Assembly: GCA_021736255.1 (NCBI GenBank)
Contig: JAIPGG010000009.1
Coordinates: 1-50,100, forward strand
Length of the DNA: 50,100 nt
Origin: Spirochaetales bacterium
GTDB taxonomy: Bacteria; Spirochaetota; Spirochaetia; JAIPGG01
Reading direction: 5' to 3'
The translations under genes and the position numbers were made by a program. The notes beneath the pieces were generated by a model. That model worked only from the letters and a program-made list of their open reading frames with translations. It searched no databases and was not told where the DNA came from. Numbering within the stretch: position 1 is the stretch's first letter; the number at the start of each line of letters is the position of its first letter. Shown piece by piece: positions 1 through 50,100 of this stretch.

Positions 1-1135
1 GATTGTTGAAAACATGCAGAAAGGTTTCATACATGTTCTTGATTACCTCGGCCATCTTCCCGATTTCCGCTTTTGCCTTCAAAAGGTTTAATTCCGGTGT
101 GTCCTGAAATGACGCCGAGATATAATCGAGCTTATACTGAAAAGGCTCTTCCGGTAATTTCTCTTTTTCCGGAATCATATAGGTTACAAAGCGTTCGAGC
201 CAGCCTACGAACCAGATAAATATCAATGTATTGATGATATTGAAGGTAGTGTGAAACATCGCTAAATGCGCAGGAATACCGATCGAAGTATTGAGCGGGC
301 CGGGAACAATAAAATCCACCAGGTGAATCATCGGATAAAAAAGAAATTGCAGCCAAATGATGCCAAGTATATTGAACATCATGTGGACCATGGCAGCACG
401 TCTGGCATGAACATTCGTTCCTATCGAGGCGATAATGGCTGTTATAGTTGTGCCGATATTTTCGCCCAGCACCATCGCCGCCGCTATCGGGAAATCGATC
501 CATCCGGAAAAGGCCATAGTCAGGGTGATCGCCATAGATGCGCTGGAGGACTGGAGTATGATTGTAAGAACAGCCCCCACAAGGATAAACAATAGTCGGG
601 CACCAAACCCGTCTGCTGTAAGTTCCGTAATAAATTTCAGGGCTTCAGGATTATTGTCAATGTCGGGAACCGCCGCTTTCAAAAAAGACAATCCGAGAAA
701 TACCAGGCCGAAACCGACAAGAGCCTCTCCCCAGTCGCTCTTTCCAAGCTTCCGGATAAAAATGAGCAGCAGCCCCACCCCAACAGCGGGAAGCGCTATC
801 TCGGAAATATCGAATTTAAAACCAAAGAGGGCTACAATCCAGCCGGTCAGGGTGGTGCCGATATTGGCACCCATGATTACCCCGATTGCCTGAAACAAGG
901 AAAGGAGCCCGGCGTTCACAAAACTCACAACCATAACCGTAGTTGCCGAAGAAGACTGAACAATCGAGGTTATCCCGAATCCCGTAGCTACCCCGGCAAA
1001 GCGGTTACTGGTCATGAATTTCAGGATCGACTGGAGGCGTTCACCGGCCGCCTTCTGAACCCCGTCACTCAGGGTACGCATCCCATAAATGAACAGCCCC
1101 AAGCTGCCGAATATTTCCAAGATCTGTATTACCAT
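1..1135 (-). CDS. Na/Pi cotransporter family protein (NptA/YjbB-like), 3' end outside window
   Basis: Not in the ORF track because it runs off the edge. Minus-strand reading from ATG at 1135 gives MVIQILEIFGSLGLFIYGMRTLSDGVQKAAGERLQSILKFMTSNRFAGVATGFGITSIVQSSSATTVMVVSFVNAGLLSLFQAIGVIMGANIGTTLTGWIV, with the QSSSATT and GANIGTT motifs of the PF02690 family. Confidence 0.93.
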   Translation of the reverse strand, partial: MVIQILEIFGSLGLFIYGMRTLSDGVQKAAGERLQSILKFMTSNRFAGVATGFGITSIVQSSSATTVMVVSFVNAGLLSLFQAIGVIMGANIGTTLTGWIVALFGFKFDISEIALPAVGVGLLLIFIRKLGKSDWGEALVGFGLVFLGLSFLKAAVPDIDNNPEALKFITELTADGFGARLLFILVGAVLTIILQSSSASMAITLTMAFSGWIDFPIAAAMVLGENIGTTITAIIASIGTNVHARRAAMVHMMFNILGIIWLQFLFYPMIHLVDFIVPGPLNTSIGIPAHLAMFHTTFNIINTLIFIWFVGWLERFVTYMIPEKEKLPEEPFQYKLDYISASFQDTPELNLLKAKAEIGKMAEVIKNMYETFLHVFNN

Positions 1136-1172
1136 ACTCTCTCCCTGGACTCACGGAAGCGTTGCATATTTA

Positions 1173-1213
1173 TTGAACATATCCTAACAAGTTTCTAACA
1201 TTTGTCCATAACA
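1173..1213 (-). promoter_or_regulatory. Pho-box-like direct repeats upstream of the Na/Pi symporter
   Basis: CTAACA at 1184-1189 and 1195-1200 (11-bp period), flanked by looser copies TTGAACA (1173-1179) and CATAACA (1207-1213). Confidence 0.45.
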
Positions 1214-1246
1214 AGGATAGAGATTCGGCAAAGATTCGATATGTTT

Positions 1247-3484
1247 CTATTTGATCCACGAACCTGGATTTATTATGTGCACCTTCCCATTCCGGCTCCC
1301 GACAAACAAAAGGCCATCTATCAGCAGGGGCCGTGTTGAAACAATCTCATCGATAAACAGATTGTCGAGTTTTTCTCCGGTAGCAGCATCAAAGACTGCC
1401 AGCCCCTCATCTATAGTACCTGAAAATAGTTTTCCGGATGATATGAAGGGTTCAGTGGTGACACCGGAGATCGGTTCAAACAAGGGGGTACCCCCGGAGG
1501 CCGATAACCCATAAATCATTCCATTGGCATAGGCAAATAATCCTCCATCTGCAGCCTGCAGGTCCTGCATTACCGTGACACGGCGATCCGATACAAGAGG
1601 TTTCTCCCAGTTGACTTTCCATGCAGATAAATCGATCGACACAACCGTCCCGTTTTTCCCGACAAAGTATGCCGTATTACCCGCCAGTTCGACATTCGTG
1701 GCCGTCGGCTGTATAGCCGACGTCGAAAGGCTTCTTTCTATTATGGCGTTTTGTAAATCGATCTGATGAAAATTGCCGTCTTGATCAACAATATAAGCGA
1801 TGTTTCCCGAAACGCCGGGTGTCATCCGTGACCCGCCTGGAATGGGAATGCTCGATATGAGCCTTCCGGCGGAATCTAGTATATCCAGGGCGTCATTTGC
1901 CGGATAGAGAAAGCCCGCTTCAGCTCGCACGATTCTGCGCCCGAAGGGGTGGCGTTTTTCCGAAGGAGGCTTTTCCTGTTTAATGACTGATCCGTTTCGT
2001 GAATCGACAACAAGAAACTCATTGACGCCGCTGAAAAAGACACGATTGCCCGATGCCTTAACTGCATTATTTTCATTCGGACTATTTGCCGTAGCGACCG
2101 TCCAACTGAGCGAACCGTCCCTGGTAAAGGCGGAAACCACTCCATACCGGTCGGCGGTGATGATCTTTTCGCTGCTAACTGTAAGCGACCGGACAAGAGC
2201 TCCGGTTGAAGCGGAAAAGCGTCCTGCTACTTCCGGTTCTTCGAAAACCGGCTTCTCTTTCCCGCCCTCGACAGATGAGGCCCGGGCAGTTTCCTGCTCG
2301 AGAGTAATTTCAATAGTTCGCTTTTTCTCCGGCAAGACCTCCAGGCGGATCTGCTTATCCAGATACCCATCGGCTTGAGCTCTGATTTCAATCGTTTCCC
2401 CGACAGTAAACAGGCCGGAAAAATTACCGGTTCCCGCTTTTTCTTTGTTGAGCTCGATTGATGCTGATTCGGGAATTACTTTGATATGAACAGGCAGGTA
2501 AACAGGTTCCTCACCCTTTTTTTCCGGGAGTTCGATGAACTTGAAGGGTCTCGACTCTTCCATGGCTTTTGATTTTTTTCTGTCCATAACCGCCGGAGCT
2601 GTATCGGTAAAAATCCTCTTAACCCGTTGTTTCACATTATCTATCTCTTCCTGCTGTCTTTGGAGGTCTTCGGCGGCAGTGAAAACAACACTGCTCTCTT
2701 CGAGGTTCACCAGGAATTCCTCAGTACGTTTCTGAATATGATCCGAGATGGCCGCGGGTATTACCAGTTCGTTGCCACCGGAAACAACAGGAGCCGCCTC
2801 CTGTACGGCACGGTTCAGTTTCTCGGCCGCTTCTTTTTCTGCGTTCATCTGGGAGAGCGCGTTTTTCAGACTCTTGTCGGTAAGTTCATTCGGGACAACA
2901 GAAACCGAACCCGCCTTCACAGCTAACACTGTTTCCTTGCCGGGCATTTCGCTCAAAAGGAATTCTGTCCCACGGACACCACAGGCAACGGTCTTCGTCC
3001 TTACTTCGAAGGTCTCATTTCCGACCAGCTTATTCACCCTGGAAACAACACTACCAGCATGGTTTTCCAGTTCGATTTGCCTCTGCCCGACTTCGGGAGC
3101 AATTGCCCTGATCGACACTGTGGTATTCTCGTCAAGACGGACAACCGCCGTTTTATCGAACTGGAGTTCACATGAGGATAAACTCCCGGTACTGACGCGA
3201 GCTCCTGCATCGAGTAGATCTCCGATCCCTGCTGAGCGTTTTCCATCACCGGTATCTACCTCTACAGTCCCGGTAAGAAAGGTCAGAAGCGCCTTTCTGC
3301 GGACCTCCGGCAGATCTTTTGCCGGCTCTTCTGCTTCATCCTTCACTTCGGCTTCTCTTTCCTCCGCTGTTTCGGTTTCGGGCTTTTCCGTTTCAACAAC
3401 TTCTTCAGAACAGGAATAAAACAACGCCAAAGCCGCAAGAACCGCTACGATGAAAATGATTGAACCGCCAACTTTTTTTCTCAT
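1247..3484 (-). CDS. FecR-domain lipoprotein with PEGA-like segment and C-terminal PQQ/beta-propeller-like repeats
   Basis: 745 aa; lipobox-like LALFYSC; FecR-like DTGDGKRSAGIGDLLDAGARVSTGSLSSCELQF...VACGVRGTEF; PEGA-like VIPESASIELNKEKAGTGNFSGLFTVGETIEIRAQADGY; repeated propeller blades. SD gaaggagg. Confidence 0.8.
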   Translation of the reverse strand: MRKKVGGSIIFIVAVLAALALFYSCSEEVVETEKPETETAEEREAEVKDEAEEPAKDLPEVRRKALLTFLTGTVEVDTGDGKRSAGIGDLLDAGARVSTGSLSSCELQFDKTAVVRLDENTTVSIRAIAPEVGQRQIELENHAGSVVSRVNKLVGNETFEVRTKTVACGVRGTEFLLSEMPGKETVLAVKAGSVSVVPNELTDKSLKNALSQMNAEKEAAEKLNRAVQEAAPVVSGGNELVIPAAISDHIQKRTEEFLVNLEESSVVFTAAEDLQRQQEEIDNVKQRVKRIFTDTAPAVMDRKKSKAMEESRPFKFIELPEKKGEEPVYLPVHIKVIPESASIELNKEKAGTGNFSGLFTVGETIEIRAQADGYLDKQIRLEVLPEKKRTIEITLEQETARASSVEGGKEKPVFEEPEVAGRFSASTGALVRSLTVSSEKIITADRYGVVSAFTRDGSLSWTVATANSPNENNAVKASGNRVFFSGVNEFLVVDSRNGSVIKQEKPPSEKRHPFGRRIVRAEAGFLYPANDALDILDSAGRLISSIPIPGGSRMTPGVSGNIAYIVDQDGNFHQIDLQNAIIERSLSTSAIQPTATNVELAGNTAYFVGKNGTVVSIDLSAWKVNWEKPLVSDRRVTVMQDLQAADGGLFAYANGMIYGLSASGGTPLFEPISGVTTEPFISSGKLFSGTIDEGLAVFDAATGEKLDNLFIDEIVSTRPLLIDGLLFVGSRNGKVHIINPGSWIK

Positions 3485-3595
3485 ACCGACCTCCTTCGCA
3501 GGACTTAGTTCGAGTTTACCTTCTAGTTCGGTATCTGTAAAACAAAAATATGGTCCTGCTATTAGATGTACCTATCTACAATCGATACAAATTTA

Positions 3596-3624
3596 TTGAC
3601 TAAAGCGAAAAACCGGCTTATAAT
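3596..3624 (+). promoter_or_regulatory. sigma70-type promoter of the hyd maturation operon
   Basis: TTGACT (3596-3601), 17-bp spacer, TATAAT (3619-3624). Confidence 0.75.
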
Positions 3625-3727
3625 GGAATAAACAAATAATCTGCGTGACTGCCGGAAAACCAGGTCAACTGCGTTCTCTCGTGGTCATAAGGATAATTTA
3701 AGCAATCTGATCCAGAGGCAGGTACTG

Positions 3728-4009
3728 ATGGAGAAGAGAATAGGATCGGTCATTATCCTTGTAGAGGACCGGTCTCTCGTACCCACACTAAATCAAATCT
3801 TTACCGAACACTGCGATATCATAATCGGCCGGCAGGGTGTTCCGCTGCATCAACGGAAGGTCAGCGTGATTTCCCTTATTGTCGAGGGAACAACTGATGC
3901 AATCGGTGCCCTCACCGGTAAAATCGGAAGGATGAATGGTGTAATGGTCAAATCGGTTCTGACATCGGCAAAGATGCCGCCGAAAGACACCGATCACTGG
4001 ACCATTTGA
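3728..4009 (+). CDS. TM1266-family putative iron-only hydrogenase system regulator
   Basis: 93 aa, KRIGSVIILVEDR...IIGRQGVPLHQRKVSVISLIVEGTTDAIGALTGKIGRMNGVMVKS; located directly before hydG. Confidence 0.85.
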   Translation: MEKRIGSVIILVEDRSLVPTLNQIFTEHCDIIIGRQGVPLHQRKVSVISLIVEGTTDAIGALTGKIGRMNGVMVKSVLTSAKMPPKDTDHWTI

Positions 4010-4062
4010 TTGCCCCCTGCCCCCGGACGGATAAAACAAACTTTATCTATCAGGGGAAATGT

Positions 4063-5574
4063 ATGCCGGAAACAAAAGAAACTAATCAGACAACACGTTC
4101 ATGGATGGATTCGGTAATCCGCCGTGACGAGGTCGACCGCTACCTTCAAAACGGAAAAGACTTTATTGATGAGGATGAAATCTCGTGTCATCTGAACAAT
4201 TCCCGGAATCCGGAGAAACAGCAGATCCGGCAGATTATTCAGAAGAGTCTGGCAGTAGAACGGCTCGAACCGGAAGAGGCCGCTGCTCTTTTACAGGTCG
4301 AGGATCCTGAACTCTGGGAAGAGATGTATGCTGCAGCTGGAGAGGTAAAACGGCGGGTTTATGACAACAGAATCGTAACCTTCGCCCCCCTCTATTGCAG
4401 CAATTACTGCGTCAACAACTGCAGCTATTGCGGGTTCCGAAAAGACAACAAAACCGAAAAGCGCCGGCGCCTCAACCCTGAGGAGGTGCGAAAGGAAACC
4501 GAAGTGCTTGCGGGCCTCGGGCACAAACGGCTCATTGTCGTTTATGGAGAGCATCCGTTATCGGATGTGGATTACATCGAAGAGTCTATCCGCGCCGTTT
4601 ATGATGTTGAAGTGCCTACCCGCCGGGGAACCGGCTCGATCCGCCGGGTAAATGTGAATGCAGCTCCGCTGAGTATAGATAAACTCCGGCGTCTGCATGA
4701 AGTCGGTATCGGGACCTTTCAGGTCTTTCAGGAGACCTATCACAAACCTACCTATGCCCGGGTACATCCGTCCGGGATTAAGGCTGATTACCGGTGGCGT
4801 TTATATGCGCTTCATCGGGCTATGGAAGCCGGCGTCGATGATGTAGGAGCCGGAGCCCTTTTTGGTCTTTACGACTGGAAGTTCGAGGTCATGGGACTTC
4901 TCTATCACGCCATGGATCTCGAACGCTGCTTTGGAGGAATCGGTCCGCATACCATCTCCTTTCCACGGCTCAATCCTGCTTCGGGCGCGGAACTTTCTCA
5001 ACATGTTCCCTATCCCGTTGACGATCAAACACTCAAAAAAATCGTAACCGTCTTACGCCTTTCCGTACCCTACACCGGCTTGATCCTGACCGCCCGGGAA
5101 CCGGCGAAACTCAGGCGTGAATTGATTCCTGTTGGAGTAACCCAGACCGATGCTTCCACCCGTATCGGCATCGGGGCGTATAACGGAGAGGGCAACCAGG
5201 AAATCGACAGGCAGCAGTTCTTGCTCGGAGACACCCGGAGTCTCTCGGAGGTGATCCGCGAGTTTGCCGATATGGGACTTATAACTTCCTTCTGCACCGC
5301 CGGCTACAGATGCGGAAGGACAGGGGAAAAGATCATGAACCTGTTAAAAACCGGCAGGGAGGGGAAGTTCTGCAAACTCAATGCCGTCCTGACCTTTCGT
5401 GAATGGCTCGACGACTTTGCCGATGAAGAAACCCGCACCGCCGGAGAACGTGTTATCGGAAAAGAGATACTCGAGATCGAAAATGATCCGCACTTTCACG
5501 ACGGAAATCTTCTCCCCCTATTCAGGGACTACTATAACCGGCTTGCATCGGGTGAACGGGATTTGTATGTATAA
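4063..5574 (+). CDS. hydG: [FeFe] hydrogenase H-cluster radical SAM maturase HydG
   Basis: Radical SAM CX3CX2C motif in YCSNYCVNNCSYCGFRKDNK; HydG-type sequence throughout. ATG at 4063 (MPETKE) chosen over the longer track ORF. Confidence 0.93.
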   Translation: MPETKETNQTTRSWMDSVIRRDEVDRYLQNGKDFIDEDEISCHLNNSRNPEKQQIRQIIQKSLAVERLEPEEAAALLQVEDPELWEEMYAAAGEVKRRVYDNRIVTFAPLYCSNYCVNNCSYCGFRKDNKTEKRRRLNPEEVRKETEVLAGLGHKRLIVVYGEHPLSDVDYIEESIRAVYDVEVPTRRGTGSIRRVNVNAAPLSIDKLRRLHEVGIGTFQVFQETYHKPTYARVHPSGIKADYRWRLYALHRAMEAGVDDVGAGALFGLYDWKFEVMGLLYHAMDLERCFGGIGPHTISFPRLNPASGAELSQHVPYPVDDQTLKKIVTVLRLSVPYTGLILTAREPAKLRRELIPVGVTQTDASTRIGIGAYNGEGNQEIDRQQFLLGDTRSLSEVIREFADMGLITSFCTAGYRCGRTGEKIMNLLKTGREGKFCKLNAVLTFREWLDDFADEETRTAGERVIGKEILEIENDPHFHDGNLLPLFRDYYNRLASGERDLYV

Positions 5575-6631
5575 CACAGAACAGCCGGAAAGGCCTGCAG
5601 CTTCCCGGCATACATCCGGCGGCAAAGAAAACACAGAACTCGGGCAAATTACAGCCTATCTGCGAAATGGAAATTCAACTGAACTGCCCTGCCGGGCGGA
5701 AGCTGTCAGGCAAGCCTTCTTCGGCAACCGGGTATTCCTTCGAGGGATTATCGAGATCTCAAATCACTGCAAGAACAGCTGCCGCTACTGCGGACTCCAA
5801 AGACAAAACACAAGCCTGAACCGTTACCGGCTCGACGAAGAGTCGATCCAAGAAGCTATTGCTGCTATCCGCCGGTTCGATTTACAGACCGTTGTCCTCC
5901 AATCAGGAGAAGATCCGGAAATTTCGGCCGACACGATGGCCCGGCTTATCGAGAAGATAAAGAGCAAAACCGACATCGCCGTTACCCTATCACTCGGGGA
6001 ATGGCCCGAATCCGCCTATCGGACCTGGTTTCGAGCCGGGGCCGACAGGTACCTCCTCAAAATGGAAACCTTTGAAAAGGGGCTGTACCGCGCCCTGCAT
6101 CCGGGAATGGATTTTCAGCACCGTCTCGATTGCATCTACCGCCTTGCAGAGATTGGATACCAGACAGGATCGGGCATCATAGTCGGCCTGCCCGGACAAA
6201 ACCTCGAATCGATTGCTTCCGACCTGATCGAACTGAGAAAAATGGACCTGGATATGATCAGTATCGGACCGTTTATTCCCCACCCGGCAACAAGCCTTGC
6301 CGGTTATCCTGCCGGTTCACCGGCCCTCACTTCCAGAGCGATCAGCATGATGCGATGCCTCGATCCGGCGGTCCTCATGCCTGCCGTATCAGCGCTGGCT
6401 GCACAAGAACCGGACCAGCGTCACCAGGCCCTGCAGGCCGGGGCTAATGTTCTTATGCCGAATTTTACTCCATCGAACCAGGCCGCATGGTACGAGATCT
6501 ACCCGGACATCCGGCGCAGTGGACTTTCTACCGATGCTATGGGATCCGCTCTCGCAGAAGCCCGGGCAGCCGGCTGCACTCTCGATTATTCACAGGGAGA
6601 CAGTATAAAAATCAAAGAGGGCAAGAGATAG
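5567..6631 (+). CDS. hydE: [FeFe] hydrogenase H-cluster radical SAM maturase HydE
   Basis: ISNHCKNSCRYCGLQRQN radical SAM motif; ATG at 5567 overlaps the hydG stop, so the track ORF start (5399) is too long. Confidence 0.92.
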   Translation: MYNTEQPERPAASRHTSGGKENTELGQITAYLRNGNSTELPCRAEAVRQAFFGNRVFLRGIIEISNHCKNSCRYCGLQRQNTSLNRYRLDEESIQEAIAAIRRFDLQTVVLQSGEDPEISADTMARLIEKIKSKTDIAVTLSLGEWPESAYRTWFRAGADRYLLKMETFEKGLYRALHPGMDFQHRLDCIYRLAEIGYQTGSGIIVGLPGQNLESIASDLIELRKMDLDMISIGPFIPHPATSLAGYPAGSPALTSRAISMMRCLDPAVLMPAVSALAAQEPDQRHQALQAGANVLMPNFTPSNQAAWYEIYPDIRRSGLSTDAMGSALAEARAAGCTLDYSQGDSIKIKEGKR

Positions 6632-7921
6632 ATGATTACCTCACCGAAAGCGCTCCGACTTCACCTTGCCGTAACCGGCAGAACGAACAGCGGGAAATCG
6701 AGTTTTGTTAATTACATAACCGGCCAGGAGGTATCCATCACCTCCCCTGTTCCGGGAACCACTACCGATGTCGTGGAAAAGGCGGCTGAATTCCTTCCCC
6801 TCGGCCCTGTGGTTTTTCTCGACACAGCCGGGAGCGGTGATACCAGCGAACTCGGCGGAGACCGTATGAAAAAAAGCCGGCGGGTGCTCGACAGGGCCGA
6901 CTTGATGTTTCTGGTAACTGAAACGGAAACATGGGGTACCCTCGAGGAGGAACTGGCGAGGGAGGCTCAAAACCGCTCGATCCCGCTCATTATTATTATA
7001 AATAAAACTGATATCACACCCCCCTCCTCCGTATTCATCGATCGCCTCAAGAAATTCAGTAAACACATCATACCCTGCTCGACCCTTGACGAAAAAAGCC
7101 GCGGGCAAACGATATCATCGGTAAAGAACTCACTTATCGAAATGGCTCCTCCGGATTACCTGAGCCCTCCTCCCCTGGCCGAGGACCTGGTGAAACCCGG
7201 CGGACATGCTGTGCTGATCGTTCCGATTGATATACAGGCACCGAAGGGCCGGCTCATACTTCCGCAGGTGCAGACCATCAGAGCACTCCTCGATACCGGA
7301 GCTGCCGGATCCGTGGTTAAGGAAGACGGCTATTCCGATTTGCTCAACAATCTCAATGGAACGCCCGATCTGGTGATCTGCGATTCCCAGGTGGTAGACC
7401 AAATGATCGAACAAACACCACCGCAGATTCCCGCTACTACATTTTCCATCCTGTTTGCCCGCTACAAGGGTGACCTTTCCCTGGCAGCCCGGGGAGCGGC
7501 GCGGATCGACCTGCTCGAAGAAGGAGACAAGATTCTGATTTCAGAGGCCTGCAGCCATCATCCGATGGAAGACGACATAGGAAGAGTCAAGATTCCACGG
7601 TGGATCGAGGAGTATACCGGAAAAAAATTCGTGTGGGATGTTTGTTCAGGACGCGATTACCCCGAAGATATTCAATCGTATCAACTCATTATTCATTGCG
7701 GGGGGTGTATGCTGAACAGGAGAGAAATGTTGAGCCGTATAGAAAAGGCCCGGGAAGCACAGGTCCCTCTAACGAACTATGGTCTTGCGATTTCGAAAGC
7801 ACACCGGGTAATTGAACGGGTGTTGTCGCCGTTTTCCGATGCTCTCGACGCGTATCAAAATTGTCTCCGGGAAACAACAGGCGGCCGTAAAAGCGGCCGC
7901 CTGTTTCAGGATACTTATTGA
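6632..7921 (+). CDS. hydF: [FeFe] hydrogenase H-cluster maturation GTPase HydF
   Basis: GRTNSGKSSFVN P-loop, NKTD, and the C-terminal CSH...HCGGC cluster-binding motif. Confidence 0.95.
   Translation: MITSPKALRLHLAVTGRTNSGKSSFVNYITGQEVSITSPVPGTTTDVVEKAAEFLPLGPVVFLDTAGSGDTSELGGDRMKKSRRVLDRADLMFLVTETETWGTLEEELAREAQNRSIPLIIIINKTDITPPSSVFIDRLKKFSKHIIPCSTLDEKSRGQTISSVKNSLIEMAPPDYLSPPPLAEDLVKPGGHAVLIVPIDIQAPKGRLILPQVQTIRALLDTGAAGSVVKEDGYSDLLNNLNGTPDLVICDSQVVDQMIEQTPPQIPATTFSILFARYKGDLSLAARGAARIDLLEEGDKILISEACSHHPMEDDIGRVKIPRWIEEYTGKKFVWDVCSGRDYPEDIQSYQLIIHCGGCMLNRREMLSRIEKAREAQVPLTNYGLAISKAHRVIERVLSPFSDALDAYQNCLRETTGGRKSGRLFQDTY
7876..7905. terminator. strong hairpin inside the 3' end of hydF, between convergent genes; possible bidirectional terminator
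   Basis: AACAGGCGGCCG-TAAAAG-CGGCCGCCTGTT, 12-bp perfect stem; no strong T tract. Confidence 0.45.
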
Positions 7922-8466
7922 AGGAACTTCGACACAAAGGGGGATGTTTCTCCGCGCCGCATAAAGTGTCCGGAGGGTCCCTCTCCGAGGAACTCGGAAA
8001 ACCAGGATTCATGCTCGATTTCTTCATTGAGGATAGCCTGGGAAAGATCGTAGGTACGATGGTCCTTCCCTGCAGTCATATTGCAGATCTGAGAGTAACC
8101 ACGGACCGCACAGCGTTCTGCTTCCACCAGCACCTTCAATATACCCTGCACATCTTTGGGATCTTTCGGCAAGGTTGCAGGAGGACAGGCAGAAACATCA
8201 TGGAATTCCTTCATGTCCTGCGGCAATTTACCATCGAGCTCATATATTCTCGGTACCAGTGCTTCAAAGTGGTTCCGGTCTTCTATCCGGGCAACCTCCG
8301 CAATCTCCTTAACACCCTCCCCCTGCATACCGATTAGATTAACTCGTAGAATCGTGTAATAGTAAAAGGTAGTCAGCTCTGCAGATGCATTCTTTACCAG
8401 GAGCTCGACCAGCTGATCGACATTAACTCCTGCCCGTTCAACCATTTCTCGCGTTACTTGTGCCAT
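7915..8466 (-). CDS. Dps-like / ferritin-like protein
   Basis: 183 aa; ferritin-like helices (ASAELTTFYYYTILRVNLIG...ARIEDRNHFEALVPRIYELDGKLP...ILNEEIEHESWFSEFLGEGPSGHF). Confidence 0.82.
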   Translation of the reverse strand: MAQVTREMVERAGVNVDQLVELLVKNASAELTTFYYYTILRVNLIGMQGEGVKEIAEVARIEDRNHFEALVPRIYELDGKLPQDMKEFHDVSACPPATLPKDPKDVQGILKVLVEAERCAVRGYSQICNMTAGKDHRTYDLSQAILNEEIEHESWFSEFLGEGPSGHFMRRGETSPFVSKFLQ

Positions 8467-8496
8467 AAAGGCCTCCTTTTAGTAATCATTCCTATA

Positions 8497-8509
8497 TATT
8501 AAGTTAATA
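8497..8509. promoter_or_regulatory. 13-bp palindrome upstream of the Dps-like gene, possible operator
   Basis: TATTAA-G-TTAATA between the gene start (8466) and a minus-strand TTGACT. Confidence 0.4.
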
Positions 8510-8563
8510 ACCACCCGATATTTAGTCAAACAGAAAAACCCACAACACGACAAATCGCCTCCC

Positions 8564-8592
8564 TTGACACAAGAAACAGTCTGTGGTCTAGT
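8564..8592 (+). promoter_or_regulatory. sigma70-type promoter of the radical SAM gene
   Basis: TTGACA, 17-bp spacer, TCTAGT. Confidence 0.5.
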
Positions 8593-8630
8593 GAGGTTAT
8601 GTTAACTAACAATACTGCAAAGGTTGTAAT

Positions 8631-10112
8631 TTGAACATCCTTCTTATCTATCCTGAATTCGTTGATACCTTCTGGGGTTTTAAACACGCATTAAAGTTTA
8701 TCGGCAAAGATGCTACATTTCCTCCACTTGGTCTCTTAACTGTTGCTTCCATGTTACCTGATGACTGGAACGTCCGCCTCTGTGATATGAATGTCGAAAG
8801 GCTCCGCAAACGAGATCTTGCGTGGGCGGATTATGCGTTTATCAGCGCCATGACCGTTCAAAAGAAATCCTCGAAACGGGTCCTCCAGCGTTGTCTCAAA
8901 GAAGAAGTGAAGACGGTGGCCGGCGGTCCCCTTTTTACTATCGAACCGCAATCATTCCCGGAAGTCGACCATTTTGTTCTCAACGAGGCCGAGGTCACGC
9001 TGCCTGATTTTATACGCGATGTCCGAAACGGCAACCCCCGTCGAGAATATACGAGCACCGACTTTCCCGACATGACGCAGACTCCAATTCCAAGATGGGA
9101 TCTGCTGAACTTGAAAGAATATGCCTCCATGTGTATTCAGTACTCGAGAGGCTGTCCGTTTAATTGTGATTTTTGTAACGTCACATCTCTGTTCGGACAG
9201 AAGCAGCGGTATAAATCGAGTTCACAGATTACTTCGGAGCTGCAGAGCCTGGTCGACGCCGGTTGGAAAAAAGATGTGTTTTTTGTTGATGATAATTTTA
9301 TCGGCAACAAGGGACGACTCAAGCGGGAACTTCTTCCCGATCTAATCGAATGGCACACCAACCACCCGACTACCAACTTCAACACGGAAGCCTCAATGAA
9401 TATCGCCGACGACCCCGAGCTGATGGACATGCTAGTCCGATCCGGGTTCAACAAGGTCTTTATCGGTATAGAAACTCCGGATGAAGAAAGCCTTACCGCA
9501 TGCAGCAAGATCCAAAACACCAAACGCGATCTCATCGAAGATGTGAAAAAGATTCAGCGCGCAGGGCTGCAGGTACAAGGCGGATTTATTGTCGGATTCG
9601 ACAGTGATACAGAATCAATTTTTCAGCGGCAGATCGATTTCATTCAAAAGAGCGGTATAGTAACGGCGATGGTTGGTCTTTTACAGGCTCCCTTCGGGAC
9701 TCGCCTGTATGACCGCATGCAGGAAGAAGGGCGGATAATCGGCGATACCACCGGAGACAATGTCGACGGATCAATGAATATCGTACCAATAATGAACGCT
9801 CAGAAATTGAAAAACGGATACCATGAAATCCTCAACAAAATCTATTCGCCACGGCCGTATTATCAGCGGGTGAAAACCTTTTTGCGCGAATATGATCCGG
9901 CCTCTTTCAAAGCCAAACTCTCGCGGCAGGACATTTGGGCATTCGTAAAATCCCTATTCCGTCTCGGGATCATCGGAAAAGAACGGTTTCAGTACTGGAA
10001 ACTTTTGGTCTGGACCGCCGTACACAGAAAGCGTTCGCTCCCTGATGCCGTTACCCTGGCTATCTACGGATTTCACTTCAGAAAGGTCTGTATCCAGAAT
10101 ATAAAACACTAA
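8631..10112 (+). CDS. B12-binding-domain radical SAM protein (DUF4070-type)
   Basis: N-terminal MNILLIYPEF...PPLGLLTVASMLP; RGCPFNCDFCNVTSLFG radical SAM motif; TTG start. Confidence 0.87.
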   Translation: MNILLIYPEFVDTFWGFKHALKFIGKDATFPPLGLLTVASMLPDDWNVRLCDMNVERLRKRDLAWADYAFISAMTVQKKSSKRVLQRCLKEEVKTVAGGPLFTIEPQSFPEVDHFVLNEAEVTLPDFIRDVRNGNPRREYTSTDFPDMTQTPIPRWDLLNLKEYASMCIQYSRGCPFNCDFCNVTSLFGQKQRYKSSSQITSELQSLVDAGWKKDVFFVDDNFIGNKGRLKRELLPDLIEWHTNHPTTNFNTEASMNIADDPELMDMLVRSGFNKVFIGIETPDEESLTACSKIQNTKRDLIEDVKKIQRAGLQVQGGFIVGFDSDTESIFQRQIDFIQKSGIVTAMVGLLQAPFGTRLYDRMQEEGRIIGDTTGDNVDGSMNIVPIMNAQKLKNGYHEILNKIYSPRPYYQRVKTFLREYDPASFKAKLSRQDIWAFVKSLFRLGIIGKERFQYWKLLVWTAVHRKRSLPDAVTLAIYGFHFRKVCIQNIKH

Positions 10113-10126
10113 CAGCTTCCCAGAAA

Positions 10127-10161
10127 GTATCCTGCCGTCACTTATTCGTGCGGCAGGATAC
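10127..10161. terminator. hairpin after the radical SAM gene, at the edge of the islet
   Basis: GTATCCTGCCG(T)CAC-ttattc-GTGCGGCAGGATAC, near-perfect stem with one bulged T; no T tract. Confidence 0.4.
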
Positions 10162-10170
10162 GAGGGACAC

Positions 10171-10187
10171 TGCCGGAGACGGGACTT
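10171..10187. repeat. 17-bp copy of the tRNA-Leu 3' end (att-like distal repeat)
   Basis: tgccggagacgggactt, identical to 11661-11677. Confidence 0.85.
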
Positions 10188-10197
10188 CCCTCCTCTC

Positions 10198-10260
10198 GCC
10201 GGCCTCCTGCCGGCTCGTTCCGGGCCGCCTCCGCTCACAGGCGGCGCACTTCCTGTGCGC
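10198..10260. repeat. cluster of three short GC-rich stem-loops next to the distal att-like repeat
   Basis: GCCGG-N7-CCGGC (10198-10214); GCCGCCT-N8-AGGCGGC (10224-10245); GCGCAC-N5-GTGCGC (10244-10260). Confidence 0.6.
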
Positions 10261-10470
10261 CCGGTAGGACGCTATCAGGAAACAATTTAGAAAACAAGCT
10301 TGCGTGTTCCGGCGAGATCAGGGCAGTAGAGAGGTGAATTTCTACGATTTTGCTAAAAAAAAAGATAGGGGACTTTGGTAGATCTACGTTCAACAGGTTT
10401 GCCGGCGGGAACCACTTGCACAATACCAATGAGATCTCGGTGGACGTATCTGAATAGATCTATAGGAATC

Positions 10471-10499
10471 TTGAAATAGCATGCTGGACATGCTATACT
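10471..10499 (+). promoter_or_regulatory. higBA promoter with an operator palindrome in the spacer
   Basis: TTGAAA (10471-10476), 17 bp, TATACT (10494-10499); palindrome ATAGCATG-N5-CATGCTAT at 10476-10496. Confidence 0.75.
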
Positions 10500-10506
10500 A
10501 TTCCGT

Positions 10507-10806
10507 GTGATTCAGTCGTTCCGAGACGCTGCGAGTGAAGATCTCTTCAATGGACGGAACACGAAGGGAGCCCGCAAAGCGTGTCCGGAATCACTGTGGA
10601 GAGTTCTATCGAGAAAGCTGGATGCGCTGGATTCAGCCGAACGTCTGGACGACCTTCGCATTCCACCCGGCAACCGCCTCGAGCAACTCTCAGGACAGCG
10701 AGCCGGACAACACAGCATCAGGGTGAATGAGCAGTATCGGATCTGCTTCACCTGGGCCGAGGGTGGACCCGAAAACGTGGAGGTTACTGACTATCACGAT
10801 GAGTGA
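10507..10806 (+). CDS. higB: type II toxin HigB/RelE family
   Basis: 99 aa MIQSFRDAASEDLFNG...RIPPGNRLEQLSGQRAGQHSIRVNEQYRICFTW...VEVTDYHDE; GTG start. Confidence 0.92.
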   Translation: MIQSFRDAASEDLFNGRNTKGARKACPESLWRVLSRKLDALDSAERLDDLRIPPGNRLEQLSGQRAGQHSIRVNEQYRICFTWAEGGPENVEVTDYHDE

Positions 10807-10814
10807 GGAAGCAT

Positions 10815-11123
10815 ATGGTACGAGTACCTACTGATAGAGAGCCAACCCACCCTGGAGAAATTCTGCGCGAAGAGTTCCTCGAGCCGATGGGCCTCAAGCA
10901 GCAAGAGCTTGCCAACGCCATTCATGTACCGTTTCAGAGGGTTAATGAGATTGTTCGTTGTCGGCGAGCGGTAAGCACTTCAACGGCGCTCCGACTGGCT
11001 CGGTACTTCGGAACGAGTGCCGGCTTCTGGATGAACCTTCAGTTGCGTTATGATCTCTACGAGACCGAGCGCTCAGAGAAGGAAGCGCTGGAAGAGATCG
11101 AGCCGCTACATCACATGGGATGA
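10815..11123 (+). CDS. higA: HigA-type antitoxin, XRE family
   Basis: HPGEILREEFLEPMGLKQQELANAIHVPFQRVNEIVRCRRAVSTSTALRLARYFGTSAGFWMNLQ; ATG at 10815, or GTG at 10803 overlapping the higB stop. Confidence 0.93.
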   Translation: MVRVPTDREPTHPGEILREEFLEPMGLKQQELANAIHVPFQRVNEIVRCRRAVSTSTALRLARYFGTSAGFWMNLQLRYDLYETERSEKEALEEIEPLHHMG

Positions 11124-11135
11124 GACAGTCCATCG

Positions 11136-11219
11136 ATGCAACGAGACTTGGTGATCAGAGACGTTGACGAAGCACTACTGCACGCCCTACGAAAGAGGAA
11201 AAAGTACGGATCATCTTGA
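11136..11219 (+). pseudogene. truncated RHH (FitA/VapB-like) antitoxin fragment
   Basis: ATG at 11136 reads MQRDLVIRDVDEALLHALRKRKKYGSS*, resembling the N-terminal ribbon-helix-helix of FitA-type antitoxins; stops after 27 aa. Confidence 0.45.
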
Positions 11220-11660
11220 GCGCCAGCACCTCTGACGGAGAGGGATCGGAGAGCCAAGGATTGGCGAGCAGAATCCGTGTACGGTTCACTGAGACCGGTG
11301 GGATTTCTGGACTCGCAACGAAGAAAAGAACCGAGTTACCCAGGCATCCCGAGTTCGGATCAACCACGGAAGAAGATGACGCATAACGACAAGCGGAACA
11401 AGCAGGCCGATCTTTCCGACTGGACTTCCGTAGAGAGAGGAGATCGCAGTAGAGGCGGTCTTCATCGAGTGTTTGGTGAGGCTGGGGATGCTCGAGACGA
11501 TGAGCAACGGCTCCACGGATACTCTCCGTGGGGAAGTTGGCTCCGGTGCGCCTTCCCTCGCTGCCGCTCGGCGTTCGCTCCGTTTCAAGTCTCGAGCGGG
11601 CTGCGGATTCCTCTCTTAAGCTTATGCTTTTTTACATAGAATGTTCTCGGACCCGCATTA

Positions 11661-11747
11661 TGCCGGAGACGGGACTTGAACCCGTACGGCCATGATATGG
11701 CCGGGAGATTTTAAGTCTCCAGTGTCTACCAATTCCACCACTCCGGC
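11661..11747 (-). tRNA. tRNA-Leu (TAA anticodon), CCA not encoded
   Basis: Minus strand GCCGGAGTGGTGGAATTGGTAGACACTGGAGACTTAAAATCTCC...GGGTTCAAGTCCCGTCTCCGGCA; GCCGGAG/CTCCGGC acceptor stem, TAA anticodon, long variable arm. Confidence 0.95.
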
Positions 11748-11787
11748 CGGCAGTTGACGAACTATTGTACCCGATAATACACAGCCT

Positions 11788-11816
11788 TTGGAAGGCGGTC
11801 AATAATCTGTTATAAT
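11788..11816 (+). promoter_or_regulatory. tatD promoter
   Basis: TTGGAA, 17 bp, TATAAT (11811-11816); start codon at 11824. Confidence 0.65.
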
Positions 11817-11823
11817 CTTGCAT

Positions 11824-12612
11824 ATGACAAATCAGGAATTACCGCTCGCAGACCCGCATTTTCACATTCTCGAAATGCAGAAGAAGGAACTCAATATCCC
11901 GCAGCGTCTGGATGAGGCTTTTGAAATTCTGGATCTTGGAATCGATATCGCTACGAACGAGGAGGGCTTCGATCTCAGGACCTCCTTTGACCAGCGCTAT
12001 CCGAACCTCTATCATACGGTCGGTCTTTCACACTACGAGGCTGCGCGGGAACCGGCCTCCCAGAATGCCGGTTTGGAGGTAATAAAACGCCAGGCATCTT
12101 CTTCGAAAGTTGTTGCCGTCGGAGAGATAGGGCTTGATTACCATCACAATGCAGCTCCACCGAAGGATCAGAAGAAGCTTTTTGCCAAGCAACTCGAACT
12201 CGCTCATTCGCTCGATCTTCCGGTTGTTATTCACAACCGGAATGCCGATGAGGATGTCTACGAGATACTCGAATCTCATGACCTGAGACGGCGGGGAATT
12301 ATTCACTGTTTTTCATCGGATCGTGACACCGCCTTGCGTTTTTACGAGCTCGGCTATCTAATTTCATTTGCCGGAAATCTTACGTTCAAAAATGCCTCAG
12401 CCCTGCGTGCAGCGGCGCAGGCGCTGCCCCCGGAATCCTTTATTGTAGAGACGGACGCCCCCTATCTCAGCCCCGAACCGAACCGCGGCCGCCCGAACCA
12501 CCCGGCCCAGGTAAAACACACCTATCAGTACCTGGCCGACCTCCGTGGACTTGCCCTTCAAGATTTGGCAATACAAATTCGATCGAACATTCGTGATTTG
12601 CTGGGGGTATGA
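11824..12612 (+). CDS. TatD family hydrolase
   Basis: ADPHFHILEM, VGLSHYEA, VGEIGLDYHH, VIHNRNA, IHCFSS, ETDAPYLSPEPNRGRPNHP. Confidence 0.92.
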   Translation: MTNQELPLADPHFHILEMQKKELNIPQRLDEAFEILDLGIDIATNEEGFDLRTSFDQRYPNLYHTVGLSHYEAAREPASQNAGLEVIKRQASSSKVVAVGEIGLDYHHNAAPPKDQKKLFAKQLELAHSLDLPVVIHNRNADEDVYEILESHDLRRRGIIHCFSSDRDTALRFYELGYLISFAGNLTFKNASALRAAAQALPPESFIVETDAPYLSPEPNRGRPNHPAQVKHTYQYLADLRGLALQDLAIQIRSNIRDLLGV

Positions 12613-12638
12613 TCAGAGGTTGAGATTCGAAATCAAGT

Positions 12639-13826
12639 TTATACCCGTATGGGCAGGGTAATGGTGAAGGTTGTTCCCTTCTCGATTTCACTTTCTACTT
12701 CGATGTGCCCTTCGTGGGCGTCTATAACATTTTTTACGATGAGCATACCGAGGCCGGTACCGCCCATTTTGGAAAATGAATAGAATGGTTCGAACATCCG
12801 CTTCCGTATCTCTTCGCTCATTCCTGAACCTGTGTCGGCTACTCGAATAATCAGCCGGTCGCCTTCCCTCTCGGTGGTAATAGCAAAGGTGCCGCCTTCA
12901 GGCATTGCTTTCCTGGCGTTATCCGCCAGATTCAGGAAAACGCGCATCATCCTGGCTTGATCGAGCATTACCGGCCCTTTCTCCCGGATGTCGAGCCGAA
13001 GATCAATCTGTTTTGTAGTAAATCTTTCTTTCACGGCACCTGCAAATTCCCTGAAAAATTCCTTCAGATTCACAACCGAAAGGTTGAGCCTGATTTCTCC
13101 TCTGGCATAGTCTAAAAGCTCTCCGGTGAGTTCATTCAGTCGGTTCGCCTGTTTGACAACATGGTCTGCATACTCTTTGACTCTATCCGGGTCGTCGGCA
13201 TGCAGAATAACCATCTCCGCATATCCCTTGAGTATACCGATAGGATTCTTTATGTCGTGAAGAATCAACGAAGAAAAACGCCCGAGTGCAGATAAGCGCT
13301 CTGATTCCAGTAATTGATGCTGCGCCTTCTGGAGCTCTTTGTTCGCCGCTTTGAGTTCCCTGTTTCTCTGACGCAGCCCCTCAACAAAGGTCTCGTTACT
13401 TGCCCTTACCATGGACGAAACTGCTACCAGTATAGATTTGGCAACGCTCACATTTTCTTCAACAATTTTCTGAAAATCCTGCCGTTCTAAATAAAGAAGC
13501 TCGGATTCATCCCGTGTTATCACCGTTGCACTTCGGGGCAATTGATCTATCAGCGCCATCTCGCCGAAAAATCTACCGGTTTCATGCTCGGCAAGAAGGT
13601 CCGGTTCGTCACTGCCGTAATCCTTCCAGACCTGGACCCGTCCGTCTACGATGATATAGAAGCCGTCGGCCTTCTCTCCCTCGCGGAAGATGACTCTCCC
13701 TTTTTCTACCACCATATGGCGACACCGTTTTGCTATCTCTTGGACCTCGAAATCACCAAGATCTCGAAAGAAATCCACCCTTCGAAGGAATTCCTCTATT
13801 TCTGCAGGAGTCTTTACCCTTGGCAC
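12639..13826 (-). CDS. cyclic-nucleotide-binding-domain sensor histidine kinase
   Basis: cNMP-binding fold (EGEKADGFYIIVDGRVQVWK...GRFFGEMALIDQLPRSATV), HisKA (SLILHDIKNPIGILKGYAEMV), HATPase. Track ORF start 13850 lies inside a terminator T-run; GTG 13826 with GGAGA upstream is more likely. Confidence 0.87.
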   Translation of the reverse strand: MPRVKTPAEIEEFLRRVDFFRDLGDFEVQEIAKRCRHMVVEKGRVIFREGEKADGFYIIVDGRVQVWKDYGSDEPDLLAEHETGRFFGEMALIDQLPRSATVITRDESELLYLERQDFQKIVEENVSVAKSILVAVSSMVRASNETFVEGLRQRNRELKAANKELQKAQHQLLESERLSALGRFSSLILHDIKNPIGILKGYAEMVILHADDPDRVKEYADHVVKQANRLNELTGELLDYARGEIRLNLSVVNLKEFFREFAGAVKERFTTKQIDLRLDIREKGPVMLDQARMMRVFLNLADNARKAMPEGGTFAITTEREGDRLIIRVADTGSGMSEEIRKRMFEPFYSFSKMGGTGLGMLIVKNVIDAHEGHIEVESEIEKGTTFTITLPIRV

Positions 13827-13841
13827 GTCCACTCTCCGTTT

Positions 13842-13882
13842 AAAAAACACCCGGAACCGATTGTATCAGCCCCGGGTGTTTT
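13842..13882 (-). terminator. rho-independent terminator of the flaA pair
   Basis: Minus strand AAAACACCCGG-N17-CCGGGTGTTTTTT, 11-bp arms then a T run. Confidence 0.75.
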
Positions 13883-13950
13883 CAGATTCGATTTGTTTTC
13901 GGAGGGTTTTTCCTCCGGTTTCGCCTTCCCGGCAATAAGAAACTACTTCT

Positions 13951-14667
13951 CTACCAGGTATCTACCATATCGTCTTCGGCGCGGTTTTCCTCGCCAAAGA
14001 GATCGGTTACCGCGCGCATATCATCAAAATAAACGTAGTAGGTTCCATAGGCTTCTTCCGGATCGGTATCGATCCGAAAACCTACGACCTTTACCCCCAT
14101 CTGATTGTTGTAGTGATAGTCCCGCTGCACAATGTTTGTGGGAATAGCTACGGTAAGTTTTTTCCATCCTGAAAAATTTAATTTTCCTACGGTTATCTCG
14201 GCACGATTTCCAAAATGATCCTCGAGCATGAGACTAAGCGTGTGGTTGTAATTTCGTCCCACCACCCACATCGAAATCGTCTTGGTAATGCCCTCGATAG
14301 GGAGTGGTTTTACCGGAAAAATTGCAAAGGAATTAAAGCCGCGCTTAAAAAATTCTACTTTTGCGCCAAGAACATACTCATCCTGCGCCTCGATACCGGC
14401 CTCTTCCTCTCCGGGAATCGGCTCTTTGTCCTGCGGTCCGCCTTTAAATCTCCGTAAAGAGATCAAACCCTGATCTATGGGAATACGGGCATCCCAATAA
14501 CCTGCCGTTTCAAAACGGGTTACCGAGACCTCTTTGAGAAGCTGCTGAGCAGTATCAACGCCGATTTCTTCCGCCGCCGGTTCTCCGGCAGCTTCGGATT
14601 GCGCAAATATTCCAACTGAAACAAGACTCATTATAAGGAGAATGAACAGTACACTTCTAACTCTCAT
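13951..14667 (-). CDS. flaA: FlaA-family flagellar filament outer layer (sheath) protein
   Basis: Signal peptide, KTISMWVVGRNYNHTLSLMLEDHFGNRAEITVGKLNFSGWKKLTVAIP, YYVYFDDMRAVTDLF; tandem with a second FlaA. Confidence 0.85.
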   Translation of the reverse strand: MRVRSVLFILLIMSLVSVGIFAQSEAAGEPAAEEIGVDTAQQLLKEVSVTRFETAGYWDARIPIDQGLISLRRFKGGPQDKEPIPGEEEAGIEAQDEYVLGAKVEFFKRGFNSFAIFPVKPLPIEGITKTISMWVVGRNYNHTLSLMLEDHFGNRAEITVGKLNFSGWKKLTVAIPTNIVQRDYHYNNQMGVKVVGFRIDTDPEEAYGTYYVYFDDMRAVTDLFGEENRAEDDMVDTW

Positions 14668-14670
14668 GAT

Positions 14671-15393
14671 TTATTCTTCCTCCCCCCACACGTCATTGAC
14701 GAACTGCTCTTCGGCCAGCGTTTCTCCATCGTATGGAGATTCAAATGTATCGGTAAGCACCTTCATGTGATCGAGATAAAGATAGAATTCGTTGACTTTT
14801 TCTTGTGGTTTTGTCCACAAAACAAGTTTTGTCAGCTCGAGCTGCCGATATTTCGGGAGATAGGCACGAGATTGGGGCATCGAATTGGGAATATTTATTC
14901 GCAGGTTCCTCCAACCTTCGTAGCGTATACTGCCAAAGGGGATGACATGAACCATTCCCTTATAATCCCGGAAGTGAGCTTCCAGATAGTAATCATAGTT
15001 CGAACCCCACACCCACATATCGATGTTTTTTGCTCGGCCGGGAATGGGGATGGGCTTTAATTCAGCATCTTCTCCCTCTCCCTCGACACGGAATATCTCG
15101 ATATTGTTGTAACCCTTACGTCTAAAACCTGCACGAATTCCCAGTGCCTTCCGTTCTTCCATAGGGGTATCAACATACAGTGCTTCGGGGGAGGTATTTA
15201 CGAGTTTGTACGACAGAAGATTCTCATCGATGAATTTACTTCCAACAGCAACCCATTGATACTCAGGATCATCAAAGTCTTCCAGAACTACTGATACTAC
15301 GTTCTCCGTAATCTCATCTGAAAAAACAGTTGTTGTCCCTGCTATGAGCAATGCCGGAATAAGCACAAACAAGAGCAGGTTCCTTCGCTTCAT
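14671..15393 (-). CDS. flaA: FlaA-family flagellar filament outer layer (sheath) protein
   Basis: Signal peptide, VVLEDFDDPEYQWVAVGSKF, NIDMWVWGSNYDYYLEAHFRDYKGMVHVIPFGSIRYEGWRNLRINIP, YLYLDHMKVLTDTFE. Confidence 0.9.
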   Translation of the reverse strand: MKRRNLLLFVLIPALLIAGTTTVFSDEITENVVSVVLEDFDDPEYQWVAVGSKFIDENLLSYKLVNTSPEALYVDTPMEERKALGIRAGFRRKGYNNIEIFRVEGEGEDAELKPIPIPGRAKNIDMWVWGSNYDYYLEAHFRDYKGMVHVIPFGSIRYEGWRNLRINIPNSMPQSRAYLPKYRQLELTKLVLWTKPQEKVNEFYLYLDHMKVLTDTFESPYDGETLAEEQFVNDVWGEEE

Positions 15394-15588
15394 TCTCTAC
15401 TCCTTTTCACTTCGGTGAACAATCGGTCCCACGATCTTGTCAGTTCCACGAGGCATACCTTATATCAATAGCATTATAGTTTTCGCTTACCCCTTTGTCA
15501 AACACTTTTCCATGTTCTCCCTGCCGGCAACACGCCGAAAAAAGAAACGGCCCCAAATTCACCGCCGACCGGCCGAAACCCGGTGATT

Positions 15589-16527
15589 CTAATTCGATTC
15601 CTCCGTATCAAGCAGTCCGCTGAACACCCTCCCTTTCAGCACCAGTTTTCCTTCTGGTGGAAGCATATTTGAGTTCAGTTTTTCAAGAAAAGCTTGATAA
15701 TCGGTTTCAATTCCCATAAGGACCCGGTCGGGATACGCATCGTAAGCCTGTGAATTTTCGGTAATAAGCAAAGCCCCCCGCCTATTCAGCTGCTCGAGAA
15801 GAATCCAATCTGCCTGCCGCATTCTCACAACAACCACTTCAATCCGGTCCAGTCGGCCTATCAGGGACAGAAGAGCATCCCGATCGTCGAGCACCTTATT
15901 ATTGTCGACCGTTATGAATAACGGTTCTTTTCCGGTGATTCCCCGGTACCCTTCTCGATATGCGGCAAGCTCCTGCCTCATTTGTTCGCTTCCGGTATAC
16001 CAGAGTCCCGTTACCTGCTTTCCACTGTCTCTCCGGTATTCCGCTGTCAGGCGCCCGAGACGCCGAGAGGCTTCACGCCGGTCGAGAAATACCGGGCGGG
16101 GAATACCGTCTCTTTCGAAAACGAGAAGAGAGAATGCTGTTTGCCGGTCTAAAGCCCCGCCTCCCTGTTCGGAATGAACAAGATCGGAGAACGCCGAAGA
16201 CCCGCTCGTCTCTCCAACAGTATCCAGAGCGGCAGGGATCAGCCGGGGAGTCAGAATAAGGGGGCTGCGTTGATATCGCCGATCGAGTGCCGAACGCAAG
16301 TCCTCGATATCTTCGACAACCTCCACCTGAATTCCTATTCCCTCAAGCGCATCGTTTCCACCGCGGGCTTCGAGCCAGTACTGGTCGGCAAGCAGCCTCA
16401 GATCCGTATTGCACCCGGCAAGGAAGCCAACAAGGAAAACGAGAACAGCCCCAACGATTAAAAAACGCACGACAAGGTCGAAAGCGGCAAGCTTGACAGT
16501 ATATCGGCAGCCACGTACAATTCCCAC
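15589..16527 (-). CDS. predicted lipoprotein of unknown function
   Basis: 312 aa; hydrophobic N terminus ending in VGFLAGC lipobox-like motif. Confidence 0.6.
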   Translation of the reverse strand: MGIVRGCRYTVKLAAFDLVVRFLIVGAVLVFLVGFLAGCNTDLRLLADQYWLEARGGNDALEGIGIQVEVVEDIEDLRSALDRRYQRSPLILTPRLIPAALDTVGETSGSSAFSDLVHSEQGGGALDRQTAFSLLVFERDGIPRPVFLDRREASRRLGRLTAEYRRDSGKQVTGLWYTGSEQMRQELAAYREGYRGITGKEPLFITVDNNKVLDDRDALLSLIGRLDRIEVVVVRMRQADWILLEQLNRRGALLITENSQAYDAYPDRVLMGIETDYQAFLEKLNSNMLPPEGKLVLKGRVFSGLLDTEESN

Positions 16528-16575
16528 ATAAAATATTCAACCACACTAAGCGGTTTATCGCAATAAGGAGCAATC

Positions 16576-17547
16576 ATGACTCATTACAAAGATCTTGGAC
16601 TCTCTAATACAAAAGAGATGTTCGAACGGGCAATGAAAAACGGCTACGCCGTCCCGGCTTACAATTTCAACAACCTCGAACAGCTGCAGGCAATTGTCAA
16701 CGGCTGCATAGAGAGCAAATCTCCATTCATACTTCAGGTTTCAAAAGGGGCCCGGAACTACGCCAATGAAACCCTGCTGCGCTACATGGCCCAAGGGGCG
16801 GCAGAACTTATAAATAAATCAGAGGCAGAGATCCCCATGGCTCTTCATCTCGATCACGGCGACAGCTTCGAAATCTGCAAATCCTGTGTGGATTCCGGAT
16901 TTTCTTCAGTGATGATCGACGGTTCCTCCCTCTCCTACGAGGACAATGTTGATGTTACCAAACGGGTCGTCGAATATGCAAAAAAATACGATGTGAGTGT
17001 TGAAGGTGAACTCGGCGTTCTTGCAGGGATCGAAGACGAGGTTACCTCGGAGGTTTCCCATTACACCGACCCCGATGATGTCGAGGATTTTGTAAAAAAG
17101 ACCGGCGTGGACAGCCTGGCCATCTCTATAGGAACTTCTCACGGAGCCTACAAGTTCAAGGTTGAACCCGGCCAGGATCCGCCCCCGCTGCGTTTCGATA
17201 TTCTCGAAGAGGTTGAAAAGCGCATAACCGGCTTTCCCATCGTTCTCCACGGCGCCTCTTCCGTGCTGAAAGAATATGTTGATATGATCAATCAGTACGG
17301 CGGATCGTTGGAAGGCGCAATGGGCGTATCAGAAGACCAGCTTCGCAAAGCGGCAAAATCCGCAGTATGCAAGGTCAACATCGATTCGGACGGCCGTCTT
17401 GTAGTTACCGCAGTAATCAGAAAGATGCTGCATGACAAACCGGAAAACTTCGATCCCCGGAAGTATCTCGGTCCGGCTCGGGACGAACTGAAAGAGATGA
17501 TCATCCGGAAAAACAACGAGGTACTCGGCAGCGCCGGCCGGTATTAA
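16576..17547 (+). CDS. fba: class II fructose-bisphosphate aldolase
   Basis: YNFNNLEQLQAIV, ALHLDHGDSFE, SVMIDGSSLSYEDNV, GELGVLAGIEDEV, IGTSHGAYKF, LHGASSV, KVNIDSDGRL; SD aaggag. Confidence 0.95.
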   Translation: MTHYKDLGLSNTKEMFERAMKNGYAVPAYNFNNLEQLQAIVNGCIESKSPFILQVSKGARNYANETLLRYMAQGAAELINKSEAEIPMALHLDHGDSFEICKSCVDSGFSSVMIDGSSLSYEDNVDVTKRVVEYAKKYDVSVEGELGVLAGIEDEVTSEVSHYTDPDDVEDFVKKTGVDSLAISIGTSHGAYKFKVEPGQDPPPLRFDILEEVEKRITGFPIVLHGASSVLKEYVDMINQYGGSLEGAMGVSEDQLRKAAKSAVCKVNIDSDGRLVVTAVIRKMLHDKPENFDPRKYLGPARDELKEMIIRKNNEVLGSAGRY

Positions 17548-17563
17548 ATTGTATAGCTTGCTG

Positions 17564-17594
17564 AAAGGCCGCTTTTAAAGGCGGCCTTTTTTTT
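17564..17594 (+). terminator. rho-independent terminator after fba
   Basis: AAAGGCCGC-ttttaaag-GCGGCCTTT followed by a T run. Confidence 0.9.
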
Positions 17595-17638
17595 ATGCTG
17601 GTTTTCTATTTGGGTCTTCGTAAAACGGTATGAGGATT

Positions 17639-18283
17639 TCAATCGCGAAGATCCGGATCACGAACAAACATCCAAAAAACCCCGGAAGCGGTCAATACCA
17701 CGGCCAGAACCCAGGCTATTAAGTAGTACTGAAAGGTATACACCACCGAGATGAACAGCGATCCTAATGTTGCCGCAACAATCAGAGCGAGAGCCTTGAC
17801 AACAGCCCCCGACGAGGTCCTCGGAGAGGCAAGAAGACAAACCGCGACTGCCGACAGGGTAATCTGAGCAAGGCGTAAAAGGGGGAGCATCAATAACTCG
17901 AAGGATCCCAGCTCACTCTGGATACGCATAATATCGAGCATACCCAGGAGCAGGTAGTATCCGGTAAAAAAGGAAAAGGAAAGGTTTCTTTCCGGCCGCT
18001 CTCCGCGATCAAGATTTAGTCGCTGAAGCAGGTACCAGAAGCCCAGAGCCGACAGAGGATAGAGGCCATGCTGATGAATAATAAGATGGGTAAACATAGA
18101 GCCGAACTCGTATCCCATGGGAACGATGTTCCTGAGGGCATACAGAACCAGCAACGCGGCAACAGATGCGCCAATACCGACAAACAGGGTCACTCCGTAA
18201 CGAAAATTCCGATAGCCCGCCTGTGAGTTGGAAAGCAGGGCAAACCAGAAAAGCGGAACCCCGGCAACAAGGAATGCGATCAT
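17639..18283 (-). CDS. multi-pass membrane protein of unknown function
   Basis: 214 aa, about six hydrophobic segments. Confidence 0.65.
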   Translation of the reverse strand: MIAFLVAGVPLFWFALLSNSQAGYRNFRYGVTLFVGIGASVAALLVLYALRNIVPMGYEFGSMFTHLIIHQHGLYPLSALGFWYLLQRLNLDRGERPERNLSFSFFTGYYLLLGMLDIMRIQSELGSFELLMLPLLRLAQITLSAVAVCLLASPRTSSGAVVKALALIVAATLGSLFISVVYTFQYYLIAWVLAVVLTASGVFWMFVRDPDLRD

Positions 18284-18350
18284 GGGTGAACGCTATCACA
18301 GCCGGGCTCCTTGTGCAACTGAGGAAAGAACCTCCACTTTGCCGCACTCC

Positions 18351-18379
18351 TTGACAGTTTTCCCGGAGCTACCTAGGAT
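18351..18379 (+). promoter_or_regulatory. metX promoter
   Basis: TTGACA (18351-18356), 17 bp, TAGGAT (18374-18379). Confidence 0.6.
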
Positions 18380-18386
18380 AACGTGC

Positions 18387-19559
18387 ATGCCCGAAAAGAA
18401 CACGGAACAAGATACAGCCCGGGGAAGTTCGGTAGGGGTCGTCCAGCCTCAGGATATTCAGCTCGCCGACGAAGACAACCCGCTCATCCTCGATAACGGC
18501 CGCTCTTTTGCCCCCATAAACGTACGATACGAAACATACGGACGGCTGAACAAAGAGCGCAGTAATGCCGTTCTCATCCTGCACGCCTTCTCGGGTGATG
18601 CTCACGCTGCTGGTTATCACAGCCCGGAGGACCAGAAACCCGGGTGGTGGGACCCAATGATCGGACCGGGCAGGGCCTTCGATACGACGAAGTATTTCAT
18701 AATCAGTTCCAATGTTCTCGGCGGCTGTCAGGGAACAACCGGCCCAGCCTCCGTCAGTCCGGAAACCGGCAAACCCTATGGTTTGAGCTTTCCTGTTATC
18801 ACCATTGCGGACATGGTGCGCCTCCAGGAACGGTTGATCGATGCTCTTGGTATCGACCGGCTTCTTGCCGTGGCAGGCGGATCTATGGGCGGGATGCAGG
18901 CCCTCGAATGGGCGGTTGGATACCCGGAGCGTGTCCGATCGGCCATGGTTCTCTCTTCTACTGCACGGCTCAACGCCCAGGGAATCGCCTTCAATGCCGT
19001 AGGACGAAACGCAATAACCACCGATTGCCGCTGGGCAGGCGGAGATTACTACGGAGAGGAAACCCCCTCCACCGGGCTGGCCATTGCCAGAATGATTGGA
19101 CACATCACCTACCTTTCCGACGAGTCGATGCGGATGAAATTCGGCCGACGGCTTCAGCAGCGGGCTACCTACGGCTACGATTTTTCCGACCAGTTCGAGG
19201 TGGAGAGCTATCTGCAGCACCAGGGAGACAAGTTCGTTGACCGCTTCGATGCAAATTCCTATCTCTACCTCAGCAAGGCTATGGATTATTTCGACATGAG
19301 CGAGAGTTACGGCGGCCTGACAAATGCCTTTTCCCGAACGGGTGCCAAATTTTTGGTCATTTCATACTCATCGGACTGGCTCTATCCAACCTATCAATCA
19401 AAGGAAATGGTGTACGCCATGATGAAAAGCGGGCTGGATGTAACCTTTATCGAACTGGCGAGTCCCTACGGCCATGATTCCTTTTTACTGGATGCCGGAC
19501 GCCAGACAGAGCTGATATCCTCCTTTCTGGAGAAGGCCTATGCCGAATCAACCGAATAG
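18387..19559 (+). CDS. metX: homoserine O-acetyltransferase
   Basis: NAVLILHAFSGDAHAAG, GWWDPMIGPGRAFDT, LAVAGGSMGGMQALEWA, SPYGHDSFLLD; ATG 18387 preferred to the longer track ORF. Confidence 0.93.
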   Translation: MPEKNTEQDTARGSSVGVVQPQDIQLADEDNPLILDNGRSFAPINVRYETYGRLNKERSNAVLILHAFSGDAHAAGYHSPEDQKPGWWDPMIGPGRAFDTTKYFIISSNVLGGCQGTTGPASVSPETGKPYGLSFPVITIADMVRLQERLIDALGIDRLLAVAGGSMGGMQALEWAVGYPERVRSAMVLSSTARLNAQGIAFNAVGRNAITTDCRWAGGDYYGEETPSTGLAIARMIGHITYLSDESMRMKFGRRLQQRATYGYDFSDQFEVESYLQHQGDKFVDRFDANSYLYLSKAMDYFDMSESYGGLTNAFSRTGAKFLVISYSSDWLYPTYQSKEMVYAMMKSGLDVTFIELASPYGHDSFLLDAGRQTELISSFLEKAYAESTE

Positions 19560-20169
19560 CCGCCCCAACACCAGCGCAGAGGACCAGCAGCCCGGCAGCG
19601 ATGAAATCATCATAGATCTTATCGGTGCAGGTTCAACGGTGCTGGATCTCGGTTGCGGAGAAGGAGAGCTGCTGGAGCGCCTGATTCGTGACAAACAGAT
19701 AGCAGGCCGCGGAGTAGACATCGAAGAGGCAAAAATCCTTGCCTGTGTCAAACGGGGAATCTCGGTTTTTCAGGGAAACCTGGATGAAGGGCTCAAGGAT
19801 TATGCTACCAACAGCTATGACTATGTGATACTGAATCAGACCTTGCAGGTAACCCACAATCCTGTTCTGGTGCTTCGAGAGATGATGCGGGTCGGAAAAA
19901 AGGGAATCGTGAGCTTTCCGAATTTCGGTTTCCTTTACAACCGCTTACAGCTTCTTTTTGCCGGGCGTATGCCGGTGAACAGGAAATTCCCGTTTACCTG
20001 GTATAACACCCCGAATATCCACTTCTTTACCCGCAAAGATTTTTTGAACACCTGTATTGAACTAGGCTTTCAAATCGAACAGGAGATCCCCACCCGGAAC
20101 GGAAAGACGGTAGCCCGATTGTTTGCCGGTTCCATGGCAAACGAGGTCTGTTACGTTTTGACTGATTGA
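19540..20169 (+). CDS. metW: methionine biosynthesis protein MetW
   Basis: IIDLIGAGSTVLDLGCGEGELLERL, YDYVILNQTLQVTHNPVLVLREMMRVGKKGIVSFPNFG; overlaps metX. Confidence 0.93.
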   Translation: MPNQPNSRPNTSAEDQQPGSDEIIIDLIGAGSTVLDLGCGEGELLERLIRDKQIAGRGVDIEEAKILACVKRGISVFQGNLDEGLKDYATNSYDYVILNQTLQVTHNPVLVLREMMRVGKKGIVSFPNFGFLYNRLQLLFAGRMPVNRKFPFTWYNTPNIHFFTRKDFLNTCIELGFQIEQEIPTRNGKTVARLFAGSMANEVCYVLTD

Positions 20170-20198
20170 TTAAAATCCGCTAGATTGAAAATCCGCGT

Positions 20199-20636
20199 TC
20201 AGATTGTCATCAGGTCGAGACGGTCTTCCGCCCATTTTTTGTGACGCTTATGTTCCTCGATAAAATTCTGAAAAAGCGAAGCGGCCGGTTCTTCCGGTAC
20301 TTCTTCGGCAAGATAACGGAGAAGCGAATCGAGTTCCTTTTCCCGTTCGATTACAAAACGGAGCATTTCCTCCGCCACAAGGCTTTCGGGAATCGAATAA
20401 TTTGAATACTGCTGTATATCAAAATCCAGCAATTCCTTTTCGAGGAGTCCTGCCTGCCGAATCTGCTCCAGCGCCTCTTCGTAACTACGTTTCTGTTGTT
20501 CTTCCTGATCAACAAGGGAATCGAGCAGATGCCGCATCCCGGGATCGACAATCTGTTTAGACAGATAGCGATAGGTTTTTACAATGTTCGTCTGTGATTC
20601 GAACCATGAATCCAGAATACTCTCTAAGGTTTTCAT
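20199..20636 (-). CDS. putative ferritin-like/rubrerythrin-like four-helix protein
   Basis: 145 aa all-helical protein with Glu-rich LVDQEEQQKRSYEEAL and NFIEEHKRHKKWAEDRL segments. Confidence 0.5.
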   Translation of the reverse strand: MKTLESILDSWFESQTNIVKTYRYLSKQIVDPGMRHLLDSLVDQEEQQKRSYEEALEQIRQAGLLEKELLDFDIQQYSNYSIPESLVAEEMLRFVIEREKELDSLLRYLAEEVPEEPAASLFQNFIEEHKRHKKWAEDRLDLMTI

Positions 20637-20739
20637 AGGACACGCTCCATTAATTCATGATAAACAGTTTTTCCCGCAAACGCAACCAAACCGTCTTTTG
20701 AGCAGACTGTGCAGGAAAAGGCATCGAGGAAAAACACCT

Positions 20740-20806
20740 TTGACTTTTTATCCGGACCGGTGCTATAGTTGGACAATCTAGGATGAGGAGTCGAAAATTC
20801 CGACTC
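20740..20806 (+). promoter_or_regulatory. promoter and leader hairpin of the infC operon
   Basis: TTGACT (20740-20745), 18 bp, TATAGT (20764-20769); leader hairpin GAGTCG-N7-CGACTC (20788-20806). Confidence 0.6.
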
Positions 20807-20831
20807 TTCGCAACTATTTACTGGGAGGTAT

Positions 20832-21401
20832 ATGGCTACCAAAGAACTGAGAATCAACGATCGGATACGGGTGCCTGAAATAAGGCTAATCGATGAGAAA
20901 GGCGAACAAAGGGGCATCGTACCGACGAAAGAGGCATTGCAGGCCGCAATGGACCTCGACTTGGACCTAGTAGAGGTTGCACCACAGGCAAAACCTCCTG
21001 TCTGCAAACTTTTGGATTACGGAAAATATAAATTCGAACAGGAAAAAAAACTCCGTGAATCGAAAAAGAAACAGCAGCTGGTTAAACTGAAAGAAGTTCG
21101 AATGCAGCCGAAGATCGAGAAACACGATCTGGAGTTCAAAACCAAGCATATCCTTGATTTTTTACATCAAGGCAGCAAGGTCAAGGTAACGATCCGGTTC
21201 CGCGGAAGGGAAATGGCGCACACCGAGATCGGCCGCAATGTTTTACTCAAGATCCTTGATATTCTCGGCGAAGACGAATATAATCTCGACTCACCTCCAA
21301 AAATGGAGGGTCGTTTCATGTCCATGCTGCTCAGCCCCAAATCAAAAAAGGGGAAAAAAGAGAAGGACAGCGACAAAGAAAGTAAGCCGAAGAACGAATA
21401 A
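20832..21401 (+). CDS. infC: translation initiation factor IF-3
   Basis: [31 protein letters not shown]...[14 protein letters not shown]. Confidence 0.97.
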
Positions 21402-21415
21402 GAGGAAGGAAGACC

Positions 21416-21613
21416 ATGCCGAAAATGAAGACTCGCAGAAGTGCCGCAAAGCGCTATAAATTTACCGCAAATGGAAAGGTTGCTTACAGAAAACAGGGCC
21501 TCAGACATATACTTACCAAGAAATCCCCGAAACGAAAAAGAAACCTTCGGAAAACTGGGATTCTCAGCAATACCGAAACAAAACGGGCCCACAAGATTTG
21601 TCCGTACAATTGA
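21416..21613 (+). CDS. rpmI: 50S ribosomal protein L35
   Basis: [22 protein letters not shown]; between infC and rplT. Confidence 0.97.
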
Positions 21614-21662
21614 ACCGTAACAGCGAAATGAAAACCGACAGCGACGAAGGAGTCGAAGAACA

Positions 21663-22028
21663 ATGCCACGAGCAGTAGACGGAACACGCAGAAAAGAACG
21701 CAGGAAAGAGAACCTCAACCAAGCCAAGGGATACTGGGGTCGCAGAAGTACGCTGAACAGGACGGCCAAGGATGCCGTAAAAAAATCACTCACCTATGCC
21801 TACCGCGACCGCAGGCAACGGAAAAGAGACTTCAGACGTCTTTGGGTCAGCAGAATCTCTGCAGCTGCCCGGGCTGAAGGAATCAACTACTCCCAGTTAA
21901 TCAACGGTATGAATAAGGCCGGTATTGAAATTAATCGCAAGGCCCTTTCCAACATGGCAATTGAAGACAAAGAGGCTTTTCGGGCGATTGTAGAACAGGC
22001 AAAAGCTGCTCTGAACAAGAACAAATAG
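21663..22028 (+). CDS. rplT: 50S ribosomal protein L20
   Basis: MPRAVDGTRRKERRKENLNQAKGYWGRRSTLNRTAKDAVKKSLTYAYRDRRQRKRDFRRLWVSRIS. Confidence 0.97.
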   Translation: MPRAVDGTRRKERRKENLNQAKGYWGRRSTLNRTAKDAVKKSLTYAYRDRRQRKRDFRRLWVSRISAAARAEGINYSQLINGMNKAGIEINRKALSNMAIEDKEAFRAIVEQAKAALNKNK

Positions 22029-22145
22029 AAGGTGCAGCCCGGGCGGTATTCGAATATACCCGCGTGGTATTCCTGCCAAGACCCCCGGCCGGTAATCGAG
22101 CAGCATACATCCCTCTAGCGAGGGATACGACAGGGAGGGGACAGA

Positions 22146-22685
22146 ATGTTGAATCTCGAACAGATTCGCCAACTCGAAGAAAAGGTTCATCTGGCAGTCG
22201 AACGTATACAGTCCCTTCAGACGGAAAACTCCGAACTCAAAGAGCAGATTTCCCAGGACAAAAAGCGAATCGAGGAACTCGAAACCGAAGCAAAGCGCAG
22301 ACAAACCGAACAAGAACGGATCGAGGCCGGAGTCGTCAACGCCTTGAGTCAGCTCGAACGACTCGAGGAAGAAGTAAACTCCAGGAACATTCAGTCCGAA
22401 CCGTCGAAATCCGACACGGCACAAACCGCTGTACCGGCGGCGGAAAACAAACAGAACCCCGAAAACGGGGCATCATCTGCTGCTTCAGAGCCCAGTCAAA
22501 CCGCCGAACAGAGGCAGGAACACCCTGCACCCGACAAGCCTGTAAAACCTCAGGAAAGAAGCCTTTCCGAAACCACGAATCAGCGTACCGACGCAGAAAC
22601 TGATGGTGAAGAAAATCCAGGCGAAGAGCGTGAAGGTTCCGAGGAAACCAGCTCCGAGCGTCCGGGCGAACTCGGCATCTTTTAA
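22146..22685 (+). CDS. coiled-coil protein with low-complexity acidic tail; possible ZapB-like partner of ZapA
   Basis: MLNLEQIRQLEEKVHLAVERIQSLQTENSELKEQISQDKKRIEELETEAK; immediately upstream of zapA. Confidence 0.6.
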   Translation: MLNLEQIRQLEEKVHLAVERIQSLQTENSELKEQISQDKKRIEELETEAKRRQTEQERIEAGVVNALSQLERLEEEVNSRNIQSEPSKSDTAQTAVPAAENKQNPENGASSAASEPSQTAEQRQEHPAPDKPVKPQERSLSETTNQRTDAETDGEENPGEEREGSEETSSERPGELGIF

Positions 22686-22751
22686 CGCTGCTGCTTTCAT
22701 AACGGAATCCATTCGGCTCTGAAGAGGGACTTTGACCGCAGGAGGAAGGGA

Positions 22752-23036
22752 TTGCAGGCAAACATTGAGATTCTCGGCACCCGATTTACCATACAAACCG
22801 ATGAAGATCCTGAATATATTGAATCCCTCGTCGCTTTTGTAAAGGAGAAACTCCACGAACTGCGGAAAAATGTCGGGGTTTCCGATCCTATGCGTCTTGC
22901 CCTGCTTACCAGCATAGTGCTTTCCGACGAGATCTTCAAAATGAGAAACGGAGAGTCGAGTTACCGGGAAGCAGACCAGGTAGAGGATATTGCCGCACGC
23001 CTGATCCAGGAAATCGACAATACCCTCGATACATAA
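22752..23036 (+). CDS. zapA: cell division protein ZapA
   Basis: ANIEILGTRFTIQTDEDPEYIESLVAFVKEKLHEL...RLALLTSIVLSDEIFKM; TTG start after aggagg. Confidence 0.87.
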   Translation: MQANIEILGTRFTIQTDEDPEYIESLVAFVKEKLHELRKNVGVSDPMRLALLTSIVLSDEIFKMRNGESSYREADQVEDIAARLIQEIDNTLDT

Positions 23037-23156
23037 TTAGCATCAAGCCATTATCAAAGCTCGATTCCCTCAATTTTTCCACATATGTGAGTTAATCGAT
23101 GAATTAGAGGCTTATATTGACAGGAACAATCAAAGAGCATAGGGTTAGAAACTGAT

Positions 23157-23987
23157 ATGGCGAGCTTCACAACACAAAAAATTAATAACTTGTATGCTAG
23201 TTACAAACAGATCGAGGTTACCTTTAACCGTGAGGTCATCAAGAACACCGGGCTCCAAACCCGCCATATCCTGCTCAAATGCCTCGGTGAAGCCTGGCCC
23301 TGTGTTATCTATTCTTCTTCCATGAGCGGGGCTAAAATTCTTATTAACGCAAAGGCAAAACTCATAGAAAAGATCAAGAAGTCGAATAACCTCGTTAGCC
23401 TCCACTACAAGTTTCTCCCGAATCCTGATGAGGAGCCGATCATTTTTTTCGTAGCAGCCAGGGTTGCCGGTCTGAGTCCCTACGGGGAGGCGGAACAGAA
23501 CAACTTCTTTTTGACACTTACCTTTACCCAGCGGCCGCCGGATGATCTGATAGAAATTCTCGGCATTCTCCTCGAGGCTACGGCAAACGCAAAACAGCGA
23601 AAAGAGGAACGGATTCTGATCAACAACGATACCCAACGATCACTCGGCCTCAAATCAAAAGAAGCCTATTGCGAGATACAAGGGGTGCCCAGAAAGTGTA
23701 TAATCAGAGACCTCTCTTTTTCCGGGGCCAAGGTGATCATTATGGGTGTAGCAAAATTCTTGATCGATAAAGAGGCAAAGCTTAAACTTTTTCTGGAAGA
23801 GACTTCCGAACCCCTTGTCCTTACCGGAAAGGTTCTCCGCTTCGAAGAAGTGGAAGGGCGCAAGGAACTGGCGGCAATTGCCCTGCAATTTCACGAAGAA
23901 CAGGTTCCAATGCAATACAAGATACGTCTCAGCAGCTTTCTCGGAACCCGTTTATCCAAACAGCAATCCTCTTCAACCGGCGAATAG
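23157..23987 (+). CDS. PilZ-domain protein with N-terminal extension domain
   Basis: C-terminal IIRDLSFSGAKVIIMG (D-x-S-x-x-G motif) and beta-barrel-like tail. Confidence 0.75.
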   Translation: MASFTTQKINNLYASYKQIEVTFNREVIKNTGLQTRHILLKCLGEAWPCVIYSSSMSGAKILINAKAKLIEKIKKSNNLVSLHYKFLPNPDEEPIIFFVAARVAGLSPYGEAEQNNFFLTLTFTQRPPDDLIEILGILLEATANAKQRKEERILINNDTQRSLGLKSKEAYCEIQGVPRKCIIRDLSFSGAKVIIMGVAKFLIDKEAKLKLFLEETSEPLVLTGKVLRFEEVEGRKELAAIALQFHEEQVPMQYKIRLSSFLGTRLSKQQSSSTGE

Positions 23988-23990
23988 TCT

Positions 23991-25106
23991 ATGAAAAACC
24001 TTGAGAACATTATCTACATTTCCGTACCGGAAGACCTTCAGCAAACTATAGAGGGTTTTACAATCGACCCCTCAATACTGTTACCTGTAGAACTCCCTCC
24101 GGGAAAAACAACCGCTGATCTGGGCGCCCTGTCCTGGGAAATGATCATTTCCGCTATGCTGCGGATTCTTGCCTGGGATGAAGATCACGAAGACGCATCC
24201 TACTACCGATCGTTCATCATGACGGTAAAACCGGATATCATCCAGGAACTGACTGAAGCGGCAATTTTCAAAGCGAAAAACGGAGACCAGGAGCTTGCGG
24301 AAGAGATGTTCCGCGCACTGAAAAACCTCCAACCGGAGGATCCTCGCAGCCGGCTGAACCTGGCCATGCTCTTCGAGCAGCGGGCGGAAACATACCGGGC
24401 TGCAGGCAACCAGGAAAAGGCCGAAGAGTATGATACTCAGGCCCTGAATACCTATCGCCACGGTCTGGTAATCGATCCATCCTTTGCCGATCTCCATTTG
24501 AATATTGCTTTTTTCTACCTGAAGAATCACAACACAGAGAATGCCAAAAGCCACCTCGAAACCTTTCTTCGTTTATCGGATGATCAGGATAAGATCAGTC
24601 AAGCCGAAAGCACTCTCCAAAAGCTCAACAATCGGGAACAGATGGACCGCCTCTTTCAAGAAGCATACGACTTCATCCAGATGGGGAAAGAAGATGAGGG
24701 TATCCGGCGAATCGAGGAGTTTCTTCAGGCCAACCCATCGATATGGAACGCATGGTTTCTTCTAGGATGGGGAAACAGGCGAATCGGGAATTATCAGGAG
24801 GCGAAACAGGCCTTTCTCAAATCTCTCGAACTTGAGTCCCAACAAGTAGACACCCTCAATGAACTGTCTATCTGCCTTATCGAGCTGCAGGAATACCAGG
24901 AAGCCAGAAGAAGGCTCGAGCAGGCACTGCGCTTCGAACCGGAAAACACCAAAATCATCTCGAATCTCGGTATCCTCTCGCTCAAGCTCGGGGAGAAAGA
25001 CGAGGCCGAGGGGTTTTTTACCACCGTGCTGGAACTCGATCCCGAGGACAGTATCGCCCGTCAATATCTCGAACAGATGGATGAAGAAAACAACGGCAAG
25101 CTATGA
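23991..25106 (+). CDS. tetratricopeptide repeat protein
   Basis: Multiple TPRs, e.g. WNAWFLLGWGNRRIGNYQEAKQAFLKSLELESQQVDTLNELSICLIELQEYQEARRRLEQALRFEPEN. Confidence 0.9.
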   Translation: MKNLENIIYISVPEDLQQTIEGFTIDPSILLPVELPPGKTTADLGALSWEMIISAMLRILAWDEDHEDASYYRSFIMTVKPDIIQELTEAAIFKAKNGDQELAEEMFRALKNLQPEDPRSRLNLAMLFEQRAETYRAAGNQEKAEEYDTQALNTYRHGLVIDPSFADLHLNIAFFYLKNHNTENAKSHLETFLRLSDDQDKISQAESTLQKLNNREQMDRLFQEAYDFIQMGKEDEGIRRIEEFLQANPSIWNAWFLLGWGNRRIGNYQEAKQAFLKSLELESQQVDTLNELSICLIELQEYQEARRRLEQALRFEPENTKIISNLGILSLKLGEKDEAEGFFTTVLELDPEDSIARQYLEQMDEENNGKL

Positions 25107-25627
25107 ACAATGAATCAGACATTTTCCTGGTAATTCATGAAGATACTGCTATTTATTCTCTCATAGGGCGCATCACGGCTGCCCGCGCTTCGGTACTGGT
25201 CACTTCCTGCGAAAAACTCCCCTCTCAGGTCAGGTTTCTTGTTTTCGATCTCCAGAACTGTAGTTATATCGACAGCACCACGATCGGCAGCTTTTTAAAA
25301 ATCAGCCGTTTTATGAACGAACGAAATGGAAAGCTGTTTTTACGCCACCCATCAGAAGAAATCACGGCTATCCTCGATGATATGCGTCTTACCCGGTTTT
25401 TTTTCATACTCGATGAAACAACCGATCCCCAATTGGAAAAGGAAATAAAAGAATTACTCGAGACCATTCCCGAAGAATCACGCATTCCCCTCCCCTACGA
25501 CGAACGCGATGTCCTCGATGAAGCCTTTATCCTGGAAGCCCACCGCGATATAGTCGACACAGCCCCCCATCTGAAACCCGAATTCGAGCATCTGATAGAA
25601 CTTTTGGAAAAAACTGTTCAAGATTAA
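25103..25627 (+). CDS. STAS-domain protein (anti-sigma factor antagonist-like)
   Basis: IYSLIGRITAARASVLVTSCEKL...LVFDLQNCSYIDSTTIGSFLKISRFMNERNGKLFL. Confidence 0.82.
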   Translation: MNNESDIFLVIHEDTAIYSLIGRITAARASVLVTSCEKLPSQVRFLVFDLQNCSYIDSTTIGSFLKISRFMNERNGKLFLRHPSEEITAILDDMRLTRFFFILDETTDPQLEKEIKELLETIPEESRIPLPYDERDVLDEAFILEAHRDIVDTAPHLKPEFEHLIELLEKTVQD

Positions 25628-25751
25628 GACCCCCCGACACGATACAAAGAATAGGGGAGAATGCGCGCGCAAAACAGGGAGTAATCTCTGACTTCTCTCC
25701 CATTTACGATTATCGGCCTTTGAGCAAACCCCTTGAGGGTTTTCATAGGCA

Positions 25752-25785
25752 TTGAGCAAGGAAGCTCAAACTTATTACTCACGGA
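25752..25785 (+). promoter_or_regulatory. candidate dual-site CsrA-binding leader of the first flaB
   Basis: Hairpin TTGAGC-AAGGAA-GCTCAA (25752-25769) with AAGGA in the loop; SD contains ACGGA (25781-25785); 18 nt between the two motifs. Confidence 0.65.
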
Positions 25786-25792
25786 GGATGGT

Positions 25793-26653
25793 ATGATTAT
25801 TAATCACAACATGAGCGCCATGTTTGCGAACCGGCAGTTGGGTGTAAACAACAAGGCCGTAAACAACAACATGGAAAAGCTCTCTTCGGGGCTTCGTATT
25901 AACCGGGCAGGCGACGATGCCTCCGGTCTGGCGGTATCCGAAAAGATGCGCAGTCAGATCCGCGGTTTACAACAGGCTTCGAGGAACGCAGAGAACGGCG
26001 TGTCGTTCATTCAAACAACCGAAGGGTATTTGCAGGAAACCCAGGATATCCTGCAGCGGATCCGCGAGCTGTCCGTCCAGTCTTCCAATGGAATCTATAC
26101 TCCTGAAGACAGGATGCAGATCCAGGTCGAGGTTTCCCAGCTGGTCGATGAAATCGACCGGATTGCTTCCCACGCACAGTTCAACGGCATGAATATCCTC
26201 ACCGGACGTTTTGCCAATGAAAACGGAGAGAATACTGTCACCGCATCCATGTGGCTGCATATCGGAGCAAATATGGACCAGCGAGAGCGGGTTTTTATCG
26301 GAACGATGACTGCAGCTGGACTTGGTGTTCGAGGAACCGGCGACGGTGAAATCCTGTCCATCTCCTCTCCTGATTCTGCAAACCGCGGTATCGGAGTTGT
26401 GGATATGGCGTTGACGAAGGTTAGCAAACAACGTGCTGATTTAGGTGCTTATCAGAATCGTCTGGAGATGGCCGTAAAGGGCATCGACATTGGTGCAGAA
26501 AACCTTCAGGCCTCCGAATCCCGTATCCGGGATGCCGACATGGCCTCTGAAATGGTAGAATACACCAAAAACCAGATTCTGGTACAGGCTGGCACGGCTA
26601 TGCTTGCCCAGGCCAATACCAAGACACAATCTGTCTTGCAATTACTTGGATAG
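25793..26653 (+). CDS. flaB: flagellin FlaB (filament core protein)
   Basis: [59 protein letters not shown]...[16 protein letters not shown] 25793 after ggagg. Confidence 0.97.
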
Positions 26654-26836
26654 AGTAGTACCCTACGAATAGATGGACAGGTTCGTTCTTTGAAAAATAC
26701 CCTTTTTGGGTATGTCGAAACATAGGAGATGTCCCGGTCAAGGATGATTCGGGGCGTCTCCTTGTTCAGTAGGGATAGGAACGGAGCAGAAGCGGCGCGT
26801 TATGAGCTTTTGCTATCCCGAACGGCATACCGAATC

Positions 26837-26870
26837 AGAGGCAATGGATGCCTCTGTCATACAACAAGGA
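26837..26870 (+). promoter_or_regulatory. candidate dual-site CsrA-binding leader of the second flaB
   Basis: Hairpin AGAGGCA-ATGGA-TGCCTCT (26837-26855) with loop exactly ATGGA; SD contains AAGGA (26866-26870); 17 nt between the two motifs. Confidence 0.65.
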
Positions 26871-26877
26871 GGGTTAT

Positions 26878-27732
26878 ATGATTATTAATCACAACATGAG
26901 CGCGATGTACGCGAACCGGGTGTTGGGACAGAAAAATGAAGCTATGTCAAACAACATCGAAAAACTTTCATCCGGAATGCGGATCAATCGCGCAGGAGAC
27001 GATGCCTCTGGTCTGGCCGTTTCCGAGAAGCTGCGCAGCCAGATTCGGGGTTTGAATCAGGCAGACCGCAACATTCAAAACGCGGTATCGTTTATTCAAA
27101 CCTCTGAAGGGTATCTGCAGGAAACACAGGATATCCTACACCGGATAAGAGAGCTGTCTGTTCAATCGGCGAACGGTATTTATACCCAGGAAGACAGGAT
27201 GCAGATCCAGGTCGAGGTATCACAACTCGTCGATGAGGTGAACAGGATTGCTTCGCACGCACAGTTCAACGGCATGAATATCCTTACCGGCTCTTTTGCC
27301 CAGGATTCGGCGGTCGACCAGTCAATGATGATTCAGGTCGGCGCAAATATGGACCAGCGTGAACAGCTTTTCATCGGAACGATGACCGCTGAAGCGCTCG
27401 GTTTGCAGTCTCAACAGGGCGAAGGCGGTATGATTTCCATCTCATCGGTGGACACCGCCAATATGGCAATCGGCACCGTTGATACGGCGCTACGAACTGT
27501 CTCCAAACAGCGAGCGGATCTGGGCGCATACCAGAACCGTTTTGAAATGGCCTCCAAGGGTGTTTCTATCGCAGCTGAAAATCTACAGGCGTCTGAATCC
27601 CAGATTCGCGACGTAGATATGGCCAGTGAAATGGTCAATTACGTCAAGAATCAGATCCTAACTCAGTCCGCCACTGCAATGCTTGCACAGGCGAACACGA
27701 AAACACAGTCTGTCTTGCAGCTGCTCGGATAG
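26878..27732 (+). CDS. flaB: flagellin FlaB (filament core protein)
   Basis: [59 protein letters not shown]...; ATG 26878 after aaggaggg. Confidence 0.97.
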
Positions 27733-27809
27733 AAGCCCGCGGGGATTTTTACCGTTCCGACTTGAATACCGGAGAGAGATTTCTGGACGTTATCTCTCAA
27801 AGGCCGGGT

Positions 27810-27832
27810 AGGAGGAGTCGCGCCCTCCTCCT
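27810..27832 (+). terminator. hairpin between the second flaB and flaG (terminator or anti-SD switch)
   Basis: AGGAGGAG-tcgcgcc-CTCCTCCT, 8-bp perfect stem. Confidence 0.45.
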
Positions 27833-27859
27833 TACTCGTTTTTATCATGGAGGATCGAA

Positions 27860-28249
27860 ATGGCCCTAGAAATACCAGGTTTGTCCAATATTGCCGCATC
27901 TCAGGAAACGGGCAGGAAGGTCCGCAGCGACACTGACGCGAGCCGGAGAAGCAGCGATATACAAGAACACACACAGAGTGTGCGGGACAATATTCGGCAA
28001 AATGCCGAAGAAAACAGTCGCCGCACCGAAGAACAACTCAACGAAACCATCCGCGAAATCCAGAAGTATGCTCAGACTTTTAACAAACGACTCAAATTCA
28101 GCGTAAACGACGAGCTCGAACGTGTCATCGTTAAGGTGGTCGACGGAAATACCGATAAAGTAATAAAGGAGATTCCCCCCGAAGCATTACAACGGGTCCT
28201 TCTCAGAATAAGGGAAGCTATCGGTATTCTCTTTGATACAACAATCTGA
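27860..28249 (+). CDS. flaG: FlaG family flagellar protein
   Basis: LKFSVNDELERVIVKVVDGNTDKVIKEIPPEALQRVLLRIREAIGILFD. Confidence 0.92.
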   Translation: MALEIPGLSNIAASQETGRKVRSDTDASRRSSDIQEHTQSVRDNIRQNAEENSRRTEEQLNETIREIQKYAQTFNKRLKFSVNDELERVIVKVVDGNTDKVIKEIPPEALQRVLLRIREAIGILFDTTI

Positions 28250-28327
28250 CGTGCTTCCATTCCGAACTGAGCCGACTTAGTTGGTCGGTATGCAGAACAT
28301 ATCGGGTGACGGGGAGGGGTACACTCG

Positions 28328-30337
28328 ATGTCTGATATTTCCATTCCCGGCGTCTCGGGAAGTTATAACACACAAAAACTCATCAGCGACCTTATGGAAG
28401 CAGAACGGATTCCACTCGAACGGATGGAATCCGAGGTACAGGACATAAGGGAAAGGCGAGGTGTATGGCAGGAAATAAACCGCAGTACCTCCTCATTTCT
28501 TGATTCAGCGAAACAACTTTTCGGATTCGATAGTCCATTCAGAAGCAGAACCGCCGTATCTTCGAGTGATGCGGTACTCACAGCTACCGCTTCCCGGAGT
28601 GCGATCAGAGGAGAACAGAATGTTCTCGTCCGGCAAACGGCTACAGCAGACCGTTTCCTGTCGAAACCACTTAATCGGGATTACCGGCCGCCTGCCGGGG
28701 ATTATCAGTTCAATGTAGGCGAACGAGAGGTCCGAATTCCCTTCAGCGGCGGAAACCTCCAGGATCTGGCAAATCAGATTAACAAAAAGGGCCGGGACAT
28801 CGTTTCCGCCCGGGTGATAAACGATACCAGCAGCACACAGGTTATTCTGATCGAATCTCAAGAAACAGGCCGGCAAAACCGCCTGCAATTCTCCGGAGAT
28901 GCCAAGGATTTCGGTCTCGAAGCGGGAATAATCAGAGAAATCAAGCAGGAAGCGGTCGATTTCACTCTCAAACAGGAGAACCTGTCCGCAATCTCCCGGA
29001 GCCTGTCGGAAACCGGATACAGTCTGCAGAATGAAGTCCTGAGTGCCTCTCCCGGCGCCGAAATCGCTGTCGATGCCGCCCGCCCCTTCTCTGCCGGGGC
29101 CCCTCTGGTTCTCGAATACCAGGCCAGGAGAATTCCTGTGGGAGAGGATTATACCGCCCCCCAGCCTCCACCCGGCCCGCAAATCGGCAAACCCGGCGAT
29201 ATTAGCTATGAAGGTATCACAATCGAAAACGAGCCTTCTCAATCAGCCATGCCTCCGTGGGAGGCTCCTGAAACGCCGAAAGAAGTGGATACAGGCGAGG
29301 TCCTTTATCTCGGAAAAGGCAGCAAAGCGAGAGCCCTTCCCGAAGTCGAAGAAGGTGCCGAATTCCAAACCTACCGCGTCGAGCTGAAAAATTACCAGGG
29401 AAAAATAGAATCCCTCTCTATCCTGAACCGGAATACCAATCACCAGGTGGATATCAAAAACCTCCGGGTATACGACCCGTCTGCGACCGGTGACTACAGT
29501 CCGGTCAAACCCCTTGATACTGCAGGGGACGCAATAATTGAAGTAGACGGAGTGGAAATACGTCGTTCGTCGAACACCATAGAAGACGCGGTGCCCGGTG
29601 TAACCCTCAATATCAACCAGCCCTCCGATCGGCCGGTAAACCTCGAAGTCAAACCCGACACAGAGACTATTAAAGACAGCATCATCACCTTTGTCGGCTA
29701 TTACAATCGGCTGCAAGCGGACTTGACGGTCCTGACACGCAGAAATGAGACTGTCCTCGAGGACATATCGTATCAGTCTGATGAGGAGCTCCAGAAAGCA
29801 AGGGACCGTTTGGGTATGTTTCAGGGCAATCCGACCCTCAACAGGCTCAAAACCAGTCTTCAGCGCATCATGATGAATCCCTACCCCACCGACAAAGGGC
29901 GCGACTTGTCGCTGTTGGCTCATATCGGAATCTCCACCAATGCTACCGGCACCACCGGAACACTCGATACCGGAAGACTTCGCGGGTATCTCGAGATTGA
30001 TGAACCCTCCCTCGACAGCAGCATAGAGAGCAATCTTACCGCCGTTCAACAGCTTTTTGGAAATGATACCGACGGAGACAAGGTTATCGATAACGGGGTT
30101 GCCTACACGGTCGAACAACAGCTTCGTCCCTACACCCGCAGCGGCGGCATACTAGCTATGCGCACCCAAAATCTCAATAATGAAATAAAGGATACCAGAT
30201 CAGAAATTGCCGATTATAAAAGGCACCTCGAAGACTATGAACAAGAACTGAAAGTCAAATACGGTAAAATGGAAGGCGCACTGAATTCGATGCAGGAAAA
30301 TTCCAAAGCTATTGAGAATCTAAACAACAAGGAGTAA
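28328..30337 (+). CDS. fliD: flagellar filament capping protein FliD
   Basis: ISIPGVSGSYNTQKLISDLMEAERIPLERMESEV...; position after flaG; C-terminal coiled coil. Confidence 0.92.
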   Translation: MSDISIPGVSGSYNTQKLISDLMEAERIPLERMESEVQDIRERRGVWQEINRSTSSFLDSAKQLFGFDSPFRSRTAVSSSDAVLTATASRSAIRGEQNVLVRQTATADRFLSKPLNRDYRPPAGDYQFNVGEREVRIPFSGGNLQDLANQINKKGRDIVSARVINDTSSTQVILIESQETGRQNRLQFSGDAKDFGLEAGIIREIKQEAVDFTLKQENLSAISRSLSETGYSLQNEVLSASPGAEIAVDAARPFSAGAPLVLEYQARRIPVGEDYTAPQPPPGPQIGKPGDISYEGITIENEPSQSAMPPWEAPETPKEVDTGEVLYLGKGSKARALPEVEEGAEFQTYRVELKNYQGKIESLSILNRNTNHQVDIKNLRVYDPSATGDYSPVKPLDTAGDAIIEVDGVEIRRSSNTIEDAVPGVTLNINQPSDRPVNLEVKPDTETIKDSIITFVGYYNRLQADLTVLTRRNETVLEDISYQSDEELQKARDRLGMFQGNPTLNRLKTSLQRIMMNPYPTDKGRDLSLLAHIGISTNATGTTGTLDTGRLRGYLEIDEPSLDSSIESNLTAVQQLFGNDTDGDKVIDNGVAYTVEQQLRPYTRSGGILAMRTQNLNNEIKDTRSEIADYKRHLEDYEQELKVKYGKMEGALNSMQENSKAIENLNNKE

Positions 30338-30339
30338 TT

Positions 30340-31257
30340 TTGAAAATTACCATCAACGAGGAACCGATAGAGTTCACGCTGGAGAATGAAAAAACTGCTC
30401 TCGATGTGGTCCAGGAATTGAATAAGTGGATTGAACAATCCGACGCCTCCATCGAAACATTGTCTTTGAATAATAAAAAACTCGAAGAGATAGACCGACA
30501 CGCTCTGAACTCTGTTACAATCGAGAACATAGACAGGATCGATATTACCGTAAAGAGTTTGCTGGATCTGGAGGTACACCGCCTCTCTCTTCTCGTTGAG
30601 TTCCTCGACCTATTGCACGAATCAGTATCCGATGAAAACAAAGAGCGCATCGACAAACTGAAAAAACAATACCCGGAGATACAGGATCTGCTCGACGACA
30701 CATTCCGTCAGCATTTTCATGAGGATCTCGATGTTTCTCGAATCGCTACCGCCTTCGACGAGAGCTCCCGCGATCAATGGAACAAAGAAGAGAAAACAGC
30801 CTACCTGAATTTTCTCGGCAGCGTAAAAAGCATCATCAATTCCCGCATACAGGAAATGAAATTTCCCAATGAAGAACTGGTAAAAACCGCACAAATGATT
30901 GCAGCCATCCGCCCCAATCTCGAAGAGGTACCGGTTCTTCTCCAAACCGGCAAGGATCGGGATGCGATGGAGCATATTATTCGCTTTACCGAATTATCCT
31001 CCCGTATCATACGAACTCTTTCCGTACTTCTGAGATTCAAAGAAACACGGCGGGAAGGATTCGAACCTCAGCAAATCGAGTCACATTACCGAGAGATGAA
31101 TGGTGTTCTGAGTGAATTGGTCGAAGCATTTTCGGAAAACGACCCCGTCCTCATCGGTGACTTGGTGGAATACGAAATACTTCCCAAACTTGATCCTCTT
31201 TTTGAAATTGTCCGACGTATTGAAAATGCAAACGGCCGCGGTGGAATTCCATCATGA
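30340..31257 (+). CDS. uncharacterised protein linked to the flagellar locus
   Basis: 305 aa helical protein translationally close to fliD (TTG start, SD aaggag); overlaps the next gene by ATGA. Confidence 0.65.
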   Translation: MKITINEEPIEFTLENEKTALDVVQELNKWIEQSDASIETLSLNNKKLEEIDRHALNSVTIENIDRIDITVKSLLDLEVHRLSLLVEFLDLLHESVSDENKERIDKLKKQYPEIQDLLDDTFRQHFHEDLDVSRIATAFDESSRDQWNKEEKTAYLNFLGSVKSIINSRIQEMKFPNEELVKTAQMIAAIRPNLEEVPVLLQTGKDRDAMEHIIRFTELSSRIIRTLSVLLRFKETRREGFEPQQIESHYREMNGVLSELVEAFSENDPVLIGDLVEYEILPKLDPLFEIVRRIENANGRGGIPS

Positions 31258-32372
31258 ACGTGATCCTTCAGTTCCAGCGAAACATGGATTTCTTTCCCGA
31301 AGAGAACCCAGTTAACAACTTCGTTGTTCTGGGGGTTTTCGGTGGAATTGTATTAGCGATGATACTTGCTTATATAGTTTCCAGCAAAAAAAACAGGGGA
31401 AACGGAACTTCTCCTGCAAAAACCCGAAAATACAGAAAGGGTGCGTTTCGAAGACAGGCCCAAGCTGCCGGGCTTAACCAAAACCATATTAAACTCCTCG
31501 AATCAACGATAAAGAAATACGATCTACGCGATCCGATGCGGCTTCTCCAGGGAGGCTCGAGTCTTAATAGAATTGTTCAGCAGTCGGTTCAAGAACTCGA
31601 TCAATCCCAGATAGAAGAATCCAAGAAAGAGAATCTAAAATACCTGTTTTTTCAGATAAAACAGATAATCGACCGGAACGCGGCACACGGCAAAGGCGGA
31701 TACAATTCATCCAGGCAATTGCGTCTTGGACAGGAGGTTCTTCTCCGTTCGGAAAGCGGGGATGATTATCCTTCCCTGGTTACCTCGAACCTCAAAGATC
31801 TTCTTGCCGTGCAAGCCCCGGAAAACGAACATGGTACGGAGGTACGATGGAGAAAGGGCACCAAGGTACAGATTTTTTTCTGGAGAGGAAATACGGAACG
31901 GTACAGCTTTACTACAAAAGTACTCGGATATAACTCGATTCAGGGAGTCCTCTCCCTCTTTGTACAGCATTCCAAAACTATTAAAAGCGCTAAACAACGA
32001 AGGTTCCCTCGAAAAGAAATCGACAAGCCCTGTTATTTCTATCCGATAACAATTGTCGAAACAGGCAAAGGACGTCACAAAAAGCGAGAGGCAACGGTTG
32101 AAAAAAACCGGAGACACCTCGGCTCACTTCAGGATGTTTCGGCAGGCGGCTGCAGTATCAGAACAACAACTCCCCTCAAACCCGGCAGACTCATTCGCCT
32201 TGACTTCGATATCGAACGGAGAAAAACCCTCACCGTCTATGGAAAAATTCTCAAAGTCCGCCGATTCCCTTCCCGCGGAGGAATCATGCATATTATGTTT
32301 ACTCGTTCCGCGAAGAAGAACATCAATAAAATCAATGAGTATGTATACGGAATTACGGAAGAGGCCGGTTGA
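31254..32372 (+). CDS. membrane-anchored PilZ-domain protein
   Basis: N-terminal TM (NNFVVLGVFGGIVLAMILAYIVSS); RRFPRKEIDKPCYFYPI and DVSAGGCSIRTTTPLKPGRLIRLDFDI match the RxxxR and D/NxSxxG PilZ motifs. Confidence 0.87.
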   Translation: MNVILQFQRNMDFFPEENPVNNFVVLGVFGGIVLAMILAYIVSSKKNRGNGTSPAKTRKYRKGAFRRQAQAAGLNQNHIKLLESTIKKYDLRDPMRLLQGGSSLNRIVQQSVQELDQSQIEESKKENLKYLFFQIKQIIDRNAAHGKGGYNSSRQLRLGQEVLLRSESGDDYPSLVTSNLKDLLAVQAPENEHGTEVRWRKGTKVQIFFWRGNTERYSFTTKVLGYNSIQGVLSLFVQHSKTIKSAKQRRFPRKEIDKPCYFYPITIVETGKGRHKKREATVEKNRRHLGSLQDVSAGGCSIRTTTPLKPGRLIRLDFDIERRKTLTVYGKILKVRRFPSRGGIMHIMFTRSAKKNINKINEYVYGITEEAG

Positions 32373-32418
32373 AACTCCTATTGACCGGACCGGTTCCCTC
32401 CACTATTCTGTTTACACA

Positions 32419-32682
32419 ATGAAAATACACGAACTGCACTCGTTCGAAAGAAAAGAAACCCCTATCCATTATATTCGAAGTTACAAGGCTTCCGCCCGCA
32501 TGGATCTTCCCGGCGCGGACGGAATCGACATCCCCGTCGAATTCCGGATTGAGAACACCCCCGGCGGAACAAAAGATATTGAAATAACTCTGCCGAAAAA
32601 CCTCGAGTACCCGGTCCTTCCGATCAAACAGTCATTGAAGGGCTTCATCAAAAACCTCGATCTCAAAGGAAAATTACCCTGA
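32419..32682 (+). CDS. small uncharacterised protein
   Basis: 87 aa MKIHELHSFERKETPIHYIRSYKASARMDLPGADGIDIPVEFRIENTPGGTKDIEITLPKNLEYPV...; start chosen within the track ORF 32053-32682. Confidence 0.5.
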   Translation: MKIHELHSFERKETPIHYIRSYKASARMDLPGADGIDIPVEFRIENTPGGTKDIEITLPKNLEYPVLPIKQSLKGFIKNLDLKGKLP

Positions 32683-33179
32683 ACCAGCATCCATTTCGAT
32701 CCAAGAGGTGCAGTTCGGAAAAGGAAACCCGCGGTCTGGGAACGGAACTTGCCGCCTTTCTTGAAGCAGGAAGCGTTGTCTCCCTGAATGGTCCGCTCGG
32801 AAGCGGAAAAACTGTTTTCGCCGGCGGAATAGCCTTTGGACTGAATATCCATGAGCCCCTTACCAGTCCGAGCTTTACTATTATCAGTGAATATCACGGA
32901 ACACTACCCCTTTATCATATGGATCTGTATCGAATAAGCGATGAAGAGGATCTTGTCAGCACGGGGGCTGAAGAACTCATCTATGGAACCGGCATCAGCA
33001 TTATTGAATGGGGAGAAACACTCGGTGCAGCCCTGCCTTCCCACAGAATAATCGTCACGATTTCTATAGAAAGCGACCAGACTAGAATGATCACAATTAC
33101 ATTCCCCGAAAGCCTCGGATCGGAATACACACAAAACCTTCGATCGACAGCTAATGAAAACTGCGAAAGAAAGATATGA
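32679..33179 (+). CDS. tsaE: tRNA threonylcarbamoyladenosine biosynthesis ATPase TsaE, probable CTG start
   Basis: Frame of track ORF 32919-33179 extends upstream: LNQHPFRSKRCSSEKETRGLGTELAAFLEAGSVVSLNGPLGSGKTVFAGGIAFGLNIHEPLTSPSFTIISEYHGTLPLYHMDLYR; P-loop GPLGSGKT lies upstream of the only ATG. Confidence 0.87.
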   Translation: MNQHPFRSKRCSSEKETRGLGTELAAFLEAGSVVSLNGPLGSGKTVFAGGIAFGLNIHEPLTSPSFTIISEYHGTLPLYHMDLYRISDEEDLVSTGAEELIYGTGISIIEWGETLGAALPSHRIIVTISIESDQTRMITITFPESLGSEYTQNLRSTANENCERKI

Positions 33180-33895
33180 AAACATCTGAAAAAACCCCGG
33201 ATACAGTCCTTGCCTTCGATACCGGCAGTGAGCTCTTGAGCATCTGCCTTCTTACTGGAAATCAACGGCATGAGATTGTTCGGGATGCCGGATTAAAGCA
33301 TGCTTCCGCTCTTATGAGGTTGATCGATCTCCTTCTTCAAACTACCGGAACTGAAATTCGAGACATCGATCTCCTTGTCTGTTCGGCAGGGCCAGGTTCT
33401 TTTACCGGTCTTCGTGTAGGAATGTCTACAGCCAAGGGTCTCTCCGAAGGTGCGGATATACCGCTGGTTTCTGTTTTGAGCCTTGATGTTTATGCCGCAT
33501 CGCTCGATTGGTTCGATGGCCTTGTAGTACCGGTGATTGATGCAAAAAAACAACGTTTCTATACCGCTGGTTACCGCAGAGGGGAGCGGATAACCGATCT
33601 GCTCGATTTACCGGTATCCGGCTTCGACTCCTTTCTCTCAGGCGAAGAAAGGGTTCTTTTAACAGGCCCGGATGCACAGAAAGTATCAGCTCTGCTTAGC
33701 GGGTATTCCGGAATATACACTGATTCCCGCGCCCGTGACGGAAAGGGCCGGCAGATGGCGGAATTAGGCAAAATGAGATATACTTTCCAGGGAGCCGATA
33801 AGCCCTCTTCAGGACCGGAATACCTTCGTCTCAGCGAGGCGGAATTTTTTTCAAGTCGAAAAGGTACGGACAACAAGAATGAAAAAACCCGCTAA
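33176..33895 (+). CDS. tsaB: tRNA threonylcarbamoyladenosine biosynthesis protein TsaB
   Basis: VLAFDTGSELLSICLL...DIDLLVCSAGPGSFTGLRVGMSTAKGLSEG; overlaps tsaE. Confidence 0.93.
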   Translation: MKTSEKTPDTVLAFDTGSELLSICLLTGNQRHEIVRDAGLKHASALMRLIDLLLQTTGTEIRDIDLLVCSAGPGSFTGLRVGMSTAKGLSEGADIPLVSVLSLDVYAASLDWFDGLVVPVIDAKKQRFYTAGYRRGERITDLLDLPVSGFDSFLSGEERVLLTGPDAQKVSALLSGYSGIYTDSRARDGKGRQMAELGKMRYTFQGADKPSSGPEYLRLSEAEFFSSRKGTDNKNEKTR

Positions 33896-35075
33896 CAGCA
33901 GTGGATATCAACCTGGCTTTACTGATGAGGTTGAAGAGCTCGAAGAGCTGGAAGACCTGGAAGCGATCGAAGAACCGGAGGAGCTGCCCTCGCCTTCTCA
34001 ATTATCAGAAACCGGAGAAGATGGTTCGGAATCAGAGAACAAGGGAAGATCCTCTCTTCCTTGTCTCGATCATTACCAATCAAATTTCAATAACTCTCCC
34101 CTTCCCTTTGTGGTTACCGATAAAACATTAAAAATCCTTTGGGCTAACCGTTCTTTCTATGAGGAATTCACCCCTTTTGAAGAGACGGAAAACCGCTATC
34201 TGACCGAAATTTTCTACTCCTATTTAGGCGAAGAACATGCCGGTAAGATTTATCGATCTCTTCGTTCAAGTGAAAACGGTTACTCATGGCGGGGTCGAGT
34301 TGAACGGAAAAGTGAAAGCATGGTTCGCAAGATAGCAAACATGCTCATAGCCCCGCTCTACGTGAACAACAATAAAACAATAAACGGATACACAGCAGTT
34401 TTCGATGATATAACCGAGGAAAACAAAGAGATGCTTCGGGGCACCTTCCTCAGCCTCCTCGAGGCTTCGAAACTCAAAGACAACGATACCGGGTATCATA
34501 TTCAGCGTGTCAACGAATATTCACGCACCATTGCCTCATACCTTTATGATTCCGGCACCACCGGGAAAATCGATCACGAGTTTATCGACGACATAGCGTT
34601 CCTGGCGGCCATGCATGATGTAGGAAAGATCGGTACCCCGGACGACGTACTCAACAAAAACGGCCCGCTCGAGGATTGGGAGTGGGAAATCATGAGGGAA
34701 CACACGATCAACGGAGCATATATCCTGAGCACCTACCCCAATCCGATGGCAAAAGAGATAGCTCTTTTTCACCATGAGCGCTGGGACGGCTCGGGATACC
34801 CATACGGCGTTTCAGAGGATATGATACCCCTTTCCGCACGAATTGTAGCGATTGCCGATGTCTATGACGCTCTGAGAATGAAACGTGCTTACAAAAGCGC
34901 TATTAGTCATAAGAAAACAGCAGACATTATGTTAGAAGAAACCGGATCTCATTTCGACCCTTCCCTCATGAATGTCTTTACGAAGGTGGAAAGCCGCTTC
35001 GCCGATATATACCGTGAACTCTACGATCCGGAGAATGAACAAGCCGGCGGTCATTCGGTACAGAAATTATCCTGA
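33879..35075 (+). CDS. PAS-HD-GYP protein, putative c-di-GMP phosphodiesterase
   Basis: AAMHDVGKIGTPDDVLNKNGPLEDWEWEIMREHTINGAYIL...FHHERWDGSGYPYG (HD and HHExxDGxGYP). Confidence 0.92.
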   Translation: MKKPANSSGYQPGFTDEVEELEELEDLEAIEEPEELPSPSQLSETGEDGSESENKGRSSLPCLDHYQSNFNNSPLPFVVTDKTLKILWANRSFYEEFTPFEETENRYLTEIFYSYLGEEHAGKIYRSLRSSENGYSWRGRVERKSESMVRKIANMLIAPLYVNNNKTINGYTAVFDDITEENKEMLRGTFLSLLEASKLKDNDTGYHIQRVNEYSRTIASYLYDSGTTGKIDHEFIDDIAFLAAMHDVGKIGTPDDVLNKNGPLEDWEWEIMREHTINGAYILSTYPNPMAKEIALFHHERWDGSGYPYGVSEDMIPLSARIVAIADVYDALRMKRAYKSAISHKKTADIMLEETGSHFDPSLMNVFTKVESRFADIYRELYDPENEQAGGHSVQKLS

Positions 35076-35085
35076 AAGGGTTTTT

Positions 35086-35388
35086 TTACAGAGAATCTTT
35101 ATCGGACCCCTGGTCACTGTTTGGCGTTTCGCCGTCTTTCGGAGCGAGATCCTCTTCCCTTTGCCCCTCCAGCATGGAATCGAGAAGGGGGATCTGGTCC
35201 GGCTTCAATCTGGCGGCGTTCCGGTTCTCTTCCTGAATCGATCGGTATACTTCGAGCCGGTAAACTTTTACATCCTTGGGAGCGGTAATTCCCAGCTTCA
35301 CCTGATCTCCCTTGATATCGATAATGGAAACCTCGATGTTGTCGCCGATAATGATGCTTTCGTCTACCTTGCGGCTGAGAATCAGCAT
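35086..35388 (-). CDS. csrA: carbon storage regulator CsrA with extended C-terminal tail
   Basis: [59 protein letters not shown]. Confidence 0.97.
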
Positions 35389-35831
35389 GTACCATTCCTT
35401 GCAGCAGACAATTCTTCGAGAATGTGATGACGTATCTTCCAGCGGGGATCCGGAGAGATACTCTGTCTTCCGAGCCGGTTTTCCTTTCCTATGACAATCG
35501 GCCCTTGGAGGTTGGCTGTCATCTGGGATTGTTCTTCCGGGATCGTTACTATGGCAAACATGAGACTATCTTCGTCATTTTTTATGCCGATCTGTTCGAG
35601 TTCTTCTTCAGGAATTCTCGGATCATAATCCGGGCGGAATATCGTTGGGTCAATGAGAACGAAAGCCACCTCGGTCACTTCCAGAGACTGCAACCAGTAG
35701 AAAGGCCTTTGAAGCGCGTCGATGAGAACGTACGAATGAAGGTTTTCGAAACCGAATATTCCGCCGGGAAATTCGATTTTCTGCCTCTCATCGACTTCAA
35801 TGGTTCCGTAGGCTTTTGTCTTGACCTGCAT
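35382..35831 (-). CDS. fliW: flagellar assembly factor FliW
   Basis: [44 protein letters not shown]...[21 protein letters not shown]; overlaps csrA. Confidence 0.96.
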
Positions 35832-35835
35832 GTTT

Positions 35836-37080
35836 TTACCTCAGAAAATCGAGTAGGGTCGGCTGGAGTATTCGTCCTGCAGTACCCAAAGCCGCCTTAT
35901 GGGTATGCTCCAACATCTTCAGATCAGTGATCGCAGAAGCCATATCGGGGTCAGTCTCCCGGGAATATTGGCCTGTTATTTCGGGTATCTCAGACTGGAG
36001 CCGCTGGTAGGACATATTGATTCTCTGTTCCCGTCCACCGAGCTCTGCAACCTGCGAAAGCAGGTTGTTCATTGCCTTATCGATACCCTTCAAGGCTGAA
36101 CCGCCGACCTGTTCGTGATTCCCTTCGAGGAGATTGTCCCGCAGATTGATCACCATGTCGAAAAGTGAACCTCCGAATTTCCTGACCGAACTGTCGAGAT
36201 TTTCCGGCATTGTTCCATCCGGATCGACCACACCCAGATCCCGCATTACTGTTCCGCCTTCGCCGTCTTCTACCCAGAGTTGATGTGGAGTGGTTGTCTT
36301 GAGAACAAGAGAATTTTTTACCGGGTCCAGATTTGCCTTTACTGCAGCGTCCGAACTGTTGATCCGGTTCATAATAGCAGTTATGTTGTCTCCGGCTTTT
36401 AAATCGATCTTTGTATCGTCAATGATAATCGAGCTGTCTTCCTGTACAATATAGCCTGTTGCGTCGGGCTGGGCATACACTTCCTGATTTTCCGCCCAGA
36501 ACACCTCGTTCCCGGGGAAATTCATCGTGACATATTCATTGTCGCTGAGCTCGGCTTGGACCTTCTTGTTCGTCCCGAGGTAGTCCACATTTGTGATTAC
36601 CCGTTCGTTTGAACCGGGTATTCGTCCCATCCGGGTACGAAACGAGGTGCCCTCCACACTGCTTCCTCCAAAGAGATTCGACCCATCCCCTCCTTTGGCA
36701 TTGGCAATCAGGACAAGCTCTTCGAGAAGTTCGTTTACCTCAGTGCCCATCTTATTCAAATCGCTCTCTGCGTAGGTCCCGTTGCTTCCCTGTACAGCCA
36801 ACTCCCGTACCCGGTGGAGGATATCCACTGCCTCCTGCATATGGCCTTCGGCCACTCGGTTCCTGCTTCGGATCTGTTCGATATTTTCCGAGAACTGATT
36901 CATTCGACCGATCAGCGATTCGTATCGTACGGCATGGGCTGCAGCGATTGGATCGTCCCGTAATTCCTGGAGCCGAGTCTGTTCGGCTATACTGTTTTGG
37001 ACCTTGTTCATTTCCCACTGACGACGGAGCATGTAGAATTGCATGTCGTTATTGGGCATATTTGTACTGATTCGGTACAT
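35836..37080 (-). CDS. flgL: flagellar hook-associated protein FlgL
   Basis: MYRISTNMPNNDMQFYMLRRQWEMNKVQNSIAEQTRLQELRDDPIAAAHAVRYES; after flgK. Confidence 0.93.
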   Translation of the reverse strand: MYRISTNMPNNDMQFYMLRRQWEMNKVQNSIAEQTRLQELRDDPIAAAHAVRYESLIGRMNQFSENIEQIRSRNRVAEGHMQEAVDILHRVRELAVQGSNGTYAESDLNKMGTEVNELLEELVLIANAKGGDGSNLFGGSSVEGTSFRTRMGRIPGSNERVITNVDYLGTNKKVQAELSDNEYVTMNFPGNEVFWAENQEVYAQPDATGYIVQEDSSIIIDDTKIDLKAGDNITAIMNRINSSDAAVKANLDPVKNSLVLKTTTPHQLWVEDGEGGTVMRDLGVVDPDGTMPENLDSSVRKFGGSLFDMVINLRDNLLEGNHEQVGGSALKGIDKAMNNLLSQVAELGGREQRINMSYQRLQSEIPEITGQYSRETDPDMASAITDLKMLEHTHKAALGTAGRILQPTLLDFLR

Positions 37081-37085
37081 TCAGC

Positions 37086-38963
37086 TTATACCCCCATTCT
37101 ATTGATTATTGTATCAAGCATCCGCGTGTACTCGGTAATAAAACGCGCCGCTGCCGTATAGCCATGCTGGAATTTGATCATCTGGGCCATTTCCTCATCG
37201 ATGTTCACGCCTGAGAGCGATTCCCGCATGTCGCGGAGATCTTTCATGACAAGCTGTTCGGTATCCATAGCCCGCTCGGCTTCCTCGCCCTTCAGGGCAA
37301 CATCCGAAACCGTATCGGCAAAGTAATTATCGAAGGTTGTTGTCCGGCCGATCATGACCTCTGAGTTTCGGATTGACGCAATTTCGAGAGCTGCAGTATT
37401 GTCGCCGGGCTCTGCAGGTCTGCCGTTTTCGCCGAGTCCTGCGGCTATAGCACCCGGATCCTGCAGAAGATCTCGATTCACCTCGATCCAGCCGGAGGGA
37501 TGCGCAAGAGGAGCTACCGCGTAATCGAGTCCGCCGCCGCGAAGCGACAGAACAGCATCCTCGGTTTCCCAGTTGTACGCGCCTTCCGCACCGGATTCGG
37601 TCAGCATCCCCGCATAGCCGGTAAGAAAACTACCGGAATCCTGCAGAGAACGTATAACGAAATCCGGATTCTCGGAATCGGCGGCAGGGGTAGCCTTTAC
37701 CTCCAACCGGCCGGAGCGGTCGAGTCTTGCAACGACCTCCGCACCGGATGTATTGACCCGCTGGATCAAATCTTCAACAGTATCGGTGGAGTAATAATCT
37801 ACTTCGATCTGCTGATCCGGTCCGGGAAGGGTAATCGTACCCTCGAGACCGATTTGCTGCTGCGCTTCGAGCTCATTTACCCCGGTGATTCGAAAAATAT
37901 AGGAAGAATCGTACTCACCGTCTCCGCTTCGATCGTAGTTACCGGCAATATTTCCTATAAAAGGATATTCTTCGAAGAAATTGACGTTCCGCTCTCCATT
38001 TTTTCCGGTACCGGCGCGGTGTACCTCGTTTACCAGATCCACCATGTTCATGGTCATCATGTCGAGTTTCTGAATTTCGTCCCGCACATCTACATCACGT
38101 AATTCCACTAAGGCTGCAAGCCTGCCCCCGCGGAATGTTGCATCAGTTCCGTCATGCTCCCAGACCACCCGGGAATACCCGTCGTTTTCCGCTCCTGCCT
38201 CCAAGGCAAAATTCCGGGAAATCCTTCCCTGTACCAGGTGCATTCCGCCGGTATGGATAGTGTATTCATCCGGATCGCGGTCGTCGATGCTTATATCAAT
38301 TATCTTGGAAAGTTCTTCGGACAAACGGTCGCGCTGGTCCAGAAGGTCATTGGGGTTATCTCCGAGGGCTTCTACCTTCACTATCTGTTGGTTCAATGAT
38401 GCTATACGGTTGGTCAGATCGTTTACCTGTCGAACCGTAGCTTGAACATCATCCTCGAGCATGTCCCGGATCTGTTTGAGACTCTGGTACCTATTATGAA
38501 TACCGTCGATCAGGCTCTGGCCCCGCTGCAATACGGTACGCCTGGCGGCAGATTCAGAAGGACGGAGGGAGAGCTCCTGCCAGCTGTTCCAGAACTTATC
38601 CATCAATGACCGGACAGAGCTTTCTCCGGGCTCATTATAGACCTGTTCCATCATGAGAATGTAATTGTCCCGGGTTTCCCAGTAGCCCTCGCCATTTGCC
38701 CGGGATATGATTCGTCCCTCGAGAATCATGTCCCGAACCCGTTCGATACTCGAGACATCGACGCCTTGGCCGATTTGTCCAGGTGTCATCTCTCGGTTCA
38801 TAGCCGGATCGTAGATCGGATCGCTTGGCTTCATTCGTACCTGCTGCCTGCTGTATCCCTCTACCGAGGCATTACTGAGATTATGTCCGACGGTATGAAG
38901 CCCTTGCGTGTGGGCAAGGATGCTTCGTTTTCCAATTTCAATTCCTGCAAAGGTTGATTGCAT
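37086..38963 (-). CDS. flgK: flagellar hook-associated protein FlgK
   Basis: GLHTVGHNLSNASVEGYSRQQVRMKPSDPIYDP...GVNIDEEMAQMIKFQHGYTAAARFITEYTRMLDTIINRMGV. Confidence 0.95.
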   Translation of the reverse strand: MQSTFAGIEIGKRSILAHTQGLHTVGHNLSNASVEGYSRQQVRMKPSDPIYDPAMNREMTPGQIGQGVDVSSIERVRDMILEGRIISRANGEGYWETRDNYILMMEQVYNEPGESSVRSLMDKFWNSWQELSLRPSESAARRTVLQRGQSLIDGIHNRYQSLKQIRDMLEDDVQATVRQVNDLTNRIASLNQQIVKVEALGDNPNDLLDQRDRLSEELSKIIDISIDDRDPDEYTIHTGGMHLVQGRISRNFALEAGAENDGYSRVVWEHDGTDATFRGGRLAALVELRDVDVRDEIQKLDMMTMNMVDLVNEVHRAGTGKNGERNVNFFEEYPFIGNIAGNYDRSGDGEYDSSYIFRITGVNELEAQQQIGLEGTITLPGPDQQIEVDYYSTDTVEDLIQRVNTSGAEVVARLDRSGRLEVKATPAADSENPDFVIRSLQDSGSFLTGYAGMLTESGAEGAYNWETEDAVLSLRGGGLDYAVAPLAHPSGWIEVNRDLLQDPGAIAAGLGENGRPAEPGDNTAALEIASIRNSEVMIGRTTTFDNYFADTVSDVALKGEEAERAMDTEQLVMKDLRDMRESLSGVNIDEEMAQMIKFQHGYTAAARFITEYTRMLDTIINRMGV

Positions 38964-39006
38964 ACTATTTCCTCGACAGCTTCGCTGTACTGATCCTTAA
39001 GGCGGA

Positions 39007-39507
39007 TCAGCCGTTCCGGTTGAGTACCATAGATCGACTGTCTGCATTTTGAGCGGTACCGTGTCTCGAATAGAGCCGGCCCTTCCGGTACGGATAGAGT
39101 TCTCCAAGCATTTCCCTGACCACATCGGTCGTTGTCTTGAGGTAATCATCCATGGCTTCCGTCTCGCATTTCATCGAGAGAACAGCCATCTTGAGCTTCC
39201 TGTACAGATCAGTCAATTCATTGCGCTGATCCGGCTCCATCTTTCCCATGACCTCGTAGGGGCCTGCATTTTTTGCGAGTCCATAGCCTTCGGCCAATTT
39301 TGCAAACACTTCCGCACGTTCGGTTTCGAATTCCTCCATCCGTCCAGAGAGATGATCCATACGCCAGATCGTCGCCTCAAGACCACCCCATTCGCGTTTA
39401 AACAGGTAATCTTTCAAGAGCTCCTCTTCCCGCTGAAAGGATTTAAAGAGATCGATTTGAAGGGTTATCGCCCGTTTTAGTTTACCAATCAAATTCCTGT
39501 TTTCCAT
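39007..39507 (-). CDS. flgN: FlgN-like flagellar chaperone
   Basis: 166 aa helical protein directly upstream of flgK; YGLAKNAGPYEVMGKMEPDQRNELTDLYRKLK. Confidence 0.72.
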   Translation of the reverse strand: MENRNLIGKLKRAITLQIDLFKSFQREEELLKDYLFKREWGGLEATIWRMDHLSGRMEEFETERAEVFAKLAEGYGLAKNAGPYEVMGKMEPDQRNELTDLYRKLKMAVLSMKCETEAMDDYLKTTTDVVREMLGELYPYRKGRLYSRHGTAQNADSRSMVLNRNG

Positions 39508-39513
39508 CGGCGG

Positions 39514-39540
39514 TTCCTCCTTTTGTCATTATCGGAGGAA
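39514..39540 (-). promoter_or_regulatory. hairpin sequestering the flgN Shine-Dalgarno
   Basis: Minus strand TTCCTCC-N13-GGAGGAA, 7-bp perfect stem; right arm is the SD. Confidence 0.5.
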
Positions 39541-39620
39541 TAAAACGGGATATAAGGGGAATTATCTCTGCTTTGCCGCAAGAACGGCAAGAACAGGGGC
39601 AAAACAGGGAAACAGCCGGT

Positions 39621-40973
39621 TCAGGAGTTTCTGTCGAGCAGTTTTCGGTCTCTTTGGAGGGTCGGATTATCCGGGAAAAGACGCATCCCTCTCTCGAGCA
39701 CATCCCGCGCCTGGTCTATGTGCCCCGAATTGAACAAACCGGCAAATCTATTATGAATATCTACCACAGCGTTTTTCCGGTAAACCCGGATTTGGCGTTG
39801 AATCCGCTTTTCTTCGAGCACTTCCGCAGGCAGTGATTCGAGATATTTCACCGCTTCGAGGTAGCCCTCCCCCTCTTCAGCTATAAGCTGCGCCCTGCGG
39901 GCATAGATATAGGTGTATAACCCACTGATATCGGCGCCTCGGGCATAGGGACGCTGCTTTTGATCATCGAGAAACCGGCGGGCCTTCTCGAGGCTCTGAA
40001 GTGAAAGCGGTTCGGCAAGAAAGATCATCTTGTTGTTGATGAAAGCCTCCACAAGCTCCGGAAGGTTTTCTATCTGTCCATACCGGTCATACACGCGGCT
40101 GAGAAAATCAAGACCGGCTGAATAGTTTTTCTCCAGATTCAACATGGCGGAGTAATTTCCGAATGACTTCGCAAGATCGCTTTTCGCTTCTTCCGTCTGC
40201 AACAGATGATAACGGTCGACTGCAAGGGGTACAGCCTTATCATACTTCCCCTTCCGTTCGAGCAGCGAGATCCGGTTCTGCAGCAGAAACGAGAGAAGTC
40301 CTCTCTTATCGGTGGTTGTTCGTTTCCGGTAATTGGAGGGAGGCACATACCGGAAACCGGTCTTTCCCGAGAATTCATCCTCGAATTCCATTTTTCGACC
40401 GGGATCGAAACCGTAGCGGCTCGTCGTTTCCACATCTACCGGGCCCTCCGGCAGAGCGACGGAACAGAAGGCATGATCGCTCGTATGTACGGTATTGATT
40501 TCAAGTCCGAGCTCTTCTCCGATGACGGTGTACACTATTGCTGAGGAAACACAATTGTGCACCCCGCCCTCGAGCAGCACATGAACCTTTGTTTGCTCTT
40601 CAACATAGCGGCGGAACAGCGTATCATGGAGAAAGGTGAGCAGGGCCTCTCCCTTCTTGTAGGGATCGGAGATAGAACCGAGTTCGCTACGGCTTTTACT
40701 GATAAGCGACCGGAATCGCTGTTCGGCCTTTCTCTGTTCCCGCTGGTTCGCACCCGAGAGATAAATGGAAGCCTCTATGAGTTTATCCGGAGAGATGGGC
40801 GTGTCCTCCTGCACAAGATCAGTTATGTACGGGTCCGGGGTTAACCGCGGGCTCTTATCCTCCTCGGCAAAGGCCGGAAAACCCTGGAGAACGAGAAGAG
40901 CTGTTGCCGCAAGCATAGGAAAGACTGTATATTGAAAAAGAAATCTTACGCTACGTATACTAAGAACTCTCAT
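39621..40973 (-). CDS. secreted transglutaminase-like protein with TPR-like C terminus
   Basis: Signal peptide; VHVLLEGGVHNCVSSAIVYTVIGEELGLEINTVHTSDHAFCSVALPEGPVDVETTSRYG (Cys-His-Asp arrangement). Start is 40973 (ATG) or the longer 41009 (TTG). Confidence 0.75.
   Translation of the reverse strand: MRVLSIRSVRFLFQYTVFPMLAATALLVLQGFPAFAEEDKSPRLTPDPYITDLVQEDTPISPDKLIEASIYLSGANQREQRKAEQRFRSLISKSRSELGSISDPYKKGEALLTFLHDTLFRRYVEEQTKVHVLLEGGVHNCVSSAIVYTVIGEELGLEINTVHTSDHAFCSVALPEGPVDVETTSRYGFDPGRKMEFEDEFSGKTGFRYVPPSNYRKRTTTDKRGLLSFLLQNRISLLERKGKYDKAVPLAVDRYHLLQTEEAKSDLAKSFGNYSAMLNLEKNYSAGLDFLSRVYDRYGQIENLPELVEAFINNKMIFLAEPLSLQSLEKARRFLDDQKQRPYARGADISGLYTYIYARRAQLIAEEGEGYLEAVKYLESLPAEVLEEKRIQRQIRVYRKNAVVDIHNRFAGLFNSGHIDQARDVLERGMRLFPDNPTLQRDRKLLDRNS
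40932..40961 (+). promoter_or_regulatory. trxB promoter inside the 5' coding region of the divergent gene
   Basis: TTGAAA (40932-40937), 18 bp, TATACT (40956-40961). Confidence 0.6.
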
Positions 40974-40988
40974 GGAGGAAAGATACTC

Positions 40989-41969
40989 ATGGACCTTAAG
41001 CTCGATCAACAGTCAACCGGGGAAAATAAACCAAAAGAAACGGAAAAAGACCTCATTATAGTAGGAGCAGGCGCCGGGGGGCTTGCCGCCGCTCAGTACG
41101 GTGCGCGGGCAAACCTGCGCACCTTGGTTATCGAAGAACTCGCAAGCGGAGGCCAGGCGCTGAATATTGACGGACTGGAAAACTATCCGGGTTTCCCGGA
41201 ACCGGTCAACGGCTTCGAACTCTCCCAGCAGCTGGAACAGCAGGCAAAGAACTTCGGGGCGGAAATCCTGATGGGCACGGCTACCGAAATAACGAAAAAG
41301 GGTAATACATTTACCGTGAAAACAACCATGGGGGATTACACCGCCCCTACCGTTATTGCAGCGACGGGGTCAAAACACCGCCTCCTCGGGATTCCCGGAG
41401 AGAAGGAGTTTTCCGGCCGCGGGGTTTCATACTGTGCAACCTGTGACGGACCCTTTTTCAAAAACAAAAAGATGCTGGTGGTAGGCGGTGGTGATGCCGC
41501 GTGTGACGAATCGATGTTTCTTTCGAAGCTTTCCGACAAGGTCGTCCTCGTACACCGCCGGGACAGATTCCGGGCTCAGAAATCCCTGGCCGACCGTGTT
41601 CTTCACAACGAGAATATCGAAACCCGATTCAATACCGTCCCCGTGGAAATTCGGGGAGAAAACAAGGTTGAAAAGGTGCTATTGAAAAACAGCGAGACCG
41701 GTGAAGAATACGAAGAGGCTTTTGATGCAGTTTTTGTGTTTATCGGCTCCATTCCCCAGAATCAGCTCTTTCCGGACACAGAAAAAGACGAAGTCGGCCA
41801 CATCCTGACAAACCAGCGGATGGAAACAAATGTCCCGGGGATGTATGCCGTTGGAGACCTGCGTTCGACCCCCTTTCGACAATTGGTCGTAGCCGCCGGA
41901 GAAGGGGCAATCGCCGCCCACTCCGCATCCCAGTACATCGACGATTTAGAGGGTCAGGCTTACGAATAA
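40989..41969 (+). CDS. trxB: thioredoxin reductase (FAD/NAD(P)-dependent)
   Basis: DLIIVGAGAGGLAAAQYGARANLRTLVIEE, GVSYCATCDGPFFKNKKMLVVGGGDAACDE, YAVGDLRSTPFRQLVVAAGEGAIAA. Confidence 0.93.
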   Translation: MDLKLDQQSTGENKPKETEKDLIIVGAGAGGLAAAQYGARANLRTLVIEELASGGQALNIDGLENYPGFPEPVNGFELSQQLEQQAKNFGAEILMGTATEITKKGNTFTVKTTMGDYTAPTVIAATGSKHRLLGIPGEKEFSGRGVSYCATCDGPFFKNKKMLVVGGGDAACDESMFLSKLSDKVVLVHRRDRFRAQKSLADRVLHNENIETRFNTVPVEIRGENKVEKVLLKNSETGEEYEEAFDAVFVFIGSIPQNQLFPDTEKDEVGHILTNQRMETNVPGMYAVGDLRSTPFRQLVVAAGEGAIAAHSASQYIDDLEGQAYE

Positions 41970-41994
41970 CCCGCGCCGCCTCAGGCTGCTGCCA

Positions 41995-43683
41995 TTGATC
42001 CTGAAAACTGCGGCGGCAGTCTGGATACTCACCTCAGTTACTCTCTCCGCCCAGAGCAGGCCGGAAACAGGCAGCAGCCTGTTCTGGACGGAAACTCCCG
42101 CCGAGCAACTTGTCGAACAACTGATTTCGACAATGAACGATGATCAGATTCTTTCCCAGGTGCTTATGCTCGGATATCGGGGAATGAAGCCCTCCCCGGA
42201 TATATTGACATGGATAGAACAGCGGGGAATCGGCGGGATCAAGATATTCGGCTGGAACACGGGAAATCTTCCTGAACTTGCCGCCGGTATAAAAACTATG
42301 CAGAAGGGGGCTGTAGAATCAAAAAGCGGTATACCGCTTTTTGTTGCCACCGACCAGGAAGGCGGCTGGGTCCGTCATGTCAAGGACACAACCTCCCGAA
42401 CTCCCGGCAATATGGCCCTCGGAGCATCCGGCCTTCCCTACGATGCCTATATGACCGGGTATTATATCGGGCAAGAACTGCGTATTCTCGGTATCAATAT
42501 GAATTTCGCTCCTACCGTCGACGTTTATTCCAATCCCGAGGCCCATGTAATCGGTCCGCGGGCTTTTTCCTCCGACCCGGTGGCCACAGGCACACTCGGA
42601 ATGGCCTACATGCACGGAATGGAGAAGGCCGGTGTTATCAGTACCGCCAAGCACTTCCCCGGGCACGGTGGTGCGGAGGTCGATTCTCACGGCGCCCTCC
42701 CGAAAATCAATGTTGATATGGAAACCCTCTGGGAACGGGACCTGGTTCCTTATCGAATGACTGTAAAAGAAGGGCTGTCCGCCATAATGGCCGGCCACCT
42801 CGCCTTTCCCAACATCACCGGAAACGACATGCCCGCAACCCTTATTCCTTACTTTGCAAAGAACGTTTTGAGAGAACGCCTAGGTTTCGACGGCATCCTG
42901 ATAACCGACGATCTTTTAATGCAGGGGGCATTGCAAACAGGCCTACCGATAGAAGAGATCTGTGTGCAGGCTTTGAAAAGCGGCAACGACATGATTCTTC
43001 TGTCCAGCACCCCCGATCCAAACGGTTCTCTTTGGCGCCGCCTTCGAGAGGAGTACAGGAGAAACAGCGATTTCAGGGAACAAATCCTCGAATCCGTCAG
43101 GCGCATCCTCCGGGTAAAACTCGAAAACCTTAGGAACGACAATGCTGTTCCTATCTTTCCGGATCCCGGGCGGGTATATGAGCGAATTCCCGATTCCGAA
43201 GGAACCAATTTTTTCTTCCAGCAGGCACACCGCAGCGTCTCTCTTATCCGGAATGACAGGGTCCCCTACCAACCGGCGAAAAACGAACGCGTGCTGCTTG
43301 CAGGACCGTTTACCGCATTTCTCCGGACCGGCAGCAGGGTCTATCCGTCGGCCGACACCTACTATTTTCCCTACACGCCCTTTTATTCCGCATCGACCGA
43401 AGAAAAAAACCGTATCGCAGAGGCGGCCGGGTCATACGACACGGTCATTTTCTGTCTGGCAAATCCAAGCAGTCTCGAGCTCCTGGAAACCATTGCTAAA
43501 AAAAACCGGAATGTCATCGTCATTTCCGCCCTTACCCCGGTATATCTTCGAGAGATTTCCTGGGTCGGCACGGCAATTGCGGCCTACGGTTACGACACCC
43601 CTTCCTTTGAGGCCGCCTTTTCAGTCCTCGAGGGGGAAATTGAAGCTTACGGGTCGACTCCCATTCCCATGCAAACCCCTTAA
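41995..43683 (+). CDS. glycoside hydrolase family 3 (beta-N-acetylhexosaminidase-like), secreted
   Basis: PLFVATDQEGGWVRHVKD, NMNFAPTVDVYSNPEAHVIGPRAFSSDP, STAKHFPGHGGAEVDSHGALP, FDGILITDDLLMQGAL; start codon uncertain. Confidence 0.9.
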   Translation: MILKTAAAVWILTSVTLSAQSRPETGSSLFWTETPAEQLVEQLISTMNDDQILSQVLMLGYRGMKPSPDILTWIEQRGIGGIKIFGWNTGNLPELAAGIKTMQKGAVESKSGIPLFVATDQEGGWVRHVKDTTSRTPGNMALGASGLPYDAYMTGYYIGQELRILGINMNFAPTVDVYSNPEAHVIGPRAFSSDPVATGTLGMAYMHGMEKAGVISTAKHFPGHGGAEVDSHGALPKINVDMETLWERDLVPYRMTVKEGLSAIMAGHLAFPNITGNDMPATLIPYFAKNVLRERLGFDGILITDDLLMQGALQTGLPIEEICVQALKSGNDMILLSSTPDPNGSLWRRLREEYRRNSDFREQILESVRRILRVKLENLRNDNAVPIFPDPGRVYERIPDSEGTNFFFQQAHRSVSLIRNDRVPYQPAKNERVLLAGPFTAFLRTGSRVYPSADTYYFPYTPFYSASTEEKNRIAEAAGSYDTVIFCLANPSSLELLETIAKKNRNVIVISALTPVYLREISWVGTAIAAYGYDTPSFEAAFSVLEGEIEAYGSTPIPMQTP

Positions 43684-43736
43684 CTCACCTCTTTGAATCG
43701 CCCGAGAACCAGCCGCCTTTACTATGAACCCCCTCT

Positions 43737-44672
43737 TTGCCATCAATATCCGCTATGATACGATACCGTTTTATGGGAAAAGCCTGGTCAGTAATGAAAA
43801 CCAAACATCTCGATCCTATTATCTCTTTCTCTGCAAAGGAAGAACCTGTAAGCACCGCTGTTTCCTGGCGGCTGGAAAGCGGGACCCGGAAAGGATTACG
43901 AGACCCTTCAGCCGAGCGCGTTTTATTTCATGAAAGCGATGGAGCGATAGACGGGATTGTTTATCTTAACCGCAGCGGCCTTATTCTTCCTCTGTTCAAG
44001 GATCGGCAAGGGTCACAAAAACAACTGCCTCCCGACAGCGATATGCTCCGCCCGCTTTTCCGAAGGTATCTGCACTCGGTACATTCGATCATGGGCCGGC
44101 AGTGCGATGTTACCTCCCTCAACCCGCTCATTGGACAAAATATCCGAAAGGCAATTGATTATCATTTTCTTGCGGACGATCGGATGGAAAAAACAGAGAT
44201 CATCGACCGGGTATTACCGGGACCTCCCCAGCCTGAAATCGAAATACACCGGGCAAAACCTACCGACACAGACAAACTTTTCGAACTCCATAAGGGTTAT
44301 GAAATGGAGGAGGTCCTCCTCGATCCAGATTCTTTCAATCCAACGGCTTCCATGATGCAGCTCAAGCGGCAGCTTCAGGAACAGATTGTTTTTTACGGAA
44401 CCATCGGGAAAACTCCGATAACGAAGGCCGGAACCAATGCCATTGGCTGGCGCTATGCTCAGATCGGCGGCGTGTACACTGTTCCCGAATACCGGCGCCG
44501 GGGATATGCAGCACAGGTCGTCAGATCGCTCATGGCGCTCCTCGAGAAGGAACGCAGGCTTCACAGCTGCTTATTCGTCAAGAAGAGAAACAGAGGGGCA
44601 ACAGAACTCTATCGGGCTCTCGGTTTCGAAGAAAGAGAACAGTTTCGAATCACCTATTATCATCCTCACTGA
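43737..44672 (+). CDS. GNAT family N-acetyltransferase
   Basis: AIGWRYAQIGGVYTVPEYRRRGYAAQVVRSLMALLEKERRLHSCLFVKKRNRGATELYRALGFEEREQFRITYY; start may be further downstream (MKTKHLDP). Confidence 0.85.
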   Translation: MPSISAMIRYRFMGKAWSVMKTKHLDPIISFSAKEEPVSTAVSWRLESGTRKGLRDPSAERVLFHESDGAIDGIVYLNRSGLILPLFKDRQGSQKQLPPDSDMLRPLFRRYLHSVHSIMGRQCDVTSLNPLIGQNIRKAIDYHFLADDRMEKTEIIDRVLPGPPQPEIEIHRAKPTDTDKLFELHKGYEMEEVLLDPDSFNPTASMMQLKRQLQEQIVFYGTIGKTPITKAGTNAIGWRYAQIGGVYTVPEYRRRGYAAQVVRSLMALLEKERRLHSCLFVKKRNRGATELYRALGFEEREQFRITYYHPH

Positions 44673-44731
44673 GGAGGTTTATTGTTTTCGGCCGGATTAG
44701 AAAATCTTGAATAAGGGCTGAAGGAGGCCTC

Positions 44732-46225
44732 ATGCCGTATCGAATACTTATGGTCTCGAGCGAGGCTACCCCGTTTGCCAAAAGCGGAGGTTTGGCAGAA
44801 GTCGTCTCGAGTTTGTCCCGTTCTCTTGCAGAAATGGGACATGACGTGCGAATCGTTCTGCCCAGATATTATGCGGTCGATCTGGAGGGACTCGAGAATT
44901 TGCAAACGCCCCTTGCCGTACCCATCGGACTGGGAGAGGAATGGGTCGGGGTTTTCCGTGCTCAACTTCCCGGCAGTAGCGTTCCGGTATATTTTCTCGA
45001 TCACCAGGGACTGTTCGGCAGAGCCGGCCTCTACGCGCCCCCCGGCGGCAGCGATTTTCCCGACAACGCTCGTCGATTCACCCTCCTGGACCGAGGAGCC
45101 TTTCAACTCGCAAAAATGCTGAACTGGTATCCGGACATATTTCATGCTCATGACTGGCAGGCCGGACTTGTACCGCTCTATCTTCAAACCTGGGAATCCC
45201 GGGAACCGTTCAACCGGTCGGCCTCGGTATTCACGATACACAACATCGGCTACCAGGGGCACTTTCCCGCGGAGGATCTGAATAACATCCAGATAAGCAG
45301 CAGTGATGCATCCAGACTGGGACTTGCAACCGGTTCAGGAATCAATTTTCTTCATGCCGGGCTCCAGAGTTCCGACCTGATAACGACCGTATCTCCCCGT
45401 TATTCCGAGGAAATAAAAAGTCCTTCTATGGGGTTCGGGATGGATGGAATCCTCAGACGGCGCAGCCAAGACCTTTTCGGAATCCTGAACGGGATCGACT
45501 ATGATGATTGGAATCCGGAGACCGACGAGTATTTACCGGCCCATTATAGTGAAGAGGATCTTTCCGGAAAAGTCGATGTCAAAAGGGCACTGCAAAAGGA
45601 ATTCGGACTGCCGGTAGATCCGTCGGTGCCCCTGTTCGGAATGATAAGCAGACTGGCCGATCAGAAAGGCTTCGGCGAACTTTGCGGGCCTGCCTACGGG
45701 AGCCTGTATTCCATATGCCGGGATCACAACCTCCAGTTTATTATACTCGGCACCGGGGAGCAGTGGTGCGAACAGGAACTGAGAAATCTCGATGCTTCCC
45801 TGCCGAATCTACGGGCGGCTATCACCTTCAACAACAGGCTCTCCCACCTCATAGAAGGGGGCAGTGATTTTTTTCTGATGCCGAGCCGGTACGAACCCTG
45901 CGGTTTGAACCAGATGTATTCACTTCGTTACGGAACCTTGCCGATTGTGCGCCGAACCGGCGGGCTGGCAGACACCGTGGAACAATTCGACCAGGCAAGC
46001 GGCGAAGGGACAGGTTTTCTCTTTGACGATCTCAATCCCAAGAGTCTTTATGATGTGGTAGGCTGGGCCGTCTGGGCCTTTTACAATCACCCCGAACACA
46101 TTCGGAATATGAGACGGAGGGCAATGTCCCGACGTTTCAACTGGGAACGAGCTGCGGAACGTTATGCCGAACTATACACATGGGCTCTCGACAGAAGGGA
46201 AGGCCGGTTTTTCCGGAGCTGGTAG
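44732..46225 (+). CDS. glgA: glycogen synthase (ADP-glucose type)
   Basis: MPYRILMVSSEATPFAKSGGLAEVVSSLSRSLAEMGHDVRIVLPRY...FHAHDWQAGLVPLYL...MPSRYEPCGLNQMYSLRYGTLPIVRRTGGLADTV. Confidence 0.97.
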   Translation: MPYRILMVSSEATPFAKSGGLAEVVSSLSRSLAEMGHDVRIVLPRYYAVDLEGLENLQTPLAVPIGLGEEWVGVFRAQLPGSSVPVYFLDHQGLFGRAGLYAPPGGSDFPDNARRFTLLDRGAFQLAKMLNWYPDIFHAHDWQAGLVPLYLQTWESREPFNRSASVFTIHNIGYQGHFPAEDLNNIQISSSDASRLGLATGSGINFLHAGLQSSDLITTVSPRYSEEIKSPSMGFGMDGILRRRSQDLFGILNGIDYDDWNPETDEYLPAHYSEEDLSGKVDVKRALQKEFGLPVDPSVPLFGMISRLADQKGFGELCGPAYGSLYSICRDHNLQFIILGTGEQWCEQELRNLDASLPNLRAAITFNNRLSHLIEGGSDFFLMPSRYEPCGLNQMYSLRYGTLPIVRRTGGLADTVEQFDQASGEGTGFLFDDLNPKSLYDVVGWAVWAFYNHPEHIRNMRRRAMSRRFNWERAAERYAELYTWALDRREGRFFRSW

Positions 46226-46235
46226 ATGCGAACCG

Positions 46236-47510
46236 TTAACTGCCGCTTTCGGGGTTACCGATCTTTGATTTCAGCTTCCTTTGGAGCCTGTTTCTCCGGT
46301 AAATCCACGAGGGCCTCTTCTTCGGATCGATCTCGCAGCCGTAGAGGCAGGCCTCGACCAGTTCAAGGGCCCTGCCTATGTCTTTGAGACGGTGTTCATA
46401 GTATTTCGCAAGTTCGAGCCGTGCATGAAGGTAATCGCCCATTTTTTCCAGTCGACGCCAAACAGCTTCCGCCGATTCGTAGCGCCGGTCAATCCTGTGC
46501 ATCCGTCCGAGCGCCCTTCCCGCTTCGACCGAACCGGCATGAAATGCAGTTTCAAGAACAGCCGCACTTCGGGGGTCTTTGAACCTGCCGAGCAGTGCGG
46601 CAAGCCCTGCAATAGCCTTCGGATCCATTCCGTACGGGACCTTATCGCCCTTTAAAACAACCCTGCCTTTTATCCCTTCTTGTTGGAGAGGATCAGCGCC
46701 GGAAGGAACACGGCCCGGCAATTCTGCGAGCACGGAGGTAAGGGAAACCAGACTCAACACATCATCCCGGTTGTGCCGAAAAACCGGTTCGAGAAGTTCG
46801 GAATCCCTCTCTTCGAGAAAGCGGAAATACCGCTCCGGTACGAGGCTTCCCGGCAGATCATCGCCCCGCACCATATCGAGCACCTTCTCTTCTATGTTCT
46901 TGAGACTGCATGAATCGAGGGTCTTTCCCCAAACCCTTCTCGAGAGATAGAGGAGATCGAGTTCCTGGATAAGAGGGAAAACCATTCCCTGCATAAGGGC
47001 ACGCCCCCGCAGCAGATGAGAGTCGTAGCTTTTGCCGTTGTAAGAAACAGCCACTTTCTTTTGTGAGAAGAGACCGGCTACCGCCTCCATAAATTCCCCT
47101 TCGCCGGGAAAATCGCTCAGGAAATATTGCTCCAGCCGGAGATGATCTTTTTCGATCCATGCCGCCCCTACAAGAAAAACCAGAGTACCCGCTCCTCCTG
47201 AAAGACCGGTGGTTTCCGTATCATAAAAGATACAATCCTCCGGGCCTGTTCCCTCGGGAAAAGGGAAGCTCCCCTCGTTCCATTGTCCGAAATCTCCGGG
47301 ATACGGAAGCTTTTCGATTCGGCGGTAGGTGTATTCGGTCAGGCGCTGCCACTGAGAGGAGATGACCGAAAGATCTTCGGAATCCCGAGCCCCCTTTCCG
47401 GGTTTCTCCGGAGGCGTCAAGCCTGCATCCTCGTTCGGGAAGTGCTTTCGGCTGGGAGGATGCCGTCTAATATGTTCGAGCCGTTGTTTAAGAGCTGTCC
47501 GTCTTTTCAT
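46236..47510 (-). CDS. YprB/MrfB-like ribonuclease-H-like exonuclease
   Basis: FYDTETTGLSGGAGTLVFLVGAAWIEKDHLRLEQYFLSDFPGEGEFM...VSYNGKSYDSHLLRGRALM...HNRDDVLSLVSL; ATG 47510 preferred. Confidence 0.85.
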   Translation of the reverse strand: MKRRTALKQRLEHIRRHPPSRKHFPNEDAGLTPPEKPGKGARDSEDLSVISSQWQRLTEYTYRRIEKLPYPGDFGQWNEGSFPFPEGTGPEDCIFYDTETTGLSGGAGTLVFLVGAAWIEKDHLRLEQYFLSDFPGEGEFMEAVAGLFSQKKVAVSYNGKSYDSHLLRGRALMQGMVFPLIQELDLLYLSRRVWGKTLDSCSLKNIEEKVLDMVRGDDLPGSLVPERYFRFLEERDSELLEPVFRHNRDDVLSLVSLTSVLAELPGRVPSGADPLQQEGIKGRVVLKGDKVPYGMDPKAIAGLAALLGRFKDPRSAAVLETAFHAGSVEAGRALGRMHRIDRRYESAEAVWRRLEKMGDYLHARLELAKYYEHRLKDIGRALELVEACLYGCEIDPKKRPSWIYRRNRLQRKLKSKIGNPESGS

Positions 47511-49803
47511 CAGCCAACCAACTGTCGAGGAACCTGATGGTTCGTTCTTTGATGCTCTCTGCCTGTGGAAGCTCTGCGTTCTCCACTCTTTCGACCGGTC
47601 CGATACAAGAAGGACAACCGCCCGAACAACCACAGGCCTTTACCCTGTCGCCGGCTGCGCGGAGTATGCGAGCGATGTCCTCGAAGGCACCCTCGCTCAG
47701 GCCCACTCCGCCGGGATGATTGTCGAAAAGATAGATTACCGGCACCCCGTAATGCGGGTCTCTGACCCGCTCGGCAATACCTAAATCCCGGGCAACACAG
47801 AGAAGAAAAACCGGAGCTACCTGTCGAATCAGGTTCCCGGCACCGCTGAGCACGAGACCGGCGGTAACCGCATCCACATCCGCCAGCACAGCAGCTGCCG
47901 GGCTCCCGGCGCTTACTAATAATCCCAAACCCCGAGTGTGCATTTGCTCTTCGGGAAGAAAGATGTCGCCGTAGCCAACATTTTCATTTGTACCGAATCG
48001 GAGCTTTTTGTACTTTGCCACATCACTTCGGACCAGCAGGTCTCCGAATACGAGTTCGTTTCCCGCCGATTGTCTCCGTTCATCTTCTGAGAGCACCTTT
48101 ATATCTCGTTTCACAAGCGAATCAGTGTAATAGTTCGTATCACCGGCGGTTACAAAGCAGCGGTTATTCTCCAGATCGAGCTTTTCAACCTGGAGCCGGC
48201 GCCCCTGATGAAGATAAACCGCCCCATCGAACAGGAGCTCTTTTGCAGAGGGGACATCCATCTCGCCTATCACATCGTTTTTTCCCTCCGTGGTATCGAC
48301 GATAACCACATTTTCGGGAGAGCTTGTTCGAAGTGAAACCTGTTCTGCTGGATACGAACGGTCGGCCCAGTACCATTTTCCCCGGCTGTAGCGCAAAACC
48401 CCCTCTCCTTCGAGTTCTTCGAGGGCTTCGCGTATATCTTCAAAAACCTCGTCCGTCTCGGTAAGGGGGAGTTCGAAGCCGGCACACTTGAGGTGATCGA
48501 GAAGAATATAGGGGTTTTCCGGATCAACCCAGCCGGATTCGGGATTTTGCCCGAAAAAATACTCAGGATTTTCGACCATGTACTGATCGACCGGCATGGA
48601 GGAAGCGACCAGTATCGAGACGGATACACTGCCGGTTCTGCCGGCACGCCCGGCCTGCTGCCAGGCCGATGCAATACTTCCTGGAAAACCGGCAAGCACC
48701 GAGAGATCCAAGCCGCCGATATCGATGCCGAGTTCGAGGGCGTTCGTCGAGACGACACCATGAATACTCCCCTCCCGAAGTCCCTGTTCTATTATCCGCC
48801 GCTGGGAAGGGAGGTAGCCTCCGCGATAAGATTCCACTCGTATATGCTCATTTTGATTGTAGCGGTTTTTCAAACTGGTATTGATATAGCCGGCAATTAA
48901 TTCCGTTCTCATTCTGGAACGTGCAAAAACGATTGTCTTTACTCCAGCACGCAAGGCCCGAAGGGCAATGTCTTTGGATTCATTGGTAATTCCTTTGCGT
49001 ATTCCCTGGTTACGGTCCACCAGCGGGGGGTTGTAGAGGATTACGTGGCGTTCACCGGCGGGTGCACCGTTACAATCTACCAAGCGTGCTTCATCCTCGA
49101 TAATCGAACAAGCGAGTTCGAGGGGGTTCCCAATGGTAGCTGAGGCACAGAAAAATACCGGATCCGAGCCGTAAAAGCGGCAAATCCGCTTGAGTCTCCG
49201 GAGCAGGTTCACCATGTGCGAGCCGAAGACCCCCCGATATATATGTACTTCATCGATCACAATGAAACGAAGGTTGGAGAAAAAACGGATCCATTTCGGA
49301 TGATTGGGGAGAATCCCTGCATGGAGCATGTCGGGATTCGAGATGATAATTCTGCCGGTATCCCGGGCGGATATCCTGAGTGAGCCTGGGGTGTCCCCGT
49401 CATAGGTAACGATCTTGACCGGAAGAAGACCGTCCAGAACGATATCGCCGAGGGCGGCCTGCTGGTCTTGAGCCAAGGCCTTGGTGGGAAAGAGATAGAG
49501 GGCCCGCCCATCCCGGTCCTCGAGAAGTGTCTGGAGCACCGGCAATGAATAACTCAGCGTTTTTCCCGACGCCGTCGGAGTGACAACAACCGTATTCTCT
49601 CCAGCTCGAAGCGAATCGTACGCTTTCCGCTGATGAGAGTACAGGCTCCTTATCCCCCGGGACTCCAGAGCAGATTGTAAATCGCTGTGCAAATCCTCCG
49701 GAAAATCAAGAAAGGAACCGTCCCTCGCCGGGATCGTCTGCCAGCGGGTAACATTCTCCATAAACCGATTGTCCCGGCGGAGTTCTTCGAGAAACTGTTT
49801 CAC
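47488..49803 (-). CDS. YprA/MrfA-like DEXH helicase with DUF1998-type C terminus
   Basis: VVTPTASGKTLSYSLPVLQTLL, VIDEVHIYRGVFGSHMVNLLRR, QQAGRAGRTG, C-terminal GCSGGCPSCIGP; GTG at 49803/49806 with GGAGGGG upstream preferred to the track start 49959. Confidence 0.88.
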   Translation of the reverse strand: MKQFLEELRRDNRFMENVTRWQTIPARDGSFLDFPEDLHSDLQSALESRGIRSLYSHQRKAYDSLRAGENTVVVTPTASGKTLSYSLPVLQTLLEDRDGRALYLFPTKALAQDQQAALGDIVLDGLLPVKIVTYDGDTPGSLRISARDTGRIIISNPDMLHAGILPNHPKWIRFFSNLRFIVIDEVHIYRGVFGSHMVNLLRRLKRICRFYGSDPVFFCASATIGNPLELACSIIEDEARLVDCNGAPAGERHVILYNPPLVDRNQGIRKGITNESKDIALRALRAGVKTIVFARSRMRTELIAGYINTSLKNRYNQNEHIRVESYRGGYLPSQRRIIEQGLREGSIHGVVSTNALELGIDIGGLDLSVLAGFPGSIASAWQQAGRAGRTGSVSVSILVASSMPVDQYMVENPEYFFGQNPESGWVDPENPYILLDHLKCAGFELPLTETDEVFEDIREALEELEGEGVLRYSRGKWYWADRSYPAEQVSLRTSSPENVVIVDTTEGKNDVIGEMDVPSAKELLFDGAVYLHQGRRLQVEKLDLENNRCFVTAGDTNYYTDSLVKRDIKVLSEDERRQSAGNELVFGDLLVRSDVAKYKKLRFGTNENVGYGDIFLPEEQMHTRGLGLLVSAGSPAAAVLADVDAVTAGLVLSGAGNLIRQVAPVFLLCVARDLGIAERVRDPHYGVPVIYLFDNHPGGVGLSEGAFEDIARILRAAGDRVKACGCSGGCPSCIGPVERVENAELPQAESIKERTIRFLDSWLADEKTDSS

Positions 49804-49864
49804 CACCCCTCCCAGTTCTGTTACTATACCAGAGAGAGCGCCGTGAGCAAAGATGAAAATAATC

Positions 49865-49893
49865 TTGACCCTCTCGGGCAACGACCATACACT
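49865..49893 (+). promoter_or_regulatory. glgC promoter
   Basis: TTGACC, 17 bp, TACACT. Confidence 0.6.
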
Positions 49894-49915
49894 CGAAAAG
49901 TAGAAGGAGGCTGCT

Positions 49916-50100
49916 GTGCAAAATGTTCTATCAATCGTACTGGGCGGAGGCAAAGGCACACGACTCTATCCTCTTACAAAAAAACGGGCAAAACCTGCCG
50001 TTCCCTTCGGAGGGAAATACCGGCTCGTTGATATTCCCATATCGAACTGTATTAATTCCAATATGAAACAGATCTACATCCTGACGCAGTTCAATTCAGC
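49916..50100 (+). CDS. glgC: glucose-1-phosphate adenylyltransferase, 5' part only
   Basis: GTG at 49916 reads [62 protein letters not shown]; absent from the ORF track. Confidence 0.95.

Follow-up and report, generated by a model that had tools for sequence, protein, structure and literature searches.

Two tandem flaB leaders and a fliW-csrA pair in one window

The window, by which we mean the whole stretch of 50,100 nucleotides that was analysed, carries two tandem genes for core flagellins, each preceded by a leader with a hairpin and a Shine-Dalgarno sequence (SD), together with csrA and fliW on the opposite strand. The features are listed below.

25752-25769, plus strand: hairpin of the first flaB leader, TTGAGC-AAGGAA-GCTCAA, 6-bp stem and hexaloop; model match 43.5 bits
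25758-25762, plus strand: predicted CsrA site 1 of the first flaB leader, ANGGA in the hexaloop AAGGAA
25780-25787, plus strand: CACGGAGG, SD of the first flaB and also predicted CsrA site 2
25781-25785, plus strand: ANGGA of predicted site 2 of the first flaB, within ACGGAGG (25781-25787), 18 nt past site 1
25793-26653, plus strand: first flaB, core flagellin of 286 aa, ATG at 25793; Flagellin_N, 153 bits
26836-26856, plus strand: hairpin of the second flaB leader, (C)AGAGGCA-ATGGA-TGCCTCT(G), 8-bp stem; model match 40.9 bits
26844-26848, plus strand: predicted CsrA site 1 of the second flaB leader, loop ATGGA
26865-26873, plus strand: CAAGGAGGG, SD of the second flaB and also predicted CsrA site 2
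26866-26870, plus strand: ANGGA of predicted site 2 of the second flaB, 17 nt past site 1
26878-27732, plus strand: second flaB, core flagellin of 284 aa, ATG at 26878; 77% identity to the first flaB
35086-35388, minus strand: csrA, 100 aa, the sole copy found in the genome
35382-35831, minus strand: fliW, 149 aa, with a 7-base overlap with csrA

Inspection of the sequence bore out most of the leader anatomy that a first-pass annotation had described: the first hairpin, the ACGGAGG SD and the dual ANGGA motifs of both leaders lie where it had placed them, with AAGGAGGG at 26866-26873 ahead of the second flaB ATG, and the gaps of 18 and 17 nt between motifs agree with the sequence. The second hairpin needed a small correction, in that its loop and site were right and its stem is one base pair longer than described (8 bp, 26836-26856). 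RNA folding recovers both hairpins and, in the second leader alone, also folds the SD into a stem-loop. Since the energy z-scores of the leaders folded alone are modest (-1.0 to -2.4), folding energy by itself is no proof of the hairpins, and their recurrence in relatives is the main evidence.

The same annotation had located csrA and fliW at 35086-35831, which we confirmed, both on the minus strand; flgL and flgK lie upstream of the pair. FliW matches FliW proteins of solved structure. CsrA shares 55% identity with its B. subtilis counterpart, and PDB chain 1t3o gives the same alignment, in which the RNA-binding residues L4 and R44, and also R6, are conserved, as is a Bacillus-like EEN stretch after the core domain. 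By sequence, the C-terminus of CsrA is extended and of the FliW-binding kind, with a putative FliW contact. Past the part aligned to Bacillus, CsrA carries an acidic tail of ~25 residues (window 35086-35165). No third flagellin besides flgL was found in the genome, the assembly of which is only ~82% complete.

Several neighbouring features were recorded. Between the two flaB genes, the loop of a 14-bp hairpin (26724-26762) contains CAAGGATG, a third sequence resembling a CsrA site; no counterpart is conserved in relatives, and the idea that intergenic ANGGA hairpins act as extra CsrA sponges was rejected, as only 24/92 intergenic regions have any such hairpin and their positions are scattered. 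The flaG leader (27808-27862) gives a weak model match of 15.6 bits and shows a strong hairpin with a loop that lacks GGA, followed by the SD CATGGAGG; in C. jejuni, FlaG levels depend on CsrA. A 305-aa ORF right after fliD (30340-31257) has no Pfam match.

A GGA-loop hairpin precedes the SD of flaB genes across the class

The flaB loci of relatives were drawn from two collections and comprised 184 distinct flaB leaders. A hairpin with GGA in its loop and a stem of at least 4 bp lies just before the SD in 174 of them, and a stem of at least 5 bp is found in 162/184, against 6.3% of dinucleotide shuffles. The loop reads ANGGA in 166 leaders, where N is A in 90, T in 29, C in 27 and G in 20; to judge from these loop sequences, an ANGGA with a free N matches the specificity of CsrA. 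Because this search required GGA in the loop, it was rerun on the strongest hairpin with any loop, and the best hairpin still carried ANGGA in its loop in 164/183 flaB leaders. Leaders of relatives might have lacked the loop GGA, as the first-pass annotation had allowed; instead, the GGA loop and the ANGGA of the SD recur across the class. Both are also present in other classes of the phylum, where the distribution is patchier: 52/60 phylum genomes match the covariance model described below at E <=1e-4, not all of these matches being strong or before flaB, and ANGGA lies in the loop of the best hairpin in 24/40 sampled leaders (mostly one per genome).

The two ANGGA motifs are separated by 17-20 nt in 132/174 leaders and by 15-21 nt in 155/174, with a mode of 19. 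A fixed spacing of 17-18 nt, as had been proposed from the window, is too strict; since the gaps of relatives spread mostly over 15-21 nt, 17-18 nt is a near-central value and no fixed rule. In Borrelia-like genomes the gap from loop to SD looks much longer.

We then examined covariation in 150 model-aligned leaders (140 distinct). Stem cells are paired in 82.8% of cases versus 55.7% in shuffles, double-sided stem changes number 371 versus 134 in shuffles and are seen in all 8 pairs, and the covariation score is 0.695 versus 0.215 shuffled and drops sharply once the partner is slid, all of these counts leaning towards the hairpin because the alignment was fitted to the structure. Structure prediction from the same alignment yields the same helix, and predicts the upstream hairpin only, with no conserved second hairpin around the SD. 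Furthermore, where both copies of a tandem flaB pair have a good hairpin (62 pairs), the inner six stem bases are never the same in the two copies (0/62). The strong stem covariation and the absence of shared inner stems therefore indicate that the layout is kept while its letters turn over, in agreement with the earlier proposal, made from the two unrelated stems in the window, that the leaders are conserved as structure and not as copied DNA.

The SD carries the second ANGGA

The sequence around the SD is constrained as well. Before GGAG, flaB leaders have C in 181/184 and A in 178/184, followed by a variable N (CANGGAG), counts that are inflated by kinship among the leaders; among the remaining genes in these loci whose SD is GGAG (n=242), the matching positions hold C in 122/242 and A in 99/242. 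A CANGGA context is the expected preference of CsrA. Because N and the stems change freely despite shared ancestry, the pattern suggests that the constraint on the SD context is selective. A purine-rich SD resembles ANGGA by default, and the enrichment of C and A in these sequences argues against this being the whole explanation.

The element lies almost exclusively on flaB

A covariance model of the leader was built, with a strong match defined as at least 27 bits. In the genome of the window, the model gives 43.5 and 40.9 bits to the two flaB leaders and 19.7 to the runner-up, a site before tuf. The possibility that other genes carry the element was rejected: ahead of tuf and further housekeeping genes the matches are weak, and most of their score comes from a good SD. 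Across 78 sampled genomes there were 113 matches of at least 27 bits, 110 of them directly before a listed flaB; of the remaining 3/113, one sits at the end of a contig and reads into the start of a flaB, one lies before a 66-aa ORF near flaB, and one is upstream of a gene whose product is probably a solute-binding protein. The 66-aa ORF (L196, G034:C121:16603-16651) begins VIANAS and follows a copy of the element that scores 30.9 bits; it may be a flagellin start that has decayed.

Counted by gene, 110/151 listed flaB genes have a strong match, and at least one is found in 47/55 genomes with a listed flaB. Several of the 41/151 listed flaB genes that fall short of 27 bits still show a GGA-loop hairpin by eye, and the recognisable hairpins below the threshold include those of genomes resembling Borrelia, T. 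denticola and T. pallidum. Families f7 and f13 keep csrA and fliW while the recognisable element is missing on some or all flaB, and there are also copies whose loop has changed to GGG. In f13 (L171-L173, L175), some flaB copies have a hairpin loop that is GGGG or lacks GGA, such as CCGGATGGGGGTCCGG; with csrA and fliW retained, single copies may have lost CsrA control naturally.

Searching the window from 25600 to 26950 against Rfam 15 gave no covariance-model match to the leaders at E up to 1. This phylum-wide, flagellin-specific, covarying element without an Rfam match appears to be new.

The genes for flagellin and for the two candidate regulators are distributed alike. flaB, csrA and fliW are all present in the same 59/78 genomes and all absent from the same 19, without exception, and csrA is not kept without flagellin in these 78 genomes. 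Their joint loss with the flagellum explains part of this co-occurrence.

A probable CsrA operator on both flaB mRNAs

By analogy with characterized flagellin leaders, we infer that CsrA very probably represses both flaB mRNAs through a two-site operator and that FliW relieves this repression. Each flaB mRNA would start with such an operator: a CsrA dimer would bind the ANGGA exposed by the upstream hairpin loop together with the CANGGAG ~19 nt further downstream, which doubles as the SD, and would thereby hide the SD and keep both core flagellins from being translated. At low levels of cytoplasmic flagellin, FliW, encoded beside CsrA, would bind CsrA and lift the repression; unexported FlaB would capture FliW and restore it. 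Because the same leader design recurs on spirochaete flagellin genes, the CsrA/FliW feedback loop described in Bacillus and Campylobacter probably holds down their flagellin output. Bridging by a single CsrA dimer is possible over distances of 10-63 nt between sites and works best near 18 nt (PMC7652899); the gaps of 18 and 17 nt in the window fall inside this range, and the second ANGGA overlaps the SD. It is this bridging distance, together with the precedents for the layout and the spirochaete CsrA data, that makes occlusion of the SD by CsrA, with FliW as antagonist, the most likely mechanism.

The hairpin might also be a CsrA dock whose main outcome is titration of CsrA, or protection or stabilisation of the mRNA, in place of repression. 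The C. jejuni flaA leader titrates CsrA besides being repressed (PMC4894983), and overexpression of csrA in L. interrogans raised flaB mRNAs (PMC8668096), on account of which the sign of CsrA control on flaB may vary between spirochaetes. We nevertheless consider this outcome unlikely, given that the second site falls on the SD in almost all leaders, as one would expect of a layout that blocks ribosomes, and that CsrA lowers flaB in L. biflexa according to the same report. It is more improbable still that the GGA of the loop serves ribosomes as a standby or decoy site, or is the target of another GGA-binding protein, unrelated to CsrA. If exposed in a loop, AAGGA could pair with the anti-SD, and the pattern alone names no protein; however, the free N and the form A-N-GGA, instead of GGAGG, fit CsrA and not an anti-SD site, and flaB, csrA and fliW co-occur without exception in our sample. 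In addition, CsrA binds flaB leaders in Leptospira (PMC8668096) and represses FlaB in Borrelia (Sze et al. 2011, as cited in PMC3757020, PMC9481697 and PMC4066749). The chance that the upstream transcript ends at this hairpin, through intrinsic termination or attenuation, is close to nil. A pattern scan flags 25752-25769 as terminator-like, with the tail ACTTATTACT, but leaves the second hairpin, which has no T tract, unflagged; the tails are not T-rich across the 150 aligned leaders, where the conserved part is the loop ANGGA, and the hairpin lies ~20 nt ahead of the SD. As the second hairpin lacks a T tract and relatives show no conserved one, the terminator was rejected.

Several flagellins make up the spirochaete filament, and a large part of their control takes place after transcription. 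Set against this background, a conserved, covarying flaB operator would offer a concrete and testable site for the joint dosing of core flagellins, and would make FliW-CsrA feedback, known from a few model species, a feature of a whole phylum; a curated RNA family could be derived from the present covariance model. A broader proposal, which we offer tentatively and regard as somewhat doubtful, is that the leader is an ancestral flagellin RNA element found throughout Spirochaetota and spirochaete CsrA mainly a dedicated flagellin homeostat, not a global regulator. It draws on the joint retention and loss of csrA, fliW and flaB and on the strength of the element almost only on flaB; since the element persists in tandem flaB copies whose stems have diverged, several flagellins of one composite filament would, on this proposal, come under one CsrA/FliW feedback.

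Comparison with known systems

The two-site layout is not unprecedented, being already known from B. subtilis hag, C. jejuni flaA and B. burgdorferi flaB. The C. jejuni flaA leader has two ANGGA stem-loops, the second at the ribosome-binding site, and footprints and mutants demonstrated that both are needed for repression (PMC4894983). As in that leader, the first ANGGA here is presented by a hairpin loop and the second coincides with the ribosome site, fliW is present, and the leader structure is backed by compensatory changes (PMC4894983). The second site of C. jejuni flaA is also in a stem-loop, whereas here only the upstream hairpin is conserved. In B. subtilis hag, the CsrA sites BS1 (A51-A55) and BS2 (C75-G82), the second over the SD, are ~20 nt apart (as cited in PMC7652899 and PMC8523840). 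The two predicted sites, the second over the SD, and the FliW antagonist encoded with csrA are likewise found in the window; hag, however, is a single external flagellin gene of a Gram-positive bacterium, and the window encodes two tandem periplasmic core flagellins.

Closer relatives offer further parallels. CsrA of B. burgdorferi represses flaB through leader sites, one of them over the SD (Sze et al. 2011, cited in PMC3757020, PMC9481697 and PMC4066749), a spirochaete flaB arrangement like the one predicted here; B. burgdorferi has one flaB against two in our window, and the gap looks much longer in Borrelia-like genomes. CsrA sites near flaB SDs, as predicted here, have been noted for flaB1 and flaB2 of T. 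denticola (PMC9481697) and for flaB3/flaB4 of Leptospira, where CsrA of L. biflexa binds the flaB3 leader and a change of GGA to AAA abolishes binding (PMC8668096). The gene order flgK-flgL-fliW-csrA is common to T. denticola, Leptospira and the window (PMC9481697, PMC8668096). The T. denticola and Leptospira sites are single-gene reports, and the accessible portions of these (PMC9481697, PMC8668096) do not describe the shared covarying hairpin that we find across spirochaete flaB leaders.
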